Assembly (NCBI GenBank): GCA_021202515.1 | Contig: JAJQCW010000027.1 | Coordinates: 1 to 44,829 of the forward strand | Direction: 5' to 3' | DNA: 44,829 nt | From: Clostridiales bacterium | GTDB taxonomy: Bacteria > Bacillota > Clostridia > Oscillospirales > Oscillospiraceae | Shown: positions 1 to 44,829 of the stretch, piece by piece | Position numbering within the stretch: the stretch's first letter is position 1 | Layout of the letters: each line of letters starts with the position of its first letter | The notes under the pieces: model-generated | What the model was told of the DNA's origin: nothing | Seen by the model: the letters and a program-made list of their open reading frames with translations, nothing else | Database searches by the model: none | Position numbers and translations under genes: made by a program

Positions 1-322
1 CTAACGAATAAACTCTTCCCCTTTTCCTGGTTTCACATCATTGACAAATGAACAATAGTGGATGATTTCCAATAAGTCTTCATTACAGCCAGATTGTACA
101 ACATATGTTGTAGGACAGCAAGCGGCATTCTCCGATTATGCGACATCTGCCAGACATTGTTGCTTGATGAACCGGCTGTCGCAGAGTAGAATGAGATTAT
201 GCAACAGGTGTTGTGCATTTGCCGTCATCTGTGAAAACATTTAATCTGCAAATTTACTTTCGGCAGCGTCGATCCGCCTGCTCAGACCATCCGTGTTCTT
301 TTCCGACCAAACCAAAAAGCGG

Positions 323-361
323 CCAGCACCACTCAAACAACAAGTTGGTGCTGGTTGTTTT
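323..361 (+). terminator. Terminator-like hairpin
   Basis: CCAGCACCA (323-331) and TGGTGCTGG (346-354) form a perfect 9-bp stem with a 14-nt loop. The right arm is followed by TTGTTTTG on the plus strand. It could end a gene upstream of the window. The T-rich tail is imperfect. Confidence 0.5.
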
Positions 362-654
362 GACATCGTCGTTTTCATGACCTTCAAAAGCGTTTCCACA
401 AAACCCATAAAAAAAGAAACGAAGGCAGGAGAAGGCGAAATCCTGGAAACACATTCTTTACAGTATTTTCACAAATGACAGCCAAACGTTTATTTTATGT
501 TGCGTTATCTGTTGTAAAGTACCGTTATCATCCAAGAAAAAAGGTGAAAGCGTTTCCCACCCCCAAAACAGCGCAGTTTTCGCATTGAGATACCGTTTTA
601 AGGCTTCTGCCTTGGACAGGGAGAAGCGCAGCTCCGCAGGCAGGGAGCGCAGCG

Positions 655-764
655 GAAGTGCCCCTTGAGGGCAGAAGTACCCCTCGAGGGTAGAAGTGCC
701 GCTTGACGGCGGAGGGCAAAGCCCCGGAAGTGCTGCCTGACAGCAGAAGTACCGCTTGACGGTA
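655..764 (+). repeat. Array of five 19-nt covarying hairpin units
   Basis: Five units share the form GAAG, 5-nt arm, 5-nt loop, 5-nt arm. The arm pairs are TGCCC/GGGCA (659-673), TACCC/GGGTA (678-692), TGCCG/CGGCG (697-711, last pair a wobble), TGCTG/CAGCA (731-745) and TACCG/CGGTA (750-764). The loops are CTTGA, CTCGA, CTTGA, CCTGA and CTTGA. Units 1-3 are spaced exactly 19 nt apart, as are units 4-5. A 15-nt spacer with a small GGGC/GCCC hairpin separates the two groups. The arms differ between units but stay complementary, which points to a structured element. The same unit recurs in at least eight other places in the window. Confidence 0.85.
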
Positions 765-910
765 AAGCAGATTGTCAAAAAAACCAATTTCCCAAAATGA
801 AGTGGCGTAAAAAGTTATGAAAGCCCTCCGCAGGAGTTTTGTTGCGCAAGCAACAAAATAAAATGAAATCCGTGCTTTTAGCCGGGCGTGTACCGGCAAA
901 AGCACACAGG

Positions 911-947
911 CAGGGAGCGAAGCGGAAGTGCCGCTTGACGGCGGAGG
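911..947 (+). repeat. Single copy of the hairpin element
   Basis: The sequence CAGGGAGCGAAGCGGAAG leads into TGCCG (929-933), CTTGA and CGGCG (939-943), then GAGG. It has the same organisation as the array at 655-764 with only one hairpin unit. The leading CAGGGAGCGNAGCGGAAG block also precedes the array at 655 and, in variant form, the copies at 35611 and 37861, so it belongs to the element. Confidence 0.75.
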
Positions 948-1101
948 CCCCAAACGTGCGCATAGGGAACCCAGACGAAGCCCAGCGAAGCGGGTTCGGC
1001 TGGGAGAGGAGGAGCAACGGAATGGATGAGCTTTCGGCTTTAGCCGGAAGCGAAGGATATGAAGTCTGCTCCGACGAAGTGCGCTGCCGGGGCCGCACAT
1101 T

Positions 1102-1152
1102 CGACCAAAATCCGTGATTTTGGTCGAGAGCCTGTCGTTTTTCGACAGGCTC
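1102..1152. promoter_or_regulatory. Two adjacent perfect inverted repeats before the ABC exporter
   Basis: CGACCAAAATC (1102-1112) and GATTTTGGTCG (1116-1126) form a perfect 11-bp stem with a 3-nt loop. One base later GAGCCTGTCG (1128-1137) and CGACAGGCTC (1143-1152) form a perfect 10-bp stem with a TTTTT loop. The second stem ends only a few bases before the AAAGGAG ribosome site (1156-1162) of the ATPase gene, so it could affect its translation or transcription. Alternatively the pair could be the end of an old mobile element. Confidence 0.6.
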
Positions 1153-1168
1153 AGTAAAGGAGACCTCT

Positions 1169-1882
1169 ATGCTGCAAATCAAAGACATCCGAAAGCAATA
1201 TCACACCGGCAATCTGGTTCAGCAGGCGCTGGACGGCGTGTCCCTGGAATTCCGGGATTGTGAATTTGTGGCCATCCTCGGTCCCAGCGGGTCGGGCAAG
1301 ACTACGCTGCTGAACATCATTGGTGGGCTGGACCGCTATGACAGCGGCGACCTGATTATTAATGGTGTTTCTACCAAGCAATATAAGGACCGGGACTGGG
1401 ACGCCTACCGCAACCACTCCATCGGCTTTGTCTTTCAGAGCTACAACCTCATCACCCATCAGTCCATCCTGGCCAACGTGGAGTTGGCGCTGACCCTCTC
1501 CGGCGTCCCCAGGTCAGAGCGCCGGGAGCGGGCTACCAAAATGCTGGACAGGGTGGGGCTGGGCGACCAGGTACACAAAAAGCCCAACCAGCTCTCCGGC
1601 GGACAGATGCAGCGCGTCGCCATCGCCCGGGCGCTGGTCAATGACCCGGACATTCTGTTGGCCGACGAACCCACCGGCGCGCTGGACACCCAGACCGGTA
1701 TCCAGGTCATGGAGCTGCTGAAAGAGGTGGCCGAGGACCGGCTGGTCATTATGGTAACTCACAACCCAGACCTGGCCGAACAGTACGCCACCCGGATCGT
1801 CCGGGTGAAGGATGGACGCCTGCTTTCGGACTCCCGGCCGCTGACCGAGGCCGAGCGGACACAGTGCGTCGCGGAGGTGTGA
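1169..1882 (+). CDS. ABC transporter ATP-binding protein (MacB/LolD type)
   Basis: This 237-residue protein is the cytoplasmic ATPase of an ABC export system. The expected motifs are in order: Walker A GPSGSGKT (38-45), Q-loop glutamine at 90, signature LSGGQ (142-146), Walker B ILLADEP (162-168), D-loop GALD (170-173) and the switch histidine at 198 (MVTHNP). Length and motif wording match the MacB/LolD/FtsE class that pairs with FtsX-like permeases. The ATG is preceded by AAAGGAG. The stop is followed 3 nt later by the start of a giant FtsX-like permease, so the two genes are almost certainly co-transcribed and form one transporter. The substrate cannot be told from sequence; antimicrobial peptides or lipids are typical for the class. 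Confidence 0.93.
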
Positions 1883-1885
1883 GCC

Positions 1886-4800
1886 ATGCGAAAAAAGCAG
1901 AACAAAACAGGGAACCCCAGAACCTCCATGTCGTTCCTGACGGCACTGGGCCTCTCCGCCAACAATCTGCGCACCAAAAAGGGCCGAACGCTGATGACCG
2001 CCTTCGCGGGCAGCATCGGCATCATCGGCATTGCGCTGATCCTGGCCCTCTCCAGCGGCGTCAACGACTATATTCGGGGAATCGAGGAGGATACCCTGGC
2101 TGAGTACCCCCTCCAAATCACCAGCTCCGCCTTTGATATCTCATCATTGCTGGCCACCATGTCCTCCTCGGACGTGGAGGGCGATGTGATCGACGCCGAG
2201 GCAGATGCTGAGATCTCTGTGACGGAGGTCATCTCCACCCTGTTTTCCCAGATGAACTCCAATGACCTGGCCGCGCTGAAGGAGTACATCGAGAGCGGTG
2301 AGAGCGACCTGATGGACTATGTCTCCTCCGTTGAGTACATCTACGACCTGGAGCCAGAGATCTACCTCCAGGACGGCGACACTGTCCGGCGGGTCAACCC
2401 GGACGACTCTCTCAGCCTCAACAGCAGTTCCATTTTCTCCAGCTTCATGTCCTCCTCCGGCATCACCTCGTTCTACGCCATGCCGGAGCAGGAGTCCCTT
2501 TATGTGAGCCAGTATGACGTGCTGGCGGGCCACTGGCCGGAAAACTACAACGAGTGCGTGCTGGTCCTGACATCGGATGGCAGCGTCAGCGACTATATGC
2601 TGTACACCCTGGGCCTGCGGGATTATTCCGAGCTGGAAAACATCATCGAACAGTATTCCGATGGCGAGGATGTCGTCGGAATAAAAAACATCGGCGCGTA
2701 TACCTATGACGATGTGCTGGGTATCACATTTAAGGTGGTTTGCAGCGCCGACTACTACGCCTACGACAGCGAATACGATGTCTGGGTGGACAAGACAGAG
2801 AACGAGGAATATCTGACCGAACTGGTGGAAAACGGGGAGGATTTGACCATCGTTGGGGTGGTGCAGCCCTCCGAGGACGCCTCCGGCGCGGCCCTGTCCT
2901 CCGGCATCAACTACCCCATGTCCCTGATCTACCACATGACGGAACTGTCAGAGAGCAGCAACGCGGTTCAGGCCCAACTGGCCAACCCGGACATCAATAT
3001 CTTCACCGGGGAGGAATTCGGCGAGGACACCGACGAGTTTGATTTGAGTTCCATGCTCTCCATCGACGAAGACGCGCTGTCCGACCTGTTCGACCTGAGC
3101 GGCCTGACGGATTCCTTTGAACTGGATTTGTCCTCTCTGAACCTGGATATCGATTCACTGGACTTGGATTTCAGTTCGATGGACCTGGACTTTTCCTCTC
3201 TGGACCTGGACATCGACCTGAGTTCGCTGGACCTGTCCTCCATGGACCTGGACCTGAGCCTGGACACCAGTTCGCTGGACCTCTCTGACTATCTGGACCT
3301 GAGTTCCATTGATTTGAGTTCGATTGATGCAGACTCCATCGAAATCGACCTGTCGGGCCTGGATTTGAGTGAACTGCTCAGCGGCATCACGCTGGACATC
3401 TCCCAAGACGCTGTGGCCGACCTGACCAACGACCTGCTGGAAGGGTATCAATCTTACTTGGAGAGCAACTCCGGCGCATCTTATTCCGACCTGGCAGGGG
3501 ACTTTTCCGCCTATCTGAACAGCGCCGAGGCTGCGGACATCATTGAGGATTTTTTGAACGACTTGCTGGAGAACAGCGAAGTCTCCGTTTCGACCGACGG
3601 TCTGACCGAAGTCATCGAAGGGGTCCTGGCGGACGCCGAAGAAGCGGGGACCGCTGTTGACGCAGACGCCCTCGTTTCCGCGGTGGTGGACTACATCAAC
3701 GAGTCGGCGGTGGTCTCAGTCAATGTCGGCGACGCCGACATCGCCGGGCTGGTCAATTCCCTGGTCTCCGGTTACAGCGACTACGCAGAGGCCAACGGCC
3801 TGACCACTTTCGACAGTGTCAGTAAGAGCTTTTCCGCCTATCTCAGCACAGACGAGGCGGCGCAGATTTTGTCCGACGGGCTGATGAGCATGGTAGACAT
3901 GGACGCCATACAAGAGCAGGTGGCCGCCGCTCTGGAGGACTATTTGCAGACCGCCCTCGCCTCCGCGCTGTCCGCCTATACGGAGGCGCTGTCTGCGGCC
4001 ATCGAGGAACAGCTCACCGCCGCCATGGAGCAGATGATGAGCGGACTGACGGAACAAATCAGCGCACAGATTTCAGCCCAGTTGTCCAGCGCCATGGAGC
4101 AGATGATGGGGCAGGTGACAGAAGAACTCACCACGCAGCTCTCCACCCAGCTATCCAGCGCCCTGTCGTCCATGACCGACGAGGTCATGGAGCAGCTTTC
4201 CGGCCAACTTTCGGACAGCATGGAGTCCATGATGACCGAGATGATGGAGGGGATGTCGGACAGTCTGGCGGACTCCCTGACCATCGACGCGGACACACTG
4301 ACGGACGCTTTCAACTTCAATATGGACAGCGATGCGCTGACGGAACTGCTGTCCTCCATGAGCGACTCCGTTAGCACGGATTATACAAGTAACCTGACAT
4401 CTCTGGGCTACGCGGACTTCGCAACGCCCAGCGAAATCGACATCTATCCCATCGACTTCGACGCCAAGGAGGAGGTCGTGGCCATTCTGGACAACTACAA
4501 CGACCAGATGGAAGCCGCAGGCGAGACGGATAAAGTCATCTCCTATACCGATTTGGCCGGTACCATGATGTCCTCGGTGACGACCATCATCAACGTGGTC
4601 TCCTATGTGCTGATCGCGTTCATCGCGGTCTCCCTGGTGGTGTCCTGCATCATGATCTCTATTATCACCCAAATCTCCGTCATGGAGCGGACCAAGGAAA
4701 TCGGCATTTTGCGGGCTATCGGCGCCAGCAAGGGAAACATTTCCCTCGTGTTCAACGCGGAAACGTTTATCATCGGCAGTTGCTCCGGTCTGATCGGCGT

Positions 4801-5002
4801 GACCGTGACGGAGCTTTTGCTCCCTCTCATCAACAGCCTGATCCACAGCCTGGTGGGGGATACCTCGGTCAACGCAGTCCTGCCTTGGACTTATGCGGCA
4901 ATGCTGGTCGTCCTTAGCATTGTCATCACCGTGCTCAGCGGACTGGTGCCTGCCTGGAGAGCGGCAAAACTGGACCCGGTCACGGCCCTGCGTTCGGAAT
5001 AA
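1886..5002 (+). CDS. Giant FtsX-like ABC permease with a repetitive extracellular domain
   Basis: This 1038-residue membrane protein is the partner of the ATPase immediately upstream. One N-terminal membrane segment lies at about residues 33-58. Three more follow near the C-terminus (roughly 900-1030), including the FtsX-type coupling segment MERTKEIGILRAIGASKG and the ending PVTALRSE. Between them lies an extracellular insert of more than 800 residues, several times the usual size. It contains a strip of LDLSS-, LDLD- and MDLD-type repeats (about residues 413-495). Further on is a long serine/glutamine/methionine-rich stretch (about 690-820) with repeated EQMMSGLTEQI- and QLSSAMEQMM-like units that looks helical or coiled. 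The family is clear; the role of the insert is unknown. Confidence 0.9.
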   Translation: MRKKQNKTGNPRTSMSFLTALGLSANNLRTKKGRTLMTAFAGSIGIIGIALILALSSGVNDYIRGIEEDTLAEYPLQITSSAFDISSLLATMSSSDVEGDVIDAEADAEISVTEVISTLFSQMNSNDLAALKEYIESGESDLMDYVSSVEYIYDLEPEIYLQDGDTVRRVNPDDSLSLNSSSIFSSFMSSSGITSFYAMPEQESLYVSQYDVLAGHWPENYNECVLVLTSDGSVSDYMLYTLGLRDYSELENIIEQYSDGEDVVGIKNIGAYTYDDVLGITFKVVCSADYYAYDSEYDVWVDKTENEEYLTELVENGEDLTIVGVVQPSEDASGAALSSGINYPMSLIYHMTELSESSNAVQAQLANPDINIFTGEEFGEDTDEFDLSSMLSIDEDALSDLFDLSGLTDSFELDLSSLNLDIDSLDLDFSSMDLDFSSLDLDIDLSSLDLSSMDLDLSLDTSSLDLSDYLDLSSIDLSSIDADSIEIDLSGLDLSELLSGITLDISQDAVADLTNDLLEGYQSYLESNSGASYSDLAGDFSAYLNSAEAADIIEDFLNDLLENSEVSVSTDGLTEVIEGVLADAEEAGTAVDADALVSAVVDYINESAVVSVNVGDADIAGLVNSLVSGYSDYAEANGLTTFDSVSKSFSAYLSTDEAAQILSDGLMSMVDMDAIQEQVAAALEDYLQTALASALSAYTEALSAAIEEQLTAAMEQMMSGLTEQISAQISAQLSSAMEQMMGQVTEELTTQLSTQLSSALSSMTDEVMEQLSGQLSDSMESMMTEMMEGMSDSLADSLTIDADTLTDAFNFNMDSDALTELLSSMSDSVSTDYTSNLTSLGYADFATPSEIDIYPIDFDAKEEVVAILDNYNDQMEAAGETDKVISYTDLAGTMMSSVTTIINVVSYVLIAFIAVSLVVSCIMISIITQISVMERTKEIGILRAIGASKGNISLVFNAETFIIGSCSGLIGVTVTELLLPLINSLIHSLVGDTSVNAVLPWTYAAMLVVLSIVITVLSGLVPAWRAAKLDPVTALRSE

Positions 5003-5197
5003 AACCGTGCGATTGCAGCCGCTGGAAAATGATGACCTTTACACCCACCTTCGTCAGGTTCCGAATGGTCTCACAGTAGTTTGCGATATTCCCAACTCTC
5101 GTAGGCGGTCTGTGGTCAGGTCCCGGTATTTTACCGCGTCCGGGGCGCTGAAAATGCTTCGGCTGGTGCTGGAGCTGGCCGAGGCCCAGGGCTACGA

Positions 5198-5523
5198 CAT
5201 GACCTCCTTCAGAAATGCGATTCAGTCTGGGCTGGTGCCGTGCAGTGTTCCGCCATATGACCACCAAATCTGGTCGTACTGTACATAGACCTCGCCGTGG
5301 GACAGATAGCCGCCCCAAATACAACCTTCCCAAAAGCGCTGGGTCATCTTTTCGCCGGTGATGTTTCCCCATCCAAGGTTGATGTTGCCTTCATAGGCGC
5401 ACTCATCCACTACGATGGGCTTTTGGTAAATCTGCCGCCATTCTCTGACCATTTCGGCGGTTTTGTATATATCGAGACGCTGCACGCTGACGTGGGTGAT
5501 CCAGGGGCGGGTGTAGTCAAAAC
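5198..5523 (-). pseudogene. C-terminal remnant of a glycoside hydrolase (DUF5060/DUF5605-like)
   Basis: The minus strand reads through TRPWITHVSVQ, KPIVVDECAYEG, WGNITGEKMTQRFWEG and WWSYGGTLHG, then a stop, then IAFLKEVM in the same frame. These blocks resemble the C-terminal part of putative glycoside hydrolases carrying DUF5060/DUF5605 domains, recalled from memory. The catalytic N-terminal part is missing, an in-frame stop lies just upstream (about 5530) and another at 5222-5224. It is a decayed fragment and probably not functional. Downstream to 5003 the minus strand shows only further broken frames. Confidence 0.7.
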
Positions 5524-5581
5524 CGTCCTAGGCGTTGCCTTTGCCGCCAGCGCGAACAAGCAGTAGTTCTCCCGCAGAACC

Positions 5582-6040
5582 TCAGGCAAGCTCCCTGCCA
5601 ACGGCAATCGTGCCGCTGATGGCCGCGCCGCAGGCTGCCTCTTCCTTGTATTCCGCCAGAGACAGCTCCGCGTGGAACATCCGGCGACAAATCTCCTGCA
5701 AAACCGGGTTCATCCGCAGGCCGTTGCCAGAGGCCACTAAGCGCTCCGCCTCCAGGCCGGTCCCAGCGCGCATCAGGCTGTACATATCGTACAGTTCCCG
5801 GGCCATCCCCTCCAGGACGCCGAAGGTCAACCCCTCTGGGGTGAAGTTGTCCTCGGACAGATTGGTGATGCTTCCGCGCAGCCCCGGGTGTACCCGGGTC
5901 CCGTTGAACGTGGTGCGCACCTGCATCCGGTCCTGCTGTTCCATGCCTTTTTGCGCCAACTGTGCCATCAGGCCGTACTGTGCGGCGTCCGGCAGCCCGG
6001 CTGCGCAGGCGTATTCTCTGATTTCTCTGTGTCCTTGGAA
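5582..6040 (-). pseudogene. C-terminal remnant of an FGGY-type carbohydrate kinase
   Basis: The intact stretch of about 128 residues ends in SGNGLRMNPVLQEI and KEEAACGAAISG. This is the C-terminal (FGGY_C-like) pattern of sugar kinases such as sedoheptulokinase or xylulokinase. Upstream in the same frame IREYACAAGLPDAAQYG continues to about 6040. There is no ATP-binding N-terminal domain, whereas the family is usually about 500 residues. With the neighbouring hydrolase remnant it suggests a sugar-use operon that has been largely deleted. Which sugar cannot be told. Confidence 0.7.
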
Positions 6041-6230
6041 AATCTTCCGTTAAAGCTCTCTTGTTTTTCCAGCATTCCATCGTTCAGAAAGCTGACACAA
6101 CCATTTTATGATATAAATATCTTACCATTAAAACCTCTGCACAGCAAGCTCCGCATCTCAGCTTCTAAACCTTCTGAAACCATTTTCATAATGAAGCAAA
6201 AATAATTCTTTCTATTTTCTCCTATTGCAG

Positions 6231-6259
6231 TTGAAATTCTATTTCTTTTATGATATAGT
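6231..6259 (+). promoter_or_regulatory. Sigma-A-type promoter of malQ
   Basis: TTGAAA (6231-6236), a 17-bp spacer and TATAGT (6254-6259) lie 49 bp ahead of the malQ start. The stretch is AT-rich, unlike the flanking genes. Confidence 0.75.
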
Positions 6260-6270
6260 TATTTCATGAA

Positions 6271-6288
6271 GTTTCGTAATGTTTCGTG
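6271..6288 (+). promoter_or_regulatory. Candidate maltodextrin repressor operator
   Basis: GTTTCGTAATGTTTCGTG lies 12 bp downstream of the -10 box, about where a repressor would block transcription. It matches GTTTCGCTAAGTTTCGTC at 18040-18057 at 14 or 15 of 18 positions; that copy lies just downstream of the -10 box of the maltodextrin-binding protein gene. Both contain two TTTCG blocks 10 bp apart. The nearby LacI-family gene (18325) is the likely binder, by inference. Confidence 0.55.
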
Positions 6289-6307
6289 CGAAAGGAGAAT
6301 ACGCATT

Positions 6308-7825
6308 ATGAACCGTTCCGCAGGGATTCTGCTGTCCGTCACCAGCCTGCCCTCTAAATACGGCATCGGCTGCTTTGACGGCAGCGCCTACCGCTTCGTG
6401 GACTGGCTGGCCGGCGCAGGGCAGACCTATTGGCAGATCCTCCCTCTGGCCCCAGTCAGCCACGGAAAGTCCGACAACTCTCCCTATCAGGCGTTTTCCG
6501 CCTTTGCGGGGAACCCCTACTTCATCAGCCTGGAAGCGCGGGTGGAACAGGGTGTGCTGACACAGGGGGAGTGTGACGCTGCCGACTTCGACAGCGCCGA
6601 CGGCAGAGTGGACTACCAAAAGCTCCACGACAACCGCCTCCCCCTGCTGCGCAAGGCATACGAACGCAGCGACATCAGCCGCGACCCGGCGTATCAGCAA
6701 TTTGTTCAGGAAAACAACTGGTGGCTGTCGGATTACGCCCTGTTTATGGCGCTGAAAGGGTTCTTCCGCGAGGCCCCCTGGACCGAGTGGCCGGAGGACA
6801 TCCGCCTACACTGGGGCTTCGCGGTGGACTACTATCACCGGAAACTGTACTACGATGTGGAGTTCCAGAAGTATCTGCAATTTCAGTTCTTCCGGCAGTG
6901 GTGGGCGCTGAAGGACTACGCTAACCGCAGGGGGATTCAAATCATCGGGGACATTCCAATCTACGTCTCGCCGGACAGCGCGGATGTCTGGGCACACCCG
7001 GAGCTGTTTCAGCTCAACGAGCAAAACCAGCCCACGGCGGTGGCCGGTTGTCCGCCGGACGCCTTCTCCGCCACAGGCCAGATTTGGGGCAATCCCCTCT
7101 ACCGCTGGGACTACCACCGCAGCACCGGGTTCGACTGGTGGGTCTCCCGGCTGTGGCACAGCTTCCGGCTCTACAATGTGGTGCGCATCGACCACTTCCG
7201 GGGCTTTGACGAGTATTTCTCCATCCCCTGTGACAGTACCTCCGCCCTCAGCGGGCACTGGGAGCGCGGCCCCGGCCTCGACCTGTTCCGCACCGTGGAG
7301 GCGCGGTTGGGCTGGCGGCGCATCATCGCGGAGGATCTGGGGTACATGACCGACTCGGTGCGGTGGCTGGTGCGCAACACCGGCTTCCCCAACATGAAGG
7401 TGCTGGAATTTGGCTTCGACCCCGACGATGTGGGCGCGGCCAACGACTATCTCCCCCACAACTACGGGGAGAACTGCGTGGCTTACACCGGCACCCACGA
7501 CAATGAGACCCTGGTGGGCTGGTATCAGAACCTGTCCCCTGCGGTGGGACAGCTTGTCCGGGACTACCTGTGTGATGAGAGTCTGGCGGACGAGCGCCTG
7601 CCCCATGCGCTAATTGCTCTGGTGCTGCGCAGCCGGGCCAACGACTGCATCATCCCCATCCAGGACTGGTTGGGCTGTGACAATCGCTGCCGGATGAACG
7701 TCCCCTCTACCGTGGGGCAAAACTGGCGCTGGCGGCTCCGGGGCGGTGAGCTGACGGCGGAGCTGCAAAGCCAGATCCTCGGCATGACCTTGCGGTTTGG
7801 CCGGATGAACTGGGACATCCCATAA
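6308..7825 (+). CDS. malQ: 4-alpha-glucanotransferase (amylomaltase)
   Basis: GH77 enzyme that transfers alpha-1,4-glucan segments between maltodextrins in the cytoplasm, releasing glucose and longer chains. The 505 residues match the usual bacterial length. Key motifs are GCPPDAFSATGQIWGNPLY (about 248-264), the nucleophile in RIDHFRGF (D295), the acid/base in AEDLG (E342) and GTHDN (D398). The ATG at 6308 is preferred over the in-frame upstream ATG at 6266. It has AAAGGAG about 10 nt upstream, and the earlier ATG would overlap the candidate operator. The gene stands alone on the plus strand with its own promoter and shares an operator-like site with the minus-strand maltodextrin operon. It is a useful uninterrupted reference for the second MalQ at 10616-12187. 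Confidence 0.95.
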   Translation: MNRSAGILLSVTSLPSKYGIGCFDGSAYRFVDWLAGAGQTYWQILPLAPVSHGKSDNSPYQAFSAFAGNPYFISLEARVEQGVLTQGECDAADFDSADGRVDYQKLHDNRLPLLRKAYERSDISRDPAYQQFVQENNWWLSDYALFMALKGFFREAPWTEWPEDIRLHWGFAVDYYHRKLYYDVEFQKYLQFQFFRQWWALKDYANRRGIQIIGDIPIYVSPDSADVWAHPELFQLNEQNQPTAVAGCPPDAFSATGQIWGNPLYRWDYHRSTGFDWWVSRLWHSFRLYNVVRIDHFRGFDEYFSIPCDSTSALSGHWERGPGLDLFRTVEARLGWRRIIAEDLGYMTDSVRWLVRNTGFPNMKVLEFGFDPDDVGAANDYLPHNYGENCVAYTGTHDNETLVGWYQNLSPAVGQLVRDYLCDESLADERLPHALIALVLRSRANDCIIPIQDWLGCDNRCRMNVPSTVGQNWRWRLRGGELTAELQSQILGMTLRFGRMNWDIP

Positions 7826-7832
7826 GAAAAAG

Positions 7833-7876
7833 AACATTCCTGATACAGAAAACCACTGCATCAGGAATGTTTTTTC
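7833..7876. terminator. Bidirectional terminator between malQ and the HAD gene
   Basis: AACATTCCTGAT (7833-7844) and ATCAGGAATGTT (7860-7871) form a perfect 12-bp stem followed by a T run. An A run on the left side would serve the convergent minus-strand gene. Confidence 0.9.
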
Positions 7877-7880
7877 TTGT

Positions 7881-8597
7881 TTATTTCACTGTGAGCACAT
7901 CCAAAATGCGTTGAATTTCCCGGCACCGCTCCGGCAGAGGGCGCTGGCGTATCGGGGACTGCTCGGTGAAAATATAACAACTGTCCAGCCCCGCTACCGC
8001 CGCGCCGTGGCAATCGGCAAGGTCGTCGTTGCCGACCATCAGCGACTGCTCCGGGCGCAGATGATACCGCTCCAGCAGCAGGCGGTAGAAGTGGGGGTCC
8101 GGCTTTTTGACCCCGGCCTCGGAGGACAGGAGGATGCCGTCAAAATACCCCGCAAGGCTCAGCGCCGTCAACTCCGGCCGGGTAAACAGGGCCTGTGCAT
8201 TGGAGAGCAGGTAGACCTGCTTGCCCCGCTTTTTCAGTTCACGAAGCAGTTGTTCCGCCCCATCGAACAGCCAGAGTTTTTCGGTGGAGAGGGTGCGGAA
8301 GGTCCAGGCCAGGGCCGCGATCTCCCGGTCGGTGGCTGTTCCCCCCTTGGCGGCCAGCAGGTGGCGGAACACCGGGCCGATATCGATCTCCGGTTCCTCG
8401 AACCCAGCACTTCGCCGCAGAGCCTCCTCCTGTCGCCGCACCTCGCTGTGATAGGCGGTTCGCAGCTCCTCCGGCTGGTAGCTGGCCCCATGCTCTGCCA
8501 AGACGGGACACAAATCCCGCCATAGGGCGTCCTTCCACTCATCGGTGTGGATGTCCACCAGAGTGCCGTACAGGTCGAAGATATAGTTTTGATACAT
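7881..8597 (-). CDS. HAD-superfamily hydrolase, subfamily IA
   Basis: Cytoplasmic phosphatase-like protein of 238 residues. HAD motif I is FDLYGTLVD at the N-terminus with both catalytic aspartates. Motif II is in LLSNAQAL, the motif III lysine is in KKPDPHFY and motif IV is VGNDDLAD. The helical cap lies between motifs I and II. The pattern is closest to YjjG/PGP-like phosphatases; the substrate (a sugar phosphate or nucleotide) cannot be assigned. An ATG at 8597 is chosen, although a GTG directly before it at 8600 is possible. No strong ribosome site is seen for either. It is convergent with malQ and shares its terminator. It may be the last gene after the alpha-glucosidase on the same strand, about 195 bp downstream. 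Confidence 0.88.
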   Translation of the reverse strand: MYQNYIFDLYGTLVDIHTDEWKDALWRDLCPVLAEHGASYQPEELRTAYHSEVRRQEEALRRSAGFEEPEIDIGPVFRHLLAAKGGTATDREIAALAWTFRTLSTEKLWLFDGAEQLLRELKKRGKQVYLLSNAQALFTRPELTALSLAGYFDGILLSSEAGVKKPDPHFYRLLLERYHLRPEQSLMVGNDDLADCHGAAVAGLDSCYIFTEQSPIRQRPLPERCREIQRILDVLTVK

Positions 8598-8769
8598 CAC
8601 TTATTTTCTTTTTTTCGATACAACCGGATGAGTTGTTAGACATTCGTTGAGCATTGCCAGCCAGAAGCGAGCGCTTAAAGCGTAGGGATCGGAGGCTGGC
8701 GGCTGGTGGTTCGTAAAGCACTGCAAACCAACTTCGTAGGGCAAAAAGGCAAGCTCTTTCCAGCTAAAA

Positions 8770-8787
8770 GCTAAGAGCTAACAGCTA
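8770..8787. repeat. 18-nt repeat shared with 35777-35794
   Basis: GCTAAGAGCTAACAGCTA occurs here, a few bases beyond the alpha-glucosidase stop, and again at 35777-35794 upstream of the EIIA gene. The sequence is partly self-complementary (AGCTAACAGCT). It is probably a dispersed intergenic repeat. Confidence 0.6.
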
Positions 8788-8792
8788 GTAGC

Positions 8793-10577
8793 TCAGCGCA
8801 GCCGGTATAACATCCGGGCCTCCCAGGGGTAGAAGGTGCTTCCTGCGGCATTGGGATAGTTGGTCAGCAGTGGGGGCACGTTCTCCCAGCCCTCCGGCAG
8901 GGGATACTCCGCCTCGCGCCCGCTGAAATTGCCCATCACCAGCAGCTCTTCCGCCTCCGTCCTGCGCAAATAGACGAACATCTGCTCGTTCTCCTCCGCC
9001 AGCAGGGTGAAGTCCCCCTCGGTCAGCACCGGCAGCCGCTTGCGCAGAGCGATGAGCTTCTGATAGTAGTAGAAAATCGAATCCTCGTCCGCCAGGGCCG
9101 CTTCTGCGTTGATTTCCTGGTAATTGGGGTTGACCGGCAGCCAGGGGATGCCTGTGGTGAACCCAGCGGAGGGGCTGTCGTCCCACTGCATGGGGGTGCG
9201 GGCGTTGTCCCGTCCCTTGGCGTAAATGGAGGCCAGCACCTCTTCCTCTGGCACACCTGCGGCCAGCCGCTCCCGGTAGAGGTTTTGAATCTCCAGGTCC
9301 TGATATGCCTCGATGGGGAGCCGAATGTTGGTCATGCCCAGCTCCTCTCCCTGGTAGATGTAGGGGGTTCCCTCCATCCCGTGGAGCAGGGTGGCCAGCA
9401 GCTTGGCCGACTGCACCCGGTATTTCCCGTCGTCTCCCCAGCGGGAGACGATGCGGGGCAGGTCGTGGTTGTTCCAAAAGAGGCTGTTCCAGCCCTGGCC
9501 GTGCAGTCCCGTCTGCCAGCGGGCAAAGCTCCGCTTCAGCTCCACAAAGGGCAGCGGGGCCAGGTCCCACTTCTCCCCGCCGGGCCGCTGGTCCAGTACC
9601 ATCTGCTCAAACTGGAACACCATAGAAAGCTCACTGCCGTCCGGCGCACTGTACAGCCTGGCCCGCTCTACGTCTGCGCCCCAGGCTTCGCCCACGGTAA
9701 CGATACACCCCTTTTGGAAAACATTAGCACTCAGCTCCCGCAGGAACTCGTGGAGTCGGGGGCCGTTGCCGGTGATTTTTTTGTCCGGCTCCTTGGCGAT
9801 TTGGTCGATGACATCCAGCCGGAAGCCCTCCACCCCCTGCTCCATCCACCACAGCAGCATTTGGTACAGCTCCTGCCGCACCTTGGGGTTTTCCCAGTTC
9901 AGATCCGGCTGCTGAGGGGCGAACTGGTGGAAGTAATACTGCCCCACGCCAGGCACCCAGTCCCAGGCGGGGCCGCCGAAGGTGGCCCGCATATCGTTGG
10001 GAGGGAGAGGCGTAGCCTCGCAGGGAGGGACAACGCCCCGGAAGTACCCCTTGAGGGTAGAACTGCCGCTTGACGGCGGAGGTTGGCCGGGTTCCCCGTC
10101 CCGCCAGACGTAGTAATCGTGGTAGGGGTTTTCCCGGCTCTTGCAAGCCTCCCGGAACCAACGGTGCTGGTCGGAGGTGTGGTTGAGCACCATGTCCATG
10201 ATGATGGAAATACCTCTGGCTTTGGCCTCCCGGATGAGGGTTTTCATCTGCTCCATGGTGCCGAACATGGGGTCGATGGCCTGGTAGTCGGAGACATCAT
10301 AGCCGTTGTCCACCTGGGGCGAGGCACACACGGGCGAGAGCCAGATGCCGTCCACCCCCAGCTCTGCCAGGTAATCCAGCCGCTGGAGGATGCCTCCCAG
10401 GTCACCGATGCCGTCCCCATCGCTGTCCTGGAAGCTCTTGGGATAGATTTGGTAGAAAACGGCCTGTTTCCACTGCTGTCGGGCAGCACTTACCCTCAAG
10501 GGGTACTTCCGGCACTTCGTGCCTCCCTGTCCGAGGCTTTGCCCCTCCCTGCATCCAGTTTTTATCTTATCTAACAT
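8793..10577 (-). CDS. GH13 alpha-glucosidase (oligo-1,6-glucosidase type) carrying two element insertions
   Basis: Cytoplasmic enzyme that hydrolyses short alpha-glucans, 594 residues from the ATG at 10577, which follows an AGGGAG ribosome site. GH13 motifs are DMVLNHTSDQHRWF (about 128-141), the nucleophile in GFRLDVID (D255), the acid/base in TVGEAW (E297) and NNHDLPR (H371, D372). Two stretches are foreign to the family and coincide with copies of the hairpin element. Residues about 8-34 are N-terminal, before KQAVFYQIYPKSF. Residues about 167-191 split GEPGQ from PPNDMRATFGG. The paralogue at 19673 has neither. All catalytic residues remain, so activity is plausible. It lies downstream of malQ and the debranching enzyme, and maltodextrin or isomaltose breakdown is the likely role. 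Confidence 0.9.
   Translation of the reverse strand: MLDKIKTGCREGQSLGQGGTKCRKYPLRVSAARQQWKQAVFYQIYPKSFQDSDGDGIGDLGGILQRLDYLAELGVDGIWLSPVCASPQVDNGYDVSDYQAIDPMFGTMEQMKTLIREAKARGISIIMDMVLNHTSDQHRWFREACKSRENPYHDYYVWRDGEPGQPPPSSGSSTLKGYFRGVVPPCEATPLPPNDMRATFGGPAWDWVPGVGQYYFHQFAPQQPDLNWENPKVRQELYQMLLWWMEQGVEGFRLDVIDQIAKEPDKKITGNGPRLHEFLRELSANVFQKGCIVTVGEAWGADVERARLYSAPDGSELSMVFQFEQMVLDQRPGGEKWDLAPLPFVELKRSFARWQTGLHGQGWNSLFWNNHDLPRIVSRWGDDGKYRVQSAKLLATLLHGMEGTPYIYQGEELGMTNIRLPIEAYQDLEIQNLYRERLAAGVPEEEVLASIYAKGRDNARTPMQWDDSPSAGFTTGIPWLPVNPNYQEINAEAALADEDSIFYYYQKLIALRKRLPVLTEGDFTLLAEENEQMFVYLRRTEAEELLVMGNFSGREAEYPLPEGWENVPPLLTNYPNAAGSTFYPWEARMLYRLR
10006..10083 (+). repeat. Hairpin element inside the alpha-glucosidase gene
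   Basis: On the plus strand, opposite to the gene, GAAG leads to TACCC/GGGTA (10045-10059) and GAAC leads to TGCCG/CGGCG (10064-10078), both with CTTGA loops, then GAGG. About 75 bp are extra relative to the expected protein. This adds 25 residues (PPSSGSSTLKGYF and what follows) without a stop or frameshift. CCTCC-type sequence lies on both sides of the insert, which may be a duplication or part of the element. Confidence 0.8.
10474..10537 (-). repeat. Hairpin element fused into the N-terminus of the alpha-glucosidase
   Basis: On the minus strand the units are TACCC/GGGTA with loop CTTGA (plus-strand 10491-10505) and TGCTG/CAGCA with loop CCCGA (10474-10488). They are preceded by a GGCAC-GAA-GTGCC hairpin and GGAAG. 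The element lies between the ATG at 10577 and the first conserved GH13 residues and is translated in frame. Confidence 0.75.
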
Positions 10578-10588
10578 GAGCTGTCTCC

Positions 10589-10700
10589 CTTCGCCGTCAA
10601 GCGGCACTTCTACCCTCAAGGGGCACTTCCGAAGCTGCGCTTCTCCCTGCGGCACTTTGTGCCTCCGCCGTCAAGCGGCACTTCCGCTACGCTCCCTGCC
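10589..10700 (-). repeat. Element copies at the malQ 3' end
   Basis: On the plus strand, CGCCG-TCAAG-CGGCA (10592-10606), CTTC, TACCC-TCAAG-GGGCA (10611-10625) and, after about 40 bases, CGCCG-TCAAG-CGGCA (10666-10680) appear. This is the minus-strand orientation of the element. The block supplies the last residues and the stop of the second MalQ, and spans the junction to the alpha-glucosidase ribosome site. Confidence 0.75.
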
Positions 10701-12187
10701 TGTCGTTTTAGGATTTGTGAGCGGTGCCGCCGCAAAGCGATTTCCGCCGATGCCAGTGAGGTCAACCGCCACTCCCAGTTGGGGGACCCCACCGTTCCCG
10801 GCAGGTTCATCCGGCCCTCGCTCCCCAGCTCCATCAGGTCTACCAGGGGAAAAATCGCCAGCGCCGAGGGGCTGTCCAGCACCCAGTCTATCACCCGTCC
10901 GCAGGGGCTGCCGTTGAGATAACCCTGCCGTTTGAGCCACTTCCGCAGCTTGCGCTGCCTGGCGGCGGGCTGGGATAGATACCACTCCCGCAGGGTGGCG
11001 TTGTCGTGGGTGCCGGTGTAAAATATTTGCTGCGCCAGTGGTTCAGGCCACAGGTCGGGCCGTTTTTTGTCCAGGTAGAGGTCGTATTGGAAAATTTTCA
11101 TCCCCATCAGACCAAATTGCTCCCTGAGCCGCCTCATACGTGGACTTTGCACCCCCAAATCCTCCACCACTACCGTCAAGCGGCACTTCCGGCACTCCGT
11201 GCCTCCTTGTAATTGCAAATCGGGCAGCTCCCGGAAGATCGTCCCCAGCAATCGCTCTCCGGGGGCTTCCTGCCAGGTGCCCTCCACGGCTGTGGGGCAG
11301 GCGGCAGGGATTTTCCAGTAGCGGTCCATCCCTAGAAAATGGTCCAGCCGCACCAGGTCAAAGAGGGTATCCGCGTGGCGCATCCGTTCCATCCAGAAGG
11401 CGAAGTCGTCGCGCTCCATGGCCGCCCAGTCATAGGCGGGGTGACCCCACCGCTGGCCGGTTTTGCTGAAGGAATCCGGCGGCACTCCGGTGACGAACCG
11501 AGGCCGCCCATCCCCGTCCAACAGAAATTGCTCCCGGTTGGCCCAGACGTCCACACTGTCCGCCCCCATGTAAAAGGGCAGGTCCCCCATCAGCCACACG
11601 CCCTTTTGGTGTGCGTAGTCTGACAGGCGGCGCCACTGCCGGGCGAACACGTACTGCAAAAACATCTGGTAGCCGATTTCGTCCTTTAGCGGAACCAAGT
11701 CAACGCTGTGTTGCTGCGGCCAATCCCGGTAAGCGCTCGGCCATTCCGTCCAATTTCGCCCCTGATTAACCCGTTTGAAAGCCCGGAACACGCCGTAGTG
11801 CTGCACCCATTTCCGGCTGCAAAACGCCCGATAGTCCTCATCTGGCTGGAAGTTGGCCCAGGCCCGGCGGAGCAGCGGCTCCTTCCAGCGGCGCACCCGG
11901 TCATAGTCCACCCGCCCGGCGGGGAACGCTGGCGGTTCAGCCTTTTCGAGCAGCCCCTCTGCCGCCAGCTCGTCCAGGCTGATGTAGATTTCGTCCCCCG
12001 CAAAGGCGGAGTCGGGCGAATAGGGCGAATTTCCATAGCCCAGAGGGTTCAAAGGCAGCAGTTGCCAGACGGTAACACTGTTTTCCGCCAGCAGGTCCAC
12101 CCACTGCCGGGCCGTTTCCCCCAGGTCGCCCACGCCGCCGGGGGCAGGCAGGGAGGACAGCGCCAGTAAAACGCCTGTTTCTCTCAT
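10616..12187 (-). CDS. malQ: 4-alpha-glucanotransferase, second copy, with an insertion at the active site
   Basis: GH77 amylomaltase of 523 residues acting on cytoplasmic maltodextrins. The motifs are present: LLPLNPLGYGNSPYSP near 43-58, the nucleophile in RLDHFLGMD (D282), the acid/base in VEDLG (E342) and TGTHDN (D395). A 14-residue stretch, QGGTECRKCRLTVV (about 327-340), has no counterpart in the intact MalQ at 6308. It ends just before the catalytic glutamate strand and is encoded by a copy of the hairpin element. The last 25 or so residues (from about AGSVAEVPLDG) are also element-encoded. The start overlaps the debranching-enzyme stop by 4 nt. Whether it is still active is open, since all three catalytic acids are kept. 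Confidence 0.92.
   Translation of the reverse strand: MRETGVLLALSSLPAPGGVGDLGETARQWVDLLAENSVTVWQLLPLNPLGYGNSPYSPDSAFAGDEIYISLDELAAEGLLEKAEPPAFPAGRVDYDRVRRWKEPLLRRAWANFQPDEDYRAFCSRKWVQHYGVFRAFKRVNQGRNWTEWPSAYRDWPQQHSVDLVPLKDEIGYQMFLQYVFARQWRRLSDYAHQKGVWLMGDLPFYMGADSVDVWANREQFLLDGDGRPRFVTGVPPDSFSKTGQRWGHPAYDWAAMERDDFAFWMERMRHADTLFDLVRLDHFLGMDRYWKIPAACPTAVEGTWQEAPGERLLGTIFRELPDLQLQGGTECRKCRLTVVVEDLGVQSPRMRRLREQFGLMGMKIFQYDLYLDKKRPDLWPEPLAQQIFYTGTHDNATLREWYLSQPAARQRKLRKWLKRQGYLNGSPCGRVIDWVLDSPSALAIFPLVDLMELGSEGRMNLPGTVGSPNWEWRLTSLASAEIALRRHRSQILKRQAGSVAEVPLDGGGTKCRREKRSFGSAP
11168..11209 (-). repeat. Hairpin element inside the second malQ gene
   Basis: On the plus strand TACCG-TCAAG-CGGCA (11171-11185), CTTCC and GGCAC-TCC-GTGCC (11191-11203) are seen. 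This is one element in the same orientation as the gene. The extra DNA is 42 bp (14 codons), so the frame is kept. Confidence 0.8.
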
Positions 12188-14124
12188 GTCGCCCCCTCCA
12201 GCGCTTCATAGACCCGCAGCAGCTCCCCCACGCTCCACGCCTGGGCGAAGCATCCACGGGAGAAGGTGGGGACGCCGCCGTCGTAGATCTCCGGCAACTG
12301 GCCCACGCAGCCCTCCCGCAGAGCGGCCTCAATGCCCCGCAGCCAGCGGTGCACCCGCGCCTTTGCATCCTCGCTGTAGCCCTCGGTTTTCAGGTAGGCC
12401 AGGTAGAAGGCCCCCAGCGGATAGACCCACACCGTTCCCTGGTGGTAGGCCATATCCCGCTGGAACTGCGAGCCGCCGTAGGTGGGGTGAAAAGCCGGGT
12501 CAGCCGGGTCCAGCGTCCGCAGGCCCACCGGGGTATACAGCCGGGCGAACACCGTCTGTACCACCTGCCGCTCCTGCTCCGGCTCCAGTATGGTAAAGGG
12601 CAGCGACACCGCCCAAATTTGGTTGCAGCGGATCTGTTCGTCTGCCTCCGTACCGGAAAGCAGGTCTTTCAGACAGTGTTTGTCCTCCATCCAGAACTGT
12701 TCCCGGAAGGCGCGACGGGTACGCTCCGCCGTTGCCCCGTAGCAGGAACCATCTGCACCGGCAAGAGGCGACAGCGTCTCCATGATGCGCAGGGCGTTGT
12801 ACCAGTAGGCGTTGACCTCCACCGGCTTGCCGTGGCGGGGGGTGGGGAGGATATCCCCCACCCGCACATCCATCCACGTCACCTGGTCCAACCCCTCCCC
12901 TGCCAGCAGCAGGCCGTCCTCATCCATGCGGATGCCGTGGCGGGTGCCGCGTTGGTAGTGGGAGAGAATACGCTCCATGACGGGGTAGGCTTCCCGCACA
13001 AAGGCGTCGTCTCCTGTCCGCTGGTGATAGAGATACACGTCGTTAATGAACAGCAGCGCCGTGTCCACGGTGTTGTACTGGGGCTGTGCATCCCCCTCCG
13101 GGAATAGGTTGGGCAGCAGACCGTCCCGCTCATAGGCCATAAAGGTTTTCAGGATGCTCTTAGCGTCCTGATATCGCCGGGTGGTCAGGGCGCAGCCGGG
13201 CAGGGCGATCATGGTGTCCCGGCCCCAGTCCTCAAAGAGGGGATAGCCCGCCAGAATAGTTTTTCCCCCGGTGGACTGCCGCCGGGCCAGAAAAGCGTCG
13301 GCACTGACCACCAGATGCTGGGCCATGGAGTCTTTCAGGCCGCTCGCCTGGGCCAGCCAATTCATTCTGATGCAGGCGGTGTGGAAAATGGCGGCGGCGG
13401 GGCTGGGGGTCTGCTCGGTGGAGAAAACAGCCTCTATCACCTGCTCTGTTCCCGCTGGAACGGTCCGGCGGAGCTGGCAGACCGCCGCCACCCAGCCAGT
13501 GTCCCGCCGCCCGTCCCTGGCGTCGTGGGAGTAATACAGCTCCTGCCATTTTAGAGGTTGTGGAACCAGCCCGGCGCTTGTGGAAACACACATCCGCTGT
13601 CCGTTGGAGGAAATTTTTCCGTCCTCCAACGCAAAGGTCTGCTCTCTGGACAGCTCCGCCCCCTTGGGGACAAACTGCACCCAGGGAGTAACGGACAGGG
13701 TGCAGGGTTGGGCGGAATCGTTGCGGACCGTGTAGCGCACCGCCACAGTGTTCTCCTCGAAGGCCATGACCACGCTTTTTTTCACCTCCACCCCCTGGAC
13801 GTGGTAACACCAATTGGGCAGCCCGTCCCATTCGAAGGTGGAAAGCCAGCGCCAGCCGTCCTCCTCCACCCCGTCACAACGCTGCTGGCTGGAGAGGTAA
13901 ACCGTCTGGTCGCCCACGGTCAGCCGCTCCTCCAGCCGGTGCAGCAGGTTCCACCGGCGGTTTGGGGGCCGGTCGCAGGACATCAAAAGGGCCTGGTCGC
14001 ATCGGGCCGCGCCGCCGATGATGGTCTGAGCGGAAAACCCGCCCAGCCCGTTGGTCAGCAGCCAGCAGGTCTCCTGTCCCCGCTCCAGGTCGGGGAAATC
14101 CTGTTTTCCATAGAGAAAGTTCAT
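12184..14124 (-). CDS. Glycogen debranching enzyme (amylo-alpha-1,6-glucosidase type)
   Basis: Removes alpha-1,6 branches from glycogen or branched maltodextrins in the cytoplasm. The protein has 646 residues, the usual length for the bacterial/archaeal GDE family (GH133-like). The N-terminal domain (about 1-230) starts with the typical TCWLLTNGLGGFS. The C-terminal alpha/alpha-barrel (about 280-640) carries the family hallmark FEDWGRDTMIALPG. It overlaps the next gene (malQ) by 4 nt and is followed by the alpha-glucosidase, giving a debranch, disproportionate and hydrolyse series. A 355-bp gap with a MITE-like element separates it from the maltodextrin permease genes upstream on the same strand. 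Confidence 0.93.
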   Translation of the reverse strand: MNFLYGKQDFPDLERGQETCWLLTNGLGGFSAQTIIGGAARCDQALLMSCDRPPNRRWNLLHRLEERLTVGDQTVYLSSQQRCDGVEEDGWRWLSTFEWDGLPNWCYHVQGVEVKKSVVMAFEENTVAVRYTVRNDSAQPCTLSVTPWVQFVPKGAELSREQTFALEDGKISSNGQRMCVSTSAGLVPQPLKWQELYYSHDARDGRRDTGWVAAVCQLRRTVPAGTEQVIEAVFSTEQTPSPAAAIFHTACIRMNWLAQASGLKDSMAQHLVVSADAFLARRQSTGGKTILAGYPLFEDWGRDTMIALPGCALTTRRYQDAKSILKTFMAYERDGLLPNLFPEGDAQPQYNTVDTALLFINDVYLYHQRTGDDAFVREAYPVMERILSHYQRGTRHGIRMDEDGLLLAGEGLDQVTWMDVRVGDILPTPRHGKPVEVNAYWYNALRIMETLSPLAGADGSCYGATAERTRRAFREQFWMEDKHCLKDLLSGTEADEQIRCNQIWAVSLPFTILEPEQERQVVQTVFARLYTPVGLRTLDPADPAFHPTYGGSQFQRDMAYHQGTVWVYPLGAFYLAYLKTEGYSEDAKARVHRWLRGIEAALREGCVGQLPEIYDGGVPTFSRGCFAQAWSVGELLRVYEALEGAT

Positions 14125-14215
14125 ATGGGTTCCTCTTGTACATTTTACTTCCGTTGGGAGGCTGTACCGCCTCCACAGTTGATACCATACTCCCTTTTGT
14201 CTTTTCTGGCAATAA

Positions 14216-14375
14216 GGAACCTCTGATTAAATAACTCCCGGCGTCTGGACGGCAGATCTCGTGCAACTCTTCGTTGTAAAATCTTGAAATCCACAAAGGA
14301 TTCCTGCGATTTTACGCCTCGATTTGCGCAAAATCTGTTCGCCCAGCCATCCAAGGCCATTTAATCAGAGCTTCC
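14216..14375. mobile_element. MITE-like element, 160 bp, 17-bp terminal inverted repeats
   Basis: The ends are GGAACCTCTGATTAAAT (14216-14232) and ATTTAATCAGAGCTTCC (14359-14375), inverted repeats with one mismatch in 17. The tetramer ATAA lies directly outside both ends (14212-14215 and 14376-14379), as expected of a 4-bp target duplication. There is no transposase inside. It sits between malG and the debranching-enzyme gene and may affect expression of the downstream genes. Confidence 0.75.
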
Positions 14376-14479
14376 ATAAAAAGTGGGCATGGGCCGAACA
14401 GTTGCATTGCCTTTTGCATCCTGCCGCTGTCCGACGCCATGCCCTATAAGGAGGGAGTGAACTGACTAATTGCGGGAAA

Positions 14480-15352
14480 TTATCCCTTGACCGCGCCGCT
14501 CATACCGTTCACGTAATACTTTTGCAGCTTCAGGAACAGCAGGGCGATGGGAATGGAGATGAGGACTGCGCCCGCCGCGAAGCAGGTGTACCAGTTGTCG
14601 ATGTACTCCTTCTCCAGCATCTTCCACAGGCCGATGGCCACCGTGTACTGGTCGGCGTTGGCCCGGCAGATGACCTTGGCAAAGATGAAGTCCACCCAGG
14701 GGCTGATGAAGGAGGTCAAAATGGTGTAGATGACAATGGGCTTGGACAGGGGCAGGGTGATTTTGGTGAAGATCTGCCAGCGGGTGCAGCCGTCCAGCAG
14801 CGCCGCCTCATCGATGGCGAAGGGGGTGGTATCGAAGAAGCCCTTGGCGATCTGGAAGGACAGGGCCGAGCCGCCGGAGTAACACAAAATCAGCGCCAAA
14901 CGAATCAGGTTGCCCTCGGTCAGGCCCACCGCTTTCAGGATGAAGTACACCGCCACCATGGACATGAAGCCGGGGAACAGGCCCAAAATCATAGCCATGT
15001 TCATGTAGGGCTTCCGCATCCGGAACCGCATCCGGGACAGGCAGAAGGCCGCAGACAGCAGGAAGAAGGTGGACAGCAGGCAGGAGAAAATGGCGATAAT
15101 GAGGGTGTTGGTGAACATCTTGGGGAAGTTCAGAATAGAGGTGTCGGTGAACAGCTTGACATAGTTATCCAGCGTGAAGGACTTGGGGAAGAAGGTGGAG
15201 ACATAGGAGCCTTTCTCCGCCCGGAAGCTGGTCATGATGACCCACAGGACGGGGAACACCCAAATCGCCGCCAGAATGGCCAGCAGGATGTGGACCAAAA
15301 TGTTGTTGCGGGTGCGGGCCGCTTTTGCGCTCTTTTGCTTGTTCATGCTCAA
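14480..15352 (-). CDS. Maltodextrin ABC transporter permease, MalG type
   Basis: Inner-membrane subunit of 290 residues for an alpha-glucan importer, with six predicted membrane segments. The EAA loop that contacts the ATPase reads DEAALLDGCTRWQIFTKITLP (about 188-208). It overlaps the preceding permease gene by 4 nt and completes the binding protein/MalF/MalG set. No ATPase gene lies in the window, so a shared MsmK-like ATPase elsewhere is inferred, as is common in Firmicutes. A terminator is not obvious downstream. Confidence 0.92.
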   Translation of the reverse strand: MSMNKQKSAKAARTRNNILVHILLAILAAIWVFPVLWVIMTSFRAEKGSYVSTFFPKSFTLDNYVKLFTDTSILNFPKMFTNTLIIAIFSCLLSTFFLLSAAFCLSRMRFRMRKPYMNMAMILGLFPGFMSMVAVYFILKAVGLTEGNLIRLALILCYSGGSALSFQIAKGFFDTTPFAIDEAALLDGCTRWQIFTKITLPLSKPIVIYTILTSFISPWVDFIFAKVICRANADQYTVAIGLWKMLEKEYIDNWYTCFAAGAVLISIPIALLFLKLQKYYVNGMSGAVKG

Positions 15353-16740
15353 AATCCTCCTTCCTCTTTGTAAGACTTACTGTTGCGGTAGGTCAGCAGT
15401 GAGCCGATGGCCAGGATAACGAACGTCAGGATGCCGACCACAGCGCCGATGTTGTAATACTGCTTGTCGATGGTCAGCTTATACAGCCAGGTGACCAGCA
15501 GGTCGGTGTCGCCTGCGGTGGAGGCCAGGTTGGTCACGGGGTCGCCGCCGGAGAGCAGGTAGATGACGTTGAAGTTGTTGACGTTGCCGGTGAAGGTGGC
15601 GATGAGATAGGGGGTGGTCACATAGAACATGTAGGGCAGGGTGATTTTAAAGAACTGCTGCACCTGGGTAGCGCCGTCCACGTCGGCGGCCTCGTAGAGG
15701 TCGGCGGGGATGTTCTGGAGCACGCCGGTGAGCTGGAGCAGGGTGTAAGGCACGCCCACCCAGATATTGATAACGATGACCGTCACCCTGGCCCACATGG
15801 TATTGGTGAAGAAGGGCAGGCTGGCGTCCGAGGCGATGAGGCCCAGGTTCCGCAGCAGCACGTTTACCGCGCCCTCCGGCTGGAGCATGGTGCGCATGAT
15901 GAGCAGGGAGACGAACATGGGCACCGCGCAGGAGATGACGAAGCAGAAGCGCCAGAAGCCCTTGGCCCGCGTCCCCTTCCGGTTGATGAGGATGGCCAGG
16001 ATCATGCCGAAGAAGTAGTTGGTGAAGGTGGCGAAGAAGGCCCAGACCAGCGTCCAGCCCAGCACGGACCAGAAGGTGCTGCCCAGCACGCTGCTGCCGT
16101 CGAACAGGGTGGCGAAGTTCTTCAGCCCCACCCAGTCAAAGAGGACCAGATGGTTGTCGATTTTGCTGTAGTTGGTGAAGGCCATGCAGATCATGAAAAT
16201 CAGGGGCAGGATGGTCAGCGCGCCGATGAAGAACATGGGCGGGGTCATGAGCAGCCGGTAGAGGTTCTCGTCCAGCAGGCCCTTCAAGTCCTCCACAAAG
16301 GTGTTGATATGCTTGCCGTTTTTGTCGCACCATTCGGCGTGATAAGCGCTCTTGAGGGTGCCCCGCCAAATCCAGAACATAATCAGGGTGATGAGGACGG
16401 TGGCCACGCCGTAGAGCAAAATCAGGATGGACTGGTCGCCCTGGGTGTAGAGGTAGACTTGCAGCTCCTCATTCCAGACCTCCTCCTGGGCCACGCTGCC
16501 CAGGGAGGGGAGCATGGACAGGTTGTGCAGGCCGGAGCGGACCATAAAGACCAGATAAATGACCTCCACCGCCAGGAACAGCAGGCCCTTGACCACCTGC
16601 TTGTGGGCGATGTTGCCAAGACCCATGACGAGGGCGGAAGCCTTCGTCTCAGGCCCTCCGTCCCGGAGGGCCTCGGTGCAGGTGCAGAAGCTGTAGCCCT
16701 CCCGCTGGCGGGCCGCCGCACGTTGACTCAATAATTTCAT
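15349..16740 (-). CDS. Maltodextrin ABC transporter permease, MalF type
   Basis: Inner-membrane permease of 463 residues. It is longer than most sugar permeases because of an extended N-terminal part of about 170 residues with two membrane segments before the usual six. The EAA loop reads YEAADVDGATQVQQFFKITLP. It starts 16 nt after the binding-protein stop and overlaps malG by 4 nt, so translation is probably coupled. Family membership is certain; the substrate is inferred from the debranching enzyme, malQ and alpha-glucosidase genes nearby. Confidence 0.92.
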   Translation of the reverse strand: MKLLSQRAAARQREGYSFCTCTEALRDGGPETKASALVMGLGNIAHKQVVKGLLFLAVEVIYLVFMVRSGLHNLSMLPSLGSVAQEEVWNEELQVYLYTQGDQSILILLYGVATVLITLIMFWIWRGTLKSAYHAEWCDKNGKHINTFVEDLKGLLDENLYRLLMTPPMFFIGALTILPLIFMICMAFTNYSKIDNHLVLFDWVGLKNFATLFDGSSVLGSTFWSVLGWTLVWAFFATFTNYFFGMILAILINRKGTRAKGFWRFCFVISCAVPMFVSLLIMRTMLQPEGAVNVLLRNLGLIASDASLPFFTNTMWARVTVIVINIWVGVPYTLLQLTGVLQNIPADLYEAADVDGATQVQQFFKITLPYMFYVTTPYLIATFTGNVNNFNVIYLLSGGDPVTNLASTAGDTDLLVTWLYKLTIDKQYYNIGAVVGILTFVILAIGSLLTYRNSKSYKEEGGF

Positions 16741-16756
16741 CGTTTCTCTCCCCTCC

Positions 16757-17995
16757 TCAACTGATGCCGTCGCTGTTCATGGCTTCGTTCATGGCGACGG
16801 TCTGTTCCTCTGCGTTGTCGTGGGTGGTGGAGCCGTTGCGGATGGCCTTGCCCATGTTCTCCACCGGCGTCCAGCAGTTGCCCATCTGGGAGACAAAGGG
16901 CTGGAGGATGGAGGTGCGGTCAAAGGTGTCGTTTTGGGCGATGACCACCGGGTCGTTTTGAATCTCCTCCTGCTCCAGCAGTTCGGTGTTGCAGGGGATG
17001 ACGCTGCGCAGGTCATAGTGAAGCTGCTGACACTCGGCGGAGCCGAGATAGATGGCCAGCTCCACCGCAGCCACCATATACTCCGAGTGGGCGTTGACGC
17101 CGATGGCCTTGGAACCGGCGTAGGCGTACATCTGCTTTTCCTCGCCGTTCAGCTCGTAGGTGGGCAGGGCGGCTGCGCCCAGGTTGTCGCCCAAAATCTC
17201 CTTGACGCTGTCATAGTCCCAGGAGCCGGAGAAGATGGCGCTGATGCTGCCATCCCGGAGACCAGCCATGCCGGAGCCGTCCGCGTCCACCACAAAGTTG
17301 GGGTTGGCGATGAGGTCAATGAGGTAGTTGGTCACTTCCACGGCGTTCTCGCCGCCGAAGTCCACGCCCAGCTCCTCCTGGGTGCCGTCCCCAAAGAGGG
17401 TGCAGCCGTTGCCGATGTAGAAGGCGGGCAGATACCAGGAGTTGGTGAAGGGGAAGGAGACCACGCCCTTTTCCAGCATGGCGTCCAGGCTCTTGACATC
17501 CTCCTCGGAGAACACGCTCTTGTCGTAGTACAGGAACCAGGTGTTGGTGGTGTAAGGCACACCGTAGAGGTAGCCGTCCAAGGTCAGGGAATCCAGCAGG
17601 GCGTCGCTGTTGCTGGAGCGGATCTCCTCCTCATAGATCCCGCCGAACTTGGCCAGGGCCTGGGCGTCCGTCATGGTGGTGATGTTGTCGTTGGCATACA
17701 TGAACACGTCGGCGCTGGCCTCCGGGTCCTGGGCCACGGTGTCGGCGGCGGTGGCCTCATCCGCCACGCCGTAGACAAAGGTGATGTCCCACTCCGGGTG
17801 CAGGGCCGCGAAGTTCTCGCAGCAGGTCTGGAGCCACTGTCCGCTGTCCTGGGACTGGTCCTCTGAGGGCGACCAGACCATCAGGCGGACGGACTCGGTT
17901 TCGCTGCTCCCGCCCAGGCTGGAGCAGCCGGTGAGCGCCAGCAAACAGGCCAGGGCCAGCAATACTGCCGCTGCACGCTTCATCCTTTTGTACAT
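16757..17995 (-). CDS. Maltodextrin-binding lipoprotein
   Basis: Extracellular solute-binding protein of 412 residues that delivers maltodextrins to the permeases downstream. It has a lipoprotein signal: charged MYKRMKR, a hydrophobic core and lipobox LTGC with the lipidated cysteine at residue 24. The rest is typical of family 1 sugar-binding proteins (MalE-like), including YGVPYTTNTWFLYYDKSVF and GSKAIGVNAHSEY. It is the first gene of the operon, with a promoter at 18094-18065 and a candidate operator at 18040-18057. A GGAGG-type site precedes the ATG. Confidence 0.93.
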   Translation of the reverse strand: MYKRMKRAAAVLLALACLLALTGCSSLGGSSETESVRLMVWSPSEDQSQDSGQWLQTCCENFAALHPEWDITFVYGVADEATAADTVAQDPEASADVFMYANDNITTMTDAQALAKFGGIYEEEIRSSNSDALLDSLTLDGYLYGVPYTTNTWFLYYDKSVFSEEDVKSLDAMLEKGVVSFPFTNSWYLPAFYIGNGCTLFGDGTQEELGVDFGGENAVEVTNYLIDLIANPNFVVDADGSGMAGLRDGSISAIFSGSWDYDSVKEILGDNLGAAALPTYELNGEEKQMYAYAGSKAIGVNAHSEYMVAAVELAIYLGSAECQQLHYDLRSVIPCNTELLEQEEIQNDPVVIAQNDTFDRTSILQPFVSQMGNCWTPVENMGKAIRNGSTTHDNAEEQTVAMNEAMNSDGIS

Positions 17996-18039
17996 CTTTG
18001 CATTCCTCCTATGGAAGTTTCCTTAGCATCTCTCTTAAA

Positions 18040-18057
18040 GTTTCGCTAAGTTTCGTC
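18040..18057 (-). promoter_or_regulatory. Candidate maltodextrin repressor operator
   Basis: On the plus strand GTTTCGCTAAGTTTCGTC. It starts 7 bp downstream of the -10 box of the binding-protein promoter and closely matches the site at 6271-6288 in both sequence and position. Binding of the LacI-family protein encoded at 18325 is inferred. Confidence 0.55.
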
Positions 18058-18064
18058 ATTCCAG

Positions 18065-18094
18065 AGTATAGTCCCAAACCGGAAAAGATGTCAA
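18065..18094 (-). promoter_or_regulatory. Promoter of the maltodextrin operon
   Basis: On the minus strand TTGACA (18094-18089), an 18-bp spacer and TATACT (18070-18065). The -35 box is a perfect consensus. Confidence 0.8.
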
Positions 18095-18249
18095 GGATTT
18101 TTGGTATATTATTATGTCATTTATCTGTTTTGCACAATTTTTAACGGTCAATTTTGTCGATTCTGCTGAGCAGCGATTCCGAAACCAGCCGAAAACCACA
18201 CAAAAAAACAAGTTGCTAAACCAAAGTTATAAAAAACGCACTGACACCA

Positions 18250-18278
18250 TTGCAATTTGTAAAAGGATACATTATAAT
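18250..18278 (+). promoter_or_regulatory. Promoter of the LacI-family gene
   Basis: TTGCAA (18250-18255), a 17-bp spacer and TATAAT (18273-18278), about 46 bp before the ATG. Confidence 0.75.
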
Positions 18279-18324
18279 GATTTTATTCTATAGACTGCGG
18301 GATTTGAGGTTGAAATAAGAGCTT

Positions 18325-19323
18325 ATGGCACGAATGGAAGACATTGCGAACCGACTGAACGTCTCCAAGGGTACGGTTTCCAAGGCGCTGAGCGGCGCGC
18401 CGGACGTGAGCGAAACCCTGCGAAAAGCGGTTTTGGAGACCGCTGTGGAGATGGGGTACTCCCGTATCCAGCGCAAAAAAGACGCAAAATGCCTCTGCGT
18501 CTTTGTGGAGAATATGCTGTACCTCCAGCAGTCGGACTTCGGTTACGACCTGATCATGGGCTTCCGCAAGATGGCGGAACCGGCGGGCTTCTCGGTGGAG
18601 GTGGTGGAGCTGGACCGGAAGCTCCAGCGGGAGATCCCCTACGACGAATATATGCTGCGGCAAAACTACGTGGGCGCGCTGTTTTTGGGGCTTTCTCTGT
18701 CCGACGAGTGGATCAACCAGTTGCGCACCAGCCGCACCCCCGCCGTCCTCTATGACAACTACATCCAGAACAGCCCCCACACCACCTTTGTGGGCATCGA
18801 CAGCAGCGAGGGCATGAACCTGGCCATCGACCACCTGGAGAAGCTGGGCCACCAGAAAATCGGCTACCTGAGCAGCGCCCTGGGGTCCTATGTGTATCAG
18901 ACGCGGTACAGCGCCTTCCTGCGGGCCATCCGCAGGCACGACCCCCATTGGGATGAGAGTTTGTTCGGCAGCGCCCTCCACACCAGCGAGTGCGTCCAGA
19001 AGCACCTGCCCCGCCTGCTGGAAAAGGGCGTCACCGGCATCCTGTGCAGCCACGACCTGCTGGCCAGCGCCGCCATGCTCCACAGCCAGGAGCTGGGCCT
19101 GCGGGTGCCGGAGGACATCAGCGTCATCGGGTTTGACGACCTGCCCCTGTGCGCCTGCACCGCCCCGCCCATGACCACCGTGCGGCAGGACCGGCAGGAG
19201 TTGGGCAAGAGCGCGTTCTACGCCATGAGCAGTCAGTTGGGGGGCACTCCCATCAGCACGCTGCTGCTCCACGCAAAGCTGGTGGTGCGTTCCTCCACCG
19301 GCCCTGCGGCGGCTGGAAGGTAG
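18325..19323 (+). CDS. LacI-family transcriptional regulator of maltodextrin use
   Basis: DNA-binding repressor of 332 residues. The N-terminal helix-turn-helix reads MEDIANRLNVSKGTVSKALSG (about 4-24) and runs to the hinge near residue 50. The rest is a periplasmic-binding-protein-like effector domain, with CVFVENM at its start and SVIGFDDLPL near 270, both typical of LacI/GalR proteins. It is transcribed divergently from the maltodextrin operon, the classic arrangement for a local regulator. Two matching candidate operators lie just downstream of the operon promoter and of the malQ promoter, so repression relieved by a maltodextrin-derived effector is the simplest reading. Confidence 0.92.
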   Translation: MARMEDIANRLNVSKGTVSKALSGAPDVSETLRKAVLETAVEMGYSRIQRKKDAKCLCVFVENMLYLQQSDFGYDLIMGFRKMAEPAGFSVEVVELDRKLQREIPYDEYMLRQNYVGALFLGLSLSDEWINQLRTSRTPAVLYDNYIQNSPHTTFVGIDSSEGMNLAIDHLEKLGHQKIGYLSSALGSYVYQTRYSAFLRAIRRHDPHWDESLFGSALHTSECVQKHLPRLLEKGVTGILCSHDLLASAAMLHSQELGLRVPEDISVIGFDDLPLCACTAPPMTTVRQDRQELGKSAFYAMSSQLGGTPISTLLLHAKLVVRSSTGPAAAGR

Positions 19324-19399
19324 TGTGCCGGCGGCGGGGCGGCTTGCCGGAAAAGGGGTTTCTCCCAACGGAAAGGCATAAAAGCCTCCCGCCTGGTTT

Positions 19400-19432
19400 G
19401 GGTCCGCCGGGGCCAAGGTCCCCGGCGGACCC
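19400..19432. terminator. Strong GC hairpin after the LacI gene
   Basis: GGGTCCGCCGGGG (19400-19412) and CCCCGGCGGACCC (19420-19432) form a perfect 13-bp stem with a 7-nt loop. No T run follows, so it may be an RNA 3' end-protecting hairpin or a weak terminator. The rest of 19324-19626 shows no gene. Confidence 0.55.
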
Positions 19433-19626
19433 TCCCGAAAAAGATGGCCACCAGCGTGTGCCGTGCCGTGACAGATGACGGACTCTATTATGCGTTTGAA
19501 ACATTAAAGCTGTTTTAACTGTGCAAAAGCCGGGATAGTGATACCGCCAACTCCGGACGTCCCGCCTGCGGAGTTCCTGCAACGCTGTATTTTGACTGCA
19601 ATCAGGCGGTGTGTACCAGAAAACCA

Positions 19627-19667
19627 GCGCCGCTGTCCTGACAGCTCAGGATAGCGGCGCATTTTTT
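19627..19667. terminator. Terminator between the LacI gene and treC
   Basis: GCGCCGCTGTCCTGA (19627-19641) pairs with TCAGGATAGCGGCGC (19646-19660) around a 4-nt CAGC loop, with one G-T pair. ATTTTTT follows on the plus strand. It lies just beyond the treC stop and probably works for both convergent genes. Confidence 0.8.
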
Positions 19668-19672
19668 GAAAA

Positions 19673-21307
19673 TTATGAATTGTGGAGGGCCATCAACACC
19701 ACCGCCTCATAGGGCCGCAGGGTGAGCGTCTGTCCGTCCCACTGGATGTCCAGGTAATTGCCCAGGCGCTTTTCATACTGCCCGGCTACGGGCAGCGTCC
19801 GTTCCTCCTGTAGCAGGTTACAGAGCACCAGCACTTCTTCCCCGTCCAGCGTCCGCCGATAGGCGAACACGTCCGACTGGTCGGGGTACAGGAAGGAAAT
19901 GTCTCCCTCCTGGATGACCGGCAGCTCTTTCCGCAGGCGGATGAGTGCCTGGTAGTAGTGAAACACCGAATCCGGCTGGCGCAGCGCCGCCTCCGCGTTG
20001 ATCTCCCGGCAATTGGACTGCACGGGTATCCAGGGTTCCCCATCGGTAAAGCCGGCGTTTTCCCCCGCGTCCCACTGCATGGGGGTGCGGGCGTTGTCGC
20101 GGGAGCGGGCGGAGAGGATGTCCAGCGCTTCCGCCGGGGTTTTCCCAGCGTCCAGCAGGATCTGATAATAGTTCCGGCTCTCCACGTCCCGGTACTGGTC
20201 GATGGAGGTGAACCCGGCGTTGGTCATGCCCAGCTCCTCCCCCTGGTAGATATACGGCGTGCCCCGGAGCAGGTGGATACAAGTGGCCAGCATTTTTGCG
20301 GAGGTCTCCCGGTATGGGCCGTCGTCCCCCAGCCGGGAGACCACACGGGGCTGGTCGTGGTTGCACCAGAACACGGCGTTCCAGCCGTTCCCCTCCTGCA
20401 TTTTGGTCTGCCAGGTGTCGAACAGCCGGAGCAGCGCCGCCCGGTCGGGGGGCATCAGCGCCCACTTGTCGCCGTCCCTGTAATCCACCTTCAGGTGATG
20501 GAAGTTGAAGCACATGGACAGCTCGCCGTTCCCGGCCCCAGAGTACCGGAGGCAGTTTTCCAGGGAGGTGGAGGACATCTCCCCTACGGTAATCATGTCC
20601 CCAATGCCCGCATCCCGCACCAGCTCCTGCAAGAACTCGTGGACGTGGGGACCGTCGGTGTAGAACCGCCGCCCGTCCCCCTCCTGATCGTCCTCCAGCA
20701 CGTCCGGTTTGGAGATCAGGTTGACCACGTCGAAGCGGAACCCCTGGATACCCTTCCCCTTCCAGAAGCGGAGGACGTTTTTTAGTTCCTCCCGCACCCT
20801 GGGGTTGTTCCAGTTCAGGTCGGCCTGGGTCTCGTCAAAGAGGTGGAGATACCACTTGCCCAGTTGGGGGACGTACTTCCACGCCGGGCCGCCGAACTTG
20901 GAGACCCAGCTGGTGGGCAGCTTCTCCCCGGAACGGAAGATGTAATAGTCCTGATACACCGGGTCTCCGGCCAGGGCCTTTTGGAACCACTGGTGCTGGG
21001 TAGAGGTGTGGTTGAATACCATGTCCAGCATCAGGCCCATGCCCCGCCGTCCCGCTTCCTCGACCAGCTCTTCCAGGTCGGCCATGGTGCCGAAGCGGGG
21101 ATCGATCCGGCAGTAATCCGCTACGTCATAGCCGTTATCCCGCTGGGGGGAGACGAAGAAGGGGGTCAGCCACAGGTAATCTACTCCCAACTCGGCCAGA
21201 TAATCCAGCCGCCGGATCACGCCCCGGAGGTCCCCTACGCCGTCGTGGTTGGTGTCCTGAAAGGATTTGGGATAAATTTCATATACAACCTTGTTGCTAA
21301 AATCCAT
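19673..21307 (-). CDS. treC: Trehalose-6-phosphate hydrolase (GH13)
   Basis: Cytoplasmic enzyme that splits trehalose 6-phosphate into glucose and glucose 6-phosphate. The 544 residues match the TreC length. GH13 motifs are DMVFNHTSTQHQWF (about 95-108), the nucleophile in GFRFDVVN (D193), the acid/base in TVGEMS (E243) and NHDQPR (H317, D318). The assignment to TreC and not a general alpha-glucosidase rests on the neighbours: a PTS EIIBCA 55 bp upstream and a GntR-type TreR. AAAGGAACG precedes the ATG. A 12-bp hairpin lies in the gap to the PTS gene. Unlike the paralogue at 8793 it carries no element insertion. Confidence 0.92.
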   Translation of the reverse strand: MDFSNKVVYEIYPKSFQDTNHDGVGDLRGVIRRLDYLAELGVDYLWLTPFFVSPQRDNGYDVADYCRIDPRFGTMADLEELVEEAGRRGMGLMLDMVFNHTSTQHQWFQKALAGDPVYQDYYIFRSGEKLPTSWVSKFGGPAWKYVPQLGKWYLHLFDETQADLNWNNPRVREELKNVLRFWKGKGIQGFRFDVVNLISKPDVLEDDQEGDGRRFYTDGPHVHEFLQELVRDAGIGDMITVGEMSSTSLENCLRYSGAGNGELSMCFNFHHLKVDYRDGDKWALMPPDRAALLRLFDTWQTKMQEGNGWNAVFWCNHDQPRVVSRLGDDGPYRETSAKMLATCIHLLRGTPYIYQGEELGMTNAGFTSIDQYRDVESRNYYQILLDAGKTPAEALDILSARSRDNARTPMQWDAGENAGFTDGEPWIPVQSNCREINAEAALRQPDSVFHYYQALIRLRKELPVIQEGDISFLYPDQSDVFAYRRTLDGEEVLVLCNLLQEERTLPVAGQYEKRLGNYLDIQWDGQTLTLRPYEAVVLMALHNS

Positions 21308-21327
21308 TGTTCTCGTTCCTTTCTGCG

Positions 21328-21356
21328 CGGGCGGCAGTCCAAAAGACTGCCGCCCG
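21328..21356. promoter_or_regulatory. Hairpin between the PTS gene and treC
   Basis: CGGGCGGCAGTC (21328-21339) and GACTGCCGCCCG (21345-21356) form a perfect 12-bp stem with a 5-nt loop. There is no T run on the minus strand. It may stabilise the upstream message or reduce read-through into treC. Confidence 0.55.
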
Positions 21357-21362
21357 TTTCGG

Positions 21363-23306
21363 TTATCGGGTAAAGGTGCCGACAGGGGTATTCCCCGCCT
21401 CCACCGCTTCGTTGGGGCGGAAGTCCAGGGTATGTCCGGCCTCGTCCGTGACCACCATCATGGTGATGGCCGGGTGGTCTGCGGCGGCGATCTTCTCCGG
21501 GTCAAAAACGATGAGCGCATCGCCGGGGCGTACCGTGTCTCCTTCCTTGACCATGGGGCGGAAGCCGTCGCCGTTCATGTCCACCGTGTCCAGGCCAATG
21601 TGCAGCAGCACCTCCAGGCCGCTTTCCGTGGTGATGCCGCAGGCGTGGTTGGAACCTTCCATCAGGTTGGACACCGTTCCGGCCACCGGGCTGCGCAGGA
21701 CGTTGTCGGTAGGCTCTATGGCAATGCCGTCCCCCAGAATTTTCTCAGCAAATGTGGCGTCTGGGACCTGAGAAATGGCGACGGACTTGCCGGAGAGGAA
21801 GGCGTAGAAGGTCCCCTCCTCATACGAGGCGGCCACAGGCTGAGCAGCGGCTTCTGCGGCGGCAATCTCCTTCCCGGCCTGTTCCGCAGCGGCGGCGGTG
21901 CCGTTCCGGGTGCCAACGATGACGGTCAGTACGAAGGGGACTGCCACGGCGATGAGCATACACAGGGCGTAGGGCGCCCAGTAAGCGGGCTGCATGGACA
22001 GGATGCCGGGCAGACCGCCCACACCCACGGCGTTGGCGGTGCAGCCAAAGGCGGTGGAGACGATGGCGGCGCAGCAGGAGCCAATCATGCCACAGACAAA
22101 GGGGAACACGTGTTTCAGGTTGATGCCGAAGATAGCAGGCTCGGTGACACCCAGGTAGCAGGAGATCATGCAGGGCAGGTTGGTCTCTTGGGATTCGGGG
22201 TTCTTCCGCTGGACGAAGGACATCCCAAGTACGGCGCTTCCCTGGGCGATGTTGGACAGGGCGATCATGGGCCAGAGCATGGTGCCGCCGAATGTGCCGA
22301 TGAGCTGGAGGTCGATGGCGTTGGTCATGTGGTGCAGGCCGGTGATGACCAGCGGGGCGTAGAGCGCTCCGAAAATCGCGCCGAAGGCCACACGGAAGTC
22401 GGAGGTGATGCCGGCATACACCACATCGGAGATGGCGGAACCGATTTTCCAGCCAATGGGACCCAAGACGAAGTGGGCAGCCATGACCGCCAGGGTCAGG
22501 GAGCAGAAGGGGACGATGATCTGAGCGATGAGCGGGTGGGTGATCTTCTTAAAGAATCGCTCTAAGTACACCAGCGCGAAGGCGGCCAAAATTGCGGGGA
22601 TGACCTGGGCCTGATAGCCGATCATGTTCACCTGGACAAAGCCGAAATCCCACTTGGGGATGTCCGCCGCTGCGGTGGAGGCCACGCTGTAGGCGTTCAG
22701 CAACTGGCCGGAAACCAGCGTCAGGCCCAGGACAATGCCCAGCACCTCAGAGCCGCCCATCTTTTTCATTACCGACCAGCAGATCATGACAGGCAGCATA
22801 TGGAACACGGCCTCGCCGATGAGCCAAAGGAAGCTGTCCACCCCGGCCCAGAACTGACTGACGTCGCAGAGGGTGGCGGTGCCGTCCTGCAAGAGGTACA
22901 GGGAGTCGATGCAGTTGCGGAAACCTAAAATCAGGCCGCCGCAGATGATGGCGGGGATGATGGGAGCGAAAATCTCCGCGATGTTGGTCATGGCCTTCTG
23001 AACCGGGTTCTGCTGGCCCTTGGCGGCATTCTTCACTTCGGCCTTGCTGACGCCGGAGATGCCGGAGACGGCCACAAAGTCGTCGTAAAAGTCCCCGACA
23101 GTGTTGCCGATGATGACCTGAAACTGTCCCGCCTGGGTAAAGCTGCCCTTGACGGATTTCAGCGCCTCGATGCCGGGGACGTCGGCCTTGTCTGTGTCCT
23201 GCAAAACAAAGCGCATACGGGTGATGCAGTGGGAAACTGCTGCGATGTTTTCTTTGCCGCCGACCAATTCCAGCAGTCGGGCAGCGTCTTCCTTATACTG
23301 ACCCAT
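21363..23306 (-). CDS. treP: PTS trehalose transporter, EIIBCA
   Basis: Membrane permease of 647 residues that imports and phosphorylates trehalose. The order is EIIB (about 1-80, phospho-cysteine in AVSHCITRMRF), then EIIC (about 105-460, multiple membrane segments, GVTEPAIFGINL), then EIIA (about 505-640, phospho-histidine in LLHIGLDTV). The fused EIIA is common in beta-glucoside-class systems of Firmicutes. The substrate is inferred from treC directly downstream and the GntR-type regulator upstream. A GGAG ribosome site precedes the ATG. The promoter has a perfect palindrome in its spacer, so repression by TreR is likely. Confidence 0.9.
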   Translation of the reverse strand: MGQYKEDAARLLELVGGKENIAAVSHCITRMRFVLQDTDKADVPGIEALKSVKGSFTQAGQFQVIIGNTVGDFYDDFVAVSGISGVSKAEVKNAAKGQQNPVQKAMTNIAEIFAPIIPAIICGGLILGFRNCIDSLYLLQDGTATLCDVSQFWAGVDSFLWLIGEAVFHMLPVMICWSVMKKMGGSEVLGIVLGLTLVSGQLLNAYSVASTAAADIPKWDFGFVQVNMIGYQAQVIPAILAAFALVYLERFFKKITHPLIAQIIVPFCSLTLAVMAAHFVLGPIGWKIGSAISDVVYAGITSDFRVAFGAIFGALYAPLVITGLHHMTNAIDLQLIGTFGGTMLWPMIALSNIAQGSAVLGMSFVQRKNPESQETNLPCMISCYLGVTEPAIFGINLKHVFPFVCGMIGSCCAAIVSTAFGCTANAVGVGGLPGILSMQPAYWAPYALCMLIAVAVPFVLTVIVGTRNGTAAAAEQAGKEIAAAEAAAQPVAASYEEGTFYAFLSGKSVAISQVPDATFAEKILGDGIAIEPTDNVLRSPVAGTVSNLMEGSNHACGITTESGLEVLLHIGLDTVDMNGDGFRPMVKEGDTVRPGDALIVFDPEKIAAADHPAITMMVVTDEAGHTLDFRPNEAVEAGNTPVGTFTR

Positions 23307-23349
23307 GATTCATTCTCCTTTACGCAAATGATAAGTGGCTTCTGCCTGA

Positions 23350-23363
23350 CATATACGGATATT
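23350..23363 (-). promoter_or_regulatory. Possible secondary TreR half-operator
   Basis: CATATACGGATATT agrees with the core of the main palindrome (CATATACGTATATG) at 11 of 14 positions. It lies between the treP promoter and its start codon. Confidence 0.35.
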
Positions 23364-23397
23364 CACCGGTGCTAATCCGTACATCTAGGATGATTAT

Positions 23398-23426
23398 GTT
23401 ATATCATATACGTATATGATATGCAA
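23398..23426 (-). promoter_or_regulatory. treP promoter with a palindromic operator in the spacer
   Basis: On the minus strand TTGCAT (23426-23421), a 17-bp spacer and TATAAC (23403-23398). The spacer and box edges form a perfect 22-bp palindrome (23401-23422, half-site ATATCATATAC). An operator filling the spacer would let a repressor exclude RNA polymerase. TreR, encoded just upstream, is the obvious candidate. Confidence 0.75.
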
Positions 23427-23439
23427 GCGTTTTTTCGCA

Positions 23440-23483
23440 AAAAAGAAAAAGACTGGCTGAATGCACAAAAACACTCAGCCAGT
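23440..23483 (-). terminator. Terminator of treR
   Basis: On the minus strand ACTGGCTGA (plus 23483-23475) and TCAGCCAGT (23460-23452) pair, followed by CTTTTTCTTTTTT. It lies between treR and the treP promoter. Confidence 0.85.
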
Positions 23484-23530
23484 TTTGGGCAATCTCACGA
23501 ATCTGCTTTGAAAAAAGCACAGTCGGCGTT

Positions 23531-24238
23531 TTACCGCCTTGCGTACTCTACGAACTGAAATTTGTCGATTCTGTGTCTGGATTCGGAATATTGGAACAGC
23601 GTTCCGTCCTCCAGGCGGGTATAGCTGGTGACCACCGCCACCACCGGGTCGTCGTGGAGGTCCAGATAGGCCCGGTCCTCCCGTGTAACCGGCTGCACCC
23701 GAACGATCTTCTTGGCGACGCCGATTTTCAGCCCCAACTCCTGCTCAAGATATACGTACAGGGAGCCAGAGCAGATCTCGCGGGTCAGTTTGGGGACGTA
23801 CCGCCGCAGCAGAAAATCCTTGTCCAGCAAAATCCGCTCCCCGTCGATGCTCCGGGCGCGGATCAGCCGGTAGACCTCCTCGTTCTCGTCCACCCCCAGT
23901 CTGCACATGGCGTCCTCGTCGGCCACCAGAATGGAGAGGTCCTCCACAATGGTGGAGAAATCCGCCTGTTCCTCCTCCATCAGCTCGGTAAAGGTCTTGA
24001 TTTTGGAGATGGGAAAGTCGTGCCAGCTCCGGTCCGCCACCCTGCTCTCCTTCCCACGGGCCTTGAGGATATAGCCGTTTTGCTCCAGCAGGGTCATGGC
24101 CTTCCGCACCGTATCCCTGGAAACGCCAAATTCCTCCATCATCCTCCCCTCAGAGGGGAGCGCCGCGCCAGGTTGCATGATTTTCTGGTCGATTTGGTCG
24201 GCGTAATGCTGGTAAATCGCTTTGTATTTGCTCGTCAT
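23531..24238 (-). CDS. treR: GntR-family trehalose operon repressor
   Basis: DNA-binding protein of 235 residues. The N-terminal winged helix-turn-helix includes GAALPSEGRMMEEFGVSRDTVRKAMTLLE (shown here by its ends; about residues 24-52). The C-terminal UTRA effector domain (about 85-230) ends in YSESRHRIDKFQF. The ATG at 24238 is chosen over the longer frame starting at 24415. It has GGAG about 10 nt upstream and starts at the conserved SKYKAIYQHY of TreR proteins. In this family trehalose 6-phosphate is the usual effector. The palindrome in the treP promoter is the likely target. Its own promoter contains a related TACGTA core, hinting at autoregulation. Confidence 0.9.
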   Translation of the reverse strand: MTSKYKAIYQHYADQIDQKIMQPGAALPSEGRMMEEFGVSRDTVRKAMTLLEQNGYILKARGKESRVADRSWHDFPISKIKTFTELMEEEQADFSTIVEDLSILVADEDAMCRLGVDENEEVYRLIRARSIDGERILLDKDFLLRRYVPKLTREICSGSLYVYLEQELGLKIGVAKKIVRVQPVTREDRAYLDLHDDPVVAVVTSYTRLEDGTLFQYSESRHRIDKFQFVEYARR

Positions 24239-24296
24239 ATCCGTTTCTCCTGCTTCTATACTGAGAAGTTCCGCCGCATTTCTGCGACTTGTTGCT

Positions 24297-24326
24297 ATTA
24301 TATCACAGGGAGTACGTACATGGCAA
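24297..24326 (-). promoter_or_regulatory. Promoter of treR
   Basis: On the minus strand TTGCCA (24326-24321), an 18-bp spacer and TATAAT (24302-24297). The spacer holds CATGTACGTAC, whose CATNTACGTA core resembles the operator at 23401-23422. Confidence 0.65.
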
Positions 24327-24462
24327 ATGGTTTTTCGCTGACGCTGCAAATTCGTCTGTGATAGGCGGGGAAATTGCGAATGATAGAACAGGATTCGTGA
24401 TGTAGTGGGGATCAACTTCCAAGTATCGTCCGAAGTTCTTCCAATTTGAGGGCGCCCGGTTG

Positions 24463-24849
24463 TCAGTATCCCTTATCTTCAAGCCGGCTCAGCGGAATAT
24501 TGGCGCCATGCAGCGCCTCGATTATTTCTCACTCTAAACGTTTCGCTTCCTCAATTGAAATCGTTGCTGAATCCTCCCCGTTTATAATTTCAGACATTCT
24601 CTGGTCTAGGAACTCTTGGACGGAGGCCAGAAGTCCTTCCAGAAGTTGCGTATCGCCTACAGCGATCCTAAGCCACTCACAGACGTGATTGCGGTATACC
24701 CAAGCCTGTGAAGTACCCCAGCGGCGTGCTGCGCCTGTTCTTCGAGCCGGCTGAGTCCCCCATGAGGTGCATAGAGTACCATGAAGTGTATCATGCAACT
24801 GCTGCATAAAAGATGGCCTCTGCCATGCGGCAAAGACCATCTCTAGCAA
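24463..24849 (-). pseudogene. Possible broken gene of unknown function
   Basis: A minus-strand frame of 106 residues ends in QEFLDQRMSEI and SIEEAKRLE, then a TGA. The same frame then continues with EIIEALHGANIPLSRLEDKGY up to 24463. The last 60 residues look protein-like, whereas the first part (rich in Arg, Trp, Thr) does not. I do not recognise the family. The rest of 24416-25020 has no convincing gene. Confidence 0.3.
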
Positions 24850-25021
24850 ATCCTTTTTGTTTTTTTACTGTCTACTTGACAGGGGGCACTTCACTGGGAA
24901 GGCGGGCCATACCCTTTGGGGTTGTCAAAAATGTTGAAGCAATTTTGGGCGCGGAGCAGGAGCAGGAAGAACAGGAACAGCGCAGGCAACAGGAACAGCA
25001 GCATAATACAGGCAGATAACA

Positions 25022-25076
25022 GGAACCCGGCAGGTCATCACAGAAAACTGTGGCGACTTGCCGGTTCCTTTTATTT
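25022..25076. terminator. Large terminator hairpin
   Basis: A long imperfect stem runs from GGAACC (25022) to GGTTCC (25068), with an AAAA loop flanked by CACAG/CTGTG. TTTTATTT follows on the plus strand. It overlaps the last codons of the HxlR gene and may also end that convergent transcript. Confidence 0.7.
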
Positions 25077-25403
25077 GCTATTCAAACTGCTTCCCCACAC
25101 AGCCAGTTCTGTCAAAATCGGAATCAAAGAGCGAACGGAGTCTGTAATTTCATATTCGACCCGAATCGGGACTTCCATATACTCAGTCCTTTTTATAAGA
25201 CCGTCCTCCTCCAGTTCCTTTAAGGATTTCGAAAGCATGGTGTTGGAGATGCTGCCCATTTTTCGCTTGATGTCATTGTATCTGGTGGGGCCGTCATGGG
25301 ACAGGGAACACAAAATGGACATTTTCCACCTTCCGCCTATCGCATTCATTGCTTTTTGTAAAGGGCACGCTACGGTGCAGGGACAGACATGTTCTGTTGC
25401 CAT
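25071..25403 (-). CDS. HxlR-family transcriptional regulator
   Basis: Winged-helix DNA-binding protein of 110 residues. CPLQKAMNAIGGRWKMSILC (about 14-33) and the recognition part GSISNTMLSKSLKELEEDGLI (about 51-71) are textbook HxlR/MarR-like features. The N-terminal cysteines (CPCTVACPL) are of the kind that can sense electrophiles or redox change in this family. GGAGG precedes the ATG. It points away from the pyruvyl transferase-like gene, and an 18-bp palindrome containing both -10 boxes lies between them, so it probably controls itself and the four-gene operon. Confidence 0.9.
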   Translation of the reverse strand: MATEHVCPCTVACPLQKAMNAIGGRWKMSILCSLSHDGPTRYNDIKRKMGSISNTMLSKSLKELEEDGLIKRTEYMEVPIRVEYEITDSVRSLIPILTELAVWGSSLNSK

Positions 25404-25456
25404 TTCATTTCCTCCAAAGATAAGTTTTTCTTACCTGCTCCACAAAAACTGCGTCA

Positions 25457-25516
25457 TTGACTAGAGCTGCTCTCGCAGCTATAATGCATTATAGCAGATA
25501 AAAAATTAAGAGTAAA
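25457..25516. promoter_or_regulatory. Overlapping opposed promoters centred on an 18-bp palindrome
   Basis: The palindrome is GCTATAATGCATTATAGC (25478-25495). Plus-strand promoter: TTGACT (25457-25462), 17 bp, TATAAT (25480-25485). Minus-strand promoter: TTTACT (25516-25511), 17 bp, TATAAT (25493-25488). Both -10 boxes lie inside the palindrome and the promoters face each other, so only one polymerase could bind at a time. A regulator on the palindrome would control both. The HxlR protein is the inferred binder. Confidence 0.7.
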
Positions 25517-25610
25517 GCATTTTTTAGGAGCGAACATCTTACTGGCGGAATGAACAATGGCAAAATCAGCGGAATCGGTTACAGAAAAACTCTGACTTGG
25601 GCTTGTATTT

Positions 25611-26966
25611 ATGGATCGTCTTATCAATCTTCTTGTAAAGTTCTTCGTTTTCCTATCTCGATTTGCCCCCATTCTCTCGAAACTTGGTTTTGTGGACTAT
25701 AGGGACATTGAGGGCTTGGAGAAGGAATCAAAGCTGCACATCCTGCTGGTGGGCTACAATGGAGCCAGAAATACCGGCGCAGATGTGCGGGTAGCGGAAA
25801 TCGTGAAGCAGCTTCAGCAACGCCTCGGCAAAGAGAAAGTACAGATTTCCGTCATGACGCTGGATGAAGAAAACATCCGCTGCTATTTTGATTCCGACGT
25901 CCAACTCGTTCCATTCAGCTCTATCTTTTTTGCAGATGTCTTTCGGGCTTGTTGTGCCAATCATGCCGTGATTCTGTGCGAGGGTTCCACGCTGAAAAGC
26001 AAGTTTGCCAATGCGCTTACCCTGTATTTCTGCGAGGCGGCTGGTATCATGAAAAGCCGGCACAAGCCCTGCATCGCCTACGGCTCGGAAGCCGGTGAGA
26101 TGGACGCATTTCTGGAGCGCACTGTAAAACAGCTCTGTTCGGATACTTATTTTATCGCCAGGACTCAAAACTCCCTGAATCAGATTCAACGATTGGGTCT
26201 GAACGGTCATTTGGGAACGGACGCCGCATGGAAATTTGACAGTTCCTTCCGTGCTGGGTGGGCTGGTACTGAGCTTCGGCAATCCGGCTGGGACGGTACT
26301 GCGCCGCTTTTGGGCATCGCGCCCATCAATCCCTTTTGGTGGCCGGTCAGGCCCTCGCTGACAAAGTGGGTGAAAGCGAAGCTCACCGGAGATCACTCGC
26401 TGCAATTTCAGCTTTGGTACTTCTTTAGCTGGTCAAAGCAGCGGGAACAGCAATTTGAGCATTATCTGGATGCCATCGCCCACTCGGTGAATGACTTCAC
26501 CGAAAAACACTCCTGCCATGTGGTCCTGCTCGGCATGGAGCGTTTGGACGCAGATGCCTGTAGCAAACTGAACGCCAAGCTCACGAAACCGGCCTCTGTC
26601 TTTTTGTCCGCTGACCATGACGGCTATGAAATGGCGGCCATTTTGCGACAACTGTCGATTTTGATCACATCAAGGTATCATGCCCAGGTGCTGTCTATGG
26701 ATGCAAGAGTACCCAGTGTGGCAATCTCGATGGATGAGCGTCTGGACAACATCATGCAGGAGATGGATTTAAGCCAGCATCAGCTGCTGCACGCAGACGA
26801 TATAAAACTGTCTTCGGAGCTTACAAGCGCCTTGGAGCACATCCTGTTTCATCAGGAACAAATCAAAGACAAAATCGGGCGTCAGCTTGTTTCCTATCAG
26901 AACACACTGGATGAGATGGGAGACTTTCTGACTTCATGGCTGCTTTCTCAGGTCAGCCCGACTTGA
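25611..26966 (+). CDS. Polysaccharide pyruvyl transferase family protein
   Basis: Protein of 451 residues. The N-terminus is a hydrophobic/amphipathic stretch (LINLLVKFFVFLSRFAPILS), then HILLVGYNGARNTGADVRVAEI (shown by its two ends; about residues 43-64). This is the nucleotide-binding start of the pyruvyl transferase (CsaB/WcaK-like) fold. Near 355 it has LITSRYHAQVLSM, matching the family SRYHA motif. Known members add pyruvate ketals to cell-wall or capsule sugars. It is first in a probable operon with a reductase/acyl-ligase fusion, which suggests work on a glycolipid or surface molecule, by inference. The start has a weak ribosome site but no better ATG exists. Confidence 0.8.
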   Translation: MDRLINLLVKFFVFLSRFAPILSKLGFVDYRDIEGLEKESKLHILLVGYNGARNTGADVRVAEIVKQLQQRLGKEKVQISVMTLDEENIRCYFDSDVQLVPFSSIFFADVFRACCANHAVILCEGSTLKSKFANALTLYFCEAAGIMKSRHKPCIAYGSEAGEMDAFLERTVKQLCSDTYFIARTQNSLNQIQRLGLNGHLGTDAAWKFDSSFRAGWAGTELRQSGWDGTAPLLGIAPINPFWWPVRPSLTKWVKAKLTGDHSLQFQLWYFFSWSKQREQQFEHYLDAIAHSVNDFTEKHSCHVVLLGMERLDADACSKLNAKLTKPASVFLSADHDGYEMAAILRQLSILITSRYHAQVLSMDARVPSVAISMDERLDNIMQEMDLSQHQLLHADDIKLSSELTSALEHILFHQEQIKDKIGRQLVSYQNTLDEMGDFLTSWLLSQVSPT

Positions 26967-26991
26967 TGCAGAACACACGGAGGAACTGCCG

Positions 26992-29757
26992 ATGTATACT
27001 ATATTTTTGACCGGCACAACCGGATTCTTGGGGACAGAGGTCATTTCTGAACTGATGCAGACGACGAACGATGTTGTCTATGGCCTCACAAGAGCCGGTT
27101 CTGTCTCGGAGGCAATCAACATCCTTACCGCTCTCTGGTACGGACGCCCTGAGCTAACAGAGAATCTTGGGAGCCGCATCCTGCCAGTGCTGGGGGACAT
27201 CACAGAAGAAAACCTGGGCCTTTCTGATTCAGATCAGGATCGGCTGATCCATCACACCGATTACGTCATTCACACCGCTGCCGTCATCGGCATCAACCAC
27301 AGCCGCGAACAGTTTTGGGATGTCAACGTCACCGGCACAAGTCACGTTCTGGATTTCGCTAGGCGCATTCAGGCCGACCACCCGCTCCGGCGCTTTTCCC
27401 ATGTGTCTACCGCATATGTGGCCGGGACACGAAGCGGGCAAATCATGGAGGATTCCCTGACAGACGCCGGGTTTTCCAGTCTGTATGAGCAGAGCAAGTT
27501 TGAGGGAGAGCGCCTTGTCACACAGGCAATGGGGCAGCTTCCTGTCTCTGTTTTCCGACCCGGCCAGATCGTGGGGGATTCCAGAACCGGACGGGTGAAA
27601 AATTTCAATACGCTTTACTATCCGTTGAAGCTATATCTGAAACAGCAGATGCGTGTTTTCCCCATCAAAAAGTCCATGTGCGTCAACTTGGTGCCGGTGG
27701 ATTATGTGGCAAAATCGATTGTCCGCATCACCTATGCGGAGGACGCCGTCGGGAAAACCTTCCATCTGACCGCCCCGACTTCTGCACAGCCTACGGTAGC
27801 AGAACTGATCGACACTGTGCGGGACTGGGCGGAGAAAACGCTCTCCATACGGTTGCCGAAGCCTTTATTTTTCCCCGTTCCGTTCCTCGGCAAAATCGGA
27901 GCTTCCCGCAATCTGTCAGAGGAGAAGCCTGCGAAAAAGAGCGTCCTGACCAATATGCTCTCTCTGGCTCCCTACTTCACAGAAAATAAAACATACGACA
28001 TAACAAACACCGAATGGTTTATGGGTGCATATCAACTCGATTGGCGGGAGTATCTGCCGAATCTTCTGGCCTGCGCCACCAGCAGGAACTTCCTCGACCA
28101 CAACAGCCGGACTGTGTTTGAACAGGTGCGCTTTTGCCTGAACCGGAAAAATACGTCTCTTACCTATTACGACGTGACGAATAACGGTATCCGGGAAAGC
28201 AGTGCTTCGTCTGTTAATCAACGCATCGAGGAAACGCTCAGGGCGCTCCAGGCACTTGGTATCGGTTCAGGCAGCAGAGTTGCCATCAGCGGCATTAACA
28301 GCGTCACCTATTTTGTCCTGGATGTAGCCATTGGCCTGTCCGGTGCCACCAGCGTACCGCTGTACTATACGACCCCCGCCAATGAACTGGATGAGCTGCT
28401 GCAAAAAAGCGGTGCGAACTGGTTCTTCATCGGGGATATTCGCATTTTATCCCATGTCAGTGAGATGACCTTTGGGGGGACGATGGTTTCCTTTACGGAG
28501 AATGCGCCTCTGCCGGAGGATGATCGCATCCTGTCATGGGAGCGGTTCCTCTCTCTGGGAAAAGGGCGGGAGTTCGTGCCTGTGCAGGTTTCCTATCAGG
28601 ATATGGCCACCCTGCGCTATACCTCCGGCACAACCGGCAACTCCAAGAGCGTGGCCTTTTCCCAGGCGCAGCTGCGCTGGATGGCCGAGACGATGGCATC
28701 TCTGCTCAGTTTCAAAAGCCGCACCAAACAGGCGACCTATCTGTCCTTTTTGCCGCTGAGCCATGTGGTAGAGGGAATATTGGGGGCTTACACGCCCTAC
28801 TATCTGGGCGCACCGGCGTCTCTTTACTTCCTCAATGATTTTGACAAGCTGGCAGAGACGCTGCCAAAGGTCAGGCCCACGATTTTCTTCTCCATCCCCA
28901 GATTTTATGAAAAGATTTGGGATCAGTTGGCCCAGAATAAGCTGGGAAGTATCTATATTTCCAGTAAAAGCGCTTCCCTCAAACGTATCCTGCGCCCGAT
29001 ACTGAGAAAATCGCTTCTGAAAAAGGCCGGACTGGATCGGTGTGACCAGCTCATCGTCGGCTCTGCGCCGGTCAGTCAAAAGCTCCTGGAGGATTTCAGA
29101 GAGCTGGGCATTGAGATTCACGATGCCTACGGATTGACGGAAGCGCCGCTCATTACCCTGAATCGGCTGGGTGCCAACGACATTACGACCGTTGGCCCGC
29201 CGTTGCCGGAGACAAAGCTGACGCTGGCGGAGGACGGCGAGATTCTGGTGGAAGGCCCTCAGGTGGCTGTGGCCTATGATGGCCGTGAGGACGCTATCTT
29301 ACACACGGGAGATTTGGGTGCGCTCACAGCAAACGGACACCTTCAGATCATCGGGCGGAAAAAGGAAATCCTCATCAATTCCTACGGAAAAAATATCAAT
29401 CTGCAAAAAGTGGAGACCCTTTTGCGGGATATTTCCGGCATCAGCGAGGCTCTGCTGGTGGGAGAACAACGGCCCTATTGCGCCGCCCTGCTCTGGCCGG
29501 AGAATGAAAAGTCGGCTCCGGATGAAGCGACACTGATGGCTGCGGTTCGGTCTGTCAACGAGCAGCTTTCTCACCCGGAGCAGGTCAAGCGGTATGCGCT
29601 GATGTCCAGCCCGTTGAAAATCTCCACCGGGGAGCTTACCCCCAACCTGAAACTGCGCCGAAGCAATATCATGGAACTGCACCAGGAAACCATTGACGGA
29701 CTATATATGCCCAAGGCCACTACGGTTGGGGATGTTCTTCTGATTGGAGCGCTGTGA
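26992..29757 (+). CDS. Fusion of an NAD(P)-dependent acyl reductase and an AMP-forming acyl-CoA ligase
   Basis: A 921-residue two-domain enzyme. Residues 1 to about 370 are an extended SDR of the thioester-reductase/fatty acyl-CoA reductase kind, with TGTTGFLG (7-14), HVSTAYVAG (137-145) and the YxxxK pair Y165/K169. Residues about 380-920 are an AMP-binding long-chain acyl-CoA synthetase-like domain with YTSGTTGNSKS (about 542), YGLTEAP (about 713), HTGDLG (about 771) and GRKKEILI (about 787). The P-loop lacks the usual Pro and Gly of PKG but keeps the lysine. No phosphopantetheine carrier is seen, and the order is the reverse of carboxylic acid reductases. Activation of a fatty acid and its reduction to an aldehyde or alcohol is the inferred role. 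GGAGG precedes the ATG. Confidence 0.88.
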   Translation: MYTIFLTGTTGFLGTEVISELMQTTNDVVYGLTRAGSVSEAINILTALWYGRPELTENLGSRILPVLGDITEENLGLSDSDQDRLIHHTDYVIHTAAVIGINHSREQFWDVNVTGTSHVLDFARRIQADHPLRRFSHVSTAYVAGTRSGQIMEDSLTDAGFSSLYEQSKFEGERLVTQAMGQLPVSVFRPGQIVGDSRTGRVKNFNTLYYPLKLYLKQQMRVFPIKKSMCVNLVPVDYVAKSIVRITYAEDAVGKTFHLTAPTSAQPTVAELIDTVRDWAEKTLSIRLPKPLFFPVPFLGKIGASRNLSEEKPAKKSVLTNMLSLAPYFTENKTYDITNTEWFMGAYQLDWREYLPNLLACATSRNFLDHNSRTVFEQVRFCLNRKNTSLTYYDVTNNGIRESSASSVNQRIEETLRALQALGIGSGSRVAISGINSVTYFVLDVAIGLSGATSVPLYYTTPANELDELLQKSGANWFFIGDIRILSHVSEMTFGGTMVSFTENAPLPEDDRILSWERFLSLGKGREFVPVQVSYQDMATLRYTSGTTGNSKSVAFSQAQLRWMAETMASLLSFKSRTKQATYLSFLPLSHVVEGILGAYTPYYLGAPASLYFLNDFDKLAETLPKVRPTIFFSIPRFYEKIWDQLAQNKLGSIYISSKSASLKRILRPILRKSLLKKAGLDRCDQLIVGSAPVSQKLLEDFRELGIEIHDAYGLTEAPLITLNRLGANDITTVGPPLPETKLTLAEDGEILVEGPQVAVAYDGREDAILHTGDLGALTANGHLQIIGRKKEILINSYGKNINLQKVETLLRDISGISEALLVGEQRPYCAALLWPENEKSAPDEATLMAAVRSVNEQLSHPEQVKRYALMSSPLKISTGELTPNLKLRRSNIMELHQETIDGLYMPKATTVGDVLLIGAL

Positions 29758-30281
29758 TGAACCGGTTGATTTATCGCGCATTGTCCAGCAGGTTCGGCGC
29801 AAATCTTGAATTACGGATACTCATGCGGCAAACAGTGAAAGCCTTCGACGTGAAAGTGCCGGAGGCTGCCGGGTGTTCCACTCCGGAACTGTTGAAAACC
29901 TACGCACAGTTCACAGCAAAAGAGGCCGTGCGAGCCATACAACATGGGGATACTCTCGAAACACTGCATCAGAAACTGTATCAAATGGCCTATACTCTGG
30001 GGAGCCGTCTTCGCCGATTGTTGAATCCGAAAGACGAGAAGGAATGTTTTTCTGTTATTACACTGCTCTATCGCAACATCGGGATTCAAATATGTGAGGA
30101 ATCGCCCGGAACAGTTTGTGTTCGCAAATGCTATTTCAGCGGCTTCTATGCGCCGGAAATCTGCTCTGTCATTTCTGCCATTGACCAGGGGATTTTTGCA
30201 GGCATTTATCAGGGCGGCACGCTGACATTCCATGAGCGTATCACAGAAGGCTGTGATGTATGCCGGGCTGATTTCAGATGA
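29754..30281 (+). CDS. Small protein resembling the L-2-amino-thiazoline-4-carboxylate hydrolase family
   Basis: 175 residues, overlapping the fusion gene by 4 nt (ATGA), so translation is coupled. The C-terminal third reads VRKCYFSGFYAPEICSVIS, then DQGIFAGIYQGG, FHERITEG and CDVCRADF. This resembles the ATC-hydrolase/V4R-like small-molecule domain as I recall it, with several conserved cysteines. The first 100 residues look helical. No signal peptide or membrane segment is seen. The real substrate is unknown; in this operon it may bind an acyl intermediate or iron-sulphur cofactor, which is speculation. Confidence 0.55.
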   Translation: MMNRLIYRALSSRFGANLELRILMRQTVKAFDVKVPEAAGCSTPELLKTYAQFTAKEAVRAIQHGDTLETLHQKLYQMAYTLGSRLRRLLNPKDEKECFSVITLLYRNIGIQICEESPGTVCVRKCYFSGFYAPEICSVISAIDQGIFAGIYQGGTLTFHERITEGCDVCRADFR

Positions 30282-30319
30282 AAATAAGACCTACAAGCCG
30301 GAAAGGAGGGGCTGACAGA

Positions 30320-31657
30320 ATGAAAAAAGCGATTGTGATAGGCTCCGGCGCTGGGGGCGCTATGGTGGCCAAAGAGCTGCAAGGCCATTTTCAGGTGACG
30401 ATATTGGAGGCCGGGGGTGAATTTCAGCCCTTTGCTTTTTCTGTAGACAAGCTGGCCGGGCTGCGCAAGACAGGGCTGTTTCTGGATGAGCGAATGATCT
30501 CTATGCTGTTCCCAGCCATGCGGGTCCAAAAGGCCACCTCGGATATGGTAATGGTACATGGCAGATGCACGGGTGGCGCCACGACTCTCGCCACCGGCAG
30601 CGCACTGCGATATGATAAGGGCCTGCTGAAATTGGGTATCCATCTGGATGAGGAATTTGAGGAGCTTGCACAGGAGATTCCCCTGTCCACTGACCATGAG
30701 AAATACTGGTCATCCCAGACGAAAGCCCTTTTTGACGCCTGTGTACAGTTAGGCTTTCAGCCAACGCCCACGGGCAAGCTGGTGGACTTTGACCGCTGCG
30801 TCCATTGCGGACGCTGTGTGCTGGGGTGCCGAACAGGAGCGAAATGGGACAGCCGCAGGCTGCTGGCAGAGAGCATCGAAAAGGGAGCTGTGCTGAAAAC
30901 CAACTGCAAGGTAACGAAGCTCGGCATTGACCGCAGTGACAATACCGTACATACCGTTTATGCAAAAGAAGGCGGGAGGCAAACGACTTACAGCGCTGAT
31001 CTGGTCGTCCTGGCTGCCGGAGGGCTGGGAACACCAATCATTCTGGAGCACTCCGGAATCACCTGTGAGGCGACGCTTTTTGTAGACCCTGTGCTCTGTG
31101 TGGCTGCGCCGTATCCGGGAGCGGGACAAGCAGGGAGGCACGCGGTGCCGGAAGTGCCGCTTGACGGCAACCATCATATCCCCATGCCATTCGTCATGCA
31201 GAGAGACGGCTATATGCTGTCCCCTTATATGGATTATCTCAGCTTTTTCTTCAATAAGTCCTGGCGTCTGCCGTCCAAAGATATCCTCAGCATCATGATA
31301 AAGCTCTCCGATTCCAGCTTTGGTGCCAGCCGCAGCCGGAAGATAGAAAAGGAACTGACCTTGACAGACCAGGAACGGCTGAAAGCCGGCGTGTCTGACT
31401 GCAAGGAGATTCTGGGAAAGATGGGCGTTGCGGAGAATGACATATTCCTTGGAACACTGAATGCGGGACATCCCGGCGGGATGCTGCCGTTGACATCGGA
31501 GGAATCAAAGAGCTTTCACAATCGACGCCTGCCTGAAAATCTGTATATCGCCGATGCTACCATATTGCCGGAGTCGATGGGGAATCCACCGATTTGGACG
31601 ATTCTCGCCTTGGCAAAGCGTATTGCAAAGGTGTGTGTGACGGCCATGACCGGATAA
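30320..31657 (+). CDS. GMC-type FAD oxidoreductase with a ferredoxin-like cysteine cluster and an element insertion
   Basis: Flavoprotein of 445 residues. The FAD-binding GSGAGG (8-13) and the acidic ILEAGG (28-33) are at the N-terminus, LAAGGLGTP (231-239) is mid-chain, and GHPGG (383-387) and GNPPIW (421-426) are near the C-terminus, as in GMC alcohol oxidases and dehydrogenases. A C-x2-C-x2-C-x3-C motif (C160, C163, C166, C170) suggests a 4Fe-4S cluster for electron transfer, unusual in classical GMC enzymes. The start at 30320 follows a strong GGAGG; an upstream in-frame ATG at 30278 overlaps the previous stop but is less likely. Residues about 270-283 are encoded by a hairpin element. 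Oxidation or reduction of a long-chain alcohol/aldehyde is inferred from the fusion gene upstream. Confidence 0.85.
   Translation: MKKAIVIGSGAGGAMVAKELQGHFQVTILEAGGEFQPFAFSVDKLAGLRKTGLFLDERMISMLFPAMRVQKATSDMVMVHGRCTGGATTLATGSALRYDKGLLKLGIHLDEEFEELAQEIPLSTDHEKYWSSQTKALFDACVQLGFQPTPTGKLVDFDRCVHCGRCVLGCRTGAKWDSRRLLAESIEKGAVLKTNCKVTKLGIDRSDNTVHTVYAKEGGRQTTYSADLVVLAAGGLGTPIILEHSGITCEATLFVDPVLCVAAPYPGAGQAGRHAVPEVPLDGNHHIPMPFVMQRDGYMLSPYMDYLSFFFNKSWRLPSKDILSIMIKLSDSSFGASRSRKIEKELTLTDQERLKAGVSDCKEILGKMGVAENDIFLGTLNAGHPGGMLPLTSEESKSFHNRRLPENLYIADATILPESMGNPPIWTILALAKRIAKVCVTAMTG
31131..31169 (+). repeat. Hairpin element inside the GMC oxidoreductase gene
   Basis: CAGGGA leads to GGCAC-GCG-GTGCC (31137-31149), GGAAG, then TGCCG-CTTGA-CGGCA (31155-31169), all perfectly paired. 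It is read as AGRHAVPEVPLDG in frame. The frame used differs from that of the copy in the second malQ. Confidence 0.85.
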
Positions 31658-31687
31658 CCTCCATTTTTGACTGTAGCAGGAACCGGG

Positions 31688-31712
31688 ACGGAGCCGAAAG
31701 GCTCCGTTTCTT
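31688..31712 (+). terminator. Terminator after the four-gene operon
   Basis: ACGGAGCC (31688-31695), a GAAA tetraloop and GGCTCCGT (31700-31707), followed by TTCTT. The stem is good but the T run is short. Confidence 0.6.
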
Positions 31713-31878
31713 GCCGATGTGTATCAGCAACAAAAAACGGTTTATGACGGTTTTTTATGTGTGCGAAACAGTGAGCTGTTTCTCCGATTCAGAAGGTCTG
31801 TCTGTACAACCATCCTTCTGAAACCGCATTTGTGCAAAGCGACGAAAAATGTGTGAAATTTTTGTAAAGAACGCACAG

Positions 31879-31907
31879 TAGACAAATTGAAAAAAGTCTG
31901 TTATACT
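31879..31907 (+). promoter_or_regulatory. Promoter of the second PTS locus
   Basis: TAGACA (31879-31884), a 17-bp spacer and TATACT (31902-31907). The antiterminator leader starts about 25 bp further on. The rest of 31713-31878 shows no gene. Confidence 0.7.
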
Positions 31908-31932
31908 TAGTGATGTCAAAAGAAAGCTCGTT

Positions 31933-32013
31933 GGATTGTAATCCTTTTAAGTAAGGAGCATCACCTAAAGCAGCCGGACTGGAATGTTGGGGCCGTTTTA
32001 GGTGCTTTTTTTT
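31933..32013 (+). promoter_or_regulatory. LicT-type RNA antiterminator (RAT) overlapping a terminator
   Basis: GGATTGTAATCC at 31933-31944 and GGAGCATCACC at 31955-31965 flank a short loop and can form the interrupted stem bound by BglG/LicT proteins. The end of this structure overlaps the left arm of a terminator (CACCTAAA, 31962-31969, with TTTAGGTG, 31997-32004), which is followed by eight T. The two folds exclude each other. The same sequence framework occurs at 37938-37964. Confidence 0.8.
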
Positions 32014-32053
32014 GGTAATGGCTGATGCGCGCAACTGTCAGATCATTCCGTAA

Positions 32054-33811
<1,758 letters not shown>

Positions 33812-33900
33812 TTGATTTCTTCGGGATAATCGTTTACAATAAACCCAAATAGACGAACCGAGGCAGGCGGCGGCTTTGCCGCTGCCTGCCCACTCTTTTT
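33812..33900 (+). promoter_or_regulatory. Promoter-like sequence followed by a terminator hairpin
   Basis: TTGATT (33812-33817), 17 bp and TACAAT (33835-33840) directly follow the PTS stop. About 20 bp later GGCAGGCGGCGGC (33862-33874) and GCCGCTGCCTGCC (33878-33890) form a strong stem with one mismatch, followed by CACTCTTTTT. The hairpin may end the PTS transcript. The promoter would then have its own terminator in its leader, so either the promoter call is wrong or this is an attenuator. Confidence 0.55.
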
Positions 33901-33927
33901 CAGCACAAGCGAAAGGAGGCGGCGGAT

Positions 33928-34731
33928 ATGCCCCTTTTTTCAAACGAGCAGGTCACGCCCCATCTAAAACGCATCCTGCTGCCCTGCGGTGTGTGCGCTT
34001 ACCTGGCCCAGGGCGAGCAGCGGGCGGTCCTCATTGACACGGGCTTTGGCCTGGGTGACCTGAAAAGCTATGTGGATTCGCTGGTGACTACCCCTTATAT
34101 GGTGCTGCTCTCCCATGGCCACCTGGACCACGCAGGCGGAGCCGGGCAGTTCGATATGGTCTGGCTCAACAAAGCGGACTGGCCTCTGGCCCGGCGGCAC
34201 TGCACCGTCGAGAACCGGCTCCACGACATCTACAACGGCCCGGACGGAATGCCCGCCGGGGCTACAGAGCAGGATTTGCTTCCGGCCAGGGAGAGCGATT
34301 ATCTCCCTCTCAGCGACGGAGACGGGTTTCCCCTGGGCGGCGTGACGGTGGAGGCGGTCAGCGTTCCCGGCCACACGGCGGGGATGACCGTGTTCCTTCT
34401 GCCGGAGGACCGGGTCGCCCTTTTCGGCGACGCCTGCGGGGAACACACCCTGCTGACCAAAGAAGCTCTGCCGGAGTATCGGCGCGGCCTGGCGCATTTG
34501 GCAACCCATGCGGACCGGTTCGACACAGTGCTGCGCAACCACGGCGACTACTGCTCCGCCAAGCAGATTTTGGCGGACAACCTGGCCCTGACCGGCGAGA
34601 TCATGGTCGGAACGGATTCCGCTGTCCCGTATACCATGATGGGCGTCCAAGGACACCTGGGCCGCCCGGAGGTACATCCGGGCAAGGCAGGCAACATCTT
34701 CTACGCCAACGCAGCAGACGCTGTGTGGTGA
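33928..34731 (+). CDS. Metallo-beta-lactamase-fold hydrolase
   Basis: Cytoplasmic enzyme of 267 residues with the metal-binding LLSHGHLDHAGG (HxHxDH, about residues 53-64), a second histidine in SVPGHTAGM, and an aspartate in LFGDACGEH. These are the metal ligands of the glyoxalase II/MBL family. GAAAGGAGG precedes the ATG. It sits between the PTS permease and the antiterminator gene, suggesting a role in processing the imported compound or its aglycone, by inference. No substrate can be read from the sequence. Confidence 0.88.
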   Translation: MPLFSNEQVTPHLKRILLPCGVCAYLAQGEQRAVLIDTGFGLGDLKSYVDSLVTTPYMVLLSHGHLDHAGGAGQFDMVWLNKADWPLARRHCTVENRLHDIYNGPDGMPAGATEQDLLPARESDYLPLSDGDGFPLGGVTVEAVSVPGHTAGMTVFLLPEDRVALFGDACGEHTLLTKEALPEYRRGLAHLATHADRFDTVLRNHGDYCSAKQILADNLALTGEIMVGTDSAVPYTMMGVQGHLGRPEVHPGKAGNIFYANAADAVW

Positions 34732-34764
34732 AGTGTATCGCAGAACGAAAGGAGAGGGTCATTT

Positions 34765-35598
34765 TTGCAAATCGTCAAGAAAATCAATAACAACGTGGCC
34801 CTTGCCAAGGACGACAACGGACAGGACGTGGTGGTTTTTGGACGGGGAATCGGCTTCCCGGCCGTGCCCTACACCCTGACCGACCTGAGCCGCATTGACC
34901 GCAGCTTTTACGATGTCCAGAGCAATCACATCTCCCTGGCGGACAGCCTGCCGGAGGACATCATCATGCTGGCCGCCGACGTGGTGGAAATGGCACAGTT
35001 GGAGATGGACATCAACCTGAACCCCAACCTGCCTTTCACCCTGGCGGACCACCTGAACTTCGCCCTGGAGCGAGTGGCCCAGGGAGTGGAGCTGAGCACA
35101 CCCCTCTCCTATGACGTGGCCCACCTCTACCCCAGGGAGACGGAAATGGGCCGGTACGCGGTGGAGCTGGTGCGCCAGCGCAAGGGCGTGGAGCTGCCAG
35201 AGTGCGAGGTCTACAACGTGACGCTGCACCTCATCATGGGCGAGCTGGAAAACAGCAATATGCACTTCACCCTGCTCTCCACCCAGGTCATCGCTGAAAT
35301 TACAGCCATTGTGGAGCAGGAGCTGGACATTCACCTGAACACAGACGGGTTCAACTATTCCCGCTTTGTCATGCACATCCGCTACCTGATCCAGCGGCTG
35401 GAGGCGGGCCAGCAGGAGGAAGGCGTCATGGACGGGGGGATGATCCGCCAGTTTCAGCGGACCAACCCCAGGATCTATCGCTGCTCCCAGAAGGTGCTCT
35501 CCCATCTGGAGCAGACGCGGGGGTGGACCTGCACTTCTGACGAGATGTTGTATCTCTGTATGCACATCAAGCGAGTGGCAGACCACAACAGCCTTTGA
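34765..35598 (+). CDS. LicT/BglG-family transcriptional antiterminator
   Basis: RNA-binding regulator of 277 residues. The N-terminal CAT domain (1 to about 55, starting QIVKKINNNVALAKD) binds RAT hairpins. Two PTS regulation domains follow (about 70-165 and 175-275) with conserved histidines, for example in TLADHLNFALER and YDVAHLYPRE. When phosphorylation by the cognate EII stops, the protein prevents premature termination. The start is a TTG (34765) behind AAAGGAGAGGG; no ATG is available. It lies between the EIIBC and EIIA genes. Two RAT/terminator leaders occur in the window (31933 and 37938) and are its likely targets. Confidence 0.92.
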   Translation: MQIVKKINNNVALAKDDNGQDVVVFGRGIGFPAVPYTLTDLSRIDRSFYDVQSNHISLADSLPEDIIMLAADVVEMAQLEMDINLNPNLPFTLADHLNFALERVAQGVELSTPLSYDVAHLYPRETEMGRYAVELVRQRKGVELPECEVYNVTLHLIMGELENSNMHFTLLSTQVIAEITAIVEQELDIHLNTDGFNYSRFVMHIRYLIQRLEAGQQEEGVMDGGMIRQFQRTNPRIYRCSQKVLSHLEQTRGWTCTSDEMLYLCMHIKRVADHNSL

Positions 35599-35792
35599 GC
35601 TGTTAGCTGTTGCCGTCAAGCGGCACTTCCGCTTCGCTCCCTGCCTGTAGTCAGGTATTGCCAATCTAAAGCGAACAGCAAAAAAGAAAACTGAGAGCAA
35701 AACCGCCCGTTTGTGAAGGGATGCAAACGGGAAACGCAGCACGTAATGTCAAGCACCACAAAGCTATTGGCTGATGGCTAAGAGCTAACAGC
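35598..35792. repeat. Inverted-repeat-flanked insert with a hairpin element
   Basis: AGCTGTTAGCT (35598-35608) at the end of the antiterminator gene and AGCTAACAGCT (35782-35792) before the EIIA gene are perfect 11-bp inverted repeats. Between them lie one element copy (TGCCG-TCAAG-CGGCA, 35611-35625, then CTTCCGCTTCGCTCCCTGCC) and a hairpin CCCGTTTG/CAAACGGG (35706-35731). The right repeat is part of the 18-nt block also found at 8770-8787. The left repeat includes the antiterminator stop codon. Confidence 0.6.
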
Positions 35793-35816
35793 TATACTGC
35801 AATGGAGGTAATTCAA

Positions 35817-36320
35817 ATGGGATTCTTCTCAAAATTCAAAAAGCAGGAGACCGCCAAGCCGGTCTGTGACCCCATGACCGTTTACGCCCCCGCAGCAGGG
35901 CCCGCCATCCCCCTGCCGGAGTTCCCCGCCCCCCTGTTCAGCCAGGAGGCCCTGGGGCCGGGCTGTGGTATCCAACCCACCGGCGACGTAGTGGTGGCTC
36001 CCTTTAACGGCACCGTGACCCAGGTCATCGACAGTCTGCACGCCGTCGGCGTCACCAGTGACAGCGGCGTGGAACTGCTCATCCACATCGGCGTGGACAC
36101 CGTGGCCATGAACGGTCAGGGTTTCCGGGCCAGTGTCAAGACCGACCAGAAGATCACCATGGGCCAGCCGTTGATTTACTTCGACAGCAAGGCCATCAAA
36201 GCCGCCGGGCATCCCGATGCCATCGCGGTCATCGTCACCAACGGCGACGAATACCAGGGTGTGGAGCTGGTCGCCTCCGGCGAAGTGGCCCCCGGTGAGC
36301 CGCTGCTCAAGCTGAAATAA
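35817..36320 (+). CDS. PTS EIIA, glucose class
   Basis: Cytoplasmic phosphocarrier of 167 residues. The phospho-histidine is in [19 protein letters not shown], and the N-terminal flexible segment is followed by [12 protein letters not shown] and [15 protein letters not shown], as in Crr-like EIIA proteins. The ATG at 35817 is chosen because GGAGG lies 8 nt upstream; an ATG at 35802 precedes that site. It provides the EIIA missing from the EIIBC at 32159. It ends 20 nt before the tannase-like gene, which has a GGAGG-type site, so the two are probably one message. Confidence 0.92.
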
Positions 36321-36340
36321 GCAGGACGGAGGCGATAGGA

Positions 36341-37819
36341 ATGAAAGACGCGCTTCGTTTTGACCCGACCAACTACCAGGTGAAAACCTGCACCCTGGGA
36401 GGACGCAGCGTCACCTATCGGGCCTTCGAGGGGCTGGACTACTGCGCCGCCCCGCTGGACCCCATCCAGAAGCTGAACCTGTTCGTCCCGGAGGTCTACT
36501 ATGATGGAGCGGTTTTTAACGGCTATACGCTGCACACCGCCCCCATCTTCGCGCCCAACACCGTGGGCGGCTATATGCCCGGCCCCGCTGACGAGCCAGG
36601 GCTGGACCACCGGGGGAACATCAACGCCGTCTTTGAGGCGCTGATTCACGGCTACGTGGTGGCCTGCGCCGGTATCCGGGGACGCACCTCCGGCAAGCGC
36701 AGCGACGAGTTCTTCGAGGGCGGCAAGGCCACCGTTGACCAGGTGGACACGGGCCGTTTCGTGGGCAAGGCCCCGGCCCTCATCGTGGACATGAAGGCTG
36801 CGATTCGCTATTTGCGGCACAACCGGGATGTCATCCCCGGCGACACCGAGCATATCATCACCAACGGCACTAGCGCAGGCGGCGCGCTCTCCGCCCTGAC
36901 CGGGGCCACCGGCAACAGCCCGGACTACGCCCCGGCGCTGGCCGCCATCGGCGCGGCGGAGGAGCGGGACGACGTATTCGCCGCCAGTTGCTACTGCCCC
37001 ATCCACAACCTGGAGCACGCTGACGCCGCCTATGAGTGGCTGTTCTGCGGTCACGACCATTACAGCAGCGTCCGCTTCCGCAAGGTGGACGGCAAGGTGG
37101 TCAAAAAGGGCGTGGAGGGGGACCACACCCCCAAGCAGCAGCGGGTCTCCCAGGAGCTGAAAGCCCAGTTCCCCGCTTATTTGAACAGCCTGAACCTACA
37201 GGACGAGGCTGGCAATCCCCTGACCCTGAACGCCGACGGCACCGGCAGCTTTCAGGAGTACGTGAAAAAATGGGTTTTGGCCTCCGCTCAGCGGGAGCTG
37301 GACACCCACGACTCCGCTGTCCGGCTGAAAGAGCTGGCGGTGGCGGGCAGCGAAGTGGAACAGCAGAGCTATCTGACCATCCGGGACGGCAAGGTCGTGG
37401 ACCTGGACTGGGACGGCTTCGTCACCGCCATCGTCCGCATGAAATCCGCTCCGGCCTTCGATGCGCTGGACCTGAAAAGCCCGGAAAACGAGGAATTCGG
37501 CACTGAGACCGTCCCCGCCAAGCACTTCACCCCCTACGGCCAGGCCAACAGCGAGGTGGAGAGCCAGTTGGCGGACGAGAAGCTCATTCACATGATGAAT
37601 CCCACCTGTTATATTGGCAATGCGGACACCGCTAAACACTGGCGCGTCCGCCACGGGGCCTATGACCGGGACACCTCTCTGGCCATTCCGGTGATTCTGG
37701 CCACGCTGCTGCAAAACAGAGGGTTCGATATTGATTTTGCGCTGCCCTGGGGCCTGCCCCACAGCGGCGACTACGATTTAGACGACCTGTTCGCCTGGAT
37801 CGACGGCCTCTGCCGCTGA
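36341..37819 (+). CDS. Tannase-like alpha/beta-hydrolase (subtype B tannase)
   Basis: Probable cytoplasmic esterase of 492 residues without a signal peptide. The nucleophile elbow is GTSAGGALS (S178). Near the C-terminus lie [14 protein letters not shown] and [16 protein letters not shown], where the acid and histidine of the triad are expected. Together with [16 protein letters not shown] this is the pattern of Lactobacillus-type TanB, which splits galloyl esters. Placement directly after a PTS EIIA suggests that an imported phenolic or acylated glycoside is de-esterified inside the cell, an inference that fits the metallo-hydrolase in the same locus. Other feruloyl- or acyl-esterase activities are possible. 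Confidence 0.8.
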
Positions 37820-37860
37820 CAGCAGCCACTCTCACCGGCCACTGGAGCGTTTCCACAGGC

Positions 37861-37915
37861 AGGGAGCGTAGCGCGTGGAAGTGCCCCTTGAGGGCAGAAG
37901 TGCTGCCTGACAGTA
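37861..37915 (+). repeat. Hairpin element between the tannase gene and the RAT leader
   Basis: AGGGAGCGTAGCGCGTGGAAG leads to TGCCC-CTTGA-GGGCA (37882-37896; the lead block is 21 bases minus the final unit), GAAG, and TGCTG-CCTGA-CAGTA (37901-37915, last pairs broken). A lone GGCAC-GAA-GTGCC hairpin at 38096-38108 just upstream of the next gene is probably a worn part of another copy. Confidence 0.75.
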
Positions 37916-37937
37916 TTGGGCAACTGAATCACGTTAG

Positions 37938-38015
37938 GGATTGTTATCCAATAGGAGCATTACCCAGGGGAGCCGCCGTGCGAGAGCGCGGACGGCTGCT
38001 CTGGGTGCTTTTTTT
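37938..38015 (+). promoter_or_regulatory. Second LicT-type RAT overlapping a terminator
   Basis: GGATTGTTATCC (37938-37949), AATA and GGAGCATTACC (37954-37964) match the leader at 31933 almost base for base outside the loop. The end overlaps the left arm of a long terminator stem (ACCCAG, 37962-37967, with CTGGGT, 38001-38006, and GC-rich inner pairs), followed by seven T. It sits about 135 bp before the giant exported-protein gene. No clear promoter is seen right before it, so it may act inside a long operon transcript. Confidence 0.8.
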
Positions 38016-38149
38016 GCTCTGGGCCGTGGAGCGGACCGGAAAAACAGCGCAAAACCCGAAAGGGGGCGGGAATCGGCAAAGTATCATGACAGAGAGGCAC
38101 GAAGTGCCAGAAGTACAAGAATCCACCTACGATTCAATGGAGAATGAAA

Positions 38150-41100
38150 ATGAAAAAATTACGCAAATTGTGTGCGCTTTTGCTCTCCATGGCAATGGCG
38201 CTCTCCTGCGCGTCTCTCCCCGCAGTAGCGGCAGAGGTTGGCGTCAGCGAGGGGACTGTGGTCGTTTCCACAGACACCGAGGAAACCACTGAGGAAGAAT
38301 CCGAAGAGGACCCCGCCGAAGAGGAAGGTGCGGACTCTGCGGAAGAATCCACCGAGGAAGACGCCGCTGACAGCTCCGAGGAAGATGCGGAGGAATCCGC
38401 CGAAGAAGAAGCGACAGTAGAAGCGGCAGAAGCCGAGGAAACCGAGGAAGCGGACGCGAGCGTAGAGGCGGAGAGCGCCGTTCCTACTGCGACTGCGGAG
38501 AGCACACTCTTCGGCTACGGCTACACCGATGGCCTCAGCTGCATGATGGGTTCCACCATTGACAGCCTGACCGGTGCGGCCACCATCTCCCTGGCCCTGG
38601 ATGAGGGCGAAATTGACGACAGCCTGATCGACAGCAGCAACGCCACTGTCAAGCTGGTGGACGGCGACGGCTATTACGCCGCCGAGCTGATCCTCAGCGC
38701 CACCACTCTGACCGGGAACTGGGAAAACGGCCAGACCTCCTACACCATGAGCGTAGAGGACCTGGTGTGGAACAATGATGTCTACAGCGGCACCGTGGGC
38801 GACGCCGGCACCCGGCAGTGGAGCGCCTTCGGCGGCGACGGCAACGGCTGCTACACCTTCTATCTGGAGGTCAGCGGCATCACCTACAACGGCGAGGAAG
38901 TGGCTTCCACCACCTTCCCGGTGGAGGTCTACATCTTTGGACGGGACGGAACCGACCGCGGCACCGTCTTTGACACGGAAGTGACCCTGCCCACCGCCAC
39001 AGAAAGCTCCTCCGGCAAGAGCCAGAGCAGCGAGACCCAGTGGACCTGGTCCGGCGATAGCAGCGCGGGCGTCCCCATCCTGTGCGACAGCCTGGCTGAT
39101 GACTTCTACATCACCTGGCCCTCCGGCAGCGACGCCTCCGGCGTGACCGCCAGCGATGTCACCGTGACCCTGTCCAACGAGTACGGCACCACCTACACCT
39201 TGGAAACCGAGAACGCCTACGGCGAGCAGCAGTACGCTGTCTACTCCAGCAAGGGCGAGACCCAGGTGGCTGTGACCTTCATGCACTGGTCCTACACCCC
39301 CGTGTTCACCACCATGACCATCACCGTGGACGACGGCGACGGCCTGACTGCCACCAAGACCTATGAGGTGGCCAGCGTCTACGCCTACGTGATTCAATCC
39401 GGTGGCCGCGCCAGAGGCGACGGCAACGTGGTCACTTTCAGCTATTACGGCCTGGATCTGGACAGCCTGAACGATGTCTATCAGCTTGCTAAGGACACGG
39501 AGGACTACACCCTCTATACCACTGTTGACGACACCACCTATTATTACGCCGAGGACGAGAGCGGCACTGGCTATCTGACCACCGATGAGGACGAGGCGGC
39601 TGTCTATACCCAGTCTGCCGATGCACGGGAGCCTGCGCTGGTCAACGCCACTGTCTTTATCGAAAACCGCCTGACCCTGACCGAGGACAAGACCGTTGAC
39701 GGCAAGACCGTCACCTTCACCAAGGAGCTGGGCAATGGCGACGGCAACAACACGCTTTACATGAAGGGCGCGGACGTGCTTGCCAACGGCGTAAAGGCCG
39801 CAACGGGCTACGTCATCGGCGAGAACCTGACCCCCTATGACGGCAACGGTGACCGTTACGGCACCCTGATGCCCTATGAGCACTGGGCCTGGCAGACCCG
39901 CTTCTCCGCCGGTTGGACCAGCGAGGACGGTGAAACCGCCACCAGTTTCCCCTATGTCAGCTTCCCCTACGGCTATGCGGCGGGCGAGACCCCCAGCACC
40001 GGCGGCGATGAGGAAGAGGAAGAACCTGTCGAGGTCTCCGTCACTGCGGAGAGCGACATCTTTGGTTCTGCCGACACCGGCAACAAGAGCACCCTGAAGG
40101 CCGAGTTGATTTATACCAGCGGCCCTGGCGACATCAACCTCTATTATTACAATGAAGATGGCGAGCGCGTCCAGTATGAGGATCAGTCTGAGACCCATGA
40201 GGGCGACACCGTCACCTATACCGGCTCCGCTACCATCTCCCTGGCTCTGTCCGAGGGTGACATTGACGACAGCAAGATCGACAGCAGCAACGCCGTGGTC
40301 AAGCTGGCCGAAGGCGACGGCTACTATCCTGAGGAACTGGTTCTGGCTGCCACCAGTCTGACCGGCAGTTGGGAGAACGGCCAGATGACCTACACCCTGT
40401 CTGAAGGCGACCTGGAATGGTACACCGGCGACTACGAGTGGAGCGATTACAACAGCGGCCGTGAGTGGAGCTGCTTCGGCGGCGACGGCAACGGCTACTA
40501 CACCTTCAACTTTGAGGTCAGCGGCATCACCTACGACGGCGTCGAGGTTGACCCTGTTCAGTTCCAGGTGAACGTCTACATCTGGGGCCGTGACGGTTCT
40601 GACCGCGTGTCCACCTTCAACGAGACCGAATCCCCTGAGGCCGTGGAAAGCTCCTCCGGCGTGTCCCAGACCGATGAGATCCAGTGGACCTGGTCCGGCG
40701 ACACCACCACCGGCGACCCCATTCTGTGCGACAACCTGGCCGATGACTTCTACATCACCTGGCCCTCCGGCACCGACGCCTCCGGCCTGACGGCGGACGA
40801 TGTCACCGTGACCCTTTACAACGCTTACGGCGACTCCTACACTCTCCAGACCGAGAACGCCTACGGCGAGAAGCAGTACTCTGTGTTCTCCAGCGAAGGC
40901 GAGACCCAGGTGGCCGTGACCTTCATGCACTGGGCCTATGTCCCTGTGTTCACCACCATGACCATTACCGTGGACGGCGACGGCCTGACTGCCTCCAAGA
41001 CCTATGATGTGGACAGCGTCTATATCTACATGGTCCAGCAGGGCGGCGGCGGCGTCACCGTGGACGGTACTGTCACCACCTACAGCTACTATGGCTTTGC

Positions 41101-44100
41101 CAACCTGGACAGCGTCTGGCAGGTCATGACCGAATCCACCTATGTTCTGACCACCACCATTGACGACACTACCTATTACTACGCTGAGGACGGCACCCTG
41201 ACCACCGACAAGAGCGAGGCCCAGTCCTTCGACGCCACCGGCGAAGCGGACACCAACCAGCAGCTCATCGGCAACACCGCCTGGATCACCACCCGGCTGA
41301 ACCAGACGGAAGACAAGACTGTGGACGACGAGACCATCACCTTCGACAAGTCTTACAGCACCGGCAAAACCGCCAGTGCATCCACCGCTGCGGCCAACGG
41401 CCTTGTTGCGGCGGACGGCTATATCCTGGGCAGCTCCATCACTCCTTATGAGCTGTGGGCCTGGCAGGATCGCTTCCTGGCCGGTTACACCCCCGATGAG
41501 GCAGAGCCGACTGGTTCTCCCTACGTCAGCTTCCCCTATGGCTACGAGGCGGGCGAGACCCCCAGCACCGGCGGCGATGAGGAAGAAGAAACCGTTGAAG
41601 TTTCCGCCACTGCGGAAAGCACTCTCTTCGGCTACGGCTACACCAGCGGCGGCAGCTGCCTGATGGGTTCCACCATTGACAGCCTGACCGGCGAGGCCAC
41701 CATCTCCCTGGCCCTGGACGAGGGCGACATCGACGACAGCCTGATCGACAGCAGCAACGCCACTGTGACACTGGTGGATGGCGAGGGTTACTACGCCGCC
41801 GAGCTGATTCTCAGCGCCACCACCCTGACCGGCAGTTGGGAAAACGGCCAGACCTCTTACACGATGGACGTGGAAGACCTGGTTTGGGATAACACCGTCT
41901 ATACCGGCGAGATGGGCACTGCCACCCGGCAGTGGAGCGCCTTCGGCGGCGACGGCAACGGCTGCTATACCTTCTATCTGGAGGTCAGCGGCATCACCTA
42001 TAACGGACAGGAAGTTGCTTCCGCCACCTTCCCGGTAGAGGTTTATATCTTTGGCCGGGACGGCACCGACCGCGGCACGATCTTTGACGACGAAGTGTCT
42101 CTGCCCACCGCGACAGAAAGCTCCTCCGGCGTCAGCCAGAGCAGCGAGATTCAGTGGACCTGGTCCGGCGACGACAGCGCTGGCGTTCCCATCCTTTGCG
42201 ACAGCCTGGCTGATGACTTCTATATCACCTGGCCCTCCGGCACCGACGCTTCCAGCCTGACGGCGGACGATGTCACCGTGACCCTGTCCAACGAGTACGG
42301 AACCACCTACACCTTGGAAACCGAAAACGCCTATGGCGAAGTCCAGTATGTGGTCTACTCCAGCGAGGGTGAGACCCAGGTGGCCGTGACCTTTATGCAC
42401 TGGGCCTATACCCCTGTGTTCACCACCATGACCATCACCGTGGACGGCGACGGCCTGACCGCCACCAAGACCTATGATGTGGCCAGCGTCTACGCCTACA
42501 TGGTGCAGTCCGGCGGCCGCGCTGCCGGCGATGGCAACGTAGTCACCTACAGCTTCTATGGCCTGGATCTGGACAGCCTGACCGATGTTTATCAGCTGGC
42601 CAAGGACACGGAGGATTACACCCTCTATACCACCGTTGACGACACCACCTATTATTATGCCGAGGACGAGAGCGGCAATGGCTATCTGACCACCGATGAG
42701 GACGAGGCAGTTGTCTACACCCAGTCCACCGAGGTACGGGAGCCTGCGTTGGTCAATTCCACTGTCTTTATCGAAAACCGCCTGACCCTGACCGAGGACA
42801 AGACCGTTGGTGAGGATACCATTACGTTCACCAAGGAGCTTGGCAATGGCGACGGCAACAACAACCTCTACATGAAGGGCGAGGACGTTCTGGCCAACGG
42901 CGTGAAGGCCGCGAAGGGCTATGTCATCGGTGAGAACCTGACCCCCTATGACGGCACCGGCGCCCGTTACGGCACCCTGATGCCCTATGAGCACTGGGCC
43001 TGGCAGACCCGCTTCTCCGCTGGCTGGACCAGCGAGGACGGCACCACTGCCACCAGCTTCCCCTATGTCAGCTTCCCCTACGGCTACGAAGCGGGCGAGA
43101 CCCCCAGCACCGGCGGCGATGAGGAAGAAGAATCGGTTGAAATTTCCGCCACTGCGGAAAGCACTCTCTTCGGCTATGCTTACACCGACGGTCTTAGCTG
43201 CCTGATGAGCGAAACCATTGACAGCCTGATCGGTGAGGCCACCATTTCCCTGGCCCTGTCCGAGGGTGATGTCGATGACAGTCTGATCGACAGCAGCAAC
43301 GCCACCGTCAAGCTGGCGGAGGGCGACGGCTATTATGCCGACGAGCTGACCCTCGGCGCAACTACCCTGACCGGCAGTTGGGAGAACGGTCAAATCTCCT
43401 ACACCTTGGACGTGGAGGATCTGGTTTGGAACAACACCGTTTTCACCGAAGGCTACAGCGGCGGCACCCGTGAGTGGAGCTGCTTCGGCGGCGACGGCAA
43501 CGGCTGCTACACCTTTAACCTGGAAGTCAGCGGCATCACCTACAACGGGCAGGAAGTTCCCTCTGTCACCTTCCAGGTGGAGGTCTACATCTTTGGCCGT
43601 TCCGGGGCTGACCTTGCCGCGCTGTACAATCTTGAAGAGGACGCCGTTGCGGTGGAAAGCACCTCCGGCGTGTCCCAGACCGATGAGATCCAGTGGACCT
43701 GGTCCGGCGATACCAGCGCGGGCGTTCCCATCCTGTGCGACAACCAGACCGACGACTTCTATATTACCTGGCCCACCGGCAGCGACGCCTCCGGCCTGAC
43801 GGCAGAGAATGTCACTGTCACCCTCTACAGTGAGTACGGCGACTCCTACACCCTCCAGACCGAAAACGCCTATGGGGAAAAGCAGTATGCTGTGTTCTCC
43901 AGCGAGGGCGAGACCCAGGTGGCGGTCATGTTCCGGCACTGGGCCTACACGCCGGTGTTCACCACCATGACCATCACCGTGGACGGCGATGAGTTGACCG
44001 CCTCCAAGACTTACGACATCGGCAGCGTTTATGTCCATATGGTGCAGTCCGGCGGGCATCCTGCCCACGACGGCGATGTGGTCACGTTCTCCTATTATGG

Positions 44101-44829
44101 ACTGGATGCTGACAGCCTGACCAGCGTCTGGCAGTTGGCAAAAGAGCCGTATTACACACTGACCACCACAGTGGACGACACCACCTATTACTACGCTGAG
44201 ACCGAGGACGGCACCGGTTACCTGACCGAAGACGCGGACGCAGCCGCCACCTTTGACGCCACGGACGACCGCACCCCCACGCTGGTTGGCAGCACCGTAT
44301 TCCTGCAAAACCGTCTGAACCAGACCGAGACCAAGACGGTAGACGGCGAGGGCGTGACCTTTGACAAGGTTTACGCCTACGATGACGGCGACGACAACGT
44401 GTACAAGACCGGCGAAGCCCTGACTGCAAACGGCGTAGAGCCTGCCGCCGGTTATGTGATGTGGGATACGGGCTATGAAGGGACCATGTGGTCCTGGCAG
44501 GACCGTTTCCTCTCCGGCTGGACCGAGGAGGACGGCACCACCGCCACCAGCCTGCCCTATGTCAGTTTCCCCTACGGCTATGAGGCTGGCAGCACCAGCG
44601 GCGAGACCGAGACCGTTGACACCACTTCCCTGTCTGCCACCATCGAAGCGGCTGAGACCCTGACCGAGAGCGACTACACCGCTACCACCTGGGCTGCGCT
44701 GCAAACCGCGCTGGAGACCGCCAAGACTGTGGCCGCCGATGCCGACGCCACTCAGGACGAAGTAGACGAAGCCACTTCCGCCCTGTCCGCCGCTATCGAC
44801 GCCCTGGCAGCGGCTGAGAAGGTCACTGT
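38150..44829 (+). CDS. Giant exported repetitive protein, 5' part (open at the window end)
   Basis: No stop is reached in 2226 codons, so this is an incomplete gene. GGAG at 38139-38142 precedes the ATG. A signal peptide (MKKLRKLCALLLSMAMALS, ending near AVAA) is followed by a very acidic Glu/Ser linker (about 35-110). Four modules of about 510 residues follow, each with blocks such as STIDSLTGAATISLALDEG, WTWSGD, PILCDSLADDFYITWP, VDDTTYYYAED and FPYVSFPYGY, and are joined by acidic ETPSTGGDEEE-type linkers. After module four an FIVAR-like helical repeat starts (YTATTWAALQTALETAK, about residue 2175 on). This is an adhesin- or binding-type surface protein; no enzyme motif is seen. A cell-wall anchor would lie outside the window. 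The RAT leader upstream suggests sugar-controlled expression. Confidence 0.88.
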   Translation, partial: MKKLRKLCALLLSMAMALSCASLPAVAAEVGVSEGTVVVSTDTEETTEEESEEDPAEEEGADSAEESTEEDAADSSEEDAEESAEEEATVEAAEAEETEEADASVEAESAVPTATAESTLFGYGYTDGLSCMMGSTIDSLTGAATISLALDEGEIDDSLIDSSNATVKLVDGDGYYAAELILSATTLTGNWENGQTSYTMSVEDLVWNNDVYSGTVGDAGTRQWSAFGGDGNGCYTFYLEVSGITYNGEEVASTTFPVEVYIFGRDGTDRGTVFDTEVTLPTATESSSGKSQSSETQWTWSGDSSAGVPILCDSLADDFYITWPSGSDASGVTASDVTVTLSNEYGTTYTLETENAYGEQQYAVYSSKGETQVAVTFMHWSYTPVFTTMTITVDDGDGLTATKTYEVASVYAYVIQSGGRARGDGNVVTFSYYGLDLDSLNDVYQLAKDTEDYTLYTTVDDTTYYYAEDESGTGYLTTDEDEAAVYTQSADAREPALVNATVFIENRLTLTEDKTVDGKTVTFTKELGNGDGNNTLYMKGADVLANGVKAATGYVIGENLTPYDGNGDRYGTLMPYEHWAWQTRFSAGWTSEDGETATSFPYVSFPYGYAAGETPSTGGDEEEEEPVEVSVTAESDIFGSADTGNKSTLKAELIYTSGPGDINLYYYNEDGERVQYEDQSETHEGDTVTYTGSATISLALSEGDIDDSKIDSSNAVVKLAEGDGYYPEELVLAATSLTGSWENGQMTYTLSEGDLEWYTGDYEWSDYNSGREWSCFGGDGNGYYTFNFEVSGITYDGVEVDPVQFQVNVYIWGRDGSDRVSTFNETESPEAVESSSGVSQTDEIQWTWSGDTTTGDPILCDNLADDFYITWPSGTDASGLTADDVTVTLYNAYGDSYTLQTENAYGEKQYSVFSSEGETQVAVTFMHWAYVPVFTTMTITVDGDGLTASKTYDVDSVYIYMVQQGGGGVTVDGTVTTYSYYGFANLDSVWQVMTESTYVLTTTIDDTTYYYAEDGTLTTDKSEAQSFDATGEADTNQQLIGNTAWITTRLNQTEDKTVDDETITFDKSYSTGKTASASTAAANGLVAADGYILGSSITPYELWAWQDRFLAGYTPDEAEPTGSPYVSFPYGYEAGETPSTGGDEEEETVEVSATAESTLFGYGYTSGGSCLMGSTIDSLTGEATISLALDEGDIDDSLIDSSNATVTLVDGEGYYAAELILSATTLTGSWENGQTSYTMDVEDLVWDNTVYTGEMGTATRQWSAFGGDGNGCYTFYLEVSGITYNGQEVASATFPVEVYIFGRDGTDRGTIFDDEVSLPTATESSSGVSQSSEIQWTWSGDDSAGVPILCDSLADDFYITWPSGTDASSLTADDVTVTLSNEYGTTYTLETENAYGEVQYVVYSSEGETQVAVTFMHWAYTPVFTTMTITVDGDGLTATKTYDVASVYAYMVQSGGRAAGDGNVVTYSFYGLDLDSLTDVYQLAKDTEDYTLYTTVDDTTYYYAEDESGNGYLTTDEDEAVVYTQSTEVREPALVNSTVFIENRLTLTEDKTVGEDTITFTKELGNGDGNNNLYMKGEDVLANGVKAAKGYVIGENLTPYDGTGARYGTLMPYEHWAWQTRFSAGWTSEDGTTATSFPYVSFPYGYEAGETPSTGGDEEEESVEISATAESTLFGYAYTDGLSCLMSETIDSLIGEATISLALSEGDVDDSLIDSSNATVKLAEGDGYYADELTLGATTLTGSWENGQISYTLDVEDLVWNNTVFTEGYSGGTREWSCFGGDGNGCYTFNLEVSGITYNGQEVPSVTFQVEVYIFGRSGADLAALYNLEEDAVAVESTSGVSQTDEIQWTWSGDTSAGVPILCDNQTDDFYITWPTGSDASGLTAENVTVTLYSEYGDSYTLQTENAYGEKQYAVFSSEGETQVAVMFRHWAYTPVFTTMTITVDGDELTASKTYDIGSVYVHMVQSGGHPAHDGDVVTFSYYGLDADSLTSVWQLAKEPYYTLTTTVDDTTYYYAETEDGTGYLTEDADAAATFDATDDRTPTLVGSTVFLQNRLNQTETKTVDGEGVTFDKVYAYDDGDDNVYKTGEALTANGVEPAAGYVMWDTGYEGTMWSWQDRFLSGWTEEDGTTATSLPYVSFPYGYEAGSTSGETETVDTTSLSATIEAAETLTESDYTATTWAALQTALETAKTVAADADATQDEVDEATSALSAAIDALAAAEKVT
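38489..44600 (+). repeat. Four tandem modules of about 1.5 kb in the giant gene
   Basis: Module starts are marked by ACTGCGGAGAGC-like sequence at about 38489, 40043, 41609 and 43147. Spacing is about 1.54-1.57 kb. Modules 1 and 3 resemble each other more than they resemble 2 and 4: both have LGNGDGNNTLYMKG-like and LMPYEHWAWQTRFSAGW blocks. Modules 2 and 4 share GVSQTDEIQWTWSGD, YGDSYTLQTENAYGEKQY and FDK blocks. This ABAB order suggests duplication of a two-module unit. Confidence 0.8.

Follow-up and report, generated by a model that had tools for sequence, protein, structure and literature searches.

A stretch of 44,829 nt from a Clostridiales bacterium (hereafter the window, meaning this whole stretch) carries short hairpins at scattered places, and their stem bases differ from copy to copy. 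A preliminary description took as the unit a 19-nt hairpin (GAAG, a 5-bp stem and a CTTGA-like loop) and listed ten places. The locus raises the question of what the repeated unit is, whether it moves and what might move it. Judging from sequence comparison, we found a genuine family of miniature double hairpins, restricted to one genus, within which it has moved. We consider them probably a family of very small non-autonomous mobile elements, moved by a trans-acting enzyme that would read the hairpins.

The repeated unit and its distribution

Filled and empty sites were compared among relatives. We found pairs that differ by exactly 33, 37, 39, 78 or 111 nt with a gap of 0 at the join; other pairs differ less cleanly, their flanks having diverged. 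Some pairs are orthologous places (window 35611-35647 versus locus L123, and L119 versus L116), and many are copies of one dispersed repeat. The empty site of 35611-35647 in L123 is exact, with flanks 94% and 89% identical; the dispersed repeat around 907-943 has empty copies in L044 and L119; and the layout of 10592-10702 matches the insertion in L119 whose empty site occurs in L116. Relatives thus show precise presence or absence of a 33- or 39-nt double hairpin, module A followed by module B. Hence, the mobile unit is A+B, and the 19-nt hairpin, which is module B, is rejected as the unit.

Module B consists of GAAG, a 5-base stem arm, a CTTGA loop (or CCTGA or CTCGA) and 5 complementary bases. 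Module A has a long form of 20 nt (CAGGGA, 5 bases, a 3-base loop, the complement and G) and a short form of 14 nt (CAGGGAGCGNAGCG), and stands 5' of B, directly or further upstream within nested arrays. The second hairpin and the CAGGGAG lead, described earlier as accompanying many copies, are real; both are part of module A. The stems come in a few sets, GGGGC, GAAGC, GGCAC, GGCGC and GGAGC for A and TGCCG, TGCCC, TACCC, TACCG and TGCTG for B. The ends read C/TAGGGA at the left and GGCR or similar at the right, and direct reading of these ends (CAGGGA... versus ...GGCR) shows no terminal inverted repeats.

We tallied unit length over 256 distinct B copies from all loci fetched. A recognisable lead precedes 216 of them, 20 adjoin a preceding B directly, and for the other 20 no lead can be recognised within 30 nt, some being A remainders or decayed leads and a few chance matches. 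Among the 216 units with a lead, 114 are 33 nt and 96 are 39 nt long (210/216 together), both lengths being multiples of three; the other six measure 37, 37, 38, 38, 41 and 44 nt.

The first base of the element and the fourth base of the box change together. C goes with GAAG in 178 of 214 elements and T with GAAA in 32, so that first base and box are matched in 210/214; the combinations C/GAAA and T/GAAG occur in none, and 4 are of other kinds. The two positions lie outside both hairpin arms, and both types co-occur in genomes G194 and G205. This co-change may represent a base pair, and could go back to a single ancestral change. Clades 1 and 3 have a GAAG box and most clade 2 copies a GAAA box, GAAC being rare; some clade 2 copies (in L199, L200, L249, L250 and L251) have a GAAC box, mostly with a decayed lead, and may be an older subfamily.

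Within the window there are 17 B units with all 5 pairs (G-T allowed; Table 1). A unit is present at each of the ten places first listed, the one at 10474 being a truncated B (AGTGCTGCCCGACAGCA) that adjoins the B at 10491.

Table 1. Units, arrays and host genes in the window
Feature	Position	Strand	Details
B units, low coordinates	655, 674, 693, 727, 746, 925, 10041, 10060, 10491, 10592, 10611, 10666, 11171, 31151, 35611, 37878, 37897
Composite array, 148 nt	617..764	+	A 617-636; split lead CAGG 637-640; short A 641-654; B 655-673, 674-692, 693-711; remainder of split A 712-726 (15 nt, 3/4 pairs); B 727-745, 746-764
CAGG + 33-nt element	907..943	+	Short A 911-924, B 925-943; in dispersed repeat
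Nested AABB, 78 nt	10001..10078	+	In-frame 26 residues in GH13 catalytic domain; gene on other strand
Nested array, 78 nt	10474..10551	-	A, GA, A, B, truncated B; in-frame 26-residue insert near GH13 N-terminus
Composite, 111 nt	10592..10702	-	CAGG, short A, B, A remainder, A, B, B
A+B, 39 nt	11171..11209	-	In frame in GH77 gene, just before EDLG segment
A+B, 39 nt	31131..31169	+	In frame in FAD/GMC oxidoreductase
33-nt element + CAGG (37 nt)	35611..35647	-	Dispersed repeat GACTA^ACAGCTAAC
Array	37860..37915	+	Short A, 4 nt, B, B
Host gene, GH13 alpha-glucosidase/amylase family (PF00128)	8793..10655	-	Two in-frame 78-nt inserts
Host gene, 4-alpha-glucanotransferase (GH77, PF02446)	10616..12187	-	One in-frame 39-nt insert; array over 3' end
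Host gene, GMC/FAD oxidoreductase (PF00732, PF01266)	30278..31657	+	One in-frame 39-nt insert
Very long open frame	38159..44704	-	2181 aa

A chance origin of the hairpins is excluded. In the organism's own genome (G000) the B consensus has 181 matches with up to 3 mismatches, and the reversed pattern has 0. Over 0.77 Mb (the window and loci up to L124 without L041, L057 and L077), a perfect Watson-Crick 5-bp stem stands at 67 of 268 GAAG sites with a YYYGA loop and at 0 of 257 sites of five control tetramers; the loci were fetched partly by the same pattern, which inflates the 67/268 and leaves the control zeros unaffected. L041, L057 and L077, chance matches in other organisms, were dropped from the GAAG-site, flank, pairing, first-base/box, array, stem, skew, remainder, target and unit-length counts, L120 from the same counts except the GAAG-site test, and L115 (labelled Bacteroidaceae, a B-like match without A) from the unit-length count alone.

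Among 200 family genomes sampled, four of the genus have 31 to 154 matches, and the other 196 gave seven single hits versus five for the reversed control, which is chance level. Exact matches occur in 19 of the 32 genomes of the genus, all genomes compared being drafts, with 7 to 153 copies in each carrier; the non-carriers have no exact match to the B pattern and may hold diverged copies. In the species collection at least 94 stretches match, and among the matches listed 88 are labelled as Clostridiales or Oscillospiraceae MAGs, one as Lachnospiraceae and one as Bacteroidaceae, with four single hits in unrelated isolates. Hence, the family, first described as dispersed, extends across genome and genus and is not confined to this locus.

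In an rpoB tree of 28 of the 32 genomes and 16 of the 19 carriers (G202, G208, G209 and G225 left out), carriers fall into three separated groups. This calls for no fewer than three gains or losses and is in keeping with transfer or repeated loss. No match was found in the phages, viral contigs (exact pattern) or plasmids searched, and spread by phages or plasmids was rejected. Separately, copies lie within about 210 bases of G000 contig ends in L014, L015, L017, L023 and L025, and the family may break short-read assemblies.

Hairpin pairing and covariation

We defined units by position and boxes, with pairing itself no criterion. Under this definition all five pairs are formed in 190 of 201 B units and 98 of 105 A units, and shuffling the arms of distinct units never matched the observed pairing in 10,000 trials. 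Covariation was scored on 50 distinct 39-mers (97 occurrences), in which 98.9% of cells are paired. The score was 0.445 versus 0.205 for shuffles, none of 500 shuffles reaching the observed value, and slid structures scored 0.03-0.09 (maximum 0.088). Both sides had changed in 70 cells, versus 16 in shuffles, and one side in 32 (T-A/T-G at the base of the stem in 24 of them), and 6 cells are unpaired. Two of the five covariation measures were indistinct from shuffles, namely both-side-changed pairs (36/500 as high) and further pair types (283/500). The earlier observation that stem bases change with pairing kept is borne out, paired changes being commoner than unpaired ones.

In DNA folding, both hairpins form in the two 39-mers folded (z -2.5 and -2.0), whereas the 33-mer favours an alternative hairpin and the short A forms none of its own. 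In RNA folding, long forms had a small advantage over shuffles or none (z -1.1 and 0.0). The alternative hairpin of the short form, for example in window 911-943, spans the A/B border (AGCGG-AAGTG-CCGCT; one such copy was DNA-folded), unlike the long form.

Covariation alone is no proof of selection on structure. Hairpin-templated correction, in which one arm is copied onto the other in replication, would give the same paired-change pattern, and the small number of discrete stem pairs and the rarity of unpaired states agree with it. However, the boxes outside the stems (CAGGGA, GAAG and CTTGA) are also kept, which goes beyond arm copying, and the C/T-G/A pair lies outside both arms. We regard templated correction in place of structural selection as a possible, if somewhat doubtful, source of the covariation. 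The preliminary description had offered selection on structure or a copying mechanism; that the elements are structured and copied stands, and selection with covariation as its sole proof does not.

Insertion sites, nesting and host genes

We found no target duplication at the filled/empty pairs, the differences being exact with gap 0. A one-base duplication was also rejected, the last base of the element equalling the left flank base in 113 of 134 simple elements and differing in 21; the agreement is owed largely to repeated landing sites. Over distinct flank pairs, self-sites included, a purine stands at +1 of the insertion in 120/120. Of the short forms, 43/62 are flanked by GG^GAG, and of the long forms 15/58, with GGGAG making up 0.18% of positions. 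The 33-nt form favours GG^GAG above all, and sites of the 39-nt form comprise GG^GAG, CG^GAAG and other R^R.

The commonest landing site is a larger dispersed palindromic repeat, CCTCCCC TGAAA GGGGAGG or CCTCCCC TTTCA GGGGAGG (L001, L002, L004-L010, L012, L013, L016, L019, L024, L029 and L030). Before or after it stands a second hairpin with a varying stem, for example CCATGC-GAA-GCATGG or CGCCTTTAGGCG, and this second slot is seemingly swapped wholesale. Another dispersed repeat, CTGACTA^ACAGCTAACAGC, is a repeated landing site at the same position (window 35605-35650; L031, L051, L060, L065 and L118).

Two such target sites lie within the element, CAGG^GAG in its lead and CG^GAAG at its A|B junction; hence, it nests into itself. 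Long forms are inserted at the A|B junction, L029 reading A[AB]B versus AB in L056, L110 and L008 (copies of one repeat), and L118 likewise versus L065. Short forms are inserted inside the lead: all 8 elements followed by an A remainder have CAGG before them, and CAGG plus the remainder restores A (one remainder is a base short). Such lead insertion explains part of the array at 617-764 and the 111-nt composite.

Under strict module definitions, the balanced layout A^nB^n is seen in 7/21 multi-module arrays (five AABB, aABB and AaABBB). The other 14 are unequal, some having an A with altered lead or loop and some missing modules; array 617..764, with three A and five B, is not balanced. The site of the 37860..37915 array has a different inner part in L123. 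Adjacent B stems are identical in 0 of 21 pairs, with about 0.8% expected by chance from the array stems, and deletion between identical neighbours may be the cause.

Orientation scored against GC skew gave 62 of 124 overall and, at skew above 0.02, 36 of 59 versus 35.5 expected from target counts, so an orientation bias beyond target availability was rejected. At skew above 0.04 the count was 18 of 24 (p 0.02) and above 0.06 it was 10 of 14 (p 0.18), neither p corrected for targets. Hence, with no clear orientation bias beyond targets, the expected mark of lagging-strand single-stranded DNA transposition is missing.

Several insertions lie inside conserved enzyme genes. For the GMC/FAD oxidoreductase, 6/6 compared orthologues are exactly 39 nt shorter across 31131-31169. 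Both 26-residue inserts of the GH13 gene are absent from 7/7 relatives covering the region (8 were fetched; L198 lacks coverage), and the larger domain alignment with solved structure 4aie breaks at the second insert. The 13-residue insert in GH77 is absent from relative L158 and from structure 2x1i.

More widely, 41 of 165 arrays (a few of them chance B-like matches) stand in a reading frame that stays open for 60 codons to either side, a set chosen for openness that gives no measure of how often frames are broken. We scanned 16 such proteins; Pfam domains were matched in 9, and 7 of the 9 have at least one insert inside the matched domain (GH78, GH36, GH65, DUF2264, GH3, GT8 and AMP-binding). 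A GH3 glycosidase gene (L025:3-1292) holds elements at three points along about 520 bases, all in frame. Of 152 arrays, 15 are flanked by long open frames that differ in phase; 9 of these were scored as 33 or 39 nt, which cannot shift a frame, and for these 9 we rejected frame-breaking insertion. Hence, lengths in threes and mostly open frames lead to predicted inserts of 11, 13 or 26 residues inside genes.

How the element may move

We searched the 32 genus genomes for four mobiliser families (Y1, TnpB, IS110 and RVT_1). PF01797 (Y1, E 0.001) is absent from G000 and present in 7/32 genomes, namely 1 of 19 carriers (G134) and 6 of 13 non-carriers, and TnpB (PF07282) was found in 0/32. IS110 exceeds the cut-off in 4/19 carriers and 2/13 non-carriers, and RVT_1 occurs in 10/19 carriers, including the organism's own genome, and in 6/13 non-carriers. 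None of the four tracks the carriers; hence, Y1/RAYT, TnpB, IS110 and reverse transcriptase were each rejected as a common mobiliser. We likewise rejected an autonomous form carrying a gene between its two modules, on the basis of the 9 lone A hairpins with an exact CAGGGA lead among 123 lone A-like matches (one mismatch allowed; loci biased to B-bearing regions): 8 are chance-like and the ninth (L100) adjoins another unit.

The mechanism we favour is movement in trans. The A+B unit would insert precisely, without target duplication or terminal inverted repeats, at a short purine-rich site. A trans-acting enzyme, not of the PF01797 Y1/RAYT type, would recognise both folded hairpins, on single-stranded DNA or on a copy made of RNA. 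The element's first base may act together with the GAAG/GAAA box that precedes hairpin B (C with G, T with A), and identical neighbouring hairpins would be deleted by recombination, leaving surviving arrays with unlike stems. Against this mechanism we count the failure of the four families to account for the spread, the missing orientation bias, the possible single origin of the first-base/box pair, the short A that is unfolded alone, the RNA folds close to shuffles, the share of balanced arrays (7/21), the 6/216 units of other lengths and the roughly 20 B copies whose lead is not recognisable. Tentatively, the 33/39-nt elements may rank with the smallest units that transpose site-specifically in bacterial chromosomes, and an enzyme class not yet recognised would move them by reading two folded hairpins and a one-base long-range pair (first base and fourth GAAR base); lengths in threes and open frames would then be an adaptation to life inside genes and a source of new 11-, 13- and 26-residue enzyme loops.

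Spread through RNA, a structured transcript being copied by a reverse transcriptase in trans, seems to us rather unlikely. For the Allomyces double-hairpin elements, RNA intermediates have been proposed on the ground that targets are not duplicated, as described in PMC2800124, and the same argument from missing duplication and double-hairpin form can be made here; a similar idea was proposed for GC clusters, according to PMC4478555. The organism's own genome has RVT_1, and a few copies without part of A (L073, L079 and L142) look as 5' truncation would leave them. However, RVT_1 is present in barely more than half of the carriers and also in non-carriers, G216 (126 copies, 95% completeness) is without it, and the great majority of units with a lead are full length.

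It is unlikely that no dedicated enzyme takes part, with template switching or microhomology joins copying hairpins into sites that resemble the CAGGGAG lead. The right side of the target (GAGG) does resemble this lead, and self-insertion occurs; against this reading stand exact junctions and fixed lengths in many unlinked places, the purine that follows in every distinct flank pair, and the patchy distribution, with copy numbers among carriers as unequal as 7 and 153.

We hold it very unlikely that the repeat is a domesticated RNA or DNA signal (a terminator, an mRNA stability element or a nucleoid site) spread for host benefit. In 445 kb of the organism's own sequence, of which 89% is predicted ORF, 11 of 26 arrays are intergenic, as a signal might be; another 5 touch ORF boundaries and 10 fall inside predicted ORFs, some of them doubtful. 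Yet elements stand in frame inside enzyme domains and nest into themselves, 13 of 32 congeners have no exact copy, and five stretches searched gave no Rfam match at gathering score.

Movement as a REP/REPIN by a Y1 tyrosine transposase (RAYT), suggested by the preliminary description, is hardly credible: the family shares with REP/REPIN a tetranucleotide box (here GAAG/GAAA) before a hairpin, small size, high copy number, a doublet as the mobile unit and the absence of target duplication, but PF01797 is missing from the organism's own genome and 18/19 carriers and present in 6/13 non-carriers, the box is neither GTAG nor CGTC, and the two hairpins are unlike and in direct order, where REPINs as described in PMC3116915 have a GTAG box and inverted doublets.

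Among other known classes, a MITE would have terminal inverted repeats and target-site duplication, and the present element has neither. As in elements derived from IS200/IS605, insertion is beside a fixed short motif without duplication; the organism's own genome, however, has neither Y1 nor TnpB, and one carrier (G134) has Y1. The GAAR box may resemble the guide boxes of IS200/IS605 ends. Pneumococcal BOX elements are modular with repeatable inner modules, like the present element, and are longer and of different sequence; we know of no self-nesting with covarying unlike stems in BOX.

Nearest in behaviour, as we judge, are mitochondrial double-hairpin elements and Rickettsia palindromic elements. 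With the Allomyces and other mitochondrial elements, as described in PMC2800124, the family has in common two hairpins, very small size and tandem or combined copies, and, for Allomyces, the absence of target duplication. The 39-nt form has two hairpins, no duplication and small size together; the short A forms no hairpin of its own. Sponge RHE sometimes lie inside genes without frameshift (PMC2800124), as here. The mitochondrial elements are organellar, whereas the present one resides on a bacterial chromosome, comes in units of 33 or 39 nt, has a sharply defined purine target and enters its own lead and A|B junction. For yeast GC clusters, PMC4478555 describes putative target duplications, which the present element does not have.

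Rickettsia palindromic elements, like the present one, are small palindromes inserted in frame in genes (PMC10969869, PMC3733652), but at about 150 bp (PMC10969869) they are far longer than 33/39 nt. For CGTC REPs no dedicated transposase is known, according to PMC3733652 and PMC10969869. The CGTC tag is not at the ends of the present element, whose box is GAAG/GAAA; CGTC occurs on the reverse strand where the stem ends in G, and there alone, inside hairpin B. The main text of the CGTC REP survey has 0 mentions of Firmicutes or Clostridia (PMC3733652).

Topic searches and sequence/peptide-word searches of the openly licensed literature found no paper on such an element, which, together with the Rfam result for five stretches, agrees with the initial remark that no named element of this form was known to its author. 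In bacteria, the family provides a parallel to the double-hairpin elements of organelles, and it comes with filled/empty pairs, a sharply defined target, self-nesting and copy numbers from 0 to about 150 among congeners. It thereby opens to testing how hairpin repeats without a transposase of their own are moved, and the insertions provide clean cases in which conserved enzyme genes gain 11-26 predicted residues and their frames remain open. The family would explain odd peptides (RKCRLTA and EVPLDGG) in the proteins of these gut bacteria, and probably also breaks in their assemblies.
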